In this document: in pieces, positions 1-64,000 of the stretch
How the letters are laid out: the number at the start of each line of letters is the position of its first letter
Position numbering within the stretch: the first letter of the stretch is position 1
Assembly (NCBI RefSeq): GCF_029688625.1
Contig: NZ_JARULC010000002.1
Span: forward strand, 186,001-250,000
Reading direction: 5' to 3'
Length of the DNA: 64,000 nt
DNA from: Qipengyuania marincola
Lineage (GTDB): Bacteria; Pseudomonadota; Alphaproteobacteria; Sphingomonadales; Sphingomonadaceae
The notes under the pieces: generated by a model
Told to the model about the DNA's origin: nothing
The model's input: the letters and a program-made list of their open reading frames with translations, nothing else
Databases searched by the model: none
Made by a program: the position numbers and the translations under genes

Positions 1-28
1 TTTCATCCGCACGGCCAGCAAGCGATGA
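1..28 (+). CDS. C-terminal end of an upstream gene (partial)
   Basis: An open frame enters from the left edge and ends with TGA inside an ATGA overlap with the start of the endonuclease III gene. Only eight residues are visible, so no family can be assigned. A four-base stop-start overlap is the commonest gene junction in this window, which is the main reason to believe it is real. Confidence 0.35.
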
Positions 29-675
29 CCAAGGACCAGATTTTCGAATTCTTCCGCCGGCTGGCCGAGGACAACCCCTCGCCCGAGACCGAGCTGGAAT
101 ATGGCAATTGCTACCAGCTGGTGGTTGCCGTGGCGCTATCGGCGCAGGCGACCGACGTCGGCGTGAACAAGGCGACGCGCGCGCTGTTTCGCGAGGTCGA
201 GACGCCGCAGCAAATGCTGGCGCTGGGCGAAGAGGGGCTGAAGGAGCACATCAAGACCATCGGCCTGTTCAATTCCAAGGCGAAGAACGTCATCGCGCTC
301 AGCCAGTTGCTGGTCGACGAATATGGCGGCGACGTGCCCGACACGCGCGAGGACCTCGTGCGGTTGCCGGGCGTGGGCCGCAAGACGGCCAATGTCGTGC
401 TCAACTGCTGGTTCGGTCAGGAGACCTTCGCGGTCGACACGCATATCCTGCGCGTCGGCAACCGCACCGGCCTCGCCAAGGGCAAGACGCCCGAGCAGGT
501 CGAGGCGAAGCTTGAAAAGCGCGTGCCGCAGCCCTTTCGGCTGGGTGCGCATCACTGGCTGATCCTGCATGGCCGCTATGTCTGCAAGGCGCGCACGCCC
601 GAATGCTGGCGGTGCAAGGTGGCCGATCTGTGCAGCTTCCGGAAGAAGGTGCTGGAGAAGCCGAAGGGGCGTTAG
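25..675 (+). CDS. nth: Endonuclease III (DNA glycosylase/AP lyase)
   Basis: Base-excision repair enzyme that removes oxidised pyrimidines and nicks the abasic site by beta-elimination. The 216-residue protein has the helix-hairpin-helix LPGVGRKTA at about 114-122, with the catalytic lysine K120 and aspartate D138 at the same positions as in the E. coli enzyme. The [4Fe-4S] cluster cysteines are C187, C194, C197 and C203. Length and motifs are canonical. The ATG overlaps the stop of the preceding frame, suggesting translational coupling. Its stop overlaps the stop of the convergent DUF4279 gene by four bases. Confidence 0.97.
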   Translation: MTKDQIFEFFRRLAEDNPSPETELEYGNCYQLVVAVALSAQATDVGVNKATRALFREVETPQQMLALGEEGLKEHIKTIGLFNSKAKNVIALSQLLVDEYGGDVPDTREDLVRLPGVGRKTANVVLNCWFGQETFAVDTHILRVGNRTGLAKGKTPEQVEAKLEKRVPQPFRLGAHHWLILHGRYVCKARTPECWRCKVADLCSFRKKVLEKPKGR

Positions 676-1085
676 CCCTCGCTACCACCATATAAGTCTA
701 GCTCGAGTGCCAAACCTCGGTCCGAAATCTGTTGCAAGATTGAGTGCGACAGCCCCACGCCCTCATTGACGTCATCCATAAACAGGCCGCAGAAAAGCTG
801 CGCCCGTTCAGATTCGGGAAGCTGCTTCCAACGCGACAGGTCTTGGGTCACGAGTGAGAGTACCGTTGCGATTTTTGTCTCAAGATTGCCTGAGACTTCC
901 TTATCAACTTCAACACGCCAAGATCCTGTTGGGGCGATCTTTCTTCTGCCGTGACTAGTGACCCATGGCTCCCCTTTTTTGATGCCGACGGTCGGTTGGC
1001 ATTCGAGAAGCTCGGTAAATAGCTCGGGCTCTAGATCGTCGTCCCAGAAACCAAGCGTGACGATGCAATCTGAGAGTTCTGCCAT
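672..1085 (-). CDS. DUF4279 domain-containing protein
   Basis: A 137-residue soluble protein whose N-terminal beta-strand pattern (VTLGFWDDDLEPELFTELL) and later GSWRVEV segment resemble the DUF4279 family, which has no established function. It lies 12 bases downstream of the dicarboxylate symporter on the same strand and so is probably cotranscribed. Its coding sequence is visibly richer in A+T (roughly half) than its neighbours and uses less GC-biased codons, which suggests recent acquisition. There is no signal peptide or membrane segment. DUF4279 proteins are often found as lone accessory genes; any immunity-like role here would be speculation. Confidence 0.7.
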   Translation of the reverse strand: MAELSDCIVTLGFWDDDLEPELFTELLECQPTVGIKKGEPWVTSHGRRKIAPTGSWRVEVDKEVSGNLETKIATVLSLVTQDLSRWKQLPESERAQLFCGLFMDDVNEGVGLSHSILQQISDRGLALELDLYGGSEG

Positions 1086-1097
1086 CAGCGAACTGCC

Positions 1098-2336
1098 TCA
1101 AACATCGTCCGCCGAGACCATCTCGCGCCGGTCGATCTCGCCCGTCATCACCGCGACCGTCGTCGCCACCGCGGCGTCGCCGCTGACGTTGGTGGTGGTG
1201 CGCATCATGTCCATGATCCGGTCCACGCCGGCGACGAAGGCGATCGTCTCCAGCGGCACGCCGACTGCGCCGAACACCAGCGCCATCATGATGAGGCCTG
1301 CACCCGGAATACCTGCCGCGCCGACTGCGCCGAGCGTCGCAAGGATAGAGATCAGGAAATAGTCGCCCATCGACAGGTCGACGCCGAAGATCTGCGCCCC
1401 GAACAGCGTGGCGAGGCCGAGATACATCGCGGTGCCGTTCATGTTGATTGTCGCCCCGAGCGATATCACGAAGGCCGCGACCGAGTTCGAGACGCCAAGA
1501 TTGCGCTCGGCGCAGCGCAACGTTACCGGCAGCGTCGCGTTGGAGCTGGCAGTGGAATAGCTCACCGCCATCGCATCCACGATGCCGCGGAAGAAGTCGC
1601 GCACCGGCAGCTTGGCGAGGAACTTGATCATGCTGCCGTAGATGAAAACGATAATCAGCAGGCAGCCGAGGTAGTTGAGCCCCACCAGCTTAGCGAGGCT
1701 GACCAGCGCATCCAGCCCCAGCGTCCCCGCCACCCAAGCCATCAGCGCGAAGACGCCGAACGGCGTCAATTCCATCACGATCATGGTGACCTTCTGCATG
1801 ATCACCGCGCCGCTATCGAACACCTTCTGGACCGGAACGCCCTCTTCCTTGGCCATAAGAATGCCGATGCCGATCAGGAGCGAAAAGACGATCAGCGGCA
1901 GAACCGCGACATCGGCCATCACCTGCACCGGGCTTTCGGGCACGATTGAGAGGATCATGTCGACCGCCGTGGTCTCGTTGGGCACCGGCGTCTCGCCGCG
2001 CTGGATCGCGCTGGTATCGACGCCCGATCCCGGCGCGAGCACGGTGCCGAGGCCGAGGCCCAGCCACACGGCGATCTGCCCGGTCACGACGAACAGGATC
2101 ATCGCCCGCCCGCCGACCGCGCCGAGTTTTCGCAAGTCTCCGATCGCCGCCACGCCGCTGACGAGGCTGAAGAAGATCAGCGGCACGACCAGCATCTTGA
2201 TCGCCTTGATGAAGAAATCCCCGATCCACTTGATGCTCTCCGCATCAGGCCCCCAGGCCCAGCCGGTCAGCACCCCCAGAATGAGCGCGGTGATGACGCG
2301 CTGCCACAGCGGAATTTCGAACCAGGTCCTCAGCAC
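1098..2336 (-). CDS. Dicarboxylate/amino acid:cation symporter (DAACS family)
   Basis: Inner-membrane secondary transporter of the GltP/DctA fold, expected to import dicarboxylates or acidic amino acids with Na+ or H+. The 412-residue sequence carries the family signatures in order: serine-rich re-entrant loop HP1 near 261-273, the ion-binding NMNGTAM at 298-304, the HP2 turn GIPGAG at 342-347 and the substrate-binding segment DRIMDMMRTTTNVSGD at 372-387. The start is GTG, preceded at good spacing by GAGGGG. The exact substrate cannot be read from sequence. The DUF4279 gene follows it closely and DapE precedes it by 24 bases. Confidence 0.93.
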   Translation of the reverse strand: MLRTWFEIPLWQRVITALILGVLTGWAWGPDAESIKWIGDFFIKAIKMLVVPLIFFSLVSGVAAIGDLRKLGAVGGRAMILFVVTGQIAVWLGLGLGTVLAPGSGVDTSAIQRGETPVPNETTAVDMILSIVPESPVQVMADVAVLPLIVFSLLIGIGILMAKEEGVPVQKVFDSGAVIMQKVTMIVMELTPFGVFALMAWVAGTLGLDALVSLAKLVGLNYLGCLLIIVFIYGSMIKFLAKLPVRDFFRGIVDAMAVSYSTASSNATLPVTLRCAERNLGVSNSVAAFVISLGATINMNGTAMYLGLATLFGAQIFGVDLSMGDYFLISILATLGAVGAAGIPGAGLIMMALVFGAVGVPLETIAFVAGVDRIMDMMRTTTNVSGDAAVATTVAVMTGEIDRREMVSADDV

Positions 2337-2360
2337 GGCGATCCCCTCATTGTGCCTGTA

Positions 2361-3509
2361 TCAACGCGCCAGCGCGTCCTTCGCGATGCGCGCATAAATG
2401 CGGCTTAGCGTCGAAAGGTCCTCGATGGCCACAGCTTCGTCGCGCTTGTGCATCGTCGCGTTGCACAGACCGAATTCGATCACCGGGCAGACCGCACGCA
2501 AGAAGCGCGCGTCCGATGTCCCCCCGGTGGTGGAGGGCTCGGGATCGATCCCGGTTTCCGCCCTCACCGCAGCGGCGATGATGTCGCTGAATTCGCCCGG
2601 CGGTGTCAGGAAGGGCTCGCCCGAAATGATCGGCAGCGCGGTGCCGCCGTGCTTCTCCGCGATCGCACCGACCTTCTCCGAAAGCGAGGCGCCCGAGTGC
2701 AGATCGTTGAAGCGGATCGAGATGCGCGCCTTGGCCATCGCCGGGATGACATTGTGCGCCATGTTGCCGACTTCCACATCAGTAATCTCGAGATTGCTGG
2801 GCTGAAACCAGTCGGTCCCCTCGTCCAGCACCAGCGCGTCCAGTTCGGCCAGCATCGCGACCAGCTTGGGGATCGGATTGTCGGCGAGGTGCGGATAGGC
2901 GACATGGCCCTGCGTCCCCTCGACCTCCAGCCAGATATTGACGGAACCGCGTCGCCCGATCTTCATCATGTCGCCGAGGCGGTTCACCGAGGTCGGCTCG
3001 CCGACGAGGCACAGGTCGGGCCGGATGCCCTCGGCGTTCATGTAGTCGATCAACGCGCGCGTCCCGTGGAGCGCAGGACCTTCCTCGTCGCCTGTGATGA
3101 TGAAGCTGATCGTCCCGGCCTCGGCAGGCACATTCGCCACGGCATCGACCATGCAGGCGATCGAGCCCTTCATGTCCACCGCCCCGCGCCCGTAGAGCAA
3201 CTCACCTCCGGGGCTCGGGCGCACCTCCGGCTCGAACGGCGCGCTGGCCCAGCCATCGCCTGGGGGCACCACATCGAGGTGACCCGCGAACGAAAAGTGT
3301 CTTGAGCCTTCCGGCCCGCGGCGGATCGCAAAGAGGTTTTCGACCGCCTCCTCAGGCGTCCCATGCTCGCCCTCGCCGCGTGTGAAGCGCGTTACCTCGA
3401 AGCCGAGCGGGGCCAGCATCGCCTCCATCGCGTCGAACACGGTGCCGCGCGCCGGGGTGACGCTGGGCGCGGCGATCAACTGCTTGGCGAGAGCGAGAGC
3501 ATCGGTCAT
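2361..3509 (-). CDS. dapE: Succinyl-diaminopimelate desuccinylase
   Basis: Di-zinc M20 hydrolase of lysine and meso-diaminopimelate biosynthesis; it removes succinate from N-succinyl-LL-DAP. Visible metal and catalytic positions are H77 in GHLDVVPPG, D112 in GRGAVDMKG, the DEE pair E142/E143 and E171 in GEPT, as in characterised DapE enzymes. The start at MTDALALAKQ gives 382 residues, the usual family length; the frame continues upstream to another ATG, but that extension is not family-like and overlaps the divergent cupin gene. Divergent from the cupin with only 29 bases between starts. Confidence 0.95.
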   Translation of the reverse strand: MTDALALAKQLIAAPSVTPARGTVFDAMEAMLAPLGFEVTRFTRGEGEHGTPEEAVENLFAIRRGPEGSRHFSFAGHLDVVPPGDGWASAPFEPEVRPSPGGELLYGRGAVDMKGSIACMVDAVANVPAEAGTISFIITGDEEGPALHGTRALIDYMNAEGIRPDLCLVGEPTSVNRLGDMMKIGRRGSVNIWLEVEGTQGHVAYPHLADNPIPKLVAMLAELDALVLDEGTDWFQPSNLEITDVEVGNMAHNVIPAMAKARISIRFNDLHSGASLSEKVGAIAEKHGGTALPIISGEPFLTPPGEFSDIIAAAVRAETGIDPEPSTTGGTSDARFLRAVCPVIEFGLCNATMHKRDEAVAIEDLSTLSRIYARIAKDALAR

Positions 3510-3538
3510 GCTGACCGCGCTAGCAGGAGTGTGCGACA

Positions 3539-4006
3539 ATGCCCAAGCTCGATCTCGATGCGATCCCCCAGACCAACGCAACGGGCTATCCGCCACCGTT
3601 CGACGAGGATGTTAAGGGGCGCAACTATCGCCGGCTGGCGCCGGCCGCCGGGCTGACCAAGCTCGGCGCGAGCCATGTGGTGCTCGATCCCGGCGCCTAT
3701 TCCTCGCAGCGACACTGGCACGAGGGGCAGGGCGAGCTGGTCATTATCCTGCAGGGCGAGGCCGTGTTGATCGAGGACATCGGCGAGGTTCCGGTGGGCC
3801 CGGGGGATATTCTCGCATGGCCTGCGGGAAAGCGGGACGGACACCGGCTCCATAATCGCAGCGAACGCCCCTGCGTCTACATCGCCATCAGCGGCGGCGA
3901 CCGGGAAGACGATCGCGGCGAATATCCCGACATCGACATGGTGTTCACGCCCGAAGGCTATTTCCGCAAGGACGGAACGCCCTATCCGACCAAGCGCGTG
4001 CCCTAG
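3539..4006 (+). CDS. Cupin domain-containing protein
   Basis: Single-domain cupin of 155 residues, probably a cytoplasmic metal-binding protein of unknown substrate. Cupin motif 1 is seen as H59-W-H61 with E66, and motif 2 as the PAGKRDGH102-RLHN segment, so the usual His/His/Glu/His metal site appears complete. GGAG lies nine bases before the ATG. The C-terminal tail (roughly 120-155) is specific to this subfamily and rich in charged and aromatic residues. Its stop overlaps the stop of the convergent nuclease gene. No pathway is suggested by the context. Confidence 0.85.
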   Translation: MPKLDLDAIPQTNATGYPPPFDEDVKGRNYRRLAPAAGLTKLGASHVVLDPGAYSSQRHWHEGQGELVIILQGEAVLIEDIGEVPVGPGDILAWPAGKRDGHRLHNRSERPCVYIAISGGDREDDRGEYPDIDMVFTPEGYFRKDGTPYPTKRVP

Positions 4007-4878
4007 TCGCGCTCGGGCTCGGGCAAGGGGCCGGGCGCGAAGGCAGCGTCGAGATAGTCCGCCATGCGCAACCCCGCCTGCAGCACGCGGCGCCGCGCGA
4101 TGGGGATGGCGCGCTCGATGTCTTCCTGAGTCAGCGCGGTCTCGTCAGGCAGGTCCGCGCCCTCGCACGGTGGCCGGTCGAAGGCGTTGGGATAGACGAA
4201 GTCGCGGCTGGTCTCCCAGCTTTCCCGGCCCCAGTCGGCAGGGGTCCCGCCAGCCATCGCTGCACGTTCTTCGGCGCTGTAACGGCGCGCGAGCGGCATC
4301 GGCGAGGACGTGATTGCGCGTTCGGCGAGCGGTCCGTCCCAGATCCAGTGCAGGTTGAGATCGGGCACGATGCCGTAATCGGTCTCGATGTCGTTGCCGC
4401 CGCGATCCTCATGGTCGCCCGAATGGAGCGGCATGTGCACGTCGCCGATGAAATGGACGAGGAATGCCAGCGCCTCCAGCCGGACATTGGCGGGCAGCGC
4501 CTCGTCGGCAAGGATGCGCTGGTTGCGCTCGATCTGCGCGAGGATGCAGTTCTGGCCCGAGCAATTTTTGCGCGGCTCGTAAGCCTCGCACACCGGCGTC
4601 GTGCGATAATGCCAGGCGAAGGTATAGCCCCAGCGCCAGTAATCCTTGCGCAGGCAATCGGGCCACACCGATGCGTCCTCCAGACTGGCGAGAGCGCAGT
4701 CGGGCGTACCGAGTTCTGGCGCGCTGCGCAGGAGTTGCGCGATCTTCGCCCGCGTTTCCGGAGTCACGTTTTCCAGCGCGATGTCGGCGGTGACGGTGTG
4801 GGCGTAATAGCCCCATGCCAGCGCCGGTGCCGGAAGCAGCGCCAGCAGCGCCGCACACAGGGCTGCCCACCGGATCAT
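4003..4878 (-). CDS. S1/P1-type nuclease, secreted
   Basis: Extracytoplasmic tri-zinc nuclease of the S1/P1 family. A signal peptide of about 21 residues ends ALA before tryptophan: mature proteins of this family begin with Trp, whose amino group binds zinc, and W22 followed by H27 fits exactly. Further ligands lie in ASVWPD, in the later HY motif and in the HFIGDVHMPLHSGDHEDRGGND region, the hallmark of the fold. The start at MIRWAALC overlaps the stop of the upstream GST gene (ATGA), which decides it over an ATG ten codons earlier. Likely degrades extracellular nucleic acid for phosphate or nucleoside supply. Confidence 0.93.
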   Translation of the reverse strand: MIRWAALCAALLALLPAPALAWGYYAHTVTADIALENVTPETRAKIAQLLRSAPELGTPDCALASLEDASVWPDCLRKDYWRWGYTFAWHYRTTPVCEAYEPRKNCSGQNCILAQIERNQRILADEALPANVRLEALAFLVHFIGDVHMPLHSGDHEDRGGNDIETDYGIVPDLNLHWIWDGPLAERAITSSPMPLARRYSAEERAAMAGGTPADWGRESWETSRDFVYPNAFDRPPCEGADLPDETALTQEDIERAIPIARRRVLQAGLRMADYLDAAFAPGPLPEPERD

Positions 4879-5534
4879 GCGACCGTTTCGTACTGCTCGA
4901 TGACCCATTCTTCGTTTTCAGATGCCTCGATCCAGCCCTGCATCCATTCATGTTCCCACACGGCCTGCATGTAGGCGGCGGCAAAGCCCGGCACGGCGAT
5001 CTGGTAACTGATGAAGCGGCTGACGACCGGCGCAAAGAATACGTCCGCCGCGCCAAAGGTACCGAACAGGAACGGCCCACCATTACCAAAGCGGCTGCGT
5101 GCCTCGGCCCACAGCGTCAGGATGCGCAGGATATCGTCGCGGCAATCCTCGCTTGGTTCGAACCCTTCGAAACGTTTGCGCACGTTCATCGGGCATTGGC
5201 TGCGCAAGGCCTGGAAGCTGGAGTGCATCTCCGCCACCATCGAGCGCGCCATGCCGCGTGCCACGTCGTCCTTCGGCCAGAAGCGGTCGCGCCCGACCTT
5301 GTCGGCGAGATATTCGAGAATGGCGAGGCTGTCCCAGACTACGACATCGTCGTCCCACATCAGCGGGACCTTGCCCGACGACGGCTGAATTTCCCCGCCC
5401 TGCTTGGTCGCTTCCCAGTTCTCGCCATACAGCGGTACGACGATTTCCTCGAACGACAGGCCCGACTGCTTGGCGGCCAGCCAGCCGCGCAACGACCAGC
5501 TCGAATAGTTCTTGTTGCCGATGATCAGTTTCAT
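4875..5534 (-). CDS. Glutathione S-transferase family protein
   Basis: A 219-residue GST with an N-terminal thioredoxin-like domain (residues 1-80, beginning MKLIIGNKNYSSWSLRGWL) and an all-helical C-terminal domain. The YSSWS segment carries the serine usually placed at the glutathione thiol. The ATG chosen is preceded by AAAGGTGG at nine bases; a GTG four codons upstream overlaps this site and is less likely. The gene overlaps the nuclease start by four bases, so the two form a two-gene operon, although no functional link is apparent. Substrate unknown; a stress or detoxification role is inferred from the family. Confidence 0.9.
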   Translation of the reverse strand: MKLIIGNKNYSSWSLRGWLAAKQSGLSFEEIVVPLYGENWEATKQGGEIQPSSGKVPLMWDDDVVVWDSLAILEYLADKVGRDRFWPKDDVARGMARSMVAEMHSSFQALRSQCPMNVRKRFEGFEPSEDCRDDILRILTLWAEARSRFGNGGPFLFGTFGAADVFFAPVVSRFISYQIAVPGFAAAYMQAVWEHEWMQGWIEASENEEWVIEQYETVA

Positions 5535-5638
5535 GCGCGTGCCCACCTTTCACGACGGGCGGTAGAGGTTCAGTTTGACGCTGTCGAGGCTGAACAAGCC
5601 GGCTTTTCGCCGTGGCACTTTGCAGCTAGACGAACGCC

Positions 5639-6058
5639 ATGAGCCTGCGCCCCTTCCACCTCGCCTTTCCCGTCGACGACCTTGCCGCAGCGCGCCGTTT
5701 CTACGGCGAGACCATGGGCTGCGCTGAAGGCCGCAGTAGCGATGAGTGGATCGACTTCGACTTCTACGGCCACCAGATCGTGGCGCATCTTGCCAAGGGC
5801 CAGGCAGGCGACCGGGCGAGCAACCCTGTCGATGGCCACGGCGTGCCAGTGCCGCATTTCGGCATCGTGTTGCGGATGGAGGACTGGCAGGCGCTGGCCG
5901 AACGGCTTCAGGCGGCCGGAGTGGACTTCGCCATCGAACCGACGATCCGCTTCAAGGGCAAGCCCGGCGAACAGGCCACGATGTTCTTTCGCGATCCCAG
6001 CGGCAACGCGCTGGAAATGAAGGCGTTTGCGGACGACGCTATGCTGTTTGCGAAGTGA
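5639..6058 (+). CDS. VOC family (glyoxalase/bleomycin-resistance fold) protein
   Basis: A 139-residue vicinal-oxygen-chelate protein with the paired beta-alpha-beta-beta-beta modules of the family. The opening [17 protein letters not shown] places the first metal-ligand histidine at about residue 7, the middle segment VPHFGIVL supplies another, and [15 protein letters not shown] at the C-terminal end contains the conserved glutamate. Family members include dioxygenases, isomerases and lyases, and the sequence alone does not separate them. It stands alone between convergent and divergent neighbours. Confidence 0.88.
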
Positions 6059-6113
6059 TGGGCGGCATCCCTGCGGGCTCGCGCTTGCCTGGGCCTGCGG
6101 GACAAGACGCCTG

Positions 6114-6413
6114 TTAGAAGGTTATGCCGCCTGCGCGGCCGTCTTCCACGATCCGATTGGCAACGGCATTGCCTTCACGCGCGACCCGCTGCCATTCGCG
6201 ATTGGACAGGCAAACTTTTTTGCGATTGGCGCGCGTTCCCGTCTTGTACCAGTCGCGGCAAACGAGCAAATCGGGATCGTAGCCTGTCTCGGCCGGATTG
6301 GTGATCGGAATACCGCCGGCCTTGTAGCCGGGTTCGATTGCGTCATCTTCGGCAACAGCCGGAGTAGAAACTGTAATCGTCAGGCCAAGAAATAGTGTAG
6401 TAAGCCTAAACAT
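6114..6413 (-). CDS. Small secreted protein of unknown function
   Basis: A 99-residue protein with a clear signal peptide (MFRLTTLFLGLTITVSTPAVA) and a mature part of about 78 residues carrying two cysteines that could form a disulfide and a basic central segment. The start is fixed by AGGAGG eight bases upstream; an in-frame ATG 13 codons earlier lacks such a site. Base composition is lower in GC than the neighbours. No family is recognised. It lies between a convergent VOC gene and the engB end and appears monocistronic. Confidence 0.7.
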   Translation of the reverse strand: MFRLTTLFLGLTITVSTPAVAEDDAIEPGYKAGGIPITNPAETGYDPDLLVCRDWYKTGTRANRKKVCLSNREWQRVAREGNAVANRIVEDGRAGGITF

Positions 6414-6525
6414 CGTTCGGCCTCCTCTGTTTTCCCTGCAGTCCCACGACAAGTTTCATCGCCGAAAGAAAAAAGTCCAGTAATAGAGGCCCTTGTGTGT
6501 CGCGCCCAGGGTTGCACCAATCGGT

Positions 6526-7170
6526 CTATACCCCGGCGTCCGCCAGCACAGCAGCCCTCAGCGTACCGATTCCCATGCCCTTTTCCGCACTGGTGACGTG
6601 GACTTCGGGATAGGCGGCGACATGCTTGCGTGCTTCGGCCTCGGTCGCCGCGACGACCTTTTCCAGCTCGCTCGCCTTGATCTTGTCCGCCTTGGTCAGG
6701 ACCACGCGATAGCCGACGGCAGCCTCGTCGAGCATTTTCATCATGTCGCGGTCGACCTCCTTCGGGCCATGGCGGCTGTCCACCAGCACCAGCGTTCGCG
6801 CGAGTACGGCGCGACCGCGCAGATAGGTCTTCACGAGGTTCTTCCACCGCTCGACGACCTTCACCGGCGCCTTGGCAAAGCCATAGCCCGGCATGTCGAC
6901 GAGGCGGAACAATGTCGGATCGCCGACCTCGAAGAAATTCAGCTCCTGCGTGCGGCCCGGCGTCACCGACGTGCGCGCAATCGCCTTGCGCCCGGTCAGC
7001 GCGTTGAGCAGCGTGCTCTTGCCGACATTGGACCGTCCGCAGAAGGCGATTTCCGGCACATCGGGCTCGGGCAGGAACTTGAGCTGCGGGGCCGAAAGGA
7101 GGAACTCCACCCGACCCGAGAACAGCTTGTTCGCACGCCTTTCCAGCGTGGCGAGTTCGGCCTCGTCCAT
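6526..7170 (-). CDS. engB: Ribosome biogenesis GTP-binding protein EngB/YihA/YsxC
   Basis: Small GTPase required for assembly of the large ribosomal subunit. The 214-residue protein shows G1 GRSNVGKST at 45-53, G2 around SVTPGRTQ, G3 DMPGYG at 92-97, G4 TKAD at 159-162 and G5 near TSAEKG. The ATG shares one base with the stop of yidC (TGATG), so the frame upstream of this point belongs to the yidC coding region on the same strand and is not part of the protein. Last gene of the rpmH-rnpA-yidD-yidC-engB cluster. Confidence 0.96.
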   Translation of the reverse strand: MDEAELATLERRANKLFSGRVEFLLSAPQLKFLPEPDVPEIAFCGRSNVGKSTLLNALTGRKAIARTSVTPGRTQELNFFEVGDPTLFRLVDMPGYGFAKAPVKVVERWKNLVKTYLRGRAVLARTLVLVDSRHGPKEVDRDMMKMLDEAAVGYRVVLTKADKIKASELEKVVAATEAEARKHVAAYPEVHVTSAEKGMGIGTLRAAVLADAGV

Positions 7171-8951
7171 CAGCCGGCCTTGGCCGCTTCGGCCGCCTTC
7201 TTCTTCTTCTCTTCCTCGATCATCGCCCGCATCTGCGGGTGCTTCGAATAGAGATATTTCTGCTGCGCGAGGGTGAGGATGTTGGATGTCACCCAGTACA
7301 GCAACAGGCCGGCCGCAAACGGCGCCATCACGAACATCAGGATCCACGGCATGATGTCGAAGATCTTCTGCTGCATCGGGTCCATCGCGCTCGGGTTCAG
7401 CTTGAAGGTCAGCCACATGGTGAAGCCCAGCAGCACGGCGAGCACGCCGAGGCCGAAGATGATCATCAGCCATCCCGGCACATCGATGCCGATATAGGCG
7501 AGCGCATTGGCTAGATTGGCCGGGTCGGGCGCGGACAGGTCGTTGATCCACAGGAAGTTCTCGTGCCGCATTTCCACGGCAAGGATCAGCACCTTGTAGA
7601 GCGCGAAGAACACCGGGATCTGGAGCAGCATCGGCAGGCAGCCGGCGAGCGGATTGACCTTCTCGCGCTTGTAGAGCTCCATGATCTCTTGCTGCTGCTT
7701 CGGCTTGTCGTCCTTATACTTCTCCTGAAGTTCCTTCATCTTGGGCTGGATGGCCTTCATCGCGGCCATGCTGGCAAAGCCCTTCTGCGCGATCGGGAAC
7801 ATCAGGCCGCGCACGATGATGGTCAGAATGATGATGGCGACGCCGAAATTGCCCACCGCATCGAACAACGTGCGCAACAGCCACAGCATCGGCTTCTCGA
7901 ACCAGCGGAACCAGCCCCAGTCGATGGCGAAACCGAACTTCTCGATCCCGGCATCCTGATAACTGTCGAGCACCACGCTTTCCTTGGCGCCGGCATAGAG
8001 CCGCGAGGTCGTGGTGTACTTGCGGCCGGCCGGCACGCTGACCGGTTCGTAGATCATGTCGGCGCGATATGTTTCGCTGCCCAGCGCGCGGAAGGTGGCG
8101 TCAGGCGCGCTGCCATCCTGCGGGACGAGCGCGGACAGCCAGTAGATGTCGGTGAAACCGGCCCAGCGCGTGCGCCCGCCCTCGGGCGAGATGCGGCCGC
8201 TCTCGTCGATATCGTCATAGTCGAGATCGTATTCCGCCGTATCGCCGAACACGCCCATCGGCCCGGAATGAGCGATCCACAGATCCTCGCTCGCCGTGCG
8301 GCTGGTGCGGTTGATCAGGCCGAAGGGCTGGACGACCACGTCGTCGCCGCTGGTGTTCGAGACCGACTGTTCCGCGGTGATCATGTAGTTGTCGTCGATG
8401 CTGTAGCGAACAGCGAAAGTCAGGCCCTGGCCATTGTCCCACGTCAGCGTGACGGGGGTTTCAGGCGTCAGCCGCTCGCCATCGGCTTCCCACAGCGTTT
8501 GCGGGCCGGGCACCGCAAGGTTCGAGCCGACCCAGCCGAACTGCGCGAAATACTGCGCCGGCGTGCCGTTGGGCGAGAACAGGCGGACGGGGCCACTGTC
8601 CTTCTCCGAGGTTTCGGTGTGGTCCTTGAGGACGATATCGTCCACCAGGCCGCCGCGAAGATTGATCGAGCCGGCCACACGCGGCGCATCGATCGGCAGG
8701 CGATCAGGTGATGCCAGCGCCTTGGCGACATCGACCTCCTCCTGTGCCTGCAGCGCCGGATCGACCAGGCCGCCGGTGCGCGAGTGCTGTGTTTCCCCGC
8801 TCTGTGCCGCACGCGACGCAGGCGTGTCGGCCACTTCTTCCACCATCGCCTCGTCCGGCTGGGGGTAGAAATACTGCATCGCGTAATCCCACCCAATCAA
8901 CAGCAGGAAGGATAGGGCGATCGCCAGGATCAGATTGCGCTGGTTTTCCAA
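7170..8951 (-). CDS. yidC: Membrane protein insertase YidC
   Basis: Inner-membrane insertase/chaperone that works alone or with SecYEG. The 593-residue protein has the Gram-negative layout: N-terminal transmembrane helix (about 6-24), a large periplasmic beta-sandwich domain (about 60-345) and the conserved five-helix Oxa1-like core (about 365-570), ending in a basic lysine-rich tail. The best start is TTG, giving MENQRNLILA as in relatives; no ATG lies near. Flanked by yidD and engB in the usual order. The TTG start with a weak ribosome binding site may keep its translation low relative to yidD. Confidence 0.96.
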   Translation of the reverse strand: MENQRNLILAIALSFLLLIGWDYAMQYFYPQPDEAMVEEVADTPASRAAQSGETQHSRTGGLVDPALQAQEEVDVAKALASPDRLPIDAPRVAGSINLRGGLVDDIVLKDHTETSEKDSGPVRLFSPNGTPAQYFAQFGWVGSNLAVPGPQTLWEADGERLTPETPVTLTWDNGQGLTFAVRYSIDDNYMITAEQSVSNTSGDDVVVQPFGLINRTSRTASEDLWIAHSGPMGVFGDTAEYDLDYDDIDESGRISPEGGRTRWAGFTDIYWLSALVPQDGSAPDATFRALGSETYRADMIYEPVSVPAGRKYTTTSRLYAGAKESVVLDSYQDAGIEKFGFAIDWGWFRWFEKPMLWLLRTLFDAVGNFGVAIIILTIIVRGLMFPIAQKGFASMAAMKAIQPKMKELQEKYKDDKPKQQQEIMELYKREKVNPLAGCLPMLLQIPVFFALYKVLILAVEMRHENFLWINDLSAPDPANLANALAYIGIDVPGWLMIIFGLGVLAVLLGFTMWLTFKLNPSAMDPMQQKIFDIMPWILMFVMAPFAAGLLLYWVTSNILTLAQQKYLYSKHPQMRAMIEEEKKKKAAEAAKAG

Positions 8952-9022
8952 GGTCGGTCCCGTCGTAGTCAGTCGTAAATCGTCATGTGGGGGAGGTGTG
9001 TTATCACTTCAAGACAGTGCCG

Positions 9023-9232
9023 CTAGGGCACCGGGTCGTAACCATGCCCGCCCCATGGGTGGCAGCGCAGTATACGCTTCGTCGCCAACCATCCACCCTT
9101 GATCGCACCATATTTGCCCAGCGCCTGCACGGCATATTCGCTGCAGGACGGGGCATAGCGGCACGAGGGCGGAAGGATGCGGCTCGGCCCCCATTGCCAC
9201 AGCCGGGCGATGAAAATGAGCAGGTGTTTCAT
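9023..9232 (-). CDS. yidD: Membrane protein insertion efficiency factor YidD
   Basis: A 69-residue member of the YidD family (formerly UPF0161), which assists YidC-dependent insertion. The signature [23 protein letters not shown] (three conserved motifs with paired cysteines) and the terminal [13 protein letters not shown] are complete. The ATG overlaps the rnpA stop (ATGA). It is followed by yidC after a 71-base gap in which no obvious regulatory element is seen. Probably membrane-associated through an amphipathic N-terminal helix. Confidence 0.95.
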
Positions 9233-9612
9233 GCGCGGCGGCTCCGGCGGTTGCGTGGCGGACGAGCGGGATCGCCCTTGCCCTGCGCGGCTTGCGCGAG
9301 CGCCGCCTGCAGTTCCTCGCGCAGCCGCGCAAAATCGCGCTCCACTCCGCCTTCGCGACCGATCAGAACATGGTCGTGGTCCGGCAAGCCGCTATCGGGC
9401 AGTGCATCCCACAAAAGCTCGCGGAAGCGCCGTTTCATGCGGTTGCGGACCACCGCATTGCCGATCTTCTTCGTCACCGTGATGCCGTAGCGCTTGCCCT
9501 GCCCGTCATTGGGCCGCGCGAGCAACACGAAGCCGGGGCGCGCAACACGCAGCCCGCGATTCGCGGCGAGAAAATCGCTGCGCTTGCGGATGACGGAAAG
9601 TCCGGATCTCAT
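9229..9612 (-). CDS. rnpA: Ribonuclease P protein component
   Basis: Basic protein subunit that binds the RNase P RNA and helps process the 5' ends of pre-tRNAs. At 127 residues it is of typical length, with the family RNR box [10 protein letters not shown] at about 56-65 and the N-terminal substrate-binding strand region. The arginine-rich C-terminal tail (about 112-127) is longer than in many homologues. It lies between rpmH and yidD, the conserved order in bacteria, and overlaps yidD by four bases. Confidence 0.95.
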
Positions 9613-9699
9613 GGGGCCTGCATACGCAAAACGGGCCCCCGATGGGAGCCCGCTTGCATCCGTTCGCCGATCGCCGCGCGTCAGGCGCGGCGAATCAGA

Positions 9700-9834
9700 T
9701 CAGGCACACAGGTTCTTGCGGCCACGCTTGCGGCGGGCGCGGAGAACCTTGCGGCCGCCCGGAGTCGCCTTGCGCGCGAAAAAACCGTGGCGACGCTGGC
9801 GCACGAGGTTCGAGGGCTGGAAAGTCCGCTTCAT
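9700..9834 (-). CDS. rpmH: 50S ribosomal protein L34
   Basis: A 44-residue highly basic ribosomal protein, read directly from the minus strand as [18 protein letters not shown] onward and ending GRKNLCA. The sequence matches the near-invariant L34 core. AAGGA lies about nine bases before the ATG. It is the first gene of the rnpA-yidD-yidC-engB group. A strong candidate promoter and a hairpin with a U-run lie in its leader (see separate entries). Confidence 0.96.
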
Positions 9835-9890
9835 CGGATAAGTCCTTAAGTCGTTCTATGAGCGGCGGCACAGCCTGCCGGGTGCCACCA

Positions 9891-9919
9891 ATAAAAAGGG
9901 CCACCCTGGCGGGGTGACC
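9891..9919 (-). terminator. Hairpin plus U-run in the rpmH leader
   Basis: On the minus strand an 8-base stem (GGTCACCC / GGGTGGCC, one G-U pair) with a 5-base loop is followed by CTTTTTATT, the form of a rho-independent terminator. It follows the stop of the upstream minus-strand gene by about 40 bases and can end that transcript. It also lies only some eight bases downstream of the predicted rpmH start site. Confidence 0.75.
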
Positions 9920-9933
9920 GCTTGATTGCCGCG

Positions 9934-9962
9934 CGCATAGGCAAACGCGCGCAGGCCGTCAA
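9934..9962 (-). promoter_or_regulatory. Candidate sigma-70-type promoter for rpmH cluster
   Basis: TTGACG (9957-9962) and TATGCG (9934-9939) are separated by 17 bases on the minus strand, a good fit to housekeeping promoters. The -35 element overlaps the stop codon of the upstream gene. Predicted transcription would begin near 9927, giving rpmH a leader of about 93 bases. Confidence 0.6.
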
Positions 9963-10885
9963 GGAAAAGTCACGCTCGCGAAAGCCAGGCGGGGCGCTTG
10001 CTCCCTCGACCGCTGCGGTGCGGATTCAGGCAGGCGGGCAGCGTGGCGCAGCGCCGGTCGCGCCCAGCGGCGCATCTCGCCCGCCGACAGCCACCGGGCC
10101 GAGTGATGGGGCACCGAATTGGTGAAATCGTAGAACGCACGCGCCTGGCCCGCGTCCATGCCCATTTCGCGGTAATAAGCGAGGTATTTGCGATTCTCAG
10201 GAGCGTCGGCGGCGAAATCGTCGGCTTCGCGGCCGTAGTCGTCCATCCAGCTGTGGACCGCGAATTCCGCGCCGTCGGCAATATCGCGCTCGACACCTGC
10301 AAGAAACAGCTCGACCGCGCCGGAGCGGACCGAGCCGACCGCGGGTACATGGACGACAAGCCGTGCGGCGCGGATCATCCGGCCAAGCCGCATGTTGGCG
10401 ATATCGTCCTGCGTGCCCGGACACTCGACCATGTCGATCTGGGCAAGGCCCGGATAGTCGCGCATCATCGCGGCGAAGTCGGCAGGCGTTGCCCGGTTCG
10501 TTTCGCCCAGCAAGGCGACGCGGCGCTCGTCAAGTACCATGAACGGGCCGTAATGCGCCAAGCCCCTGCGATAGCTGCGACGCGACCGATCGATCACGGG
10601 CGGAGCCTGCCAGCGCGGGACGTCCGAGACCGACAAGCGCGGCTGCGGACGCACGCCGACGAAGTCGGCACCATGGTGCTTCGGAATTGCGGTGGGGACC
10701 ACCAGCGGTGCGAGCACCTTGGTTCCCGCGATCGGCTGCAGGACCCTGCCACCCTCGACCTGCTGGACCACCGGCTGCGACACATAGACGACCGGCATGG
10801 CCACCAGGCCGAACGATTGCGCTGCCGCCGGCGAAGCCATGGCAAGTCCGAGAAGCGATGCGGCCGAGGCGAGAATGCGAAGCAT
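9959..10885 (-). CDS. ClpP-like periplasmic protein (COG3904-type)
   Basis: A 308-residue exported protein with a signal peptide (MLRILASAASLLGLAMASPAAAQ) and a C-terminal half (about 150-275) resembling the ClpP/crotonase-like proteins grouped in COG3904. The candidate nucleophile serine sits in RSGAVELFLAG and the histidine in EFAVHSWMDD, followed by the family-typical YLAYYREMGM and HWMT-like motifs. Automatic annotation sometimes calls relatives alpha/beta hydrolases. The start was chosen at the signal peptide; an earlier ATG adds 35 basic residues of unlikely sequence. Divergent from comM. Function unknown. Confidence 0.7.
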   Translation of the reverse strand: MLRILASAASLLGLAMASPAAAQSFGLVAMPVVYVSQPVVQQVEGGRVLQPIAGTKVLAPLVVPTAIPKHHGADFVGVRPQPRLSVSDVPRWQAPPVIDRSRRSYRRGLAHYGPFMVLDERRVALLGETNRATPADFAAMMRDYPGLAQIDMVECPGTQDDIANMRLGRMIRAARLVVHVPAVGSVRSGAVELFLAGVERDIADGAEFAVHSWMDDYGREADDFAADAPENRKYLAYYREMGMDAGQARAFYDFTNSVPHHSARWLSAGEMRRWARPALRHAARLPESAPQRSREQAPRLAFASVTFP

Positions 10886-11032
10886 GCCCCGTTCTCGCGC
10901 GCGCGACTTTCCAATCCGCCAAGAGCTATGGTGAAGGGAGCGTTTACCCTGTTCCTTTCCACCATTCCGGGTCCGCTTTCCCCTCGACAAGTCAGCGTGT
11001 TACCGCCATCGAGCGGCAAGGCATTGCATGCG

Positions 11033-12556
11033 ATGCAGGGGGTCACGCTGGTAGCTCTGGTAAGAACGGTCGCCTATCTTGGGCTGGAAGCGCGCGCGGT
11101 CGAGGTGCAGTGTTCGGTCGCGCCCGGACTGCCGAAATTCAACATCGTCGGCCTCGCAGACAAGGCGGTGGGCGAAAGCAAGGAGCGGGTGCGTGCCGCC
11201 CTGTCGAGCATGGGTCTCGCGCTCCCGCCGAAACGGATCACGATCAATCTGTCACCCGCGGACCTGCCCAAGGAAGGCTCGCATTACGACCTGCCGATCG
11301 CCCTTGCATTGCTGGCCGCGATGGGCGTGACCGATGCGGAGCAGCTGACCGACTGGATCGCGGTCGGCGAACTTGCGCTCGATGCCCGGATCGTCGCCTC
11401 GCCGGGCGTCCTGCTCGCAGCGATCCACGCCAGCGAGGCGGAATGCGGCCTGATCTGCCCGAAGACGCAAGGGGCGGAGGCGCGCTGGGCGAGCGAGATA
11501 CCGATCTGTGCCGCGCCAGATCTTGCCAGCCTGCTCAACCACCTCAAGGGCACGCAGCAATTGCCGCCGCCCGAGGCAGGCGAGGTCGCCGAACCCGGGC
11601 GCGGTCCCGATCTCAAGCAGGTCAAGGGTCAGGAAACCGCCAAGCGCGCGCTCGAGATCGCCGCGGCCGGCGGGCACAATTTGTTGATGATCGGGCCGCC
11701 GGGCGCAGGCAAGTCGCTGCTCGCCAGCTGTTTACCCGGCATCCTGCCGCCGCTCACCCCGCCCGAGGCGCTGGAAGTGAGCATGGTGCAATCGGTCGCC
11801 GGCACGCTGGATGACGGCAGGATAAGCCGCGCCCGCCCGTTTCGCGCGCCCCACCACTCGGCCAGCATGGCGGCGCTCACCGGCGGGGGGCTGCGGGTGA
11901 AGCCGGGCGAGGTCAGCCTCGCCCATCTCGGCGTGCTGTTCCTCGACGAATTGCCCGAATTCCAGCGCGCCGTGCTCGATTCGCTGCGACAGCCGCTGGA
12001 GACCGGCTCGGTCGATGTCGCGCGCGCCAATGCGCATGTGACCTTCCCGGCCAATGTCCAGCTGATCGCGGCGATGAACCCGTGCCGCTGCGGCCATCTC
12101 GGCGATCCGGCGCTCGCCTGCAGCCGCGCCCCGCGCTGCGCCGCCGACTACCAGAGCAAGGTCAGCGGCCCCATGCTCGACCGGATCGACTTGCATGTCG
12201 AGGTCGACCCCGTCAGCGCCGCCGATCTCGCCCTGCCACCGCCAGCCGAAGGAAGCGAGGAGGTGGCGGCCCGCGTCCTTTCCGCGCGCAACCGACAAAC
12301 CGGGCGCAAGGAGAGGACCGGCGTACGCAGCAATGCGGATCTCGACGGCGAGGGGCTTGAGGAGTTCGCGACACCCGACGAGGCGGGTCGCCAGCTGTTG
12401 ATGCAGGCGGCCACCGCCATGCGCCTCTCCGCGCGCAGCTATACGCGCATGCTGAGGGTCGCGCGGACGATCGCCGATCTCGCAGGAGCCGAGCAAGTCG
12501 GCCGCATCCATGTGGCCGAGGCGCTCAGCTACCGACGGCAGGCACCGCGGGCCTAA
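11033..12556 (+). CDS. comM: ComM/YifB family Mg-chelatase-like AAA ATPase
   Basis: AAA+ helicase of the ComM family, which promotes branch migration during natural transformation. The 507-residue protein has an N-terminal Lon-protease-like fold domain (about 1-170), Walker A GPPGAGKS at 221-228, Walker B VLFLDE at 301-306, the FRAPHH motif near 270-275 and cysteines around 351-369 that may bind zinc. The frame stays open far upstream, but that stretch is antisense to the exported ClpP-like gene; the ATG here, or a TTG three codons earlier, gives the family length. Whether the organism is competent cannot be said from this window. Confidence 0.93.
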   Translation: MQGVTLVALVRTVAYLGLEARAVEVQCSVAPGLPKFNIVGLADKAVGESKERVRAALSSMGLALPPKRITINLSPADLPKEGSHYDLPIALALLAAMGVTDAEQLTDWIAVGELALDARIVASPGVLLAAIHASEAECGLICPKTQGAEARWASEIPICAAPDLASLLNHLKGTQQLPPPEAGEVAEPGRGPDLKQVKGQETAKRALEIAAAGGHNLLMIGPPGAGKSLLASCLPGILPPLTPPEALEVSMVQSVAGTLDDGRISRARPFRAPHHSASMAALTGGGLRVKPGEVSLAHLGVLFLDELPEFQRAVLDSLRQPLETGSVDVARANAHVTFPANVQLIAAMNPCRCGHLGDPALACSRAPRCAADYQSKVSGPMLDRIDLHVEVDPVSAADLALPPPAEGSEEVAARVLSARNRQTGRKERTGVRSNADLDGEGLEEFATPDEAGRQLLMQAATAMRLSARSYTRMLRVARTIADLAGAEQVGRIHVAEALSYRRQAPRA

Positions 12557-12969
12557 TCCTCGGTCATGTCGAGGTTGAGCTTGACCGGCTGGTGTTCGCG
12601 GTCGCCCTCGAATTTCTTGAGGAAATCCTCGATCGGCACCTGCTGGGCCTTGTCGACCATCGGGTTGGACTTGGCCATCTCGACGGCCTTGAGCTCGTCG
12701 GGCGTCATGCGCACATGGATGTAGGGCATCCAGACTTCGCCGAACTCGGCCTGCTGATACCACACATCGAGCACGTCGTAGGACGCCCATTGGCCGCCGG
12801 GCTCCTTCAGGCGGATGCCTTCGCCAATGCGCGGCACCGTGACCGCCTTGATGCGGAAGACGCTTTGATGCGTCTCATTCTGGATTTCGATATCGATCAA
12901 CGAAACTGTCCGGCCAAGTCTGTGCAAACACGTGAAGTGCGGCTCGGTATATCGGCCGTTCGTTGACAT
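12553..12969 (-). CDS. Conserved hypothetical protein
   Basis: A 138-residue soluble protein with a beta-rich N-terminal half (IDIEIQNETHQSVFRIKAVTVPRIGEGIRL) and a helical acidic C-terminal end. There is no signal peptide, membrane segment or recognised domain. No convincing ribosome binding site precedes the ATG. Its stop overlaps that of comM by four bases, the two genes being convergent. One of two TGACGTCA palindromes lies 12 bases upstream of its start. Confidence 0.65.
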   Translation of the reverse strand: MSTNGRYTEPHFTCLHRLGRTVSLIDIEIQNETHQSVFRIKAVTVPRIGEGIRLKEPGGQWASYDVLDVWYQQAEFGEVWMPYIHVRMTPDELKAVEMAKSNPMVDKAQQVPIEDFLKKFEGDREHQPVKLNLDMTED

Positions 12970-12980
12970 CGTTTTAACGA

Positions 12981-13013
12981 TGACGTCACGCAGCCTGCGC
13001 GCTCATGACGTCA
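12981..13013. promoter_or_regulatory. Pair of TGACGTCA palindromes
   Basis: Two identical 8-base palindromes occur at 12981-12988 and 13006-13013, 25 bases apart centre to centre, that is 2.4 helical turns. They sit between the stop of one minus-strand gene and the start of the next. This could be an operator for a dimeric regulator or a chance repeat; a third copy occurs inside the DUF4279 gene. Confidence 0.3.
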
Positions 13014-13322
13014 TTCTTCAACCGCACCATAGGGCGTGTTCTCGAGCAATTTGCGAGTGTAGTCAGGGGCGCCATCATCCCACCAGACGGGGCCGCGCTC
13101 ACCCAGCGTCACCTTGGCCGCGTGAACCCTCTTGCGGGCGGCCTTTTCGGATTCTTCATCGCCCGCCCGCTTCGCCGCAGCGACGTCGCGCCGCGCGTCC
13201 ATCAATGCATCGACATGCCGCTGGCGCTCGGTGTCGGACAAGGCGGGATTGGTCGCGCGCCACAGGCGTCCGCGGACGATGATATAGCGTCCGTCGGGCG
13301 TTCGTTCAGGCGGCGGAATTGG
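13011..13322 (-). CDS. Conserved hypothetical protein with unclear start
   Basis: The last hundred or so codons of this frame look coding: TPDGRYIIVRGRLWRATNP, then a charged helical segment rich in Arg, Ala and Glu (DTERQRHVDALMDARRDVAAAKRAGDE is a likely amphipathic helix), then VWWDDGAPDYTRKLLENTPYG. The problem is the start: no ATG, GTG or TTG lies between the coding-like part and the overlapping end of the HxlR regulator gene. Only ATT or ATA codons are near, and the nearest ATGs lie deep inside the regulator. The left limit given is the ATT. Function unknown. Confidence 0.5.
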   Translation of the reverse strand, partial: PIPPPERTPDGRYIIVRGRLWRATNPALSDTERQRHVDALMDARRDVAAAKRAGDEESEKAARKRVHAAKVTLGERGPVWWDDGAPDYTRKLLENTPYGAVEE

Positions 13323-13860
13323 CGCGGCGCAAACTTTCGATATCGATGACGTCGCCGCGCTCGAGCGGTTCCCCTTCGGACGCCTGGCTGCCATCGGCGC
13401 GTTTGCCCAGATTGGCGCGCTCAACGAGAGCGAGATCTAGCGGTCCGAGAATGCGCCCGTCGTGGCTGAGGATGGACGTCGGCCCGATGGGCAGGCGATC
13501 GCGCTCGTCCACCAGCACCGGATTCTCGACCACTTCGGCCCCGTATTTCTGACCCCACTGTCGCAGGGCCACCATGACGGGCAGCAGGTCGAACCCCTTG
13601 TCGGTCAGCCGGTACTCGATCTTGCGCCGGTCATCGGGGCAGGGATCGCGGCGCAGGATACCGTTCTCGACCAGCTTCGCCAGGCGATTGGACAGGATGT
13701 TCCGGGCGATCCCAAGCTCGCTCAGGAATTCTTCGAAATGGTGGAGGCCGTTAAAACTCGCGCGCAGGATCATGAAGGACCATCGCTCGCCCATGACCTC
13801 CAGCGCCTGCGGCAGGCCGCATTCGGTCAATTCACGCAGCGGTTCGCGGATTTCGCCCAT
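13306..13860 (-). CDS. HxlR-family transcriptional regulator
   Basis: A 184-residue winged-helix regulator. The HxlR domain occupies about residues 8-100, opening CGLPQALEVMGERWSFMILR with the conserved early cysteine (about C14) and continuing with HFEEFLSELGIARNILSNRLAKLVENGIL, the recognition region. The C-terminal 70-residue extension is longer than in minimal HxlR proteins and may bind a ligand. An AGGGAAAGG-type site precedes the ATG. A palindromic region lies in the divergent gap upstream, which suggests autoregulation. The gene downstream overlaps its end. Confidence 0.9.
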   Translation of the reverse strand: MGEIREPLRELTECGLPQALEVMGERWSFMILRASFNGLHHFEEFLSELGIARNILSNRLAKLVENGILRRDPCPDDRRKIEYRLTDKGFDLLPVMVALRQWGQKYGAEVVENPVLVDERDRLPIGPTSILSHDGRILGPLDLALVERANLGKRADGSQASEGEPLERGDVIDIESLRRANSAA

Positions 13861-13925
13861 AAAAATCGGTCCTTTCCCTGCAACCTATCTAGCGCCTCTT
13901 TCGCCCACGCCAAACGATTTTCAAA

Positions 13926-13960
13926 TTTTAGGTTGCGCTATGAAACCTAAAAACATAGGT
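13926..13960. promoter_or_regulatory. Candidate HxlR operator
   Basis: TTTTAGGTT (13926-13934) and AACCTAAAA (13944-13952) form a perfect 9-base inverted repeat with a 9-base spacer; ACCTA and TAGGT (13945-13949, 13956-13960) form a second, overlapping dyad. Another AACCTAT half-site lies near 13882. The AT-rich block stands out in GC-rich DNA and sits in the divergent gap between the HxlR gene and a secreted-protein gene. Confidence 0.6.
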
Positions 13961-14047
13961 AGTGATTCGCAACTGGTTGCTTTTTGAAACTCGATTGCAG
14001 TTTTGGCAACCCCGGTTGAAAGCAACGCAAGCCCGAAGGACACAGCC

Positions 14048-14389
14048 ATGACCCTCTCTCTCCCCCGCTCGATCAACCTCGCCGCCATCGTTGGCGCGGT
14101 CGCATGGACCACCGCCAGCTTCGGCGCGGCCATTATCCCGGCCCCGGCCGCTGCCGCCTCGTCGCAGCCCTACTACACCGCCGAACTCGCCCAGCCTGCT
14201 GCGGAACGCACTGTCGTGGCCGGCGGCGTCGCATGGAATTGCACGGGCACGACCTGCATCGCGCCGAAAGGCAATTCGCGCCCGATGCGCGTCTGCCGCG
14301 AACTGCAGCGTGAACACGGCGCGATTGCCGGTTTCACGGCCAAGGGTGAAGCCCTCGCCGACGACAAGCTGGCGAAGTGCAACCGCTGA
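14048..14389 (+). CDS. Small secreted protein conserved in sphingomonads
   Basis: A 113-residue protein with a signal peptide (about 1-35, hydrophobic AAIVGAVAWTTASFGAAIIPAPAAAA) and a mature domain whose recognisable core reads TVVAGGVAWNCTGTTC, then RPMRVCRELQREHGAIAGF and a final LAKCN. Four cysteines suggest two disulfides. I recall close relatives in many alphaproteobacteria, all of unknown function. GAAGGA seven bases before the ATG fixes the start. It faces the HxlR gene across the operator region and ends in a good terminator. Confidence 0.75.
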   Translation: MTLSLPRSINLAAIVGAVAWTTASFGAAIIPAPAAAASSQPYYTAELAQPAAERTVVAGGVAWNCTGTTCIAPKGNSRPMRVCRELQREHGAIAGFTAKGEALADDKLAKCNR

Positions 14390-14432
14390 TTTTTCAGCCC
14401 GCCGTCCCCCTCTCCAAGGTGGGCATGAACTG

Positions 14433-14466
14433 GGGTCCCGGCACATATGTGGCGGGGCCCTTTTTC
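14433..14466 (+). terminator. Rho-independent terminator
   Basis: GGGTCCCG and CGGGGCCC (one U-G pair) enclose a second small stem around CACATATGTG and are followed by TTTTTCC. It lies 43 bases after the stop of the secreted-protein gene. Confidence 0.8.
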
Positions 14467-14510
14467 CTGTCGGTCGCTCGCGTCGCGCTCACGGCCGCGC
14501 CGGCAAAGGG

Positions 14511-15116
14511 CTAGATCAGGCCCCGCGCCGCAAGATCGGCTTCCAGTTGCGGTGCCGCGTCGAAATGGTGAACCTGCCAGCCAAGGGCGCTTGCCGTCGC
14601 GATGTTTGCTGCATTGTCATCGATGAAGAGCATGGCCCCGGCATCATGTCCGAACCGCTCGCGTGCGAGGTGGAAGATTGCCGGATCTGGCTTGGCCAGC
14701 CTTTCCTCGCCCGAAACCACGATATCGCGGAACCGGTCGAAAACCGGCGCTGTCGGGCGGAAGCCGGCCCAGAAATCGGCCCCGAAATTGGTGATGGCAA
14801 ACAACGGAACGCCGCGCGCGTCCAGCCGCTCCACCAATTCGAGGCTGCCCGGCACCGGGCCGGGAATGGTCTCGTTGAAACGCGTCGCATAGGCGCGGAT
14901 TTCCTGCTCGAATTCGGGGAACTGCTCGATCCGCTCCGGCACCATCTCTGCAATGGGACGCCCGCGATCGTGCTGGAAATGCCACTCTTCGGTCACCACG
15001 TCGCGCAGCAGTCGGGCGCGGCGCTCCTCGTCCTCAACAATCCGATCGAACAGGTGCGACAGCTGCCACTGGTAGAGAACCCGCCCGACATCGAAAACCA
15101 CGGCTTCGACTGGCAT
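14511..15116 (-). CDS. HAD-superfamily hydrolase (YihX-like)
   Basis: A 201-residue subfamily I phosphatase. Motif I reads VVFDVGRVLY with nucleophile D9 and a glycine where many HADs have the second aspartate, as in YihX-type sugar-phosphate phosphatases. Motif II is the threonine of ITNF, motif III the lysine of KPDPAIF and motif IV FIDDN. The start at MPVEAVV was preferred over an ATG 21 codons upstream, which would run into the terminator of the ribosomal protein gene. Substrate unknown; hexose phosphates are a family-based guess. Confidence 0.88.
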   Translation of the reverse strand: MPVEAVVFDVGRVLYQWQLSHLFDRIVEDEERRARLLRDVVTEEWHFQHDRGRPIAEMVPERIEQFPEFEQEIRAYATRFNETIPGPVPGSLELVERLDARGVPLFAITNFGADFWAGFRPTAPVFDRFRDIVVSGEERLAKPDPAIFHLARERFGHDAGAMLFIDDNAANIATASALGWQVHHFDAAPQLEADLAARGLI

Positions 15117-15138
15117 TGATGGCACCCCATATACGAAC

Positions 15139-15166
15139 GGCCCGCTCCCCGATGCGGGGGCGGGCC
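15139..15166 (-). terminator. Strong hairpin after the L36-type ribosomal gene
   Basis: GGCCCGC and GCGGGCC enclose further near-complementary C/G runs and a 4-base loop, a stem of about 12 pairs with one mismatch. No U-run follows, so termination strength is uncertain. It lies 40 bases after the ribosomal protein stop. Confidence 0.55.
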
Positions 15167-15206
15167 GATCGTTCAACACAGGCCGTCGCGAAGACGGCGA
15201 ACCGGT

Positions 15207-15332
15207 TCAGCCCTGGCGAGCCTTGAAGCGGCGGTTGGTCTTGTTGATGACATAAGTGCGCCCGCGGCGGCGGATGACGCGGCAATCGCGATGGCGGCTC
15301 TTGAGCGACTTGAGGCTGTTACGGATCTTCAT
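15207..15332 (-). CDS. rpmJ: 50S ribosomal protein L36-type (YkgO-like)
   Basis: A 41-residue basic ribosomal protein beginning [20 protein letters not shown] and ending [12 protein letters not shown]. It is the longer L36 form common in alphaproteobacteria, in which only one of the zinc-binding cysteines of the C+ type remains (C18), so it is a C- (zinc-independent) paralogue type. The ATG beginning this core is preceded by a good promoter candidate about 35 bases upstream. It stands between galE and the HAD hydrolase, away from the main ribosomal operons. Confidence 0.92.
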
Positions 15333-15361
15333 GATGTGTCTCGTCAAATAAATACGCGCCG

Positions 15362-15389
15362 GAGATAGGCCCCGACGCGGCAAATTCAA
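15362..15389 (-). promoter_or_regulatory. Candidate promoter of the L36-type gene
   Basis: On the minus strand TTGAAT (15384-15389) and TATCTC (15362-15367) are 16 bases apart, about 30 bases before the ATG. The gap to galE is otherwise featureless. Confidence 0.4.
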
Positions 15390-15420
15390 GCGCGCCCGTT
15401 ACCGGTGCGTCCGGATTCGG

Positions 15421-16434
15421 TCAACCCTCTTCCCGTATTTCCGCCAGGCGCCGTTCCCATTGCAGGGCATGGGAAACGATAGTGTCGAGATCGGCGAAGC
15501 GCGGCTTCCATGGCAAGGTCTCGCGGATGCGCGAAGGATCGGAAACGAGCTGGCCCGGATCGCCCGCACGGCGCGCCTCCATGCGACGTTCGATGGTCTG
15601 ATTGGTAACCCGGTCGACCGCATCGAGCACCTCGAGCACGGAAAATCCCCGGCCGTAGCCGCAATTCATCGTCAGCGAGCGGTCCGGCTGTTCGACCAGC
15701 GCCTCGAGCGCCAGCCGGTGCGCGTCGGCAAGGTCGCTCACGTGAATATAGTCGCGCACCCCGGTGCCGTCGGGCGTGTCGAAATCGGTGCCGAACACGG
15801 CAACATGTGCGCGCTTGCCGGTAGCCGCCTCGCACGCGACCTTGATCAGATGCGTCGCCCCCGCAGTCGACTGGCCGGTCCGCGCCGCAGGATCGGCCCC
15901 TGCCACATTGAAATATCTGAGCGCGCAATAATTGAAGCCGTGCGCAGCGCTTGCATCGGCGAGCATCTGTTCGGTCATCAGCTTCGACCAGCCATAGGGA
16001 TTGATCGGTTGCTTGGGCGTGTCCTCGCTCACCCGATCCACGTCGGGAATGCCGTAAGTCGCGGCGGTCGAACTGAAGATGAAGTGGCGTACTCCGCCCT
16101 CCACTGCAGCCTCAAGCAACGCGCGGCTCTTCACCGTATTGTTCTCGTAATATTTGAGCGGTTGCTCGACCGATTCCGGCACGATGATCGACCCTGCGAA
16201 ATGCATGATCGCGCCGATCCCCTGTTCCGCGAAGATCCGGTCGAGCAGGGCCTTGTCCGCAATATCGCCGCGATACAGCGGCACATCCGCGGGCACGGCG
16301 AATGCGAAGCCGGTCGACAGATTGTCGATCACCGCCACCTGCCAGCCCGCATCGCGCAGAGCGAGGACGGCGTGACTGCCGATATAGCCTGCCCCCCCGG
16401 TGACGAGCACCGGCACTTTCGCTGCATTGTCCAT
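15421..16434 (-). CDS. galE: UDP-glucose 4-epimerase
   Basis: Short-chain dehydrogenase-fold enzyme interconverting UDP-glucose and UDP-galactose with tightly bound NAD. The 337-residue protein has the nucleotide motif TGGAGYIGS at about 12-20, the catalytic serine/threonine segment FSSTAATYG and the YGWSK tyrosine-lysine pair, as in GalE. Length matches the family. No gal operon genes flank it, so it probably serves surface-polysaccharide synthesis. The promoter is not evident in the 137-base divergent gap to the lipoprotein gene. Confidence 0.93.
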   Translation of the reverse strand: MDNAAKVPVLVTGGAGYIGSHAVLALRDAGWQVAVIDNLSTGFAFAVPADVPLYRGDIADKALLDRIFAEQGIGAIMHFAGSIIVPESVEQPLKYYENNTVKSRALLEAAVEGGVRHFIFSSTAATYGIPDVDRVSEDTPKQPINPYGWSKLMTEQMLADASAAHGFNYCALRYFNVAGADPAARTGQSTAGATHLIKVACEAATGKRAHVAVFGTDFDTPDGTGVRDYIHVSDLADAHRLALEALVEQPDRSLTMNCGYGRGFSVLEVLDAVDRVTNQTIERRMEARRAGDPGQLVSDPSRIRETLPWKPRFADLDTIVSHALQWERRLAEIREEG

Positions 16435-16571
16435 GGGTCCGCCCTAACACACGAGTTGGTAACGACAAGTTGCCCAATAGAAGCCCCGATAACCCTTTTG
16501 GAGCGCATCGCCTGGCCCGTGCGTTGGGTCGATGTGGCCGGATGGCTGCAGGAGAAGGAAAGGATCGCATC

Positions 16572-17177
16572 ATGAAACCCCTCGCCGCCGCTTTTGGCCT
16601 TGCCGCAACAATAGCCCTTCCCGGCTGCGCCACCCCGCCCGGACCGGTCGAGGTCACGCGCTTCGTCGCTCCGGAGCGTGCCGCAGAGCTCGGACAGGGC
16701 CGGATCTTCGTGACCACCATGCCCGGCACGCAGGGCGACAGCCTGGCCCTGGCACCCTACAAGGCCGCGATCGCCAGCGAGCTTGCCGCAATCGGATATG
16801 TCGAAAGCGACCGCGCCGCTGCCTCCCAGATCGCCGAGGTGGCCATCGAAAGCTATGTCCTGGGCACCGGTGGCAGACGCAGCCCGGTGAGCGTGGGTGT
16901 GGGCGGATCGACGGGGAGCTATGGCTCGGGCGTGGGCCTCGGCATCGGCATCAACCTCGGCGGAGGCGAGCGCGACCGGCTCGGCACCGAGGTCGCGGTA
17001 CGGATCAGCGACGTGGCCACGGGCGAGAGCCTGTGGGAAGGTCGGGCCGATTTCGCGCCGCCGGAAAATTCCCCCCTTGCGCGCGGAACGGCGAACGCCC
17101 AGACGATCGCCTCCGCGCTGTTCCGGGACTTTCCCGGCAACAATGGTGAAACGATAGAAGTGAAGGTGCCTGAGTGA
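16572..17177 (+). CDS. DUF4136 domain lipoprotein
   Basis: A 201-residue predicted lipoprotein: hydrophobic leader, then LPGC as the lipobox with Cys at about residue 18. The mature part fits DUF4136: an N-terminal strand region, a glycine/serine-rich stretch ([26 protein letters not shown], about 112-137) and a closing segment on [11 protein letters not shown]. The glycine-rich part is a usual feature of this family in sphingomonads. Start chosen at the lipoprotein signal, with a purine-rich AGGAGAAGGAAAGG upstream. It overlaps the following carboxypeptidase gene by four bases (GTGA). Confidence 0.85.
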
Positions 17178-18325
17178 ATCAGCCGGTGAGCGACATCGAA
17201 GTCGATTGCGCATTCGACAGTGGTAATATCGAGGTTCTGGCCATCGAGGGTGCGAGCGCGAAGCTGGCGCTGCGCAAGGACCATCAGAGCGAATTCGCCC
17301 AGTGGTTCCATTTCCGCGTCAGCGGCGCGGCGGGGCGCGAACTGGAACTGAAGATCACCGGCCTCGAGAACAGCGCCTATCCCGGCGGCTGGCCGGAGTA
17401 TGACGCATGCGTATCGGAAGATCGCGACTATTGGGGCCGCGCGCCATCGAGCTGGGATGCGAACGAGGAAAACGGCACCCTCACCATCCGCTATACCCCG
17501 GCGAGCGATATCGTCTGGTTTGCCTATTTCGCGCCCTATTCGATGGAACGCCACCACGACCTGGTCGCCGAAGCCGCTGCGGCGGAAGGCGTCGAGTATC
17601 GCCGGCTGGGCACCACGCTAGACGGCCAGCCGATCGACTGCCTCGCAATGGGCGAGGGTGAAACGCAGGTCTGGCTCTATGCCCGCCAGCACCCTGGCGA
17701 AACCCAGGCCGAATGGTGGATGGAAGGGGCGCTCGAGGTCCTGACCGATCCGGCTGACAGCGTGGGCCGGGGCCTGCGCCAGCGCTGCCGCGTGCATGTC
17801 GTCCCCAACGCCAATCCCGACGGATCGCGGCGGGGGCATCTGCGGACCAATGCCGCCGGCACCAACCTAAACCGCGAATGGGAAAATCCCAGCGCCGAAA
17901 AAAGCCCGGAAGTCCTTGCCATCCGCAATGCGATGGATGCTACCGGCGTCGATTTCGCGATGGACGTTCACGGCGACGAAGCCATCCCGGTCGCCTTCCT
18001 GGCGGGATATGAAGGCATTCCCAGCTGGACCGACGAGCACGGCGAACGCTTCTATCGCTACGAGCGCATCCTCGACCGGCGGACGCCCGATTTCCAGACC
18101 GAGCAGGGCTATACAAAATCGGCGCCGGGCAAGGCGAACCTCGCCATGAGCACGAATCAGGTAGCCGAACGCTTCGGTGCGACCGCGATGACGCTGGAAA
18201 TGCCGTATAAGGACAATCCGGCCAATCCGGAGCCGGAGCAGGGCTGGAGCCCGGAACGCTGCAAGATGCTCGCGCGCGATTGCCTTGCGAGCCTGCTCGA
18301 ATGGCTGGACAGCGACAAGGCTTGA
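17174..18325 (+). CDS. M14-family (cytosolic carboxypeptidase-like) zinc peptidase
   Basis: Zinc carboxypeptidase of the cytosolic AGBL/CCP-like subgroup. An N-terminal beta-sandwich (about 1-125) precedes the catalytic domain. Zinc ligands are H173 and E176 in HPGE and H266 in DVHGDE; the NPDG and NLNREW motifs (about 214-236) bind substrate, and E342 in LEMPY is the likely general base. There is no signal peptide, consistent with a cytoplasmic enzyme. Start GTG overlapping the lipoprotein stop. Family members trim acidic C-termini or peptidoglycan peptides; the substrate here is unknown. Confidence 0.9.
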
Positions 18326-18335
18326 ATAATGACAG

Positions 18336-18359
18336 GCAGGTCGCAGGAATGCGACCTGC
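18336..18359. terminator. Hairpin between convergent genes
   Basis: GCAGGTCGC and GCGACCTGC form a perfect 9-base inverted repeat with a 6-base loop in the 38-base gap between two convergent stops. No clear U-run follows in either direction, so it is a weak or rho-assisted bidirectional terminator. Confidence 0.55.
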
Positions 18360-18363
18360 ACCG

Positions 18364-18549
18364 TCAGCTGGCAGCCACTCCGTCCAGCACCTTCTGCGCG
18401 ACCTCTTCGATCGAGCCGGTGACCAGCAAGGGTTGGCCGCCGACCATACCGACGTTTGTCTGGCCGTTCTCGGCCGTTCTGAGCCATGCGATGTTGCTTG
18501 CCACGACGAGATAATTGCCGCCGCGCGATTCCAGTTTCACGAATTTCAT
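18364..18549 (-). CDS. Small FlbD-like protein
   Basis: A 61-residue soluble protein (MKFVKLESRGGNYLVVASNIAWLRTAENGQTNVGMVGGQPLLVTGSIEEVAQKVL) whose beta-strand layout and closing helix recall FlbD-type small proteins, in which VxxSxxEVxxKV is typical. The resemblance is loose and no flagellar genes are near, so a specific role is not claimed. AGGAG nine bases before the ATG fixes the start; an upstream ATG 16 codons earlier is less likely. Confidence 0.65.
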   Translation of the reverse strand: MKFVKLESRGGNYLVVASNIAWLRTAENGQTNVGMVGGQPLLVTGSIEEVAQKVLDGVAAS

Positions 18550-18637
18550 CGAATCATCTCCTGATGCAGCGAGACTAGCGCACAAGGGGGTTCGCAATGG
18601 TTAATCGCGGCCATCGAAGGTTCACCTGCGGCGATCC

Positions 18638-19009
18638 ATGATCCGTGCCATGCGGACCGTCGCTCTTTTCTCAATCGCCATCGCTGCGGCTCTCGGCGCG
18701 AGTCCGGCATCCGCCACGGGCGGCTTCCTGTGCCGGACGGCGAGCGGGCCGCAGATCGAGATCGCTATCGGTTTCGGCCATGTCCCGGGAACTCCGATCG
18801 TGTCCCGCCGCCTGCGTGTGGAGGGTCGCGAAGTTCCGGCCATCGTACCGCAATGGTGGTTGAACGACCGGGAGATGAACCTCCAGATGACGACGCCCGA
18901 CGCGCTGGAATCGCTGCTGGTCATGCGGACCGCGCGCAAGGGCCGGCACTATGACGGGCAAGTCACATGGCGAGGCGAGACCCGCTGGATACGCTGCAAG
19001 GAAAGCTGA
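18638..19009 (+). CDS. Small secreted protein of unknown function
   Basis: A 123-residue protein with a signal peptide (cleavage after SPASA is plausible, about residue 26) and a mature domain with two cysteines, one near the start (FLCRTAS) and one near the end (WIRCKES), likely disulfide-linked. The core EIAIGFGHVPGTPIVSRRLRVEG and the tryptophan-rich PQWWLNDREMNLQM are not assigned to a family. A second ATG four codons in is an equally good start. It is followed after eight bases by the convergent amidohydrolase-like gene. Confidence 0.65.
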   Translation: MIRAMRTVALFSIAIAAALGASPASATGGFLCRTASGPQIEIAIGFGHVPGTPIVSRRLRVEGREVPAIVPQWWLNDREMNLQMTTPDALESLLVMRTARKGRHYDGQVTWRGETRWIRCKES

Positions 19010-19016
19010 TCCCGGC

Positions 19017-20255
19017 CTAGCGCACCGCGCGGCTCGCCACCCGGCCATCGATGATCACGCCGGTCACGTGGCTTGTATATTCGAGCGGGTCGCCATCGAA
19101 GAGCGCCACGTCGCCATCCTTGCCCACGTTCAGTGACCCCAGCCGTTCATCCACCCCGATCGCGCGCGCGGCGTCGATCGTGATGCTGGCCAGCGCGGCT
19201 TCGGGCGCGAGGCCGTTGGCAGCAGCCCAGCCCGCTTCCCACAGAACGACGCGGGTCTTTGGCACATAGGCCTCGTACCCGGATTGCAGCGCAAAGGGGA
19301 TGCCGGCTTCGCGCAGCGTCGCGGCGGTCGCGAAACTCGCATTTTCCATGTCGCCATAATGCCGCGCCATGGTCGGATGCAGCAGGACGGTCACGCCAGC
19401 CTCGCGCAGCTGATCGAGCAGGCGGTAGCTTTCCGCCCCGCCGTCGATCACCACGTCGATGTTGAACTCCTCCTTCAGCCGCAGCGCGCTCATGATATCC
19501 TGCGCGCGATTGGCCGTGACCATCAGCGGCACACGGCGCGCCAGAACGTCGCGCCAGACCTGCACATCGAGCTTGTTCGCGCCGGCATCGTTCTCTTCAT
19601 CCCGGGCACGCCTCTTCTGGGCCTCACCAGGTACCTGCCCGGCGCGGGCCGCCGTCAGCGCCGCGCGCAGGAGAGCGATCTGCTTGGGCCGCGTGCCGGG
19701 CCCCTTCTCGCTATCCATCGCGTCGGGGCCGAGATTGGCGGCGATCATCGCGCGCGGGACGATGGCCGCCGCATCCGCCGTCTTCGCGAATGTCTTGGCG
19801 ACCATGGTCTGGCCTGACACCACGGTACCCGGGCCGTGGCCGGTGTGGATCGTGGTCACGCCCAGCGAACGGAGCCAGCCAACCAGCTCCTCGTCCGGAT
19901 TGTAGCCGTCGATGGCGCGCAATTGCGGCTGGAGCGGTGCGCCGGTGTCGAGCTGGTCCTGATCGTCGAACTGGTTGAGATAGCCCGCGAGACCGACGAC
20001 GGTCCGCGCATCGACCAGCCCGGGCGTGGCCACTTTGGCCGAGAGCACCTCGACGCCCTCTGGGATCGCAATGCTCGACGCAGGGCCCACGGCGACGATC
20101 TTGCCGTCGCGGATGACGACCACGCCGTCACTGATCGCCGGCCCTTCCATCGTGTGCAGCGTCTCGGCCCGCACGGCGACATCCTGCGCGGCGAGTGGGA
20201 CAGAGACCGTGGCAAGAAGCGCGGCGGCGAGCGATTTGGCGATATGCTTGATCAT
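19017..20255 (-). CDS. Amidohydrolase-like protein lacking metal ligands (pseudoenzyme)
   Basis: A 412-residue exported protein (signal peptide ending PLAAQ) with the amidohydrolase fold, clearly paralogous to the intact enzyme encoded immediately upstream. Where the intact partner has DTHSH, this one reads DARTV (about 82-86); the later histidine positions are replaced too (VIDGGAESY for IQHGMEAW; ALQSGYEA for SLHSDDG; TANRAQDI for HHTHRADDI). Fold segments such as LNVGKDGDVALFDGDPLEY remain. It is therefore probably not a metal-dependent hydrolase. Its ATG overlaps the partner stop, so the two are likely made together and may form a complex. Confidence 0.85.
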   Translation of the reverse strand: MIKHIAKSLAAALLATVSVPLAAQDVAVRAETLHTMEGPAISDGVVVIRDGKIVAVGPASSIAIPEGVEVLSAKVATPGLVDARTVVGLAGYLNQFDDQDQLDTGAPLQPQLRAIDGYNPDEELVGWLRSLGVTTIHTGHGPGTVVSGQTMVAKTFAKTADAAAIVPRAMIAANLGPDAMDSEKGPGTRPKQIALLRAALTAARAGQVPGEAQKRRARDEENDAGANKLDVQVWRDVLARRVPLMVTANRAQDIMSALRLKEEFNIDVVIDGGAESYRLLDQLREAGVTVLLHPTMARHYGDMENASFATAATLREAGIPFALQSGYEAYVPKTRVVLWEAGWAAANGLAPEAALASITIDAARAIGVDERLGSLNVGKDGDVALFDGDPLEYTSHVTGVIIDGRVASRAVR

Positions 20256-21556
20256 TGGCCGGCCTCCGCTTCGGCTGCTTCCCAGTGATGATGCGCAAGC
20301 TCCATCGGGCTGCCCGCGCCATAGCCGCCTTCGGCCAGCAGCTTGCCTTCTTCGGTCGAGCGGTCGAACAGCTTCTCGCCCTCGACCCAGGTCTGCATGA
20401 CGTCCGTATAGACCGAGAGCGGATCGCCCGAGAGGATCAGGAAATCGGCGTCCTTGCCGACCTCGAGACTTCCCACGCTATCCTCGATGCCAAGCTGCTT
20501 CGCGCCGTTGATGGTCAGGGCCCGCAAGGCGCCCTCGCGGCTCATCCCGCCGCGCACGGCGATGCCCGCCTGGCGGAACATGAGACGTGAATCGATGATG
20601 CCATCATCGGAATGCAGCGAGGTCAGCACCCCGGCCCGCTCAAGCGCCGCAGCCGTTTCGAGGCGCGATTCCTGCGCTTCCAGCTTGCCGCCCGGACTGT
20701 CGACCAGGATGTTCGACACGGGCACGCCGGCCGCGGCCAGCTCCTCGGCGACCTTCCAGGCCTCCATGCCGTGCTGGATCAGCACGCGGAACCCGAACTC
20801 GCGCTGCAACCGCAGCACGGTCATGATGTCGTCCGCACGGTGGGTGTGATGATGCACCAGCCGCTTGCCCGACAGGACTTCGCACAGCGCCTCCTTGCCG
20901 AGATCGACCGGCGTGCGCTTGCCCTTGCAATAGGATTGCGCCTCGGTGAAGGCCGCGCGGACCAACGCCGCGGATTTTGCTCGCGTCCCCGGAAATCCGG
21001 GCGTTTCGCCAATGGGATTGGTGCCGTTGGCCATCTTGAGCCCGCCCATCACCGACCCATCGGGAAAGCGCCAGGCAATGTCCTCGATCGTCTCGCCGTC
21101 GCGCAGCCGCATGTAGAATGTCTGGCCGCTGACGAGCCAGCCCGACCCCGGCATCACATTGGCGGTGGTGACGCCTCCGGCGCGCGCCTTGGCGATGCTG
21201 GCGTCGCGCGGATTGATCGCATCCATTGCACGGACTTCGGGCTGGATGGGCGAGGAGCGGTCGGCCCCTGCCACCGAGCCGATATGCGAATGCGTATCGA
21301 CGATGCCGGGCATGATCACCATGCCGGTTGCGTCGCGGCGTTCGGCATCGGCCGGAATCTCGACCGCCGCGCCGACGCCGGCAATCTTGCCGCGATGGAT
21401 TACGAAAGTGCCGGCAGGTATGGTTTCACCGGCCATCGTATGGATGGTCGCGCCTTCGAACGCGATCGGCCGCTCCTGTGCCTGAACCGCCCCGGCCGAC
21501 AGATATGTCGCCATAATGGCGACAGTGGCACCACGCAGCACCGCTCTAGCTTTCAT
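20252..21556 (-). CDS. Amidohydrolase family protein, exported
   Basis: A 434-residue metal-dependent hydrolase with an N-terminal signal peptide (to about AQAQ at 27). Motifs: H89-S-H91 in IMPGIVDTHSHIG, HHHTHRADD at about 235-243, H262 in IQHGMEAW and H315/D317-D318 in SLHSDDG, the set expected for an imidazolonepropionase- or prolidase-like enzyme. The start with GGGAGGA five to six bases before ATG fixes MKARAVLRG; an upstream ATG 41 codons earlier is not family-like. Overlapping ATGA with the degenerate paralogue downstream. Substrate unknown; peptides or cyclic amides in the periplasm are plausible. Confidence 0.9.
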   Translation of the reverse strand: MKARAVLRGATVAIMATYLSAGAVQAQERPIAFEGATIHTMAGETIPAGTFVIHRGKIAGVGAAVEIPADAERRDATGMVIMPGIVDTHSHIGSVAGADRSSPIQPEVRAMDAINPRDASIAKARAGGVTTANVMPGSGWLVSGQTFYMRLRDGETIEDIAWRFPDGSVMGGLKMANGTNPIGETPGFPGTRAKSAALVRAAFTEAQSYCKGKRTPVDLGKEALCEVLSGKRLVHHHTHRADDIMTVLRLQREFGFRVLIQHGMEAWKVAEELAAAGVPVSNILVDSPGGKLEAQESRLETAAALERAGVLTSLHSDDGIIDSRLMFRQAGIAVRGGMSREGALRALTINGAKQLGIEDSVGSLEVGKDADFLILSGDPLSVYTDVMQTWVEGEKLFDRSTEEGKLLAEGGYGAGSPMELAHHHWEAAEAEAGQ

Positions 21557-21611
21557 GCAATCCTCCCTGACGGCAGCACAGTAGCCTCGATCGCGTCGCT
21601 CGCAAGCCCGT

Positions 21612-22631
21612 TCACGACACGACCGGCTCGAGGAGTCGGATCGTACGCGCATCAGCATCCAGCTCGACCCGGACTCCATGCGGCATCGCCTGCTGGTTCG
21701 TCACATGGCCGATGTTTGCCCCGGCGAAGGCAGGAATGCCGAGGCTGCCGAGATGATGGTCGAGCACGGTGTCGAGCGTGAAGCCCGCCTCGCTGTTCTC
21801 TTCCGGATTGCAGCGCGTGCACTGGCCGAACGCCACCCCCGCCAGCTTGCCGAGCACCCCGGCCAGGCGCAGCTGCTGGAGCATGCGATCCACCCGATAT
21901 ACATCCTCGTTCACATCCTCGAGAAACAGCACCGCGCGATCGAAATCGGGCAGGTAGGGCGTCCCCATCAGGGTGGAAAGGATCGTGAGGTTCCCGCCCA
22001 GCAGGCGGCCTTGCGCTGTTCCGGACGAAATCGTGCGCCCGGTGCGACCGCTTGCCTGCTCGGCAGCCGCGCCTGCGAGCACCGGCGTATCGGCGGCAAA
22101 GGCCAGCCGCCACAGGCTGTCCCAGCTTTCCCGTTCCCATCGGCTCGCGGCATTGGGGCCATGGATTGTCGGAAAACCTGCCCGCGCCGCAATCGCCAGA
22201 TGCAGCGCGGTCGTGTCGGAATAGCCAATCAGCAGCTTCGGATTGGCCCGGATCATGCCCCATTCCAGCAACGGCAGAATGCGCGCGCCGCCCCAGCCGC
22301 CGCGAATGGCGAAGATGCCGCGCACTTGCGGGTCGGCAACCATCGCCATGTAATCCTCGGCGCGCTGAACGTCCGTACCTGCGAGGTAGCCGTCCTGCTC
22401 GCGCACGTGACGACCGAGCTTCGGCTCCAGACCCATGCCGCTGATCCAGTGCTGCGCACGGTCGAGCTCCCATGGCAGGGTCAGCGCGCTTGCCGGGGCG
22501 ACGAGGCCGACGGTATCGCCAATGCGCAAGCGAGGTGCCTTGCGCGGCGTTGCGGCGGCGAGCGGGTGCGGCAGCGAGGCCGCAAGCAGCGCGCCACTCA
22601 TGGTGCCCAGCGCCGCGCGCCGGTCGATCAT
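21612..22631 (-). CDS. LD-carboxypeptidase (S66 family)
   Basis: Murein LD-carboxypeptidase of the S66 type that removes the terminal D-residue from peptidoglycan tetrapeptides. A 339-residue protein with a twin-arginine-like start (MIDRRAALGTM, then a hydrophobic run) suggesting Tat or lipoprotein-free export. The nucleophile serine is in IGYSDTT; the histidine of the triad is in ANIGHVTNQ and the glutamate in the FLEDVNEDVYRVDRM region. The start overlaps the cytidine deaminase stop, which decides it over a longer frame. Whether it recycles or turns over murein cannot be told. Confidence 0.9.
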   Translation of the reverse strand: MIDRRAALGTMSGALLAASLPHPLAAATPRKAPRLRIGDTVGLVAPASALTLPWELDRAQHWISGMGLEPKLGRHVREQDGYLAGTDVQRAEDYMAMVADPQVRGIFAIRGGWGGARILPLLEWGMIRANPKLLIGYSDTTALHLAIAARAGFPTIHGPNAASRWERESWDSLWRLAFAADTPVLAGAAAEQASGRTGRTISSGTAQGRLLGGNLTILSTLMGTPYLPDFDRAVLFLEDVNEDVYRVDRMLQQLRLAGVLGKLAGVAFGQCTRCNPEENSEAGFTLDTVLDHHLGSLGIPAFAGANIGHVTNQQAMPHGVRVELDADARTIRLLEPVVS

Positions 22632-23032
22632 GCGAGGCTTGCCGGGCCGAACGCGTCGGGCAGGAGCTGTGACAATCGCACACGCCGCGTCGTCTCCGGG
22701 CCGACGCACAGAATCTCCGGATCGGTGCCACCCAGCTGCGCCAATTCGTTGATCACCTGTCGGCAGCGGCCGCAGGGCGTGATCGGCTCCGCGCCCGGCC
22801 CGGTGACCGCGACCGCTTCCAACCCGCCGCGCACCCCATCGGCCATCGCCTTGGAAACCGCCACCGTCTCCGCACACAGCGCCAGCCCATAGCTGGCATT
22901 CTCGATATTCGTGCCGGTCACCACGCTGCCATCGGCGAAACGCAATGCGGCACCGACTGCGAAGTTCGAATAGGGCGAATAGGACTGCGCGGCGGCCGCA
23001 CGGGCTGCGGCGATGAGATCGTCGTCGGTCAT
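22628..23032 (-). CDS. cdd: Cytidine deaminase
   Basis: Zinc enzyme converting cytidine and deoxycytidine to uridine and deoxyuridine in pyrimidine salvage. The 134-residue protein shows the CAE motif (NASYGLALCAETVAVSK; catalytic glutamate beside the first Cys) and the second PCGRCRQ, supplying the three zinc cysteines of the tetrameric CDA class. The N-terminal YSPYSNFAVGAAL is family-typical. Start ATG; the gene overlaps the next by four bases and forms part of the minus-strand run reaching back to UPF0262. Confidence 0.95.
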   Translation of the reverse strand: MTDDDLIAAARAAAAQSYSPYSNFAVGAALRFADGSVVTGTNIENASYGLALCAETVAVSKAMADGVRGGLEAVAVTGPGAEPITPCGRCRQVINELAQLGGTDPEILCVGPETTRRVRLSQLLPDAFGPASLA

Positions 23033-23042
23033 GGCACTCTCG

Positions 23043-23765
23043 TCAAAATGGCCGCACCACGACCCAGCGCAGCGGCGATTGCGCGGCCTCGTTCCGGTAC
23101 CAGCGATTGGCAGTCCACATCAGCCAGGGACGCACGGCATAGTCGGGTTCCGACCAGCTGCTCGTCAGCCATAGCTGACGGTCGATCCGGCGCGACACCC
23201 CGTACAGCTGTTCGAATTCGTCGCTGGGCGCGAGGATCACCGCCTTGCCGGTATGCGCTTCGATCTGGTTGACCAGCGTCATCAGCTCGCTTTGCACGGC
23301 GGCGTCGGACACCCGCTCGGCGCAGTCCTCGGCATTTCCTTCCAGCAGGATGGCGGCAGGCAGGAGCGCGGCATCGCGCGGTACCATGGTGACGAAATTG
23401 GCCGATTGTCCGTCTGCGACATCACAGGGATCGAACCGGTGAACCGCGCCCACTTCCAGCCCCGCCTGCCCGGCCCTCGCAAGATTCTGCGCAAAGGCGA
23501 TGTCGCGGCCCTCGGTCCCGTCGCTTGCCTCGAGATAGACGAATTTCGCGCCGAGGCCCTTCAGAGTGTCGAAGGCCACCGGCCCGTCGTCTGCTGCAAG
23601 CAGTGCACCCTGGTCGGGCCAGACCGCCTCGTCGGGCCGCCATGCCTGCCGGTCGATCACGAACCAGGCTGCCGCGCCGCCTGCCAGAACCAGCAGTAGC
23701 AGGGCGACCTTCACGACCCGCGACAGGCCGCCCTTGCGTTTCGTTTTGCGTTTCGCGCGCGCCAT
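23043..23765 (-). CDS. GH25-like membrane-anchored protein
   Basis: A 240-residue protein with a basic N-terminus, one transmembrane anchor (about 18-38, LLLVLAGGAAAWFVI) and a domain related to GH25 lysozymes. The family usually shows GIDVSxxQG, KATEG and LDxE; here the corresponding parts read DQGALL, YLEASDG and LLEGN, so the catalytic acids are altered or shifted. The C-terminal WLMWTANRWYRN is a typical GH25 strand. It may still act on peptidoglycan but the motifs are degenerate. It starts four bases after UPF0262 ends. Confidence 0.75.
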   Translation of the reverse strand: MARAKRKTKRKGGLSRVVKVALLLLVLAGGAAAWFVIDRQAWRPDEAVWPDQGALLAADDGPVAFDTLKGLGAKFVYLEASDGTEGRDIAFAQNLARAGQAGLEVGAVHRFDPCDVADGQSANFVTMVPRDAALLPAAILLEGNAEDCAERVSDAAVQSELMTLVNQIEAHTGKAVILAPSDEFEQLYGVSRRIDRQLWLTSSWSEPDYAVRPWLMWTANRWYRNEAAQSPLRWVVVRPF

Positions 23766-23768
23766 TCC

Positions 23769-24272
23769 TCAACCCTTGATGTGCAGGACGCAGATCAGCG
23801 TGAACAGGCGCCGCGCGGTCGCGAAATCGGTTTCGATCTTGCCTTCCAGCCGTTCGATCAGGAGCTCTGCGGCGCGGTTGTGGACCCCGCGCCGAGCCAT
23901 GTCGATCGTTTCGATTTCCGCCGCCGTCGCCTTGCGGATAGCCTGGTAATAGCTATCGCAAATGGCAAAGTATTCGCGGATCGGCCGCCGGAAACGTGCC
24001 AGGCCGAGCAGCAATTCCTCCAGCAACTGGTCGGACGTGTCGGCGATCGTCATCAGCAGCCGCCCGTCGCGCACGGCGAGCTGCAGATGATAGGGACCGG
24101 TCGCGCCCCGTTCGACCGCGCGAACCGGCTTGAAGCAATTGTCCTCGATCAGGTCGAAGATCGCGATCCTGCGTTCCTGCTCGATATCGGCATTGCGCCA
24201 GATGATCGTCTCCTCGTCGAGCTCGATCCGGGCGATGCGGTGATTGGAGGATGAAGAGGCGGAATCGGTCAT
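23769..24272 (-). CDS. UPF0262 family protein
   Basis: A 167-residue protein of the UPF0262 family, widespread in alphaproteobacteria and of unknown function. Recognisable parts are RIARIELDEETIIWRNADIEQERRIAIFDLIEDN near the N-terminus and the helical FRRPIREYFAICDSYYQAIRKA in the middle. The start is taken at MTDSASSSSN; the frame continues upstream but without a family-like sequence. It lies divergent from dnaB with a 128-base gap in which no clear operator is seen. Confidence 0.85.
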   Translation of the reverse strand: MTDSASSSSNHRIARIELDEETIIWRNADIEQERRIAIFDLIEDNCFKPVRAVERGATGPYHLQLAVRDGRLLMTIADTSDQLLEELLLGLARFRRPIREYFAICDSYYQAIRKATAAEIETIDMARRGVHNRAAELLIERLEGKIETDFATARRLFTLICVLHIKG

Positions 24273-24400
24273 GCTTTCACCCGCTTTCGCAGGTTTAGGC
24301 GGGCCGGGGCAAGAGCTTGCCGTTTCGTCCCCGATATCCACAGCCACAGTGGCCCCATTGCAACTTGCCAGCACGCCTCCGGACCCTTCATCAGACGGCG

Positions 24401-25921
24401 ATGGCCGACACCGATCTTCTCTTTCCCGCCGACGATTCGACCGAGGCGAAGCCCGCCAAGGGCACGCAACTGCCCGCCAACCTCGAGGCGGAAGCGGCCT
24501 TTCTCGGCGCGGTCCTGATCGATAACAAGGTCATCGAGGAACTGACCACACCACTGGTGCCGGCGCATTTTCATGAACCGGTGCACCAGCGCATCTACGA
24601 GCGGGTCCTGAAACTGCTCGACCGCAATTCGGTGGCAACGCCGGTCACGCTCAAGCCCTATTTCGAAAGCGACGAGGCGCTCAAGCAGCTTGGCGGCACG
24701 ATCTATCTCGCACAGTTGACGCAGGATGCGCAGGGCCTGCTGCACCCGCGCGAACTGGCCGAGCAAATCTACAGCCTCGCCCTGCTGCGCGAACTGGTGA
24801 GCGTCGGCCGCAACCTCGTCGAGGGCGCGCTCGACACATCGGACGAGGTCGAGCCGCTCAAGAAGATCGAACAGGCCGAGGCCGACCTCTACCGCGTGGC
24901 CGAGGGGGCCAGCACGGGGAGCGAGGCGCAGAGCTTCCGCACCGCAGCTTTCGGCGCGCTGCAGGTGGTGCAGGCGGCGATGAATTCGGGCGGGCGCTTT
25001 TCGGGCAAGACCACCGGGCTCGATACGATCAACGACAAGACCAGCGGCCTGCACAATTCGGACCTCGTGATCCTCGCCGGTCGCCCGGCCATGGGCAAGA
25101 CCTCGCTCGCCACCAATATCGCTTTCAATGCGGCATCGCGCCTGATGCGCGATGAGCGCGACGGGATCGACCGCGCTGATTCTCCCGGCGCGGGCGTCGC
25201 TTTCTTCAGCCTGGAAATGAGCGCCGACCAGCTGGCCACGCGTATTCTGGCCGAACAGGCGGAAATCTCGAGCGAGAAGCTGCGTTCGGGCAAGTTGAGC
25301 CGGGAGGAATTCCAGCGTCTCAGCTTCGCCAGTCAGGAACTGACCGACCTGCCACTCTACATCGACGACACGCCGGCGCTGACGATCGGTGCGCTGCGCA
25401 CGCGTGCCCGCCGCCTGAAGCGTCGCCATGACATCGGACTGGTAGTGGTCGACTACCTCCAGCTGCTACAGGGTTCGGGCCGGGCCAACGACAATCGCGT
25501 CAACGAGATTTCGGAGATCAGTCGCGGATTGAAAACCCTCGCCAAGGAATTGCACGTACCGGTGATCGCGCTGTCGCAGCTGTCACGTCAGGTCGAGCAA
25601 CGCGAGGACAAGCGGCCGCAGCTGGCCGACCTGCGAGAATCGGGCTCGATCGAGCAGGATGCCGACATGGTGTGGTTCATCTTTCGCGCCGAGTACTATC
25701 ACAACGCCACCAAGCCCGACACGCCGGACGAGACCTCGTCGGAAGAGGTGCGGATGAAATATGCCGAGTGGGAGGCCAAGCACCTGGAGCTGGTCAACAA
25801 GGCCACGCTGATCGTCGCCAAGCAGCGCCACGGTTCGACCGGCAATGTCCCGCTGCTGTTCCACAGCGAATATACGAAGTTCTCAAGCCCGGATGTGCGC
25901 AATTACGAGGATTACGACTGA
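24401..25921 (+). CDS. dnaB: Replicative DNA helicase DnaB
   Basis: Hexameric 5'-3' helicase of the replication fork. The 506-residue protein has the primase-binding N-terminal domain (about 20-150), a linker and the RecA-like domain with Walker A GRPAMGKTS (about 229-237), Walker B VVVDYLQLL and the ESGSIEQDADMV motif. An insert before FFSLEMS (about 248-266), seen in alphaproteobacterial DnaB, is present. Start ATG at MADTDLLF; the extended frame upstream is not family-like. Convergent with a lipoprotein gene, ends overlapping by ten bases. Confidence 0.96.
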   Translation: MADTDLLFPADDSTEAKPAKGTQLPANLEAEAAFLGAVLIDNKVIEELTTPLVPAHFHEPVHQRIYERVLKLLDRNSVATPVTLKPYFESDEALKQLGGTIYLAQLTQDAQGLLHPRELAEQIYSLALLRELVSVGRNLVEGALDTSDEVEPLKKIEQAEADLYRVAEGASTGSEAQSFRTAAFGALQVVQAAMNSGGRFSGKTTGLDTINDKTSGLHNSDLVILAGRPAMGKTSLATNIAFNAASRLMRDERDGIDRADSPGAGVAFFSLEMSADQLATRILAEQAEISSEKLRSGKLSREEFQRLSFASQELTDLPLYIDDTPALTIGALRTRARRLKRRHDIGLVVVDYLQLLQGSGRANDNRVNEISEISRGLKTLAKELHVPVIALSQLSRQVEQREDKRPQLADLRESGSIEQDADMVWFIFRAEYYHNATKPDTPDETSSEEVRMKYAEWEAKHLELVNKATLIVAKQRHGSTGNVPLLFHSEYTKFSSPDVRNYEDYD

Positions 25922-26484
25922 GCGGCTTCGCCAATCGAGTCGGGACCGCAATTGTAAATGCCTTCGACCGTGACGCTTTGCGCCCCGCGCCGCAAATTGA
26001 GGCTCCCGGTGAAATTCGGCTCTGCGACGACCGGCGCGGGTGTCTCGCGAACAGGCGCCGGAGAACGTACCTCCACTTCCACCGACAGGCCATCGGGACC
26101 CGAGAAACTCGCGCCACGGCTCAGCGTGTTGTAGCCGCCCTCGCCATCCATCTCGAGTTCGACCGGGCTGCCGTCGAGAACGACCAGCCCCTCGGCACTT
26201 TCGGCCGACACCGAATTGGCAGCCGCGGCGAGAAGGACGTCGTCGCCCCGGCGAAACACACAGCCGAGATCGGAAGTGAGGTTCGCTTCGCGCCGCATGC
26301 TCGCCTCCAGCACGCCGGGCACAAGACTGGTGCTCTCGCCTGCAAGCGGGCTTTCGGTTTCGGTTGCGGTCGGCGATACCGGGGCAAGGGCGTCGGTTTC
26401 GCTATCGTCTACCGGCTCGGCACAGGCCGCGAGCAGCGCTATCGGCGCCATGAAAATCAGGGCGGTTTCGCGTGTCTTGGTCAT
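25912..26484 (-). CDS. Predicted lipoprotein of unknown function
   Basis: A 190-residue protein with a short hydrophobic leader and lipobox LAAC (Cys about residue 21), followed by an acidic, serine/threonine-rich linker (about 22-50) and a beta-rich domain ending near the C-terminal YNCGPDS. Two cysteines in the mature domain could pair. No family recognised. The start is at MTKTRETALIF; longer upstream ATGs are rejected because they add unlikely basic sequence overlapping the phospholipase gene. Its last ten bases overlap the end of dnaB. Confidence 0.65.
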   Translation of the reverse strand: MTKTRETALIFMAPIALLAACAEPVDDSETDALAPVSPTATETESPLAGESTSLVPGVLEASMRREANLTSDLGCVFRRGDDVLLAAAANSVSAESAEGLVVLDGSPVELEMDGEGGYNTLSRGASFSGPDGLSVEVEVRSPAPVRETPAPVVAEPNFTGSLNLRRGAQSVTVEGIYNCGPDSIGEAAQS

Positions 26485-26528
26485 GAGACTGCTACGCTTC
26501 GTCGCGTCATCTCGTTCCAAGCGACGCG

Positions 26529-27719
26529 TCATAGCCCCAGATTCAGCCGCCGCGCGACATTGTAGTCCACCACGGCGACGAGGAACCAGCTGAGGTTCCA
26601 GCGCATGCGGTTCCACAAGGTCGAGTGGCGGCGGTGCTCTTCCATCGTGATGCGTTTGGAGGCCTTGTGATGGCGGCCGATGAATTGCCGCATCCGGTCG
26701 GCGAATGCGGCGTCCTCGATCCGCAACATCAGTTCCAGGTTCACGTAAAGGCTGCGCATGTCGAAATTGGCGCTACCGATATAAACCGCATCGTCGATCA
26801 CGAGCAGCTTCATATGCAGCTTGGTCGGGCGGAATTCCCAGATCCTGGCATTATTGCTCAGCAGGTAGTGGTATAGCGATCGGGTTGCACCGATCGTTGC
26901 GCCATTGTCCGATTTCGCCGCCATGACCAGTCGTGCCTCGCCCCGCAGGGCAATGTCGCCGATCCGGCGGAGCATTTTCTTCGATGGCGAAAAATAGGCC
27001 ATCACCATGTCGAGCCTGTCGCCCTTTTCAAGGTCCTCGGCCACACAGCGCGCCCAGCTCGACAGGCCTTTGGTCGGGCCGCCAATCAGCAGCCTGACAG
27101 GGCCCTTCGGCGGGTTCCAGCGCGTGACCTTGCGCACGATCGCACGGAACTGCGCGCGCGGTTGCCCGACCCAATCCGCAAGCTCTTCCCACCAGGCGAG
27201 CAGCTGGTCGACGGCAGGGCCTTCTAGCTTGACGCCAAGGTCGTGCCAGCCATCGGCCTCCGGCGCGTCGAAATAGGCTCGCTCGATATTGAAACCGCCG
27301 ATCATCGCCACCTTCTCGTCGACGATGACCATTTTCTGGTGGTTGCGGATAAGGGCGCGGCGCGACCATTTCGCCATGAAGCGGCGGTATTCTCCGCCCG
27401 CCTCGACCAGCGGCTCGAAGAAGCCCTCGCCCACGTCCTCGCCGAAACTGTCGACTGTCAGCGTGACCGCCACCCCGCGGTGAAGCGCCTCGACCAGGGC
27501 ATCGCGCACTTCGAAACCGACCTCGTCATCGACGAACATGTAGTAGAACAGGCGCAGCGATGCCGTGGCGCTGCCGATGAGCTCCAGCAACGCATCCAGC
27601 CGGTCGCTACCGGCGGGGTAAATGGTGAAGCGATTGCCCTGAGCACTGATCTCGAACGGCGCTTCGTCCTGCCAGTCCGCCTCGGAAGCGTCGGGCGCGT
27701 AAAGATAATTATCTGCCAT
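26529..27719 (-). CDS. Phospholipase D-like (cardiolipin synthase-type) protein
   Basis: A 396-residue protein with two HKD motifs: HQKMVIVDEKVAMIGGFN in the first half (about 126-143) and HMKLLVIDDAVYIGSANFD in the second (about 302-320), each with His, Lys and Asp spaced as in PLD enzymes. It resembles bacterial cardiolipin synthases but lacks the usual paired N-terminal transmembrane helices, so it may act as a soluble or peripheral phosphatidyltransferase or phosphodiesterase. The ATG has AGGGGGA immediately upstream. Divergent from rpoZ. Confidence 0.88.
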   Translation of the reverse strand: MADNYLYAPDASEADWQDEAPFEISAQGNRFTIYPAGSDRLDALLELIGSATASLRLFYYMFVDDEVGFEVRDALVEALHRGVAVTLTVDSFGEDVGEGFFEPLVEAGGEYRRFMAKWSRRALIRNHQKMVIVDEKVAMIGGFNIERAYFDAPEADGWHDLGVKLEGPAVDQLLAWWEELADWVGQPRAQFRAIVRKVTRWNPPKGPVRLLIGGPTKGLSSWARCVAEDLEKGDRLDMVMAYFSPSKKMLRRIGDIALRGEARLVMAAKSDNGATIGATRSLYHYLLSNNARIWEFRPTKLHMKLLVIDDAVYIGSANFDMRSLYVNLELMLRIEDAAFADRMRQFIGRHHKASKRITMEEHRRHSTLWNRMRWNLSWFLVAVVDYNVARRLNLGL

Positions 27720-27760
27720 TCCCCCTGCGCTTACTGGCGTGCGCGCGGCGGCGCAAATCC

Positions 27761-27789
27761 TTGACGCAAACGGCCTTGCCCCCTATGTC
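27761..27789 (+). promoter_or_regulatory. Candidate promoter of rpoZ
   Basis: TTGACG (27761-27766) and TATGTC (27784-27789) are separated by 17 bases, about 43 bases before the rpoZ ATG. One of the clearest sigma-70-like promoters in the window. Confidence 0.6.
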
Positions 27790-27831
27790 GCGCGCTTTCC
27801 CGGATTCTATTGAATTGCATCGGAGTGCCCC

Positions 27832-28176
27832 ATGGCGCGCGTTACTGTCGAAGATTGCGTAGACAAGGTTCCCAACCGTTTCGATCTCGTCCTGCTGGCT
27901 GCCCAGCGGGCGCGTGAGATCTCGGGCGGCGCCGAGCTGACCGTCGATCGCGACCGCGACAAGAACCCGGTCGTCGCCCTGCGCGAAATCGCCGAGCAAA
28001 CGATCAAGCCCAAGGACCTGCAGGAAGCTGCCGTCACCAACCTGCAGAAGATCCTGCCGGATGACGATGACGAAATCGATGAGGTCGGCTCGCTCAGCCA
28101 GTCGGCGGAAGCCCTGCGGATCACCGCATCGGCGCCGACCCGCTCGACCTCGATCGGGGCCGACTACGAAGGCTAG
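27832..28176 (+). CDS. rpoZ: DNA-directed RNA polymerase omega subunit
   Basis: Small subunit that stabilises RNA polymerase assembly and contributes to the ppGpp site. The 114-residue protein opens with [30 protein letters not shown], the conserved core, and has the alphaproteobacterial C-terminal extension (about 65-114, acidic [11 protein letters not shown]). GGAG precedes the ATG at seven bases. It is followed by an excellent terminator. Often beside spoT in other genera; here it stands alone. Confidence 0.96.
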
Positions 28177-28199
28177 TCCTGCGCGACCCGAACATCATT

Positions 28200-28231
28200 A
28201 AGGGCCGCTCCTTTCGAGGAGCGGCCCTTTT
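28200..28231 (+). terminator. Rho-independent terminator with UUCG loop
   Basis: A perfect 13-base stem (AAGGGCCGCTCCT / AGGAGCGGCCCTT) closed by a TTCG tetraloop and followed by TTTT. It lies 24 bases after rpoZ; the minus-strand copy would serve the convergent DUF3072 gene. Confidence 0.9.
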
Positions 28232-28239
28232 GATATCTG

Positions 28240-28473
28240 CTACCGGCCCCGTCCGGTTTTGCCCTGCAGCTCGTCGATCATCTTGGACGCGTCGGCCTTG
28301 GTCAGATCGGGATCATACCGGTCGGGGCAGCCGGCTTCCTCGCACAAGGTCTTGAGATAGCTCGCTTGTGCGCCGGTCATGCGCTCATCGCCGGTGGTCC
28401 AATTGTCCGGAGCCTTTTCGGCATTCGACACCGGATCGGTCTTGGGTCGCTCGCTGGGTTTGGTGGCGGTCAT
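28240..28473 (-). CDS. DUF3072 domain-containing protein
   Basis: A 77-residue soluble protein; the C-terminal half reads MTGAQASYLKTLCEEAGCPDRYDPDLTKADASKMIDELQGKTG, the DUF3072 pattern, with a disordered charged N-terminal half. Function unknown; proteins of this family are often induced in stress or stationary phase in proteobacteria, which is background only. GAAGGAG eight bases before the ATG is a strong binding site. Confidence 0.8.
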   Translation of the reverse strand: MTATKPSERPKTDPVSNAEKAPDNWTTGDERMTGAQASYLKTLCEEAGCPDRYDPDLTKADASKMIDELQGKTGRGR

Positions 28474-28587
28474 GGTAAAATCTCCTTCATCGATACCAAC
28501 TCATTTGTTCATTTTATGTTCCGGTCGAACAAGGGGCGTGACGCCGCGGCGGCCTTCGCATAGGTTCCGGTCCGAGGAGGTGGGCGC

Positions 28588-29676
28588 GTGAGCGAGATTG
28601 GCGAAGCATTGGGCACCGCAGTCGAAGGCGGTTTGTTCGCCCGGGCCATCGACCGGGGGAGCCGGGGCTCGCGCGACACGGCAGAACTCGTCGAGGGGCA
28701 CTTCGCCGAGGGCGCCTGCCTCAATTGCGGCACCGATCTTGTCGGCCCGCATTGCCACGCATGCGGACAGAAGGCGCATCTGCACAGGACGCTGGGCGCC
28801 TTCTTGCACGATTTGATCCACGGCGCCCTGCACCTGGAAGGCAGGACGTGGAAAACGCTACCCTTGCTCATTCGCAAGCGGGGCGAACTTACCCGACGCT
28901 ATATCGATGGAGAGCGCGCGCGGTTCGTGTCGCCAATGGCGCTGTTTCTCTTTGCCATTTTCCTGATGTTCGCCGTGTTCCAGCTGGCGGGCATCTCGAC
29001 CCCGACCGATGTCCAGGCGACTTCGCCAGCGGAGATAGGGGAGCGGCTCGACGCGGCCAAGGCTGAAGCAAGGGACGATGTCGAGCAGCAGCGCGCCCGG
29101 CTCGACGCGCTGGAGCCCGGCGACGCGGCACGTGCAGAAGCACAAGCGCGGCTGGAAGAACTCGAACAGACCTATGAAGCGATCGAGACGACCGAGGCAT
29201 TTACTCTGGGGCAGACGGTCGAGGACGGGATCGATCAGGGAACCGGGATCGCCTTTGTCGATGCGGGGATTCAGAAATGGCGCAAGAACCCGGGGCTCAT
29301 GCTCTACAAATTGCAGACCAATTTTTACAAGTTCAGCTGGCTCCTGATCCCCCTGTCCATTCCCTTCGTGTGGCTGCTCTTCGCCTGGAAACGCCGGTTC
29401 AAGGCCTACGATCACGCAATCTTCGTGACCTATTCACTAAGCTTCATGACCCTGCTGATCCTCGCGCTGACGTTGCTGGGCCTGGCCGGGCTCGATGCAT
29501 CCGTGCTTGCTCTGGCCACCATCTTCATCCCCCCGATCCACATCTACAAGCATCTGCGCGGCGCCTATGACCTGAGTCGCTTTTCGGCGGTATGGCGCCT
29601 CGGTATCCTGAGCGTCTTCATCATCGTGATCCTGACGCTGTTCCTGCAGGCCTTGCTCGTTCTGGGCGCCTTCTGA
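28588..29676 (+). CDS. DUF3667 membrane protein
   Basis: A 362-residue protein with a zinc-ribbon-like CLNCGTDLVGPHCHACGQ near the N-terminus (about 44-61), then one transmembrane helix (about 114-135), a coiled, charged stretch (about 150-200, rich in Glu, Ala and Arg) and a cluster of helices after residue 250. This is the layout of DUF3667, whose function is unknown. Start GTG, with GAGGAGG seven bases upstream. It stands alone, facing a convergent lipoprotein gene. Confidence 0.85.
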   Translation: MSEIGEALGTAVEGGLFARAIDRGSRGSRDTAELVEGHFAEGACLNCGTDLVGPHCHACGQKAHLHRTLGAFLHDLIHGALHLEGRTWKTLPLLIRKRGELTRRYIDGERARFVSPMALFLFAIFLMFAVFQLAGISTPTDVQATSPAEIGERLDAAKAEARDDVEQQRARLDALEPGDAARAEAQARLEELEQTYEAIETTEAFTLGQTVEDGIDQGTGIAFVDAGIQKWRKNPGLMLYKLQTNFYKFSWLLIPLSIPFVWLLFAWKRRFKAYDHAIFVTYSLSFMTLLILALTLLGLAGLDASVLALATIFIPPIHIYKHLRGAYDLSRFSAVWRLGILSVFIIVILTLFLQALLVLGAF

Positions 29677-29697
29677 GCAATTGAGCCAAGCAGCGCG

Positions 29698-29716
29698 CGC
29701 CCGCTAATCGCGGGCG
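29698..29716. terminator. Short hairpin between convergent genes
   Basis: CGCCCGC and GCGGGCG with a 5-base loop, spanning the minus-strand stop codon and 22 bases after the plus-strand stop. No U-run. Confidence 0.35.
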
Positions 29717-29985
29717 GGCTCGCCGCCGGTAACCGGTGCCGGGCCCGGCTCCTCGGTATCGCCTGCCTCCAAATCGTCGCGCAGTTCGGCCGCGCCCTTG
29801 CTGACCGCATCAGCGGCGTCGATCGCGCCCTCCTCGATCGCTTCGCCGGCAACTTCGAGGTTGGCCAGTGCATCGTCTTCCGCAAGATCGATCGTCTGCG
29901 CCGCATCTGACTGGGTCTGCTCCGAACAGGCGGACATGCCCGCAAGTGCGAGGGCGGACAGGCTGGCGACGGCAACACGCTTCAT
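29704..29985 (-). CDS. Small acidic lipoprotein
   Basis: A 93-residue predicted lipoprotein (leader MKRVAVASLSALALAGMSAC, Cys about residue 20) with a short, strongly acidic, alanine-rich mature part that looks helical and disordered (TIDLAEDDALANLEVAGEAIEEGAIDAADAV). No family recognised. The size and lipid anchor recall entericidin-like or spacer lipoproteins, but this is a guess. Convergent with the DUF3667 gene. Confidence 0.65.
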   Translation of the reverse strand: MKRVAVASLSALALAGMSACSEQTQSDAAQTIDLAEDDALANLEVAGEAIEEGAIDAADAVSKGAAELRDDLEAGDTEEPGPAPVTGGEPARD

Positions 29986-30059
29986 GGCGGTGATCCTCGT
30001 AGTTGGGGGTCTCGATCTTGCCTAACGCGCGAGACGAGCGAAGCGTTTCGCCTACCGGC

Positions 30060-30443
30060 TCAACGGCATGGATATTCTCGGATCAGGGCAGCGCGCCAGG
30101 CTTGCGCCAGCGACATCTTGCGACGCTCGCTTTCCGGCACTGCGCCGAGCATGGTGACGACTTGCTTTGCGCCCAGACCCTTCTTGCGCTGCGCCTCGCT
30201 CACGCAATAGAGCGGTTGTCCCCTGCTGGTGGCCACCTCGTTCTCTGCCTTGGCAAGTTCCGCCGCGGCGCGAAGCTGCGCCATGCGAGGCTTTGTACGC
30301 TTGTCGAACATCGCCCGCACGCCCTTGTCCATCAACTGCTGTGCATCGGAGTAGAAGGCCTGCGCGTTCACATCGGCGGGCGATGCCGATGCCGATGTGG
30401 CGATGGCGATCACGCCGATGCCGGCGAGAATGGTCTTTCGCAT
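30060..30443 (-). CDS. Small exported protein of unknown function
   Basis: A 127-residue protein with a signal peptide (MRKTILAGIGVIAIATSASA) and an all-helical mature domain with two cysteines, one in LYCVSEAQRKK and one at the very end (REYPCR). Relatives appear in sphingomonads without a known role. Its GGAG ribosome binding site lies inside the 3' arm of a perfect hairpin just before the ATG (separate entry), so its translation may be controlled or limited. It follows ftsH on the same strand. Confidence 0.65.
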   Translation of the reverse strand: MRKTILAGIGVIAIATSASASPADVNAQAFYSDAQQLMDKGVRAMFDKRTKPRMAQLRAAAELAKAENEVATSRGQPLYCVSEAQRKKGLGAKQVVTMLGAVPESERRKMSLAQAWRAALIREYPCR

Positions 30444-30446
30444 GAA

Positions 30447-30480
30447 GAAGGCTCCGTCCCAATTAAGAGACGGAGCCTTC
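30447..30480 (-). promoter_or_regulatory. Hairpin covering the ribosome binding site
   Basis: GAAGGCTCCGTC and GACGGAGCCTTC form a perfect 12-base inverted repeat with a 10-base loop between ftsH and the next gene. On the minus-strand transcript the 3' arm carries GGAG about six bases before the ATG. It may be an ftsH terminator (no U-run) or an SD-sequestering element. Confidence 0.6.
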
Positions 30481-30515
30481 TATGATGCAGGCTGAATGGG
30501 GGATAAACGCTCGGA

Positions 30516-32474
<1,959 letters not shown>

Positions 32475-32499
32475 GCGCGGAGTCCTTTCATCGCCCCGT

Positions 32500-32527
32500 A
32501 ATGTAGGAGTGCCGCGGTGAATGGCAA
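32500..32527 (-). promoter_or_regulatory. Candidate promoter of ftsH
   Basis: On the minus strand TTGCCA (32522-32527) and TACATT (32500-32505) are 16 bases apart, 26 bases before the ftsH ATG. Confidence 0.4.
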
Positions 32528-32555
32528 GTTGACCGGGCAGACGATAATTTCGTTG

Positions 32556-33212
32556 TCAGGCAGCGACGCGCTCGATCAGCGGTGCCTTCAGGGCCATCCC
32601 GCCACCCCCCTCACCCTCGTCGGAGGAATAATAGTAGTATGTGCCGCCCGCGAGCGCGGCGACGGCCAGCAGCATCGCGACCAGCATCACCACACCATCG
32701 CGCACGGTCAGCGCCAGTCCGATGCTGGCGATCGCAAGCATCGGTCCGCTGCTGGCGAAGGGCAGGAATTCGAGCGGCGGCACCGTAAGACAGAGCAGGA
32801 TTACGACAGCGGCAGCGACGCGCAGCCACACGCCTTCGGTCAGGCGTTCCAGCCGGCCATGGCTGTGCTCGTCCAGCCAGTGTGCGATGCCGCGCAGCTT
32901 GCCGATGCCCTTGTGCAATTTGCGGCTTTCCACCGAGCGATCCTGCAGCCACTGCGGCAACCAGATGTGCTCCTTGCCGAGGAGGAGTTGCACGGCGATC
33001 AGCGCGATCACGACAGCGAGAAAGGTAGGAATGCCGGGAATGCCGCCGACAGGTGTCAGCTCGAGCAGGGCGGGAAGCATGATGAAAGGGCCGAAGCTGC
33101 GCCCGCCGAAATCATCGAGCACATCGCCGATCCTGACCTTCTCGCCATTGGCGGCAAGATCGTCCAGTTCGCCCAGCACATCCTCGACGCTTTCGGGCTC
33201 ATGCTTGCTCAT
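32556..33212 (-). CDS. ExoD-like exopolysaccharide synthesis protein
   Basis: A 218-residue integral membrane protein of the ExoD family (Rhizobium exopolysaccharide and alkali tolerance). The conserved FGPFIMLPALLELTPVGGIPGIPTF opens the domain (about 38-62), several hydrophobic helices follow, and a basic amphipathic region RKLHKGIGKLRGIAHWLDEH separates two groups of helices. The start is decided by GAGGAG placed six bases before MSKHE; an ATG two codons earlier abuts that site. The molecular role of the family is not settled. Confidence 0.82.
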   Translation of the reverse strand: MSKHEPESVEDVLGELDDLAANGEKVRIGDVLDDFGGRSFGPFIMLPALLELTPVGGIPGIPTFLAVVIALIAVQLLLGKEHIWLPQWLQDRSVESRKLHKGIGKLRGIAHWLDEHSHGRLERLTEGVWLRVAAAVVILLCLTVPPLEFLPFASSGPMLAIASIGLALTVRDGVVMLVAMLLAVAALAGGTYYYYSSDEGEGGGGMALKAPLIERVAA

Positions 33213-33263
33213 GCGCATCTCCTCGGAAAGGGAAACGCACGACTGCGACAAAGGTTGTTTTGC

Positions 33264-33716
33264 CTAGCCTGCCGCCTTGGCCAGCAGGGCTGAACGTTCA
33301 CAGCGACACACGACCTCGCCGCGCTGGTTGATCGCTTCGTGCACGAAAGTGACGATGCCGCTGTCGGGCCGCGACTTGCTTTCGCGCAGTGCGACGACCT
33401 CGCTCGTCGCGTGCAGCGTATCGCCGATGAACACCGGCTTGGGCATGACCAGCTTGTCATAGCCGAGATTGGCCACGAGTGTGCCGAGCGTCGTGTCACC
33501 AACGGAAAGCCCCACCATCAGCGAGAACGTGAAGGTCCCGTTGACAAGGATCTGCCCGAACTCGCTCGCCTTCGCCGCTTCGACATCGAGATGAAGCGGC
33601 TGCGGATTGTGAGTCATGGTCGTGAAGAGGAGATTGTCCGTTTCGGTGACGGTGCGCCGGATCTCGTGTTCGATCCGGTCGCCCACCTGCCATTCGTCGA
33701 AATGCCGGCCCGCCAT
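33264..33716 (-). CDS. MaoC-family dehydratase
   Basis: A 150-residue hot-dog-fold protein of the MaoC type, probably an (R)-specific enoyl-CoA hydratase or a related CoA-thioester dehydratase. The domain opens [24 protein letters not shown] and contains the catalytic-type segment [26 protein letters not shown], where Asp/His or equivalent residues act. It lies immediately downstream of the aldehyde dehydrogenase with stop and start overlapping by one base (TGATG), as part of a CoA-thioester operon. Exact substrate unknown. Confidence 0.88.
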
Positions 33717-35134
33717 CAGCTATGCCCCATGACGGCTTTCACTTCGAGGAAATCGTGGAAGCCCCACTCGCCCCATTCGCGGCCATTGCCCGACTTCTTG
33801 TAACCGCCGAAGGCCGCATTCATGTCGTAGCCGCCGTTGATCGCGACGCGGCCGGCGCGGATGCGCTTGGCAAGCCGGCGAGCGGTTTCGATGTCCTCGC
33901 CCATGATCGCGCTGGCGAGCCCGTATTCGGTATCGTTGGCGATGCGAATGGCATCGTCGTAGTCCTCGTAACCGAGGATGCAGAGGACGGGGCCGAAGAT
34001 TTCCTCGCGCGCGATGGTCATGTCGTTGTCGACATCGGCGAAGACGGTCGGCTTGACGTAGTGGCCGGTCTCCAACCCCTCGGGCTTGCCGGGGCCGCCT
34101 GCGACCAGCGTGGCGCCTTCCTCGATGCCTTTCTCGATCAGGCCCTGAATCTTGTCGAACTGCGTGCGCGAGACGACCGGCCCGATGGTGGCATTGCCCT
34201 TGGGATCGCCGGGGATCACGCCCTCGGCGGCTTCCTTGGCGGCTGCTTTCGCCTCCTCCATGCGCGCATGCGGCACCAGCATGCGGCTCGGTGCCGTGCA
34301 GGTCTGGCCAGAATTGCCCATCATTGCGGTAGTGCCCTTCATCACCGACTGGGTGAAAGCGTTGTCGTCGAGCACGATGTTCGGGCTCTTGCCGCCCAGT
34401 TCCTGCGCCACGCGTTTGACTGTGTCGGCAGCGTTCTTGGCGATGAGGACACCCGCACGGGTCGACCCGGTGAAGCTGACCATATCGATATCGGGATGGC
34501 CGCTGATCGCTTCGCCCACGCCCGGCCCGTCGCCGTTGACTAGGTTGAAGACGCCCGCCGGCACGCCCGCCGCATCCATGATCTCGGCGAAGATATAGGC
34601 GTTGAACGGCGCGATTTCCGAAGGCTTCAGCACCATCGTGTTGCCGGTCGCCAGCGCGGGGAAAACCTTGCAGGCGATCTGGTTCAGTGGCCAGTTCCAC
34701 GGGGTGATCATGCCGACCACACCGATCGGCTCCCAGACATGCAGCGTCGGGCCGTCCTGCCGCTCGAATGCGAAGCCCTCGAGCACTTCGATGGCCTTCG
34801 CGCAGTGCCCCGCGAGCAGGCCGACATGCGGGCCATTGGCGAGGCTCATCGGCGCGCCCATTTCGTCGCTAACGGCTGTGGCGAGCTCTTCCTTGCGGTT
34901 TTCAATCTCGGCCTGGATTGCGTGTAGCAGCGTGAGCCGCTCTTCCTTGCTCGTTTGCGAGAAGCTCTCGAATGCGCGGCGCGCGGCGGCCACGGCCTTG
35001 TCGACATCGGCCTTGGTGCCGAAGCTGATGTGGCCGATGGTTTCCTCGGTCGCCGGGTTCTCGACGGGCTGGGTGTTTTCCGTGACCGGGTCGACCCACT
35101 GGCCATCGATGTAGAAATTGGTGAAGTCGCGCAT
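33716..35134 (-). CDS. NAD(P)+-dependent aldehyde dehydrogenase
   Basis: A 472-residue member of the aldehyde dehydrogenase superfamily. The glutamate-containing ELGGKSPN (about 250) and the catalytic cysteine in NSGQTC (about 285) are intact, as is PWNWPLN near 150 and the FTGSTRAG motif near 226. The start is fixed by AGAGGAG nine bases before MRDFTNFY; a long in-frame upstream extension is not family-like. It follows the CoA-transferase-like gene after 28 bases. In context it may oxidise an aldehyde formed in lipid or isoprenoid breakdown. Confidence 0.93.
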
Positions 35135-35162
35135 GGGGGTATCTCCTCTATGCGCGCAGCCA

Positions 35163-36251
35163 CTAGCCCCCTTCGCGCCAGCGCGCCACCACCTCTTCAC
35201 CGTCTTCCGCCGCATCGCGGATCGTGTTCGGCGTCCGGTCGAAGCGCGGTGCGGGCGCGGTATGCCAGCGGCCGCCATGTTCGACATAGGCTTGGCGCGC
35301 CTTCATGTGCGGATGCTCGCGTGCCTCGTCCATCGGCACGACCGGCGCGAAACAGGCATCGGTGCCCTCGAGCAGCTCGACCCATTCGGCCTGCGTTTTC
35401 GTTTTGAACATTGCGGCGAGGTCCTCAGTATACTCATCCCAATTGGCCGGGTTCATCTGCCCGTCTTTCAGCTTTTCCGGCGCATCGGCGCGCTGGAGCA
35501 GCTCGGCATAGAATTGCGGTTCGATCGCGCCGACGCTGATTTCCTTGCCGTCCGCGCATTCGTAGCAGCGATAGAAATGCGCTGCTCCGCCTAGCAAGCC
35601 GGTGCCGCGTTCGGTTGTGCGGATCGAACTGGGCGGCTGGCCGAAGAAAAAGCTCATCAGGCTGGTCACGCCATCGACGATCGCGGCATCGACCACCTGC
35701 CCTTTCCCGCTACGCTCGCGTTCGTAGAGCGCGGCGAGGATGCCGAGCGCGCAATACATCGAGCCACCACCGAAATCGCCGACAAGGTTTTGCGGCGGGA
35801 TGGGCAGTTCGCCCTTCTTGCCGATCGCGTCGAGCGCGCCGGTAATGGCAATGTAGTTGAGGTCGTGCCCGGCGGCCTGCGCCAGTGGCCCCTCCTGCCC
35901 CCAGCCAGTCATGCGGCCATAGACGAGGCGCGGATTGGCCTGAAGCAATTCGTCGGGACCGAGGCCGAGGCGCTCCATCACGCCCGGGCGGAATCCCTCG
36001 ATCAGCACGTCGGCCTTGGCCAGCGCATCGCGGCAAAACTTCTTGCCGTCATCGCTTTTCAGATCGACCGCCACGCGGTGCCGGGCGCGTTCGACCACTG
36101 GGTTCATCGGCTGGTAGCCTTCCCGCTCGATCCGCACCACCTCGGCGCCCATGTCGGCCAGCAGCATGGCAACATGCGGGCCCGGCCCGATCCCCTGGAA
36201 TTCGACGACCTTCAATCCGGTGAGCGGTCCGCTATGCGCGCGATGGGTCAT
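35163..36251 (-). CDS. CaiB/BaiF-family protein, alpha-methylacyl-CoA racemase-like
   Basis: A 362-residue member of the type III CoA-transferase family. The closest recognisable pattern is alpha-methylacyl-CoA racemase: GHDLNY with H129, GDFGGG with D159 and E244 in AIEPQF correspond to the His, Asp and Glu of the racemase active site. Such enzymes interconvert the 2-methylacyl-CoA epimers during breakdown of branched or isoprenoid chains. The start at MTHRAHSG follows AGAGGAG and avoids a less likely upstream ATG. First gene of the operon leading to the aldehyde dehydrogenase and MaoC genes. Confidence 0.85.
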   Translation of the reverse strand: MTHRAHSGPLTGLKVVEFQGIGPGPHVAMLLADMGAEVVRIEREGYQPMNPVVERARHRVAVDLKSDDGKKFCRDALAKADVLIEGFRPGVMERLGLGPDELLQANPRLVYGRMTGWGQEGPLAQAAGHDLNYIAITGALDAIGKKGELPIPPQNLVGDFGGGSMYCALGILAALYERERSGKGQVVDAAIVDGVTSLMSFFFGQPPSSIRTTERGTGLLGGAAHFYRCYECADGKEISVGAIEPQFYAELLQRADAPEKLKDGQMNPANWDEYTEDLAAMFKTKTQAEWVELLEGTDACFAPVVPMDEAREHPHMKARQAYVEHGGRWHTAPAPRFDRTPNTIRDAAEDGEEVVARWREGG

Positions 36252-36365
36252 GCCTGTCTCTCTCCTCTGGCGTGGCAGACTGCATGCCAATCAGCGCGAT
36301 GGGTTGCAATTGCGAACGCGATTGCGCAGACGAAAGCGGCACGAAGAGAGCGGGAAGAGAGACCG

Positions 36366-37151
36366 ATGAGCGACTATCAGACGATCAAGAGCGAACGCAC
36401 CGGCAATATCCTGAAGCTGACGCTCAACCGCCCCGATCGCCTCAATGCGTGCCCGCCCGAAATGGCGGACGAAATTTTCGATGCGATCCGCAATCTCGAC
36501 GATGCACGTGCCGTGCTGATCACGGGCGAAGGCCGCGCCTTCTGTTCCGGGGCGGACCTGTCTGCCCGGGGCGAACGCTCGGTGACCGGCGGAGAGGGCG
36601 CATTCCGCTCTTTGACGCAGCATTACAATCCGATGGTGCAGACACTGGCCAGCCTGCCGGTGCCGGTGGTCTCGGCGGTGCAGGGTCCGGCTGCCGGAGT
36701 CGGCTGCTCGATCGCGCTGGCTGCCGATTTCGTGCTGGCTGGCAAGAGCGGTTATTTCCTGCAGGCCTTCGTCAATATCGGCCTAGTGCCCGATGGCGGG
36801 TCGAGCTGGATGCTGCCGCGCCTGGTCGGCACGGCGCAGGCCACGCGCATGATGATGCTGGGCGAGAAGATCTATGGCGAGGAAGCGGAGAAGATTGGCC
36901 TCATCTACAAATGTGTCGAAGATGACGTACTGACGGATGAGGCGAACGCGCTGGCCGAACGGCTGGCGAACGGTCCGACCGTGGCACTTGGCCTGATGAA
37001 GCAAACCCTGCGCGACGGCCTCCAGTCCGATTTCGGCAGCACGCTACGCGCCGAAGCCGAAACCCAGAAAATCGCTGGCGGTACGAAAGATGCGATGGAG
37101 GGCGGCATGGCCTTCCTGCAGAAACGCAAGGCCGAATTCACCGGCAGTTGA
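36366..37151 (+). CDS. Enoyl-CoA hydratase/isomerase family protein
   Basis: A 261-residue crotonase-fold protein. The oxyanion-hole segment GRAFCSGADLSARG is intact; at the second catalytic site the sequence reads GLVPDGGSSWMLPRLVG, with aspartate in place of the usual glutamate, as in PaaG-like hydratases/isomerases of phenylacetate or related pathways. Divergent from the racemase-like gene by 114 bases, so the four genes form a bidirectional acyl-CoA cluster. It may isomerise or hydrate a branched unsaturated acyl-CoA. Confidence 0.9.
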   Translation: MSDYQTIKSERTGNILKLTLNRPDRLNACPPEMADEIFDAIRNLDDARAVLITGEGRAFCSGADLSARGERSVTGGEGAFRSLTQHYNPMVQTLASLPVPVVSAVQGPAAGVGCSIALAADFVLAGKSGYFLQAFVNIGLVPDGGSSWMLPRLVGTAQATRMMMLGEKIYGEEAEKIGLIYKCVEDDVLTDEANALAERLANGPTVALGLMKQTLRDGLQSDFGSTLRAEAETQKIAGGTKDAMEGGMAFLQKRKAEFTGS

Positions 37152-37158
37152 GCAATGC

Positions 37159-37836
37159 TCAGTTCAGTGCATTGATCGCATCACGGACGCGGGTCTCGAT
37201 CTCCTCGCGCGGCAGGCCCGGAGGGATCGGCTCGCCGAAGCGATAGGTAATTCTTCCGGGTTGCTTGAGCAGCTTGTGATAGACCGGGCCGCTGTTAACC
37301 GCCACCGGCACCACCGGCAGGCCGAGCATCTTGTAGAGCCCGGCAAAACCGGATTGCAGCGGCCGGTTTTCGCCATGCGGAACCCGCGTTCCTTCGGGAA
37401 AGATCACCAGCGGCCGCCCGTCCGCGATCAGCGCCCTGGCGGCACGGATCATTTGCATCAGCGTGCGCGCCCCGGCCTCGCGCGCGACCGGCACCAGACC
37501 ATAGGCAGCTGCAGCGCGGCCCCACATGGGAAGGCGAAACAGCTCTTGTTTGGCGAACACGCTGGGGCAATCGAACAGCGCCGGTGCATCGATGGCCTCG
37601 AAAAAGCTCTCGTGCTTCACCGCGTAGAGGACTGCTTCGTCAAGCGGCTTCCCCTCGATCACGAGCTCGCAACCCAGCAGGTTGACGAGGCACCAGCGCT
37701 GCCATTGAGCCCAGTTGCGCACCCGTGCCCGGAAGGCTTCGACGCTGAACGGCAAGGATGCCAGCGAGGAAGCGGTGATCAGGAGCGAGCCAATATAGAA
37801 GGCCAGATAGAAAGCGAGATTACGCAGCAGCCGCAT
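37159..37836 (-). CDS. plsC: 1-acyl-sn-glycerol-3-phosphate acyltransferase (PlsC-like)
   Basis: Membrane-associated acyltransferase making phosphatidic acid from lysophosphatidate. The 225-residue protein has an N-terminal hydrophobic helix (about 8-27), the acyltransferase motif HESFFE at about 74-79, where the canonical HX4D is HX4E, and the substrate-binding FPEGTR near 146-151. The D-to-E change is seen in other members and is probably functional. Convergent with the enoyl-CoA hydratase; last gene of ftsE-ftsX-ydcF-plsC. Confidence 0.88.
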   Translation of the reverse strand: MRLLRNLAFYLAFYIGSLLITASSLASLPFSVEAFRARVRNWAQWQRWCLVNLLGCELVIEGKPLDEAVLYAVKHESFFEAIDAPALFDCPSVFAKQELFRLPMWGRAAAAYGLVPVAREAGARTLMQMIRAARALIADGRPLVIFPEGTRVPHGENRPLQSGFAGLYKMLGLPVVPVAVNSGPVYHKLLKQPGRITYRFGEPIPPGLPREEIETRVRDAINALN

Positions 37837-37843
37837 GGCAGGA

Positions 37844-38374
37844 TCACACCGGCAGCCCTTGCGACAGGGCCGCGGCTATCAGCTTGTTGTATTCGAGAAA
37901 CAGGGTGGAGAGATTTGGCGACGATTTCACCGCATCCTGCACGATGCTTGTACCGTCGGGAAGCGCGCCGCTGAACTCGTTCGCCGCACGCGCCATGTGC
38001 CAATCGGTGGTGACCAGCCGCACGGAGGTAAACTCGTTCTCCTTCAGCCATTGCGCCGCTTCGCCCGCATTGCTGCGCGTATCGACAGCCAGGTAACCGA
38101 GCGTGACGCAGCACTGCATTGTCTGTCGCGGCACGTCGAATTGCGCAGCGAATTCGCCCGGCTTCACCTCGGGATCGACGCCGGACACGAACAGCTGGCT
38201 GGCAAGGTCGCGCTCCACGATCTCGAGACCGCGCGCGATGCGGCCCGGCCCGCCGGTTGGCACGATCACGGCATCGGTGCGCTCACCCGCAAGCGGTTGC
38301 GGCAAAGTCACGGTGAACCCGAGAAATCCGAAGGCATACACCAGCAATGTGGCAGCGATGAAGCGCAGGATCAC
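37844..38374 (-). CDS. YdcF family protein (DUF218)
   Basis: A 176-residue protein with one N-terminal transmembrane segment (ILRFIAATLLVYAFGFLGFTV) and a DUF218/YdcF domain. The signature DAVIVPTGGPGRIARGLEI opens it and TTDWHMARAANEF is the later conserved histidine segment. Family members act in the periplasm and may process envelope saccharides or cyclic enterobacterial common antigen. GTG start overlaps the ftsX stop (GTGA), which decides it. Seven bases separate it from plsC. Confidence 0.85.
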   Translation of the reverse strand: MILRFIAATLLVYAFGFLGFTVTLPQPLAGERTDAVIVPTGGPGRIARGLEIVERDLASQLFVSGVDPEVKPGEFAAQFDVPRQTMQCCVTLGYLAVDTRSNAGEAAQWLKENEFTSVRLVTTDWHMARAANEFSGALPDGTSIVQDAVKSSPNLSTLFLEYNKLIAAALSQGLPV

Positions 38375-39303
38375 AGCATCTTCCGAAGCGAGGAAAGGAC
38401 AGTCATGCGGGCCGTGTAGACGGCAATCGCGATGGCGAAAAGTGGCACCAGCGCCAACATCAACCAATCGCCCACAGTCAGGCCGCCGCCGGTGACCAAA
38501 GCGGAGTCGAGCGCGGCGAATTGCGCCCCCAGCAATGCGACCGCACCCAGACCGAGGCCCAGACCAATACCCCCGCCGATCAATGCGTCGAACAGGATCG
38601 AGCGCTGGAATATGCGCGCGATCTGACCATCGTTTCCGCCGAGCAGATGCACGATCTCGATCGTATCGCGATTGGTGCCGAAAGCATTGCGCGCAGCCAG
38701 CCAGACCGCCGCGGCCCCGGTGAACGCCAGCAGCGCGATCAGCGCCAGAGCCATCCAGCGCAAGGTCGAGAGCGCGGACAGGACAGGCGCCAGCCAGTCA
38801 GATTGCGCATCGATCCGCGCATCGGGGGCAGCCTCGGCCAGTGCATCGGCGAGGCGCGCCAGCGCGGCGTCGTCAGCGTCGGCGCGAAGGCGCAGGTCCA
38901 GCAGCGCCGGGATCGGCAGCGCCTCGTCGCTTGCCCCGGTACCAAGCCACGGCTCGAGCAGCGCCTCGACCTCGCTTTCCGGCAGGATCTCCACCGCTTC
39001 GACCATCGGATCGCGCGACAGGATGCGCTGTGCCGCACGTGCCTGTGCCGCGCGCGTCTCAGGCACGGGGTCGACGATCTGGACTGTCGCGCTTCCCGCC
39101 AGATCGCCGCTTGCCCGCGCAACAAGATTGGACAAGGCGAGCCCTCCCGCAGCGGCGACAACCGTCAGGGCGACCATGATCGCGATTACCCAGGGCATCG
39201 GGCCTCCAAGCCGTGCGCGGGGCAGCAGATGCGCAGCTCGCTTTCCGCGCATGGGCGCAAGGCCGCGCTGGACCGCACGGGCGAGGACAGGCGGACGCTT
39301 CAT
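38371..39303 (-). CDS. ftsX: Cell-division protein FtsX
   Basis: Polytopic partner of FtsE. A 310-residue protein with a basic cytoplasmic N-terminus, a transmembrane helix at about 37-60, an extracellular (periplasmic) domain to about 175 and three C-terminal helices, the FtsX layout. The DTIEIVHLLGGNDGQIARIFQ segment between helices is a family marker. The ATG overlaps the ftsE stop (ATGA). The FtsEX complex regulates peptidoglycan hydrolases at the septum. Confidence 0.88.
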   Translation of the reverse strand: MKRPPVLARAVQRGLAPMRGKRAAHLLPRARLGGPMPWVIAIMVALTVVAAAGGLALSNLVARASGDLAGSATVQIVDPVPETRAAQARAAQRILSRDPMVEAVEILPESEVEALLEPWLGTGASDEALPIPALLDLRLRADADDAALARLADALAEAAPDARIDAQSDWLAPVLSALSTLRWMALALIALLAFTGAAAVWLAARNAFGTNRDTIEIVHLLGGNDGQIARIFQRSILFDALIGGGIGLGLGLGAVALLGAQFAALDSALVTGGGLTVGDWLMLALVPLFAIAIAVYTARMTVLSSLRKML

Positions 39304-40025
39304 TTGCCAGCCTCGATCCGGCGCGGCGGATAGCGCAATGCCCCGGTCGGATCGGACAGCTGGCCCTTGTCGAGCCGCATGATGAGCGAGTCCGGCACCT
39401 TGCGGATCAGTTGGACGTCGTGCGTCGCCACGACGACTGTGGTGCCAAGACGATTGAGCGCTTCGAACAGGCGAATGAGTTTCAGCGCCATGTCGGGATC
39501 GACGTTGCCGGTAGGCTCGTCGGCCACCAGCATGTCGGGCCGACCGATGACTGCGCGGGCGATCGCGACGCGTTGCTGCTCCCCGCCGGAAAGCGTTGCA
39601 GGCCGCGCATCGGCACGTTGGCCGAGGCCCACCCACTCGAGCATGTCGTTCACCGGCCCGGCAAGATCGGCTTCACGGACACCGGACACCCGCAGCGGCA
39701 GGGCGACATTGTCAAAGGCGGACAGGTGATCGACGAGGCGAAAGTCCTGAAACACCACCCCCATCCGGCGGCGATAGGCCGGTAACTTGTCGCGCGATAG
39801 CGTGATGACATCCGTGCCGAACATCCGGATCGCGCCGCGCGATGGCCTTTGCGACAGATAGAGCAGTTTCAGCAAAGAGGTCTTGCCCGCCCCGCTGGCA
39901 CCCGTGAGGAAATAGAAACGGCCAGGGAAAAGCGTGAACGAAACGTTCGAGAGGATTTCCCGATCGGTTCCGTATCGCAAGCCGACATTGTCGAACTGGA
40001 CGACCTCGCTTTCGGGACCGCTCAT
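39300..40025 (-). CDS. ftsE: Cell-division ATP-binding protein FtsE
   Basis: ABC ATPase of FtsEX. The 241-residue protein has Walker A GASGAGKT (about 37-44), Q-loop VVFQDFRL, signature [14 protein letters not shown], Walker [12 protein letters not shown] and the H-loop in VVATHD. Length is usual. The frame stays open far upstream, but that part is antisense to the zinc-ribbon gene and has no similarity; ATG at MSGPESEVV is the natural start. Divergent from the zinc-ribbon gene across 156 bases. Confidence 0.95.
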
Positions 40026-40181
40026 GGGCGAAGGCGCTGTGTCAGGAAAGAATTTGCGGTAATTCGCATGGTGGTCTGGGCCTATAACCGCGCTTCGATG
40101 TGGAAAAAAGCCGTCTGCAGGGGTTGCGAACAGGCGGTTCGCTTGTCGTGATTCGCCGGGGCGCTTAAGGCCTTGGACACC

Positions 40182-41069
40182 ATGATCATTGCCTGCCCTG
40201 CCTGCTCCACCCGCTATGTGGTGCCCGATAGCGCCATCGGGGTCGAAGGCCGGACGGTGAGATGCGCCAAATGCAAGCATAGCTGGTTTCAGGACGGTGC
40301 GGACGCCGAACAGGTCGTCGCCGCGCAAAAAAGGCCTGCCGCCGGGGCGGGAGCAGCGCCGCCACCACCGCCAACAATACCCCGCGAGGCGACCGCGGAA
40401 CGGCCGCGTGCGACGCGGGAGCCTGCCCCTCAGGCGCGGGATGACGCCGGGGCGTCCGCCACCAAGCAGGGTTTCGGTTATAGCGGCGCGGTCACGGCTC
40501 ATGCGCAGGGCGATGGCCCCGACTTCGACGAACGCAAACCGCCCTATGGCGAGGTGCAGGACGAGCTGCCGCCCCCACCGGTGCCCGACCGGGAGGACGA
40601 TGGCCCTTCGCGCTTCGACCATGCGCCGCCGTTCCGCCCGCGCCGGAACATCACCAAGATGTGGACCATTGCCGCCGCGGTGTTCGCACTGCTCGCCCTC
40701 GGCACGATCGCAGCGGTCAATCTGGTCGGCCTGCCGGACTGGATGCCGGTCGCAAAGCCGCTCTTCGGCCAGGCCCAGCCCGATCTCGAGCTGTCCTTCC
40801 CGGTGGAGGAACAGGAGCGCCGCACCCTGCCCAATGGAACTGAATTCTTCGGCGCGAAGATCATCGTGCGCAACACCGCGCGAGAGTCCCGGAATGTCCC
40901 GCCGATCCTGATCGTCCTGCTCGACCAGCGCGAGCGGCAGGTCTACAGCTGGGTCGTCAATCCGCCGCAGCCTTCGCTGGCTCCGGGCGAGGAAATCACC
41001 ATCAACGAAGCCGTCACCGACGTGCCCAAATCGGCCGTCTTCGCCGATATCGGCTGGGCCCCGCGCTGA
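40182..41069 (+). CDS. MJ0042-type zinc-ribbon membrane protein
   Basis: A 295-residue protein with an N-terminal zinc ribbon (C5, C8, C28 and C31), a long low-complexity proline/acidic linker (about 40-155), one transmembrane helix (about 162-185) and a periplasmic domain of DUF3426 type (about 190-295, including FFGAKIIVRNTARESRNVPPILIVLLDQ). This architecture is common beside ftsE in sphingomonads, suggesting an envelope or division-linked role, though none is shown. The ATG is preferred to a TTG three codons earlier. Confidence 0.88.
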   Translation: MIIACPACSTRYVVPDSAIGVEGRTVRCAKCKHSWFQDGADAEQVVAAQKRPAAGAGAAPPPPPTIPREATAERPRATREPAPQARDDAGASATKQGFGYSGAVTAHAQGDGPDFDERKPPYGEVQDELPPPPVPDREDDGPSRFDHAPPFRPRRNITKMWTIAAAVFALLALGTIAAVNLVGLPDWMPVAKPLFGQAQPDLELSFPVEEQERRTLPNGTEFFGAKIIVRNTARESRNVPPILIVLLDQRERQVYSWVVNPPQPSLAPGEEITINEAVTDVPKSAVFADIGWAPR

Positions 41070-41096
41070 CCGGCGCGCCTCATGCGCGAAAGGTGC

Positions 41097-41125
41097 TTGC
41101 CGGGGCACAGCCGCGCTGCTAGGGG
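41097..41125 (+). promoter_or_regulatory. Candidate promoter of tRNA-Leu
   Basis: TTGCCG (41097-41102) and TAGGGG (41120-41125) are 17 bases apart, 56 bases before the tRNA. The -10 is unusual but similar G-rich forms precede tRNA genes in related bacteria as far as I recall. Confidence 0.35.
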
Positions 41126-41181
41126 CGCGCTCCTACCGGCGGGAGGCAGGCCGATTCCGGCCTTCCCGATGCAGACTGTGT

Positions 41182-41268
41182 GCGGTCGTGGCGGAACTGG
41201 TAGACGCGCAACGTTGAGGTCGTTGTGGCCGAAAGGCCGTGGAAGTTCGAGTCTTCTCGACCGCACCA
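41182..41268 (+). tRNA. tRNA-Leu(GAG)
   Basis: An 87-base tRNA with CCA encoded. Acceptor GCGGTCG pairs fully with CGACCGC; the anticodon stem CAACG/CGTTG encloses TTGAGGT, giving anticodon GAG; a long variable arm (TGGCCGAAAGGCCGT) marks a class II leucine tRNA; the T loop is TTCGAGT. Located between the zinc-ribbon gene and a convergent patatin gene. Confidence 0.96.
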
Positions 41269-41283
41269 ACAGTCAGGTTGTTC

Positions 41284-42627
41284 CTACTCCTCCAGAGTGC
41301 TGAGCGGCCACCAAGGCCCGCCCTCGCGATCGGCCTTGTAGCGTCCGAGGTCGCGCAGTCGCGCCATGAACTCGGGTTTGAACATCTCGTCATCCTTGAA
41401 GTTCTCGCCGATGTCGCTTGGAAAGCTGTCGTATTGGTCGGCGGTGGTCAGCAGGATTTCGCCATAGGGATTGCCTAGCCGCAGCGCGGCGATCGCGCCG
41501 ATCTCGCTTTCGTTGACGAGCAGGTCGTAACCGCGCTGCCCGTTCTTCAACGGGCCGGACTTGCGGTTGAGCTCGGGCGCGGGCTTGCGCACGGTCGGGC
41601 CGTTGCGGACGACATAAACCCTCGGCGCCGTCTTGCGATACGTCCCGGCGAAGCTTTCCTGCGACACTGCGGACGACTTGGTGACGCCGTGTGTCGCCAT
41701 CTCCTTGCGCACCTCGCGATCTACCAGCGCCATCGTGCGGTCGAAGAAAACCGACCGTCGCACGCCGCCATCGTATAGCGAGATCGCCTTGCCGTCCGAT
41801 CCTGCCACGCGCAATTGCTGGTGAAACACCGGCATGGCGGACGACGCCATGGTTGCTGCGGCGAGCGCTTCGGCGGCTTTCTCCGGTGTCGTGGCCCGGT
41901 TCACCAATTCCCGCAGGTCGGCATAGCGGAACGTGCCATTGTCCGCCTCGACGAAGCCTGCATAGCCGGCGATGCTCGATTTTCCGATCGCTTCTACCAA
42001 TCGGCAATCGCCTTTCGGGCATAGCGCCTCGATGATGCGCCTGCGCAGCGGCGCGGTCCCCGCGGCGGAGCCGAAGAACGGCACGAAGCCAAGCCCGGTG
42101 TTGCGCACGACTTCGCTCTGGCGGGACGGGGAATAGCCCCACAGCAGCCGGTCGAGCGCATAGCGGCGCATTTCGGGCGTCTGCTCGCCGTCGAGAGCGA
42201 CCATCAGCATCAGCGTCTGCAGCGAGCCGGTGGAGATGCCGGTGATCACGCCAATGCCCTCGAGGCCCAGTTCGGTCGCACCGCTCTTCTTGCTCAGCCG
42301 GTCGAAGAGTCCCGCACCGAAGGCGCCCCATTGGCCTCCGCCGGACAGCAGCAGCACGTTGCACTCGGGCGCATCGTCCCTGCCGTGGCACTGCACGGCC
42401 TCTCCGATCGAGCAGGCCATCGGATCGTCCAGCCGACATTCCATGATTGCCAGCGCATCGCGCTGCACATCACGGATGATGGGACCGGGATCGCCATCCA
42501 TAACATGGGTGTAGAAGCCATCGATCTCGAAGCTTAGCGCGCCGCGGCGAAAGATCGTCAGGGCGAGTGCGCCGACAATCGCAAGCCCCGTCACCACCGC
42601 GCCGATGCACAGCAAGATATCACCCAT
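41284..42627 (-). CDS. Patatin-like phospholipase, membrane-anchored
   Basis: A 447-residue protein with an N-terminal transmembrane anchor (about 4-26) and a patatin domain. The oxyanion loop GGGQWGAFGAGL is at 96-107, the nucleophile serine S132 lies in GISTGS and the catalytic aspartate D286 in SLYDGG, so the Ser-Asp dyad is intact. It probably hydrolyses acyl esters of phospholipids at the envelope. It lies just downstream of the tRNA-Leu gene and is convergent with it; a tRNA 3' end near a gene is common and no integration remnant is seen. Confidence 0.9.
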   Translation of the reverse strand: MGDILLCIGAVVTGLAIVGALALTIFRRGALSFEIDGFYTHVMDGDPGPIIRDVQRDALAIMECRLDDPMACSIGEAVQCHGRDDAPECNVLLLSGGGQWGAFGAGLFDRLSKKSGATELGLEGIGVITGISTGSLQTLMLMVALDGEQTPEMRRYALDRLLWGYSPSRQSEVVRNTGLGFVPFFGSAAGTAPLRRRIIEALCPKGDCRLVEAIGKSSIAGYAGFVEADNGTFRYADLRELVNRATTPEKAAEALAAATMASSAMPVFHQQLRVAGSDGKAISLYDGGVRRSVFFDRTMALVDREVRKEMATHGVTKSSAVSQESFAGTYRKTAPRVYVVRNGPTVRKPAPELNRKSGPLKNGQRGYDLLVNESEIGAIAALRLGNPYGEILLTTADQYDSFPSDIGENFKDDEMFKPEFMARLRDLGRYKADREGGPWWPLSTLEE

Positions 42628-42688
42628 GTTTCGTCCCCCACGAAAGATCGTGCGGGATAGAGTAACCCGTGGAGGGGTGGCCGATCAA

Positions 42689-45469
42689 TCAGCCATGCGC
42701 ACCGAATTCGTTAGCGATGCAGGTCGAGATGCGGAGGCAGAGGGAATAGGCATCGTCGATCGGATCGATGTAACGGGCGCGAATATCGGCGTAGCCCTCG
42801 CCCTGACCACGCGGGTATTCACCCGCTTCCTTCATGCTGAAGTCGTCCTTGCGCGGGAAGCTGACCGGATAGGCGCGCCGCAATTGCGCCAGCGCATCGT
42901 CGATGCGCAGCGAGAAGACCATTTCGAGCACATCGGTCCGGCTGATGTCATTGGCCCGGCTGAACGCGGGGACCGAAACCGCTTTCAGGAACATGTGCTG
43001 GAGCAGCGCGAGGCGCACCGCCTGCAGCACACCGATGATGCGCCGCACATTCTCGCGGTCAGGGTGCGGTTCGTGATCGGGCACCAGCGCGAAAAGGCGA
43101 TGCAATTTGAGCGCGTCGACCCGGAGCCGCGAAGCGAGACGGCGGAAGACGCCATTGCGATCGTCGGAAATGAGATACTCCGCGAGCGCCTCGCAAGCTT
43201 CGCCGAGATGATCCTCGGTCCCGCGATAGGGCCGGCTCGCCCAATAGGCGGAATTGAACAGCTCGCCATAGGCCGCCACGGTCTTGATGCTGGCCAGCGC
43301 GTTGGAGGCGCGGACCAACCGCATGATCTGTCGGCCGCGCGCGCTTTCGTTGAGCAGCGTCGCAACATCCTCGATATTGCTTTCCGCCGCGCTGCCGACC
43401 CCGGCGATGATATTCACCGGATAGCCGAGCTGCTGGAGGATCGCATTGTGCGGGATCGCGCGGATCTGGCGCAGGCTCATCTCGCGATCGGCGGAGAGGT
43501 CCGACTGGCGGCGCGATACACGGCTGCCGGTCTGGTTCAGCAGGCCAAGGCCGAAGGCGGTCACCGCGCGGCTGTAGGTGCGGCTTTCCAGGTGGTCGCG
43601 CTGATGCTCCTTGATTGCGCGATAGAAATCCAAGCTCAGATCGGTGCGACGGTAGAAGGGATCGGTCGGCACTTCCGCATCGGTATGGGCGGGCGTGTGC
43701 TCGACGATTTTGGTCAGCGTTGCCAGCGCCAGTTCGGGCGTTGCGAAAAACAGGTATCCGTCGCCACCCTGAAAGCTGGCCTCCGGCTCCAGCCGGATAC
43801 CGGCGCGCGCGAAACGCCGCTGCGACCAGGACGATAGCGGCCACTCGATGCGGTCCTCGAAGCTTGAGGGGTGTGCGCCGCGGCCCATGCCCTCGCCATG
43901 CGTATCGAAAATCAGCGCGGCGACATCGGTCAGCCCGTTGTTCTCCATTGCCTGTGACAGGCGGCCCTGCAGTCGCTCGATCGCGAGGCTTGCCGGGATC
44001 TGGCCGACGAAGCGCCCGGCATCGGAAAAGCCGGTCTGAATGGCTATCCGCCCGCGCCGTTTGGCGTATATGCGATACTCTTCCTCGGCCAGAAGTGCGT
44101 CGAGGAAGCGTCCGCCGTGCTCCAGAGCGGTCTCGGTCTCGAAAAGCGGCGAGACATCGACCTTGTCCTCGATCCCGAACAGCTTGGCGAAATAGAGCGC
44201 GGCGAGGACGGTCGCCGGCTGTTCGCATTCGGCCACCAACATGCGGATCGGCGCATCGGCGTCGATGTGCTTGAGGATTTGGGTCATCACGAGGAATTGC
44301 CGCACCGCGGTGGAGCTCTCGACCGCGAGGCTGGCAAAATTCGCGCTAGCGGGCTCCACATTGGCGATCAGCTCGCGCAGCGCGGCGAGCGCGCCGCGGC
44401 TGCCGAGGTCGATATCCGCCGCGTCGCCGAGCCGCGTGCGGATCGCGTTGTGCAATTGCTTGGCATTCACGCGGAAATGAATCCATCCCATGCCGAGCCC
44501 GTCGGCGCGCATGGCCGCGGTCAGCGTGCGCAGGGCGATCGCCTTTTCTGCGGTGGAAGAGGCAGCCTCGCCTTCCAGCTGGGCGATAATCTGACGCAGC
44601 GAAAGAAGCTTGTCCTCGCCGTCCTCGGTCAGCCGATTGGCAGCCGCCGACAAATCCCCCGCATCCGAAAGGTCGCCCGCAAATTCTTCGGAGCTGGCCC
44701 GTGTCCGCGTCGCCGCTTCGCGCAGCGTGGCCAGCAGATCGTGGTCCGCGTCGATCGATTCGAGCTGCTTTGCATAGCGGTCGAGCCGCTGCGCCTTTTC
44801 GGCCAGGCGGAAAGCTATGGAGGTGTACCATTTGATGTCGGTCCGCCCGTCCATGTCGTAACCGACCCAGGTAGCAAAGCGGAACGGTAGCGGGGTGAAG
44901 TCGAACCAGCGGCTCGACCATTTGTCATGCGCCGTCTTCAGCGCGTCGGCGACGATGCGATCCCGCGCATCCTGTGCATTGGCGATGGCCGACATAGCCC
45001 GCTCATGCTCATACCTTAGCGTGATATCGGGGCGCTCGCCGCTCTTGCCCGGCGCAATCCCGCCGCCGTGCGAGGCCGCTTGCGCCACCGCAGCAGACTG
45101 ATCCGGCGTCAGCAGGAAGGTCGGATGCGCGGTGAACACCGCATGCATATGCGGATGCTCCCAGAAATTGCGGAAGGCGTCGAATTCCCCATCCGCCGAG
45201 GTCTGCCGTTCAAGCCGTTCCTCGGCATCGTCGGGGATGGCGAGACAGCGTAGCCGTTCGGCCCGCGCATCGAGCGATTTCGCTTCAAGTTCCTCGATGA
45301 GCCTGGACAGGTCCTCGATGCCGATCTCATCGCGCTCCAGCCGGCGCGACAGGTCGAGCGACAGCTGGAAGACGGGATTGAATAGGGGGGTCAGAGCCGT
45401 CTGCCGGTGAAGCTCCTGCAATCTCTCGCTGAGGCCGGCGAGTGTGATAGCGAGCGTCTGGTCGGGCAT
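42689..45469 (-). CDS. ppc: Phosphoenolpyruvate carboxylase, divergent
   Basis: A 926-residue anaplerotic enzyme fixing bicarbonate onto PEP. The first signature reads VFTAHPTF (111-118), with the catalytic histidine at about 115, matching TAHPTE of PEPC. Other motifs are altered: GYDMDGRTDI for GGDRDGNP, TGFSDAGRF where GYSDSxKD is usual, and THGEGMGRGAHPSS for FHGRGGxxGRGG. The domain order and length fit PEPC, but the changes at glycine-rich and lysine/arginine positions make the activity worth testing. GGAGG lies seven bases before the ATG. Divergent from mtnP. Confidence 0.82.
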   Translation of the reverse strand: MPDQTLAITLAGLSERLQELHRQTALTPLFNPVFQLSLDLSRRLERDEIGIEDLSRLIEELEAKSLDARAERLRCLAIPDDAEERLERQTSADGEFDAFRNFWEHPHMHAVFTAHPTFLLTPDQSAAVAQAASHGGGIAPGKSGERPDITLRYEHERAMSAIANAQDARDRIVADALKTAHDKWSSRWFDFTPLPFRFATWVGYDMDGRTDIKWYTSIAFRLAEKAQRLDRYAKQLESIDADHDLLATLREAATRTRASSEEFAGDLSDAGDLSAAANRLTEDGEDKLLSLRQIIAQLEGEAASSTAEKAIALRTLTAAMRADGLGMGWIHFRVNAKQLHNAIRTRLGDAADIDLGSRGALAALRELIANVEPASANFASLAVESSTAVRQFLVMTQILKHIDADAPIRMLVAECEQPATVLAALYFAKLFGIEDKVDVSPLFETETALEHGGRFLDALLAEEEYRIYAKRRGRIAIQTGFSDAGRFVGQIPASLAIERLQGRLSQAMENNGLTDVAALIFDTHGEGMGRGAHPSSFEDRIEWPLSSWSQRRFARAGIRLEPEASFQGGDGYLFFATPELALATLTKIVEHTPAHTDAEVPTDPFYRRTDLSLDFYRAIKEHQRDHLESRTYSRAVTAFGLGLLNQTGSRVSRRQSDLSADREMSLRQIRAIPHNAILQQLGYPVNIIAGVGSAAESNIEDVATLLNESARGRQIMRLVRASNALASIKTVAAYGELFNSAYWASRPYRGTEDHLGEACEALAEYLISDDRNGVFRRLASRLRVDALKLHRLFALVPDHEPHPDRENVRRIIGVLQAVRLALLQHMFLKAVSVPAFSRANDISRTDVLEMVFSLRIDDALAQLRRAYPVSFPRKDDFSMKEAGEYPRGQGEGYADIRARYIDPIDDAYSLCLRISTCIANEFGAHG

Positions 45470-45628
45470 TCGGGCGTCCTCCGGCTGTAATCGTGATGTG
45501 TTCGGCGGGATTGCATCGGCCAAGTCAAGGCGCGCACGCTCCCGTCGTCCATGAATACGCATGCGACGCGCAGTGGTTGCAGCTAAGATTGCAAGGGGCT
45601 GGACAGCGCTGGTGCGAAGCTCCACCGA

Positions 45629-45642
45629 TGCATTGCAATGCA
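45629..45642. promoter_or_regulatory. Perfect 14-base palindrome upstream of mtnP
   Basis: TGCATTGCAATGCA is its own reverse complement and ends 18 bases before the mtnP ATG, within a 191-base divergent gap to ppc. TTGCA half-sites recur just upstream. It resembles binding sites of alphaproteobacterial Fur/Mur/Irr-type regulators in form only. Confidence 0.45.
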
Positions 45643-45660
45643 AACAGCGGGACGACAGGC

Positions 45661-46533
45661 ATGAGCGACTGGACCATCGGCATCATCGGGGGGTCGGGCC
45701 TTTATGCGATGGATGCGCTTGAGGATGCGCAGTGGATCGACATCAAATCCTCCTGGGGGCAACCGTCGGACGAAATCCTGTGCGGGACGATAGGGCACGT
45801 GCGCGTGCGCTTCCTGCCCCGGCATGGGCGGGGGCACCGGATTGCTCCCGGCTCGATCAACGCGCGGGCCAACATCGATGCACTCAAGCGCGCTGGCTGC
45901 ACCGATATCCTGGCGATCAGCGCGGTCGGATCGCTGTCGGACGAACTGCCGCCGGGTCATTTCGTGACGGTCGACCAGTTCATCGACAACACCAAGGGAC
46001 GCCCTTCGTCCTTCTATGACAGCGGGTTCGTCGCCCACGTCAGCATGGCCGAACCCGTTTGCGATCGGCTTTCGAAGCACGCGGCGAAGGCGGTTGCCAA
46101 GGCGGGAGGCACCTGCAGCGAGGGCGCGACCTACCTTGCGATGGAAGGGCCGCAGTTTTCGAGCCGGGCCGAAAGCAAGCTCTACCGACACTGGGGGGCC
46201 GAGGTGATCGGCATGACCGGCATGCCCGAGGCAAAGCTCGCCCGGGAGGCCGAACTGCCTTACGCGCTCCTCGCCATGGTCACCGATTACGACAGCTGGC
46301 GCGACGACGCCGCAAGCGTCGATGTCGGTGAGATCATCGAGCAGATGAACGCCAATTCCGCACTGGCCCGCAAGACGGTCGAGGCATTCTGCAAGGGCTT
46401 GCCGAAGAAGCGTACGCCTTCGCCCATCGACCACGCGCTGAACGATGCGGTCCTGACTGCGCCCGAACATCACGACAAGGCGCTGCTGGCGAAGCTCGAC
46501 GCTGTTGCGGGGCGCTTGCTGCGACAGGCATGA
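45661..46533 (+). CDS. mtnP: S-methyl-5'-thioadenosine phosphorylase
   Basis: Phosphorolytic enzyme of methylthioadenosine salvage, releasing adenine and 5-methylthioribose-1-phosphate. The 290-residue protein shows the phosphate-binding GGSGLY at about 10-15, LPRHGRGH near 54, the purine-binding EGPQFSSRAESK region and GMTGMPEAKLARE near 188, then VTDYD. Length and motifs are canonical. GlpD follows after seven bases. The palindrome upstream may regulate it. Confidence 0.93.
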   Translation: MSDWTIGIIGGSGLYAMDALEDAQWIDIKSSWGQPSDEILCGTIGHVRVRFLPRHGRGHRIAPGSINARANIDALKRAGCTDILAISAVGSLSDELPPGHFVTVDQFIDNTKGRPSSFYDSGFVAHVSMAEPVCDRLSKHAAKAVAKAGGTCSEGATYLAMEGPQFSSRAESKLYRHWGAEVIGMTGMPEAKLAREAELPYALLAMVTDYDSWRDDAASVDVGEIIEQMNANSALARKTVEAFCKGLPKKRTPSPIDHALNDAVLTAPEHHDKALLAKLDAVAGRLLRQA

Positions 46534-46540
46534 GGATGGG

Positions 46541-48049
46541 ATGAGCGACCATTTCGACCTTCTCGTGGTCGGCGGCGGCATCAATGGTGTTGGCATCGCC
46601 CGCGATGCGGCAGGGCGCGGTCTCAGCGTGTTGCTTGTCGAGAAGGACGACCTGGCTTCGCACACGTCATCCGCCAGCACGAAGCTGGTGCACGGGGGCC
46701 TGCGCTATCTCGAAATGTACGAGTTCAGGCTGGTCGCGGAATCGCTGCGCGAACGCGAAGTGCTGCTCCGTGCCGCGCCGCATATCATCTGGCCGCTGCG
46801 CTTTGTCATGCCGCATGAACCGAGCATGCGGCCCAAGTGGATGCTGCGCGCCGGCCTGTTCCTTTATGATCGCATCGGCGGTGCGATGAGCCTGCCGGGC
46901 AGCAAGGCAATCGACCTGACGATCCCGCCGCATCGCGGGGTGTTGCAGGACCGGCTCAGGAAGGGCTTCGAATATTCGGACTGCTGGGTCGAGGATTCTC
47001 GCCTGGTGGTGCTGTGCGCGATGGATGCCGAGGCGCGCGGAGCAAAGATTCTGTGCCGCACCCGATGCGAACAACTGGAACGGCAGGCGGACAGTTGGAC
47101 TGCGACGCTGCATGACGCGGCAGGCGAGCGGCGCGTTTCCGCAAAGGCCGTCGTCAACGCCGCCGGTCCCTTCGTCGACAATGTCGCGAAACAGGCGCTG
47201 GGCGCCGGGACGCCGTCGCATCTGCGGCTCGTGAAGGGCAGCCATATCATCGTTTCGCGCCGCTTTCCGGGCGATCACGCCTACATCTTCCAGCAGCCCG
47301 ACAAGCGCATCGTCTTCGCCATTCCCTACGAGCGCGACTTCACTCTCATCGGGACGACGGACCTTCTCTACGACGGCGATCTCGATCGGGTACGGATATC
47401 GGAGGAGGAGATCGATTATCTATGCGCCGCCGCATCGCGCTATTTCCTCAGCCGCGTCACGCGCGAGGAAATTGCCTCGAGCTATGCCGGGGTGAGGCCG
47501 CTCTACGAGGACAATGCCGCGAGCAACAGTACAGTAACGCGAGACTACGTGTTCGAGCTGGAGGCGGATGGCGGCGCGCCGATCCTGTCGGTCTATGGCG
47601 GCAAGATCACGACGTTCCGCAAGCTCGCCGAACATGCTCTAGCGAACCTCGGCAAGGCGATGGAGATGCCCGGCGAAGCCTGGACCCGGCACGCCGTGCT
47701 CCCCGGCGGCGAATTTGCCGATGGCGACTTCGCGCGCTTCCTGTGGGAGGCGAGCGAACAATATGAATTCGCTCCTCCGGAAATGCTTTTGCGCCTTGCC
47801 CGTGCTTACGGCACCCGGCTGGCCGAAATCCTCGAGGGTGCAAAGGGGCTGGCCGATCTCGGCGAATGTCTCGGCGGCGACCTCTACGAGGCCGAGCTGC
47901 GCTATCTGGTGAAGCGGGAGTATGCCTGCACGGGAGAAGACGTGCTGTGGCGGCGCAGCAAGCTCGGCCTGCATCTACCGGCCGATGCCCAACGCCGGGT
48001 GGCCGATTGGATGGATGCGCACGCGCCCCATTCTCCCGACTTCGCTTGA
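46541..48049 (+). CDS. glpD: Glycerol-3-phosphate dehydrogenase (FAD-dependent)
   Basis: Membrane-bound flavoenzyme oxidising glycerol-3-phosphate to dihydroxyacetone phosphate and passing electrons to quinone. The 502-residue protein opens with the FAD-binding VVGGGINGVGIARDAAGRGL, has SSASTKLVHGGLRYLE typical of aerobic GlpD and the C-terminal four-helix domain with VWRRSKLGL. Start MSDHFD with a purine-rich GAGGATGGG immediately upstream. Located in a plus-strand run mtnP-glpD-putA that looks cotranscribed. Confidence 0.95.
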   Translation: MSDHFDLLVVGGGINGVGIARDAAGRGLSVLLVEKDDLASHTSSASTKLVHGGLRYLEMYEFRLVAESLREREVLLRAAPHIIWPLRFVMPHEPSMRPKWMLRAGLFLYDRIGGAMSLPGSKAIDLTIPPHRGVLQDRLRKGFEYSDCWVEDSRLVVLCAMDAEARGAKILCRTRCEQLERQADSWTATLHDAAGERRVSAKAVVNAAGPFVDNVAKQALGAGTPSHLRLVKGSHIIVSRRFPGDHAYIFQQPDKRIVFAIPYERDFTLIGTTDLLYDGDLDRVRISEEEIDYLCAAASRYFLSRVTREEIASSYAGVRPLYEDNAASNSTVTRDYVFELEADGGAPILSVYGGKITTFRKLAEHALANLGKAMEMPGEAWTRHAVLPGGEFADGDFARFLWEASEQYEFAPPEMLLRLARAYGTRLAEILEGAKGLADLGECLGGDLYEAELRYLVKREYACTGEDVLWRRSKLGLHLPADAQRRVADWMDAHAPHSPDFA

Positions 48050-48105
48050 AAGCGGCACGGTGCGGGTCCAAGTGGGCCGCCTGAGCAATCAAGCAAGCGA
48101 GTCGA

Positions 48106-51100
48106 ATGGCCCTGAAAGATCCGAGTCCACAGCCCATCTCCCGTCAGGACGTGCGCAAAGCCTATCGCGCCGAGGAAAATGCCTGTGTTGCCGAGCGTAT
48201 CGCCGAAGCAGCCCGCGCATCCGAGCGCCATGAAGAGTCTGCCGCGATCGCGGTCCGGCTGATCGAGGATGCACGACGGCGCAAGGCATCCGGGATCGAC
48301 GCCTTCCTTCATCAATACGGGCTGGATACGGAAGAGGGCGTCGCGTTGATGTGCCTCGCCGAGGCACTTTTGCGCGTTCCCGATGCGGCGACCGCCGATG
48401 CGCTGATCCGCGACAAGATCGGTGACATCGACTGGGCCGAACATTTGGGCGAAAGCTCCTCGACCTTCGTCAATGCGGCGACCTTCTCACTGATGCTGAC
48501 CGGTGAAGTGCTCGAGCGGCCCGAAGAAGCGCAGAAGGGGATGCGCCGCACGCTCAAGAGCGCGGTAAACCGGCTCGGCGAGCCTGTCATTCGCACGGCG
48601 ACCCTTCAGGCCATGCGCATTCTGGGCGGGCAGTTCGTTTACGGGCGGACCATCGAAGAGGCATTGAAACGCGCCGCGCCCGAACGGGCCAAAGGCCTGA
48701 CGCACAGCTTCGACATGCTCGGCGAAGGTGCGATGACCTATGCCGATGCAGAGCGCTATCGCGTGAACTACGCAAAGGCGATCGAACGCCTCGCCCGCGA
48801 GGCGACCGGCGACATGACGACGTCGCCCGGTATCTCGGTCAAGCTTTCCGCTCTGCACCCGAAATATACCTATCTCCATGCCGACCGGGCGATTGGCGAC
48901 CTCCTGCCGATACTGCGCGATCTCGCGGCGCAGGCGCGCGACGCCAATATCCATTTCACTATCGATGCCGAGGAGGCCGAGCGCCTCGAGCTGTCGATGG
49001 ACATCATCGAGGCGCTGGCGCGCGACGATGATCTCTTCGTGCGACCCGATGGCCGCCGCTGGGAAGGCTTCGGCCTTGCCATCCAGGCCTATCAGAAGCG
49101 CGGTGTTCCGCTGTGCGACTGGGTAGCGCGGCTGGCGCGCAAGCACGACCGGCGGTTCTTCGTCCGACTGGTCAAGGGTGCCTATTGGGACACCGAGATC
49201 AAGCTTGCCCATGTCGGCGGTCTGACCGATTTTCCGGTCTTCACACGCAAGCTGGCGACCGATGTGAGCTACCTCGCCTGCGCGGAAAAGCTTCTGGCGG
49301 CGAATGATGCGATCTATCCCGCCTTCGCGACGCACAATGCCTATACGATCGGCGTGATCAAGGCGCTGGGCGAAAGCCGCTCCTACGAGTTTCAGCGCCT
49401 CCACGGCATGGGCGAGGATGTCTACGGCGCCTTGGCCCAGATGGAAGGCAATCGCAGGACCAACGTGCGCATCTATGCGCCGACAGGGACGCACAAGGAT
49501 CTGCTCGCCTATCTCGTCCGGCGCCTGCTGGAAAACGGGGCCAACAGCTCGTTCGTCAATCGCATGGCAGACGCCGAAGTACCTGCCGAAGAGCTTGCGA
49601 CCGATCCGGTGGCCGAGCTCGCGGCGATGGAGCCCTATCGCAATCCGGCCATTCCCCTTCCCAAGGATATTTTTCCGGGTCGGCGCAATTCGGCAGGGAT
49701 CGACCTGTCGGATCCTCTGGTGCTGGAGCCCCTGCAGCGCAGGCTCGCGGATCTAGACAGTCGCCATTGGGTTGCGGAGCCGACCTTCCGCTCCAGCGCG
49801 GAAGGCGAAGTGGCACCGATCAACAAGCCGCACGACCTTACTGCCGAAGTCGGCACGCGCCGCGATGCGCTCGATTTCGAAGTCGAGGAAGCGATCACCC
49901 GCGCCGAAGCGATCCAGCCGGGCTGGAATGCGCTTGGCGGCGAGAAGCGCGCGCTTCTGCTCGAAGCTGCGGCCGATCTGTTCGAAGAGCACACAGACGA
50001 ATTCCTTTCGCTGTGCCAGCGCGAAGCCGGAAAGACGCTGCTCGATGCAGTGCTCGAACTGCGCGAAGCGGTCGATTTCCTGCGCTTTTATGCGATTGAG
50101 GCGCGCCGCCAGTTTACTTCGCCCATGCCCCTGCCCGGTCCCACGGGCGAGGAGAACCGCCTGACGCTGAACGGCCGCGGCGTATTCGCCTGTATCAGCC
50201 CGTGGAATTTCCCGCTGGCGATCTTCATCGGCACTCCCGCCGCCGCCCTGGCTGCGGGCAACACGGTGGTCGCCAAGCCTGCCGAACAGACGCCGCTCAT
50301 CGCCGCGCTGGCCGTGCGCCTGTGCCACGAGGCCGGCATTCCCGAAGAGGCTTTCCAGCTGCTGCCCGGTGCGGGCGAGGTGGGCGAGCTCATCACCTCG
50401 GATCCGCGCATAGCGGGCGTCGCCTTCACCGGATCGACGCAGACCGCACAGGCTATCAACCGCAGTCTTGCCGCGCGCGACGGGCCGATCGCCACGCTGA
50501 TCGCCGAAACTGGCGGACAGAACGCGATGATTGTCGATTCGACCGCGCTGCCCGAGCAGGTCACACGCGATGTCGTGGCCTCCGCTTTCCAAAGCGCGGG
50601 CCAGCGATGCTCGGCTCTGCGCGTCCTCTACATCCAGGACGATGTCTACGACGAGATGCTGCGGATGATCCGCGGCGGGTTCGAGGCGCTGCAGATCGGC
50701 AATCCCGAACATCTTGCCACCGACGTCGGCCCGGTGATCGATCCCGATGCCAAGGCCGCCCTGGAACGCCACGTCGCGCGTCGCAAGAAGGGCAGCGCGC
50801 AGGTCTGGCGCCGTCGCCTGCACCGCGGCGCGTCGGCCGGCTGCTTCGTCGCGCCTACGATCGTCGAGCTCGATTCGATCCTCGACCTCAAGCGCGAGAA
50901 CTTCGGCCCAATCCTGCATGTCGTGCGCTACAAGGCAAGCGACCTCGCCCGAGTGGTCGAGGACATCAACGCGACCGGATATGGCCTGACGCTGGGGCTG
51001 CACAGCCGCAATGACGACACCCGCGCCTTCGTGGAAAAGCGCGCGCGCGTGGGCAATTTCTACGTCAATCGCAACCAGATCGGCGCGGTCGTGGAAAGCC

Positions 51101-51240
51101 AGCCTTTCGGTGGCGAGGGCCTTTCCGGCACCGGGCCCAAGGCCGGCGGTCCGCATTATGTCGCCCGCTTCGCAACCGAGCGCGTGGTCTGCATCGATAC
51201 GACCGCTGCGGGAGGCAATGCGACGCTGCTGGCAAGCTGA
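48106..51240 (+). CDS. putA: Bifunctional proline dehydrogenase/delta-1-pyrroline-5-carboxylate dehydrogenase
   Basis: Catalyses both steps from proline to glutamate. The 1044-residue protein has a helical arm (about 1-140), the FAD-dependent PRODH barrel (about 150-470; active segments KGAYWDTEIK and the RRLLENGANSSFVN helix), a linker and the aldehyde dehydrogenase domain (about 560-1030) with ETGGQNA and the cysteine in SAGQRCSALR. It lacks an N-terminal ribbon-helix-helix DNA-binding domain, so unlike E. coli PutA it should not repress its own gene. It follows glpD after 56 bases. Confidence 0.95.
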   Translation: MALKDPSPQPISRQDVRKAYRAEENACVAERIAEAARASERHEESAAIAVRLIEDARRRKASGIDAFLHQYGLDTEEGVALMCLAEALLRVPDAATADALIRDKIGDIDWAEHLGESSSTFVNAATFSLMLTGEVLERPEEAQKGMRRTLKSAVNRLGEPVIRTATLQAMRILGGQFVYGRTIEEALKRAAPERAKGLTHSFDMLGEGAMTYADAERYRVNYAKAIERLAREATGDMTTSPGISVKLSALHPKYTYLHADRAIGDLLPILRDLAAQARDANIHFTIDAEEAERLELSMDIIEALARDDDLFVRPDGRRWEGFGLAIQAYQKRGVPLCDWVARLARKHDRRFFVRLVKGAYWDTEIKLAHVGGLTDFPVFTRKLATDVSYLACAEKLLAANDAIYPAFATHNAYTIGVIKALGESRSYEFQRLHGMGEDVYGALAQMEGNRRTNVRIYAPTGTHKDLLAYLVRRLLENGANSSFVNRMADAEVPAEELATDPVAELAAMEPYRNPAIPLPKDIFPGRRNSAGIDLSDPLVLEPLQRRLADLDSRHWVAEPTFRSSAEGEVAPINKPHDLTAEVGTRRDALDFEVEEAITRAEAIQPGWNALGGEKRALLLEAAADLFEEHTDEFLSLCQREAGKTLLDAVLELREAVDFLRFYAIEARRQFTSPMPLPGPTGEENRLTLNGRGVFACISPWNFPLAIFIGTPAAALAAGNTVVAKPAEQTPLIAALAVRLCHEAGIPEEAFQLLPGAGEVGELITSDPRIAGVAFTGSTQTAQAINRSLAARDGPIATLIAETGGQNAMIVDSTALPEQVTRDVVASAFQSAGQRCSALRVLYIQDDVYDEMLRMIRGGFEALQIGNPEHLATDVGPVIDPDAKAALERHVARRKKGSAQVWRRRLHRGASAGCFVAPTIVELDSILDLKRENFGPILHVVRYKASDLARVVEDINATGYGLTLGLHSRNDDTRAFVEKRARVGNFYVNRNQIGAVVESQPFGGEGLSGTGPKAGGPHYVARFATERVVCIDTTAAGGNATLLAS

Positions 51241-51269
51241 TCCGAGAAGGCTCTTCAATTGCGCAGGCC

Positions 51270-51812
51270 ATGAGTTATAAAACGCCCATGGTCGCACTGC
51301 TCCGCATTCTAATCGCAGCCCTCGTTCTGGCATGGGCACCGGCCGCGCGTGCCGATGTCCGGCTGAGTTTTCACAGCTTCAATGGATCGGTGCTTGTCGG
51401 GCGATATCCGCACACCTTCATCTCGCTTGAAGGCGAACTCGACGACGGTACGGCGATCAAGGAGAATTACGGCTTCTCCGCCAAGAACATAAGCCCGGCG
51501 ATCCTGACCGGGCCGGTCAGGCACATCATCATGACCGAAAAGGAGAAATGGCTGGAGAAGACCAATCGCCATTTCACCGTGACGATCGACGATGCGCAAT
51601 ACTGGCGTGTGCGCGAGGAAGTTTCGCGCTGGCGCAACGCGCCAGGCAAGTTCTACGACCTAGACAAGCGCAACTGCATCCACTTCGTCGGCGCAATCGC
51701 GCAGATCATCGGAGCCAAGGTCGACTATCCGGACGATCTGATGCGCAAGCCCCGCGGCTGGCTGAACCGGATCGTCCAGCGCAATCCGCAACTCGCCGGC
51801 CGCACGTTCTAA
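51270..51812 (+). CDS. Secreted protein with papain-like (permuted NlpC/P60-type) fold signs
   Basis: A 180-residue exported protein (signal peptide to about AARA at 28). The mature part has a histidine in YPHTFISLEG (H48) and a later NCIHFV with cysteine C136; the order H before C matches the circularly permuted NlpC/P60 (YiiX-like) arrangement, reading FYDLDKRNCIHFV as the catalytic helix start. This is inference from two short motifs, so peptidase activity is not shown. A second ATG six codons in (MVALLRI) is also a possible start. No close operon partners. Confidence 0.6.
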   Translation: MSYKTPMVALLRILIAALVLAWAPAARADVRLSFHSFNGSVLVGRYPHTFISLEGELDDGTAIKENYGFSAKNISPAILTGPVRHIIMTEKEKWLEKTNRHFTVTIDDAQYWRVREEVSRWRNAPGKFYDLDKRNCIHFVGAIAQIIGAKVDYPDDLMRKPRGWLNRIVQRNPQLAGRTF

Positions 51813-51872
51813 GCAGCGGATAAGATTACCACCCCGCTTGCCGTTGCGACGCGCCTCGGGAATCGTCATCGC

Positions 51873-52427
51873 ATGGCGATTCTTTCGGACAAGTGGATCC
51901 GCGACAAGGCGACGAACGAGGGCATGATCGAGCCTTTCGTCGAGGCGCAGCGGCGCGAGGGGTGCATCTCCTATGGCCTCTCCAGCTTCGGTTACGATGC
52001 GCGGGTGGCACCGGAATTCAAGATCTTCACCAATGTCGACAGCGCGGTGGTCGATCCCAAGGATTTCGCGAGCAACAGCTTCGTTGATCGCGAGACTGAC
52101 GTCTGCATCATCCCGCCGAACAGCTTCGCCCTTGCGCGGACGGTCGAGTATTTCCGCATTCCGGAAGACGTGCTGGTGATCTGCCTCGGCAAGAGCACTT
52201 ACGCGCGCTGCGGGATCATTGTGAACGTCACGCCGCTGGAGCCGGGGTGGGAAGGCCATGTGACGCTGGAGTTTTCGAACACCACGCCCTTGCCCGCGAA
52301 GATCTATGCCAATGAGGGTGCGTGCCAGTTCCTGTTCCTGCAGGGCAACGAGCGGCCCGAAGTTACCTATGCGGATCGCGCGGGCAAATACATGGGCCAG
52401 CGCGGAGTGACCCTGCCGAGGCTTTGA
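51873..52427 (+). CDS. dcd: dCTP deaminase
   Basis: Trimeric enzyme deaminating dCTP to dUTP, the main dUMP source in many bacteria. The 184-residue protein has GKSTYARCG at 106-114, with serine and arginine (S108, R112) equivalent to E. coli S111/R115, and the catalytic glutamate in [11 protein letters not shown] (about 133). Length fits the family. Immediately after its stop lies a hairpin that contains the ribosome binding site of the next gene. Confidence 0.95.
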
Positions 52428-52467
52428 CTCTCCTGCCGCCTGCGCGCATTCAGGCGGCAAAGGAGAG
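52428..52467 (+). promoter_or_regulatory. Hairpin between dcd and the next gene that covers its ribosome binding site
   Basis: CTCTCCT-GCCGCCTG (52428-52442) pairs with CAGGCGGC and, past a two-base AA bulge, AGGAGAG (52451-52467), a stem of 15 pairs with an 8-base loop. The right arm contains the AGGAG that serves the ATG at 52473. No U-run follows, so it is either a translational control hairpin, an mRNA-stability element or a rho-type terminator. Confidence 0.65.
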
Positions 52468-52472
52468 TGCAG

Positions 52473-53648
52473 ATGGCCGACAGGGAATTCGACATCATAG
52501 TCTACGGCGCGACCGGATATACCGGGCGCCTGGTCGCGGAACACTTCGTGCGCGAATACGGCAATCGCGACGACGGCCCGAAATGGGCGATGGCGGGCCG
52601 CAATCTCGAAAAGCTGGAATCGGTCCGCGACGAAATCGGCGCGCCGAAATCTACTCCGCTGGTCGTGGCCGACGCCGATGACCCGGCAACACTCGACGCA
52701 ATGTGCCACCGCACCAAAGTCGTGCTCACCACGGTCGGTCCCTACCAGCTCTATGGCGACGCACTGGTCCAAGCCTGCGTGAAAAGCGGCACGGACTATG
52801 CCGACCTGTGTGGCGAGCCGGTATGGATGCGCCAGAAGATCGAGCAGCATATGGACGCCGCCAAGGCCAGCGGGGCGCGCATCTGCTTTTCCTCCGGCTT
52901 CGATTCGATCCCCTTCGATCTCGGCGTCCTCATGGCGCAGAAGATCGCGAAGGAGCGCTTCGGCAAGCCGGCGCCGCGCATCAAGGGCCGCGTGCGCGGC
53001 ATGGCGGGCGGGGCATCGGGAGGGACCGTAGCCAGCCTTACCGAGACAATGAAGGCGGTGGCGAAGAACCCGAAACTCGTCCCGATCCTCACGAGCAGTT
53101 TTGGCCTGACGCCGGGCTTCGAAGGGCCGGATCAGCCGAACGGCATGATCCCGCGCTACGAGCAGAGCCTTGGCAAATGGGCCGCTCCATTCGTGATGGC
53201 GCCGATCAACACGAAGAATGTCCATCGCACGAACTTCCTTCTCGGCCACCCCTATGGCGAGGATTTCCGTTATGACGAGATGGTGCTGACCAGCCCGGGC
53301 GATGCCGGCAAGGCCGCGGCCAAGGCCATGACCGACATGATGAAGAACCCCTTCGGCGCCAAGCCGCCCAAGCCCGGAGAGGGTCCGACACCCGAGGAGC
53401 GCGAAAATGGGTTCTACGATGTGCTCTTCATCGCCGAAATGCCCGATGGGCAGACGCTGCACTATGGCGTCAAGGGCAAGTACGACCCCGGATATGGCTC
53501 GACCAGCCGCATGCTCGCCGAAACGGGCATGGCGCTATTGCAGACCGATGGCGAGGGCGGCATCGGGACACCCGGCTACTTCCTCGGTGAAACGCTGGTC
53601 GAACGGCTCCGCGAGCATGCGGCGCTGACCTTCGAGGTCGAGGACTGA
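52473..53648 (+). CDS. Saccharopine dehydrogenase-like/trans-acting enoyl reductase family protein
   Basis: A 391-residue NAD(P)-binding protein related to saccharopine dehydrogenase NADP-binding proteins and to trans-acting enoyl reductases. The dinucleotide motif YGATGYTGRL is near residues 9-18, followed by TTVGPYQLYGDALVQAC, a family hallmark; the C-terminal half (VRGMAGGASGGTVASL) is typical. The nearby AAAGGAGAG fits the ATG here; a GTG two codons earlier is less likely. Member functions include reduction in lipid or polyketide synthesis; the role here is unknown. Confidence 0.85.
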   Translation: MADREFDIIVYGATGYTGRLVAEHFVREYGNRDDGPKWAMAGRNLEKLESVRDEIGAPKSTPLVVADADDPATLDAMCHRTKVVLTTVGPYQLYGDALVQACVKSGTDYADLCGEPVWMRQKIEQHMDAAKASGARICFSSGFDSIPFDLGVLMAQKIAKERFGKPAPRIKGRVRGMAGGASGGTVASLTETMKAVAKNPKLVPILTSSFGLTPGFEGPDQPNGMIPRYEQSLGKWAAPFVMAPINTKNVHRTNFLLGHPYGEDFRYDEMVLTSPGDAGKAAAKAMTDMMKNPFGAKPPKPGEGPTPEERENGFYDVLFIAEMPDGQTLHYGVKGKYDPGYGSTSRMLAETGMALLQTDGEGGIGTPGYFLGETLVERLREHAALTFEVED

Positions 53649-53654
53649 TCCGGC

Positions 53655-55838
53655 CTAGAAGCTGAGGCGCATGCTCGCGCTGATGTTGCGGCCTGCGAGC
53701 GGCATGAAATCCTTCGTAAAGCTCGCATGGCGGCGACCTGTCACGTCGAAGATGTTGTCTGCCTTCAGCAACAGCGTCACCGCCGGATTCTCGCGGATCG
53801 GGCGCCAGGCGACCGATGCGTTGACGAAGGTGAAGCCCTCGGTCGGTGTTTCGAAGGCAGCGACATCGTCCTGCCCGTCGAACCATTCGACTTCGGCCCT
53901 CAGATCGAGCGTCTCGCTCGACGCCTGCAGCGCACCCGAGAGGCTCAGCGGCGGAATCCGCGGCACGTTGCTCCCATCATCGAGCTTGGCGCGGATGTAT
54001 TCGCCCGTCAGTTCCGTGCCGAAATTCCAGTCGCCGCTGTCGAAGAAGGTATAGTCGAGCTCGGCCTCTACCCCTGTGTAGGTAGCGTCCTGCTGGAGAT
54101 ATTCGAAGACAGGAAGCTCGTCCTCTTCGAGTCCCGTCTCGGACAGATAGATGTAATTGTCGAACCAGCTTTTGTAGGCGGCGATGCTGAATTCGGCGCG
54201 ACCGATGCGACCGCGCGCAAAGATTTCGCCGCCCCATGCGCGTTCGACCCCGAGGTTCGGATCACCGACCTCGAATGCCTGCGTGGCGATGTGCGGGCCG
54301 TTGGAGAAGAGCTCCTCGGCACTTGGCGCGCGCGCCACACGCGAAAGGTTGACGCCCGCACGGAATGCTTCGGGCCCGTCATAGGCCAGACCCAGCGCAC
54401 CCGACAGCGTATCGAAATTGCGCTCGACACCCAGCGGAACAGAGTCGACCGACGTCGTCTCGAACCGCGCCGACCCTTCGATCTGTAGCGGGCCGTTGCC
54501 GTATTCCTGAAGGGCGAACAGTGCGTATTGCTCGGTCCGGTTGGGTGCGACATAGGCCTCCGCGCCCTCCGCATCGAAGTCGCGGGCGTAGTATTGCGCG
54601 CCCATCGAGCCGCGCCAGCGCCCCTGGGTATTTTGCACCAGTTCCCAGCGGGCTTCCACGCCCCCCACATCGAACACTGTGCCGACCTCGTCACCCTCGA
54701 ATTCGGTGTGGGTGTAGTCGGAATAGCCGACGCGCAGCTTCATCCGCTCGAAGAAGCCGTCGCCCAGCGCGAGATCGGCAAGCAGGTCGGCGCGGTACTG
54801 GCGCAGGCCGATGCTGACGATCTCCTCACCCTCTTCCTCGCCTTCCTCTTCTTCACCCTCTTCACCGTGATGATGACCGGCGCCGGGCCGGCCGGGAATG
54901 CCATAGGCGGTGTCGTAGATTCCGAAGGAGGCACCCAGCGTGCTGTCGCCATCGATGAAGGCGAGGCCGATATTGCCGGACCATGTTTCGCTGCCGGTAT
55001 TGGGCACGAAGCCGCGCTGGGTGGCCGCCTCGCGCAATTCTTCGGCTTCCTCGAATTCACCTTCCGCTTCTTCCTCCGCCGCATCGGCGAGCAAGTCGGC
55101 GCGCAGCGCGGGTGCGACGGCGAAACCGGGGATTTCGAGATCGCCCGTCTCGCGCCAGCTGCCGCCGAAATGCGCGACGAGGCCGGTCTGGCCGAAGGGC
55201 ACGTCAATGGAGGCGCCCGCTTCGCGCAGGTCGGTCGCCGTATCGGCACGAACCAGCGCATCGACATGCACCGGCTCGTCTGGAACACGGCGCGGGATCC
55301 GCTTGTCGATCACGTTCACCGCGCCGCCGATTGCCTGGCTGCCGAACAACAGAACGGCGGGGCCGCGCAGCACCTCGATGCTCTCCGCATTGAGCGGATC
55401 GATCGAAACCGCATGGTCGTCCGATGTGTTGGAGACATCGATCGCGCCGACGCCGTCGACGAGGACCTTTACCCGCTCGCCCGAAAAGCCCCGCAGAACG
55501 GGTCGCGACGCACCGGGCGTGAAACCCGTTGCGGACACGCCCGGCAGGTGGGCGAGGACTTCACCCAGCTGGCCGTCGAGATTGCGCTGGAGTTCCACAT
55601 CCTCGACCACGCTGGTGCCGGCAAGCAAGTCGAACTGACGCAGCCCCTGCGCGCTCACGATGATGACATTTTGTGGATCGCGGCGGCGGTCGTGAACATC
55701 ATCGCTTCGGGTCTCGTCATCGGCAGGATCGGCCTGCTGGCCCGGTTGGCTACCGGCCTGCGCATAAGCCGGCGGGGCTATAACAGATGCAGCGGATGCA
55801 AGGAGGGCGGCGATGACCTTATGAGAATGATACAACAT
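53655..55838 (-). CDS. TonB-dependent receptor, ZnuD-like
   Basis: Outer-membrane active transporter of 727 residues: signal peptide (about 1-26), a TonB-box-like NVIIVSAQ segment, plug domain (about 70-190, including VLRGFSGERVKVLVDGVGAIDVSN and VLRGPAVLLFGSQAIGG) and a C-terminal barrel ending in phenylalanine. An extracellular-loop region carries HHH (322-324) followed by a run of glutamates (326-339), and a second acidic patch lies near 252-270. Such His/Glu-rich loops are typical of the ZnuD/TdfJ zinc receptor class, so a zinc or other metal substrate is likely. The start is MLYHSHKV; an AT-rich inverted repeat overlaps it. Confidence 0.82.
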   Translation of the reverse strand: MLYHSHKVIAALLASAASVIAPPAYAQAGSQPGQQADPADDETRSDDVHDRRRDPQNVIIVSAQGLRQFDLLAGTSVVEDVELQRNLDGQLGEVLAHLPGVSATGFTPGASRPVLRGFSGERVKVLVDGVGAIDVSNTSDDHAVSIDPLNAESIEVLRGPAVLLFGSQAIGGAVNVIDKRIPRRVPDEPVHVDALVRADTATDLREAGASIDVPFGQTGLVAHFGGSWRETGDLEIPGFAVAPALRADLLADAAEEEAEGEFEEAEELREAATQRGFVPNTGSETWSGNIGLAFIDGDSTLGASFGIYDTAYGIPGRPGAGHHHGEEGEEEEGEEEGEEIVSIGLRQYRADLLADLALGDGFFERMKLRVGYSDYTHTEFEGDEVGTVFDVGGVEARWELVQNTQGRWRGSMGAQYYARDFDAEGAEAYVAPNRTEQYALFALQEYGNGPLQIEGSARFETTSVDSVPLGVERNFDTLSGALGLAYDGPEAFRAGVNLSRVARAPSAEELFSNGPHIATQAFEVGDPNLGVERAWGGEIFARGRIGRAEFSIAAYKSWFDNYIYLSETGLEEDELPVFEYLQQDATYTGVEAELDYTFFDSGDWNFGTELTGEYIRAKLDDGSNVPRIPPLSLSGALQASSETLDLRAEVEWFDGQDDVAAFETPTEGFTFVNASVAWRPIRENPAVTLLLKADNIFDVTGRRHASFTKDFMPLAGRNISASMRLSF

Positions 55839-55840
55839 AA
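55819..55840. promoter_or_regulatory. AT-rich inverted repeat over the TonB receptor start
   Basis: TTATG (55819-55823) and CATAA (55836-55840) form a dyad with a 12-base spacer that covers the start codon. It is conspicuously AT-rich in this genome. Its position would suit a Zur- or Fur-type repressor, but a match to their consensus was not established. Confidence 0.3.
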
Positions 55841-55961
55841 CCGCGCCAATAGCAGGCGAGATTCGCGTTGCAAGCCGAAACCGGGCGCTTTGGACGAACG
55901 CGTTTTCGCGCACGACGAACCGCATGGGCGCGGCAATGCGATTATCCGGATTTTGGGAAAA

Positions 55962-56036
55962 TGGAGCGGGCGAGGCGATTCGAACGCCCGACCCCAACCT
56001 TGGCAAGGTTGTGCTCTACCCCTGAGCTACGCCCGC
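55962..56036 (-). tRNA. tRNA-Gly(GCC)
   Basis: A 75-base tRNA with CCA encoded. Acceptor GCGGGCG pairs with CGCCCGC; the anticodon stem CAACC/GGTTG encloses TTGCCAA, giving anticodon GCC; the T loop is TTCGAAT. It lies upstream of the TonB receptor gene on the same strand, in a 120-base gap without a recognised gene. Confidence 0.95.
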
Positions 56037-56079
56037 TCACTGACGCTCCCCGAACCACGAGGTCCGGTGGGGAGGCGGC

Positions 56080-56108
56080 CAATTAGCAACGCCCCGCCAC
56101 TCCCGCAA
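56080..56108 (-). promoter_or_regulatory. Candidate promoter of tRNA-Gly
   Basis: On the minus strand TTGCGG (56103-56108) and TAATTG (56080-56085) are 17 bases apart, 43 bases before the tRNA. Confidence 0.4.
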
Positions 56109-56223
56109 GCCCAAAAAACGCACAAATCGCGCAAGGCTTGTCGCAACGGGGCCGCTCCTTCACATTGCGGGATGAATGCCCACATGGGGCACGAAGAGAA
56201 ACAGACGACAGGGTGAATTCGAC

Positions 56224-57147
56224 GTGGCGAGCATGGGTCTGAGCATCGATGAACAAAAGGCGGTCGACCGCTTCAAGCAGGACATCGTCGAACCATCGAT
56301 GTCGAAACTGATCATCCTCGATTTCTATGCCGACTGGTGCGGTCCGTGCAAAGCCCTCGCCCCGGTGCTGGAAAAGATCGCTGCCGACTATGCCGACAAG
56401 GGTGTCGAGCTGCGCAAGATCGACGTCGACAAGGAACAGTTCATCGCCGCGCAGTTCCAGGTTCAGTCGATCCCGACGGTCTATGCGATGTTTCAGGGCC
56501 AGCCGGTCGCCGATCTTACCAATGCGCGGACGGACTCTCAACTCAGGCAGACGCTAGACCAGATCCTCGCACAGCTTCCGGTAAGCGGCGGAGACGGTCA
56601 GGGCGAACAGCAGGTCCAACAGGACGTCTCGCAATTCGTCGAGATGGGAGAGCAGGTCCTGGCCGAAGGCGATGCCGAAAGGGCAGCGGGCATATTCGGG
56701 CAGGTCGTGCAGATGGCGCCAGACAACGCCGCAGCGCATGCCGGCCTTGTTCGCGCGCTTGTCCAGGCTGGGCAGGTAGATGCTGCGCAGGCCGCGCTAC
56801 AAGCGGCCGAAACCAACCCTGCGGTAGCTGCAGACCCGCAGATCGAACAAGCGAAGAGCGCTCTGGACCTTGCAGGAAACAAGGTTGACGAGGGCGAGCT
56901 TGCCGAGCTGAAGGCCAAGGCCCAGGGCGGAGACATGGCCGCACGTTTCGAATATGCCGAAGCCGCTTTCGCCGCCGGCGATCGCGACGCTGCGGCCGAC
57001 GAGCTGCTCGCCATGTTCGAGGCCGACCGCGAATGGAACGATGGCGCGACCAAGGCGAAACTATTGCAGATATTCGAGGCAGTCGGATTGGAGGACCCGT
57101 GGGTCGTTGCCACTCGCAGGCGCCTGTCAAGAATGTTGTTCGGTTGA
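56224..57147 (+). CDS. Thioredoxin-TPR protein (CnoX/YbbN-like)
   Basis: A 307-residue protein with an N-terminal thioredoxin domain (active-site WCGPC at about 38-42, so redox activity is possible, unlike E. coli YbbN) and a C-terminal array of TPR-like helical repeats (about 145-300). Such co-chaperones bind clients and hand them to GroEL/DnaK. The start is GTG at MASMGLSI, preceded by AGGGTG; an ATG three codons later lacks a binding site. It is followed within three bases by the Lon-N-domain gene. Confidence 0.88.
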   Translation: MASMGLSIDEQKAVDRFKQDIVEPSMSKLIILDFYADWCGPCKALAPVLEKIAADYADKGVELRKIDVDKEQFIAAQFQVQSIPTVYAMFQGQPVADLTNARTDSQLRQTLDQILAQLPVSGGDGQGEQQVQQDVSQFVEMGEQVLAEGDAERAAGIFGQVVQMAPDNAAAHAGLVRALVQAGQVDAAQAALQAAETNPAVAADPQIEQAKSALDLAGNKVDEGELAELKAKAQGGDMAARFEYAEAAFAAGDRDAAADELLAMFEADREWNDGATKAKLLQIFEAVGLEDPWVVATRRRLSRMLFG

Positions 57148-57149
57148 GT

Positions 57150-57761
57150 ATGGCGAAGCGGCTGTCCATCTTTCCCCTGCCCGGCGCGATCCTGTTTCCC
57201 GGGCTGCAATTGCCGCTGCACATCTTCGAGCCGCGCTATCGCGACCTCGTCGGGAGCGCACTCGCCAAGGATCGCCTGATCGGCATAATCCAGCCGCAAC
57301 GTTCTACCGAAGGCGCTCCGCTCTACGACATTGGGTGCGTCGGCAGGATCGACGATGTCGAAGCGCTGGAAGATGGCCGCTACAATATCGTCCTCGATGG
57401 CGAGGCGCGCTTTCGCGTGTTGCGCGAACTGGACGTGACCACGCCCTTCCGGCAGGTCGAGGCCGAGATTCTCGAGGACCCCGAGAACGAGTTTCTTTCA
57501 AGCGCCGAACGCGGCAATTTCGAATTCGAGGCGCGCCGCTTCGCTGATCTGCAGGGTTACGCAGTGGACTGGGACTCGGTCGCGCGGCTCGATGACGAAA
57601 CGCTCATCAACGGCGTCGCCCAGATCATCCCCTTCGACACCGCATCGAAGCAGGCGCTGCTCGAGGCACCGAACCTGTCGCAGCGCTGCGAGCTGATGGT
57701 CCAGCTGATGCAGTTCTTCGCCCTGCGCGATGATGGCGACGAGATCGTGACCCTGCAATGA
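57150..57761 (+). CDS. LON peptidase substrate-binding domain protein
   Basis: A 203-residue protein consisting only of the N-terminal substrate-binding domain of Lon (LON/PUA-like), without ATPase or protease parts. It opens SIFPLPGAILFPGLQLPLHIFEPRYRDLV, the family signature, and has the GCVGRIDDVEALEDGRYNIVLDGEARFRV core. Such proteins may bind unfolded peptides; the role is unknown. Neighbours are the thioredoxin-TPR gene upstream and a small exported-protein gene whose ATG overlaps its stop. Confidence 0.88.
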   Translation: MAKRLSIFPLPGAILFPGLQLPLHIFEPRYRDLVGSALAKDRLIGIIQPQRSTEGAPLYDIGCVGRIDDVEALEDGRYNIVLDGEARFRVLRELDVTTPFRQVEAEILEDPENEFLSSAERGNFEFEARRFADLQGYAVDWDSVARLDDETLINGVAQIIPFDTASKQALLEAPNLSQRCELMVQLMQFFALRDDGDEIVTLQ

Positions 57762-58222
57762 GATATGGTTGGCTCGCCCTGCCTGTCGTGGTCGGTGTGG
57801 GCGCGACGCTGATTGCCGCGCAGGAAAAGCAGCCTGTGGCTGCCAGGTCGCTGGTCTGCGTAGATCCGCTTCCGCAGGGAGAAGCCCAACGCTATTTCGC
57901 GCAGTTGTCTGCCGCCTTGCGGGAGAAGCGCGATGCCGCTTGGTTCGACCGCTTCGCGGCTCGCCGGCTCGGCGTGGTACGCAAGGGCGTCTACACGCAG
58001 CATGAGCGGACTGCAGGAGGCGCAATTACGCCGGCACAGATTTCGATAACCGATTGGCGCGAGATCGCACGGCGCGGGGTCAAGGCTCTGGAGCCAGTAG
58101 GGCGCAAGGGGTGCCTGATGGACAATGGCAAAGCCTGGTTCGCGGTCGAAGAAGATGGCACCTTGCGCCTCATCACCATCAATCACGACATGCCCTGGAG
58201 CCCGCGTTCGAGCGAGGGCTAG
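57758..58222 (+). CDS. Small exported protein of unknown function
   Basis: A 154-residue protein with an N-terminal hydrophobic leader (MRYGWLALPVVVGVGATLIAAQ) that could be a signal peptide or anchor and a mature domain with two cysteines (LVCVDP and KGCLMDN). No family is recognised. The ATG overlaps the preceding stop (ATGA), giving a three-gene plus-strand group with the thioredoxin-TPR and Lon-N genes, which suggests a common envelope- or protein-quality role. Its stop overlaps that of the convergent marC gene. Confidence 0.65.
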   Translation: MRYGWLALPVVVGVGATLIAAQEKQPVAARSLVCVDPLPQGEAQRYFAQLSAALREKRDAAWFDRFAARRLGVVRKGVYTQHERTAGGAITPAQISITDWREIARRGVKALEPVGRKGCLMDNGKAWFAVEEDGTLRLITINHDMPWSPRSSEG

Positions 58223-58842
58223 AAGCCGAAGCTGCCACGCAGGCCGTCGATCACATATTGCGCGGCCAGAGCCGCGAGCAGTACGCCAAGCACGCGGGTG
58301 ACGGCGGCTTCGACCTTGTCGCCGAACAGGCGCATCAGCGGACCCGCGGCCATCAGCGCCAGCATGGTGATCAGCAGGACCGCAGCCAAAGCCGCGAGAA
58401 CCGTCAGCGTGCCTTCGAGGCCTTGCGCTTCGTTCATCAACAGCATGATCGCGGCGATCGCACCAGGGCCGGCCAGCATCGGGATCGCCATGGGAAAGAC
58501 CGACACGTCCTCGACTTCGGGCGTGGCAGCGAGCTTTTCGGCGCGTTCCTCGCGCCGCTGGGTGCGCTTTTCGAACACCATCTCGAAGGCGATCCAGAAC
58601 AGCATGAGCCCGCCGGCAATGCGGAAACTGTCGAGTTCGATATGGAGCGCGCCGAGCAACTGCTCGCCGAAAAGGGCGAATATCAGCAGGATGATCGCGG
58701 CTATCAGGCAGGCCCTGATCGCCATGTTGCGCCGCTGGACCGATGTCGCGCCCTTAGTCAGCCCGGCATAGATCGGCGCGCAACCCGGCGGGTCGATCAC
58801 CACGAACAGCGTGATGAAAGCAGACAGGAAAAGGACGCTCAT
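58219..58842 (-). CDS. MarC-family integral membrane protein
   Basis: A 207-residue MarC-type protein with about six transmembrane segments. The start [31 protein letters not shown] carries the family hallmark DPxG; a long basic loop (about 75-95, KRTQRREERAEK) lies between helices. Function of the family is unknown despite the multiple-antibiotic-resistance name. The ATG overlaps the lipoprotein stop, which decides the start. The run marC-lipoprotein-folD-yggT is one overlapping cluster. Confidence 0.88.
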   Translation of the reverse strand: MSVLFLSAFITLFVVIDPPGCAPIYAGLTKGATSVQRRNMAIRACLIAAIILLIFALFGEQLLGALHIELDSFRIAGGLMLFWIAFEMVFEKRTQRREERAEKLAATPEVEDVSVFPMAIPMLAGPGAIAAIMLLMNEAQGLEGTLTVLAALAAVLLITMLALMAAGPLMRLFGDKVEAAVTRVLGVLLAALAAQYVIDGLRGSFGF

Positions 58843-59510
58843 TGCGGGGCGGCAACCTCTTCCGACACGACGTTCCGCATGGCGCCGTCCTGCCATAGCT
58901 TGACCATGACGCTCCTGCTGGCATCGGGACGCACCACCACATCCCAATAGAGCGTCCCGTCGTCAGAGCGGCCCTCGCTCCGCGTATTGCCGTTACGCCC
59001 GCTCATGACCACGGGCGTGGGCGGAGAATCGCAATCGGCGACCTGCGTGGCGATCATCGTCGGGGCGGCAAGCGGTTCCGGCAGGACATCGCCCTGGTCC
59101 ATCACCCACGTGTAATCGCCGTCGCGCTGCCGCTGCCAGACGGTCGTGAAATAGCCATCGCTTCCATCGGGCCGCTGCCACGCGCCTCTGGTGACGGCCA
59201 GCGAACCGTCGCAGCTCGACCAGACGGCGTGCGGTTGCCAGGCGACCGAGCGTGCAGGATCGCTCTGCGATCGCAACCACGTTTGCGCATTCACTGGTTC
59301 GGGGACGAACATCACGGCGTCACCCGTCGCAAACTCGCGAAAGGCGGTCCACTGGCCGTCTTCCTGCGCGGCGCGGGCGAAAGCGAGTTCGGTGGCAATG
59401 ACCTTTCCCGGGTTCGCCGTGGGCGTAAGCAATCGCTCGTACCGATCGCGCGGCCCCGGGGCAGCGCAGGATGCGAGCGCCAGCGCGAATGCGACGAGCG
59501 CAAACCTCAC
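58839..59510 (-). CDS. Predicted lipoprotein, SnoaL/DUF4440-like
   Basis: A 223-residue lipoprotein (leader [15 protein letters not shown], Cys about residue 15) with a mature domain resembling the NTF2-like/SnoaL fold: early [37 protein letters not shown] and a [17 protein letters not shown] strand pair are the usual pattern, with several conserved tryptophans. GTG start overlaps the folD stop (GTGA). No specific function; likely periplasmic or outer-membrane attached. Confidence 0.7.
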
Positions 59511-60406
59511 AGCGCGCCCTCGGGCAGGTCCAGCCCTTCGTTACGATAAGCGGCGACGACGGTGTTTCGCAGCAGCACGGCGATCGTCATCGGGCCGACG
59601 CCACCGGGCACAGGCGTGATCGCGCCGGCCACGCCCTGTGCGCCTGCATAATCGACGTCGCCGACCAGCCGCCCTTTGTCCTCGTCCGAAGCGGGCGGCA
59701 GCCGATTGATGCCGACATCGATTACGGTTGCGCCATCCTTCAGCCATTCGGCCTTGACCATTTCCGCGCGTCCGACCGCCGCAACGACGATGTCGGCGCG
59801 CTTCACCACGGCCGGAAGGTCCTTCGTGCGGCTGTGCGCGATGGTAACGGTGGCGTTCGCGTCGAGCAGCAGCTGCGCCATCGGCTTGCCCACGATATTG
59901 GAGCGGCCGATCACCACCGCTTCCAGGCCGGACAGATCGCCCAGCCGGTCGGTCAGCAGCATCATGCAGCCAAGCGGCGTGCAGGGCACGAAGCCGCTCT
60001 GGCCAACGGCGAGGCGGCCGGCATTGGTCACGTGGAAGCCGTCGACATCCTTGTCCGGGCTGATGGCGGCGATGACTGCCTGTTCGTCGAGATGGTCCGG
60101 CAGAGGAAGCTGAACAAGAATTCCGTCGACCGCCGGATCGCCGTTGAGCTGTTCGACCAGCGACAGCAGGTCTTCCTCGCTCGTGTCTGCGGGCAGACGA
60201 TGCTCGAAACTTTCCATTCCGGCGGCGAGCGTAGCCTTATGCTTGGAGCGTACATAGACCTGGCTTGCCGGATCCTCGCCCACCAGGACGACGGCAAGGC
60301 CAGCCTTGCGCCCACTGGCTTGCTCGAACCTTGCCGCCTGTTCGCCGACGCGTTCTCGCAACCGCGCCGCGAACGCCTTGCCGTCGATGACGTGCGCAGC
60401 GCTCAC
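59507..60406 (-). CDS. folD: Methylenetetrahydrofolate dehydrogenase/cyclohydrolase
   Basis: Bifunctional enzyme of one-carbon metabolism interconverting methylene-, methenyl- and formyl-tetrahydrofolate. The 299-residue protein has the substrate-binding [17 protein letters not shown] near 41-57 with the catalytic lysine and tyrosine, [10 protein letters not shown], and the Rossmann part [18 protein letters not shown] (about 165-182). PGGVGPMTI near the end is complete. The start is GTG and overlaps the yggT stop. Part of an overlapping minus-strand run. Confidence 0.95.
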
Positions 60407-60696
60407 GCAGCGCCCCGAATGATGCCTTCGATGACGATGAGCACGACATTGATCAGAAGGATCAGCACCAGGGGCGAGAAATCGACCGCCCCGGTATTGG
60501 GCATGAGCCGTCGTATGGGCCGGAAGAGCGGATCGAGCAGCCGGTTGATCGCATCATAGAAGCTGAGCAGGAATTCGTTGCGCCCCACAATGTTGAAGGC
60601 GAACAGCAGACCGATGATGAACTGGATGATCACCAGCATGATCAGCACGCTCGCGAGCATGGAAATGATGTTGTAGATCGTGAAGAGAGCCTGCAT
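60403..60696 (-). CDS. YggT family membrane protein
   Basis: A 97-residue integral membrane protein with two hydrophobic helices, one opening ([25 protein letters not shown]) and one closing ([19 protein letters not shown]). The linker [32 protein letters not shown] is the YggT signature. The family is linked to osmotic adaptation or membrane assembly in other bacteria. Its stop overlaps the folD start by four bases. First gene of the minus-strand cluster. Confidence 0.9.
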
Positions 60697-60774
60697 CGAA
60701 CCCGTTATCCCTTAGCGTGTCGTCGCTGGTGCCCTACACGGCGCTGCCAGCCTGCGCCAAGCCTTCTAGGCGCG

Positions 60775-61680
60775 CTATCCCGCGCTGACCAGCGTGCCCG
60801 CACCACGCGCGGTGAAGAATTCGAGCAACATCGCATGTGGCACCCGCCCATCGAGAACGACGGCTGCCTCGCAGCCTGACTCGACCGCCTTGACGCAGGT
60901 TTCCAGTTTGGGAATCATGCCGCCGCTGATCGTGCCTTCGTTGCGCAGGCGGGCAATGTCCGCAGGGGTAAGGTCGGTAAGCAATTTGCCTTCCGCGTCG
61001 AGCACGCCGGGCACATCTGTCAGCAGGAGCAGGCGAGCAGCGCCGAGAGCTGCCGCCAGCGCGCCGGCCATGGTGTCCGCATTGATATTGTAGGTATGCC
61101 CGTCCTCGCCGACTCCGATCGGCGCGACCACGGGGATCATTCCGGCGGCGGTCGCGGTTTCGAGGATGGTGGTGTCGACCAGCGCAGGCTCTCCTACATA
61201 GCCGAGGTCGAGCGCCGTCTCGATCTTGCTGTCAGGATCCTTGACCGTGCGCGCCAGCTTGGTGGCCGTGACGAGACCGCCATCCTTGCCGCTGATCCCG
61301 ATGGCCTTGCCTCCGGCGCGCGCGATCGATCCGACGATTGCCTTGTTGATGGCGCCGGACAAGACCATTTCGGCGACCTCCGCCGTCTGCTTGTCTGTCA
61401 CCCGCAGCCCGTCGACGAAAGTCGTCTCGACGCCGAGCTTTTCCAGCATGGCGCCGATCTGAGGCCCCCCGCCATGCACCACGACCGGATTGATCCCGAC
61501 CGCTTTCAGCAACACGACATCCTCGGCAAATTCGCGCGCGGCGCGCTCGTCGCCCATCGCGTTGCCGCCATATTTCACCACGAAACTGCGGCCCGCATAG
61601 CGCTGGAAATACGGCAGCGCCTCGATCAGCGTTTCCGCCTTCGCGTGGATATCGGGTCCGATTGCTGTGTGACCGGCCAT
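60775..61680 (-). CDS. argB: N-acetylglutamate kinase
   Basis: Second enzyme of arginine biosynthesis, phosphorylating N-acetylglutamate. The 301-residue amino-acid-kinase-fold protein has KYGGNAMGD near 35-43, HGGGPQIG near 71 (substrate and phosphate contacts), the [10 protein letters not shown] segment and the [12 protein letters not shown] motif. The N-terminal helix required for arginine feedback in hexameric ArgB appears present. AGGAGG lies ten bases before the ATG. A hairpin lies just upstream, between it and the next minus-strand gene. Confidence 0.95.
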
Positions 61681-61699
61681 AGGTCGCGCCTCCTGGAAT

Positions 61700-61728
61700 G
61701 CCGCCGTGCCCTAGCGGGGCGCGGCGGC
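61700..61728 (-). terminator. Hairpin upstream of argB
   Basis: GCCGCCG and CGGCGGC plus inner GCCC/GGGG pairs form a GC-rich stem in the gap between argB and the next upstream gene. No U-run. It may end the small membrane-protein transcript or lie in the argB leader. Confidence 0.4.
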
Positions 61729-61754
61729 AGGGGGAAGCCCGGTCGATGCGTGAA

Positions 61755-62048
61755 CTATTCGGGTGCAGTCTCGTCCATCGCAGGTTCGTCGCCCTCGGCC
61801 ACGATCACATCGTCGCCCAGCGTCGGATCCTCGCCCTCGAGAGGAACGCCGGAAATATCGGCATCTTCGCGGATCGGCTGGTTCAGGCGCTCTTCCTGCG
61901 TCGTCACGGCATAGTCGGGAACCGTCTCGAGATCCTCGTCACCGTCGGGATTGATGAACATGATGACTGCGGCCACGGCCAGCAGGACAATGACGCCAAT
62001 CCACATCCAGCGGGTCTTCGGCTTGGTATCGGCAACGGGGTCGCTCAT
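61755..62048 (-). CDS. Small single-pass membrane protein
   Basis: A 97-residue protein with one transmembrane helix (about 15-33, WMWIGVIVLLAVAAVIMFI) and a strongly acidic C-terminal part (DGDEDLETVP, later EGEDPTLGDD). No family recognised. GGAG about nine bases before MSDPVAD fixes the start over an upstream ATG. Upstream of argB on the same strand but separated by a hairpin, so cotranscription is uncertain. Divergent from the DUF4870-like gene. Confidence 0.6.
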   Translation of the reverse strand: MSDPVADTKPKTRWMWIGVIVLLAVAAVIMFINPDGDEDLETVPDYAVTTQEERLNQPIREDADISGVPLEGEDPTLGDDVIVAEGDEPAMDETAPE

Positions 62049-62175
62049 GATTTCGTCTCCATCCTTTGTCCCCCAATGATCCAACCCGCATCCGCGTTCC
62101 GAGGGCGCAGGAGCGAGGCATTTTGCGTGGTGAAGGCCGCTGGGCTATGATCGGGTCACCGAGGAGGAGAACGGT

Positions 62176-62601
62176 ATGGATGACAAGACGCGCAATCGCG
62201 AACAGGGCCGCGTGACGTTCGGCAAAGAGACTCCATCGACGCAGCGCGAAACCCGCCCTGCGACGGGCAATGGCTTCGAGGCTAACCGACCGACCATCAT
62301 CAGCCTGCTCTACCTCGCCAGTTTCGTGACCGGGATCACCGGGCTGGTCGGTATCGTGCTCGCCCACGTCTGGAAGGGCGAAGCGCATGACGCATGGATG
62401 ACCAGCCACTACACCTACCTCATCCGCACCTTCTGGATCGGCTTTGCGGCCAGCATCATTGCCGCCCTGCTCAGCATCGTGCTGATAGGCATGCTGCTGT
62501 TCCCGGTCATCGCCATCTGGTTCGGGGTGCGCAGCGTGGTGAGCATGATGAAGGCCCAGCGTCGCGAACCGATACCGGACCCGGAAACGCTGCTCTTCTA
62601 G
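62176..62601 (+). CDS. DUF4870-like membrane protein
   Basis: A 141-residue protein with a charged cytoplasmic N-terminus and about three transmembrane helices (about 42-62, 83-104, 107-122). The LLYLASFVTGITGLVGIVLAHVWKG and the HYTYLIRTFWIG segments follow the DUF4870 pattern, and GAGGAGGAGAACGG precedes the ATG. Function unknown. Separated from the next gene by 70 bases. Confidence 0.75.
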   Translation: MDDKTRNREQGRVTFGKETPSTQRETRPATGNGFEANRPTIISLLYLASFVTGITGLVGIVLAHVWKGEAHDAWMTSHYTYLIRTFWIGFAASIIAALLSIVLIGMLLFPVIAIWFGVRSVVSMMKAQRREPIPDPETLLF

Positions 62602-62671
62602 GCAGGCGGAGCGCCGCTCTACGTAGTCTACCGGATAGAGGCAGTGCGGCGACCTGCGGCACAGGCGGGCG

Positions 62672-63118
62672 ATGCCTCGCCTTGTCCTGCTGCTCGCCCT
62701 GACCTGCCTTTCGATGACTGCATCGATGCCGTCGGCAGCGCAGCCGCGCGACACGATCGCAGCCCAGTTCCCGCTCTGCGCCTCCTCGCCGCGGGTAACC
62801 TGCGTGGTCGATGGCGACACGATCTGGCTCGACGGCACGAAAATCCGCATTGCCGATATCGATACGCCCGAAGTCTCCCGGCCCCGCTGCCCGCGCGAGG
62901 CCCGGCTCGGCGAGCTCGCCACGCTGCGGATGCAGGCGCTGCTCAATCGCGGTGCCTTCGCGCTGAGGGCCGCACCAAGCGGACACGACGAAGATCGCTT
63001 CGGCCGCAAGCTGCGCGTCGTGTCCCGCGATGGCGAGAGTCTGGGTGTCATGCTGGTGCGCGACGGGCTCGCTCGACCATGGGGCGGCAAGCGGCGCAGC
63101 TGGTGCGAAGCTGTTTGA
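62672..63118 (+). CDS. Thermonuclease (SNase-like) family protein
   Basis: A 148-residue exported protein with a signal peptide (about 1-24) and an OB-fold nuclease domain. VVDGDTIWLDGTKIRIADIDTPE contains the SNase metal/phosphate site (D, R and the E before RP) and the second half carries DRFGRKLRVVS with the conserved arginine. It lacks the final helices of full staphylococcal nuclease and is short, which is common for periplasmic family members. Likely a secreted DNase, but activity is inferred. Confidence 0.85.
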   Translation: MPRLVLLLALTCLSMTASMPSAAQPRDTIAAQFPLCASSPRVTCVVDGDTIWLDGTKIRIADIDTPEVSRPRCPREARLGELATLRMQALLNRGAFALRAAPSGHDEDRFGRKLRVVSRDGESLGVMLVRDGLARPWGGKRRSWCEAV

Positions 63119-63343
63119 AGGGCCGGGGCCGTGTAGGACAAATGTTGGACTTGCCGAAGTCGAGTCCCGTGACATGGACCGCATGGACCACTGTCCTGGC
63201 GCAAAAAACCTTCCCACTCGCAGGACGGCTGCCGGATCGACAATCGGCGGGGTCGGGAAAGCTCGCATGGCTGTATCGAAGCATTTTCCGGCGGAGTAGG
63301 AAAATGCGGGCCGGGCGGCGCGCGCTCTGCTAGCAGCGGCGCT
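63119..63343. other. 225-base intergenic region with a hairpin
   Basis: The longest gene-free stretch in the window. No frame with family-like sequence was seen. Near its right end GCATTTTCC (63281-63289) and GGAAAATGC (63299-63307) form a perfect 9-base inverted repeat with a 9-base spacer, AT-rich against GC-rich surroundings and 37 bases before the next gene; it may be an operator or a weak terminator. Confidence 0.6.
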
Positions 63344-64000
63344 ATGAGACATGCCAAGAGACATATTGCGCCGCTCGCCGCTCTCCTCCTTGCCTCCTGC
63401 GCCACCACCGCGCCGCGCGAAACGCCGCAGGACCGGTTCTGGCAGGCGCTGTCGAGCCATTGCGGGAACGCCTACGCCGGCAGCCTCGCCAGCGAGGATG
63501 CGCGCGATGCCGACTGGGCGGGCAAGCGCATGGTGGCGCACTGGGCCGAGTGCAGCGAGGACCGCGTGGCCATCGCCTTCCATGTCGAGACCGATATGGA
63601 GACGGCAGTCGAACAGCCAGTGTGGAACCGCAGCCGCACCTGGATCGTGACGCGCGAGACCATCTCCAATGCCGCGCAGACCACGACCACGCGCCTGACC
63701 CTCAAACACGATCACCGGCACGAGGATGGCGAGCCCGATGCCGTGACCTTCTATGGCGGAACGACCGAACTCGGCCGCGGCAGCGCGCGCGGGCAGGACT
63801 TTCCGGTCGATGACGAAAGCATCGCGCTGTTCCGGCGCGAGGGGCTGGACGCCTCGCTCACCAATGTCTGGCGGATCGAGGTCGACCCCGCGAGCGAGGA
63901 TGATGCGATCTTCGCCTATCAGCTGACCCGCGCCAACGATCCGAGCCGTCTGTTCCGGGTCGAATTCGACGCGACCACGCCAGTCGCCGCCCCGCCTGCG
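63344..64000 (+). CDS. Predicted lipoprotein, truncated by window edge
   Basis: An open frame of 219 codons without a stop runs off the right edge. The leader MRHAKRHIAPLAALLLASC gives a lipobox at Cys 19. The mature part (SHCGNAYAGSLASEDARDADW onward) is acidic with a WNRSRTWIV strand and later FYGGTTELGRG and NVWRIEV; no family is recognised. The next codons lie outside the window, so the length is unknown. Confidence 0.65.
   Translation, partial: MRHAKRHIAPLAALLLASCATTAPRETPQDRFWQALSSHCGNAYAGSLASEDARDADWAGKRMVAHWAECSEDRVAIAFHVETDMETAVEQPVWNRSRTWIVTRETISNAAQTTTTRLTLKHDHRHEDGEPDAVTFYGGTTELGRGSARGQDFPVDDESIALFRREGLDASLTNVWRIEVDPASEDDAIFAYQLTRANDPSRLFRVEFDATTPVAAPPA

Follow-up and report, generated by a model that had tools for sequence, protein, structure and literature searches.

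The locus and its surroundings

The window, i.e., the whole 64-kb stretch of Qipengyuania marincola DNA that was analysed, carries two adjacent amidohydrolase genes on its minus strand, which are referred to here as A and B. The following features define the locus and the genes upstream of it:

20252 to 21556, minus strand: A, an active-type amidohydrolase of 434 aa (ORF and translation)
19017 to 20255, minus strand: B, a full-length paralogue of 412 aa without the metal ligands, i.e., a pseudoenzyme (ORF and translation)
20252 to 20255, minus strand: overlap of the A stop codon with the B start codon, ATGA, 4 bases (ORF coordinates)
21612 to 22877, minus strand: LD-carboxypeptidase (peptidase S66), upstream of A on the same strand (ORF and Pfam)
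22628 to 23032, minus strand: cytidine deaminase, upstream of A
23043 to 23765, minus strand: GH25 family protein, upstream of A

An earlier note on this DNA had described the two genes as overlapping by four bases and both copies as bearing signal peptides. The overlap was confirmed (ATGA at 20252-20255), and the N-termini of A and B, inspected by eye, do look like signal peptides; on this judgement, both proteins would be exported. Equal production of A and B is only suggested by the overlap.

The S66 ORF ends 55 bases before A, and the real start of this gene probably lies inside the ORF. The genes for the GH25 protein, the cytidine deaminase, the LD-carboxypeptidase, A, and B could possibly form a minus-strand operon (19017-23765). 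By family, two members of this candidate operon are linked to murein, a hint at the nature of the substrate; these neighbours would allow a role for A in murein-peptide turnover. Around A-B loci more generally, five of ten upstream ORFs encode peptidases (S66, S9, S10 twice, and S46) and none of ten downstream ORFs does, in a sample of same-strand ORFs chosen by hand, the upstream ones from 94 listed neighbours. The neighbours are too varied for a substrate to be named from context. Perhaps A is a peptidase or amidase acting on periplasmic small peptides or amides, a guess drawn from its distant relatives and from the peptidases among its neighbours.

Fold and family of the two proteins

Both A and B score above the gathering cut-off of the amidohydrolase Pfam families PF07969/PF01979, and the top PDB match for both is 3ooq (E 1.2e-62 for A and 1.1e-34 for B), an amidohydrolase of Thermotoga maritima, which is thus the closest solved structure to either protein. 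An AF2 model of B, built from a 31-row alignment, reached a pLDDT of 82.9 and a pTM of 0.84. When this model was compared with the PDB, 3ooq again came clearly first (TM 0.83 by query and 0.89 by target, at 25% identity), and the entries ranked after it reached a TM of about 0.4-0.6. B thus retains the whole fold. Profile scores above the cut-off, together with the barrel-plus-sandwich fold (for B, that of the model), place both proteins in the amidohydrolase superfamily.

Assignment to a narrower family is another matter. None of the named NCBIfam equivalog families that were listed (hutI, Xaa-Pro dipeptidase, and others) reached its curated cut-off with A or B, the best scores being 70.9 against a cut-off of 500 for A and 47.7 against 298 for B. 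The group comprising imidazolonepropionase, Xaa-Pro dipeptidase, and the Cc2672 carboxypeptidase shares the fold and the general ligand layout with A; however, with NCBIfam scores so far under the cut-offs, neither protein is assigned there. The literature searched yielded no publication naming 3ooq or TM0814.

Loss of the metal ligands in B

The residues H89, H91, K174, H237, H262, and D317 of A are those that we take to be the metal ligands, on general knowledge of the superfamily aided by the alignment with 3ooq. They supply the set expected of catalytic members (HxH, Lys, His, His, and Asp), which is present in A and missing from B. In the alignment, H89 of A corresponds to R84 of B, H91 to V86, K174 to A172, H237 to T247, H262 to G272, and D317 to E328. 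In the Thermotoga structure, the metal-ligand segments are intact, as judged by its alignment to A, whereas B has lost them. The altered segments of B, all taken from the alignment, are:

19998 to 20012, minus strand: residues 82-86, DARTV, replacing D-T-H-S-H (strand 1)
19497 to 19520, minus strand: residues 246-253, VTANRAQD, replacing HHTHRADD (strand 5), with Thr247 in place of the metal His
19425 to 19448, minus strand: residues 270-277, IDGGAESY, replacing IQHGMEAW (strand 6)
19251 to 19292, minus strand: residues 322-335, ALQSGYEAYVPKTR, the strand-8 loop

The same losses recur in other genomes. Ligand counts were made on 41 A rows and 46 B rows, from which L044 was excluded since its B frame is broken. 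In the alignment A2, the rows P0002 and L001 are identical. All 41 A rows retain the ligand set wherever a residue is present. Among the B rows, the second His of HxH is found in 0 of 44, the strand-4 Lys in 0 of 45, and the strand-5 and strand-6 His in 0 of 46 each. The strand-8 Asp is replaced in B by a Glu that is invariant (46/46) and lies within a loop two residues longer, a site that is alignment-dependent because another gap placement puts a Gly there. The first His of HxH survives in 24 of the 43 B rows with a residue at this site. Thus, the claim of the earlier note that the downstream copy lacks its metal ligands is real, with this partial retention of one His. The note had also asked whether close relatives share the loss; it is conserved both near and far, in these 46 B rows as well as in a wider set of 67 B rows and 27 fused halves (see below). 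This calls for caution in annotation: Pfam calls B an amidohydrolase, yet B cannot use the usual metal centre.

Selection and divergence

A copy that has lost its metal ligands might be a decaying duplicate without any selected function. The rates of substitution argue otherwise. Among 55 pairs of 11 loci, the median NG86 dN/dS was 0.178 for B and 0.151 for A, values to be read with synonymous sites close to saturation in many pairs; among the closest relatives, it was approx. 0.06-0.14 for B and similar for A, and in the closest pair (L037-L038) it was 0.060 for B and 0.059 for A. Since the dN/dS of B is as low as that of A, B is not decaying, and relaxed selection, the outcome that the note had named as telling against it, is not supported. 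B is thus an inactive paralogue under purifying selection, as would be expected of the dead partner in a heteromer. Mean distances over 62 loci from several phyla are alike (0.445 for A and 0.470 for B), and the full length, order, and motif of B are conserved in several phyla. The loss of ligands is the point in favour of decay, an idea that is hardly credible unless the alignments are at fault. The proposal that a dead copy kept in this way has a selected, non-catalytic function is well supported by the purifying selection and the conserved losses.

The A and B distances are correlated over the same 62 loci (r 0.846, a value equalled in 0 of 2000 permutations), and the correlation drops to 0.44 when divergent pairs only are used.

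Distribution and gene order

In a survey collection holding one genome per species, with taxa taken from record titles, 43 B loci were found at 40-88% identity over the best segment. They occur in Erythrobacter, Qipengyuania, Aurantiacibacter, a member of the Lysobacteraceae, Balneolaceae, Rhodothermaceae, and other Bacteroidetes, and also in Planctomycetota, Acidobacteria, and Gemmatimonadetes. Of these loci, 36 are typed A-B pairs, one (L078) is a fusion, one (L044) has a broken B preceded by a fragment of A, and four (L052, L074, L075, and L077) end at contig edges. The last, L069, carries a B gene (4069-5214) on a MAG contig of 5.4 kb; the 4 kb upstream of this gene contain no A, and the locus is either a genuine solitary B or the product of a binning or assembly fault.

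Wherever both genes were typed, A precedes B on the same strand (65/65 loci, representing 64 different pairs, as both genes of L061 match those of L087 exactly). A 4-base overlap can be read at 30 of these junctions and a 1-base overlap at 20, the B start codon having been taken as the one nearest to the A stop, which biases the counts toward short overlaps. The other 15 loci are gapped by 1 to 567 bases (567 in L062, 364 in L063, and 283 in L066).

Within the family, 5 of 199 genomes have B (E <= 9e-159), and A (E <= 1e-80) occurs in the same five only, as counted from the best 8-9 candidates scored per genome; two further genomes of the genus of the window have neither gene. These counts indicate that the pair is gained or lost as a unit across the family. 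In Planctomycetota, the best 24 unfused A-type matches were given loci, and B adjoins A in 24 of 24. Some weaker A-type matches (approx. 45-46% identity) have no adjoining B-type match, among the matches listed, and one of them, G258, turned out to be a pair of the related C-D type (L145) described below. B is therefore found together with an active paralogue, and the active/dead arrangement is family-wide and not peculiar to the Q. marincola genome.

Co-occurrence, operon structure, and co-inheritance of this kind would equally fit two non-interacting proteins that serve one pathway, B being a separate periplasmic protein for binding or scavenging that is co-transcribed with A for the sake of this pathway. 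It is the natural fusions of the two genes that count against such an arrangement.

Fusions in Planctomycetota

In Planctomycetota, 28 distinct single-ORF fusions of A and B were found, with the active half at the N-terminus; 30 ORFs had been flagged as fusions, of which L080 (the same sequence as L078) and L109 (of the C-D type) were removed. An alignment that mixed fusions with separate A and B rows apparently placed B rows on the N half, and it was replaced by a fusions-only alignment (A3) of 27 sequences, L114 being omitted as a near copy of L113. In all 27, the six ligand positions of the N half are invariant. At four of the sites (second His, Lys, and the His of strands 5 and 6), the C half never has His or Lys (0/27); the strand-5 site, for example, is occupied by V in 4, T in 1, C in 7, A in 12, G in 1, M in 1, and R in 1. 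The first His of HxH survives in 12 of the 27 C halves.

An uncontrolled AlphaFold prediction for the fusion P0003 (833 residues), made with the 27-row alignment from this one phylum, gave a pLDDT of 81.3 and a pTM of 0.85. Two equal barrels of arbitrary mutual orientation should score below a pTM of 0.85. On our reading of this score, the mutual orientation of the two equal-sized barrels is confidently predicted. The A half of the model superimposes on 3ooq with a Z of 52.5 and an rmsd of 1.9 over 378 residues. By homology, the arrangement seen in the fusion model would also apply to the unfused A-B pair of the window. Together with the several fusion layouts of the trios (see below), the fusions and the pTM of the fused pair make the notion of an independent, non-contacting B very improbable.

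The fusions have a further feature at their end. A pair of cysteines lies within the final 12 residues of 24 of the 27 A-B fusions (L083, L084, and L112-L134 except L114), and the separate B proteins, among those listed, stop short of this Cys-Cys tail.

Related pairs and trios

The Q. marincola genome holds a second tandem active/dead pair, of a type named C-D (G000:C2:416746-419237; L003 and L004). The active gene, C, precedes D at all 26 C-D loci of the window's family, and the two can be read as overlapping by 4 bases or by 1. The six ligands are intact in 26 of 26 C rows. Both His of HxH are gone from 26 of 26 D rows, and the strand-5 His is retained in 12 of the 26, in a sample that is not unbiased since the D rows were retrieved with a B query.

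In other phyla, the C-type gene may sit between two degenerate copies. The 11 regions covered, judged by profile matches and the strand-1 motif, are arranged in diverse ways. The barrels are encoded as three separate genes in L147, L149, and L150; with C and D fused and the first gene separate in L148; with the first two fused in L143; and in a single ORF of 1493-1540 aa, apparently dead-active-dead, in L141, L142, L144, and L146. L145 is a plain pair, and in L151 C and D form one long frame with the first barrel in another, overlapping frame. The C barrel of the trios has HSH, and the other barrels have no HxH where the motif is readable; the match to the first barrel is frequently weak or fragmentary.

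Phylogeny

Two trees were built, a quick one from 88 rows and a careful one from 49 hand-picked rows, among them an A and a B row list. Both place A, the A halves of the fusions, and C opposite B, the B halves, and D, and the active side is supported by 100/99 in the careful tree. Rows shorter than 330 residues (A_L040, A_L047, B_L075, B_L077, B_L107, and D_L013, which has an internal stop) were excluded from both. In five fusions, the A and B halves branch in matching order. An independent origin of the A-B and C-D pairs, i.e., a tree in which A, B, and the fusions form one clade, was rejected, being 44 log units worse with a p-AU of 0.0066, in a test whose constrained group was chosen with the quick tree already available. 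The simplest account would thus be one ancient duplication that gave rise to an active (A and C) and a dead (B and D) lineage, which have stayed together. Given that the tree is unrooted and its dead branches are long, parallel loss combined with branch attraction retains some probability, and long-branch effects may have contributed to the rejection of the one-clade tree.

Conserved residues in the B pocket

Across 94 rows (67 of separate B proteins and 27 of fused halves), the residues N94, E328, Y330, V331, P332, and E340 are invariant (94/94), and K333 is present in 93, H293 in 90, and H137 in 88. In the B model, H137, H293, and E328 lie at or shortly past the C-terminal ends of strands 3, 7, and 8, respectively. 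The active sites of amidohydrolases sit at the C-terminal strand ends. It is therefore conceivable that B is a re-tooled enzyme or ligand-binder whose pocket (N94, H137, H293, and E328-x-Y-V-P-K) binds or converts a related small molecule, and that A and B share one substrate or act sequentially. Indeed, such strict conservation of the pocket is more than a mere scaffold would obviously need.

Other observations weigh against this explanation. The strand-end positions of B are barely more conserved than the rest of the protein (median top-residue fraction 0.68 vs. 0.585, p 0.023; p 0.083 against the opposite strand ends), unlike those of A (0.93 vs. 0.66). The B pocket is thus relaxed overall, a few residues being kept without exception. 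Moreover, H140, present as His in 65 of the 67 B rows, is replaced by Pro in 27 of 27 fused halves, so no single metal site is common to all, and the dead copies of the C-D pairs do not carry the strand-8 motif of B, among the rows listed. A re-tooled B therefore seems to us rather unlikely. The conserved residues (E-x-Y-V-P-K and the others) may belong to an interface, bind a regulatory ligand, or make up a new active site.

The loop after HxH varies between the groups. A motif resembling S-D-G-N-E is absent from all 41 A rows, present in 22 of 26 C rows, and found in 27 of 27 fused A halves, and the loop is approx. 9 residues shorter in the separate A proteins than in the fusions and C. The corresponding loop of B is of the longer type and contains N94, D98, and D100.

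A putative two-component enzyme

Taken together, B is probably a conserved pseudoenzyme that serves as one of the two subunits of an exported amidohydrolase, A being the other, as judged from sequence comparison and structure prediction. The idea of a heteromer is made more credible by the fixed gene order and overlap, the co-occurrence of the two genes, the natural fusions, and the confident prediction of how the two domains are placed. The recurrence of the same pair across phyla, in part as fused proteins, suggests a functional role for the inactive twin within the enzyme. For Q. marincola itself, we infer a physical A-B complex and an effect of B on A.

The steps might be envisaged as follows. 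An ancient duplication would have set up two lineages, one that is catalytic (A and the related C) and one that is not (B and D). A and B, encoded as an overlapping pair and probably translationally coupled, would then be exported. A would hold the metal centre and perform the chemistry, whereas B would pack onto A barrel to barrel, in the manner that the fusions preserve, and would complete, stabilise, or allosterically switch it.

A broader proposal can be made, albeit as a tentative one that we would doubt sooner than defend: this branch of exported amidohydrolases might consist of obligate enzyme-pseudoenzyme machines, each with one catalytic barrel and one or two dead ones (as pairs, trios, or fusions of two or three barrels) and all derived from one ancient duplication; in the pair of the window, the B pocket (N94, H137, H293, and E328-x-Y-V-P-K) would now serve as a regulatory or second catalytic site.

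The family offers a series of arrangements: the genes may be separate or overlapping, fused in twos or threes, or grouped as dead-active-dead trios. Its tree separates the active and dead lineages once. This makes it a good system for studying how a dead copy comes to be indispensable, and for what reason.

Comparison with known systems

Enzyme-pseudoenzyme pairs are already known. A search that lacked most subscription journals found no publication on amidohydrolase pairs with an inactive subunit or on tandem or pseudo-amidohydrolases. Two precedents come from eukaryotes: in the trypanosome AdoMetDC-prozyme system, a dead paralogue forms a heteromer with the active copy and activates it (PMC5201418), and in deoxyhypusine synthase, a dead paralogue likewise joins and activates the active copy in a heteromer (PMC3663545). 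Both are unrelated enzymes whose heteromers were demonstrated biochemically, whereas the A-B pair is known here from sequences and models. A precedent from within the superfamily is the aspartate transcarbamoylase (ATCase) of Pseudomonas aeruginosa, in which an inactive pseudo-dihydroorotase is required for its partner to be active (PMC7053772). Like B, this pseudo-dihydroorotase is an inactive homologue from the amidohydrolase superfamily, although it does not belong to the group of A and B, and neither does the AdoMetDC prozyme. Its partner there is the unrelated ATCase, whereas the partner of B would be its own active paralogue, with both proteins apparently exported.
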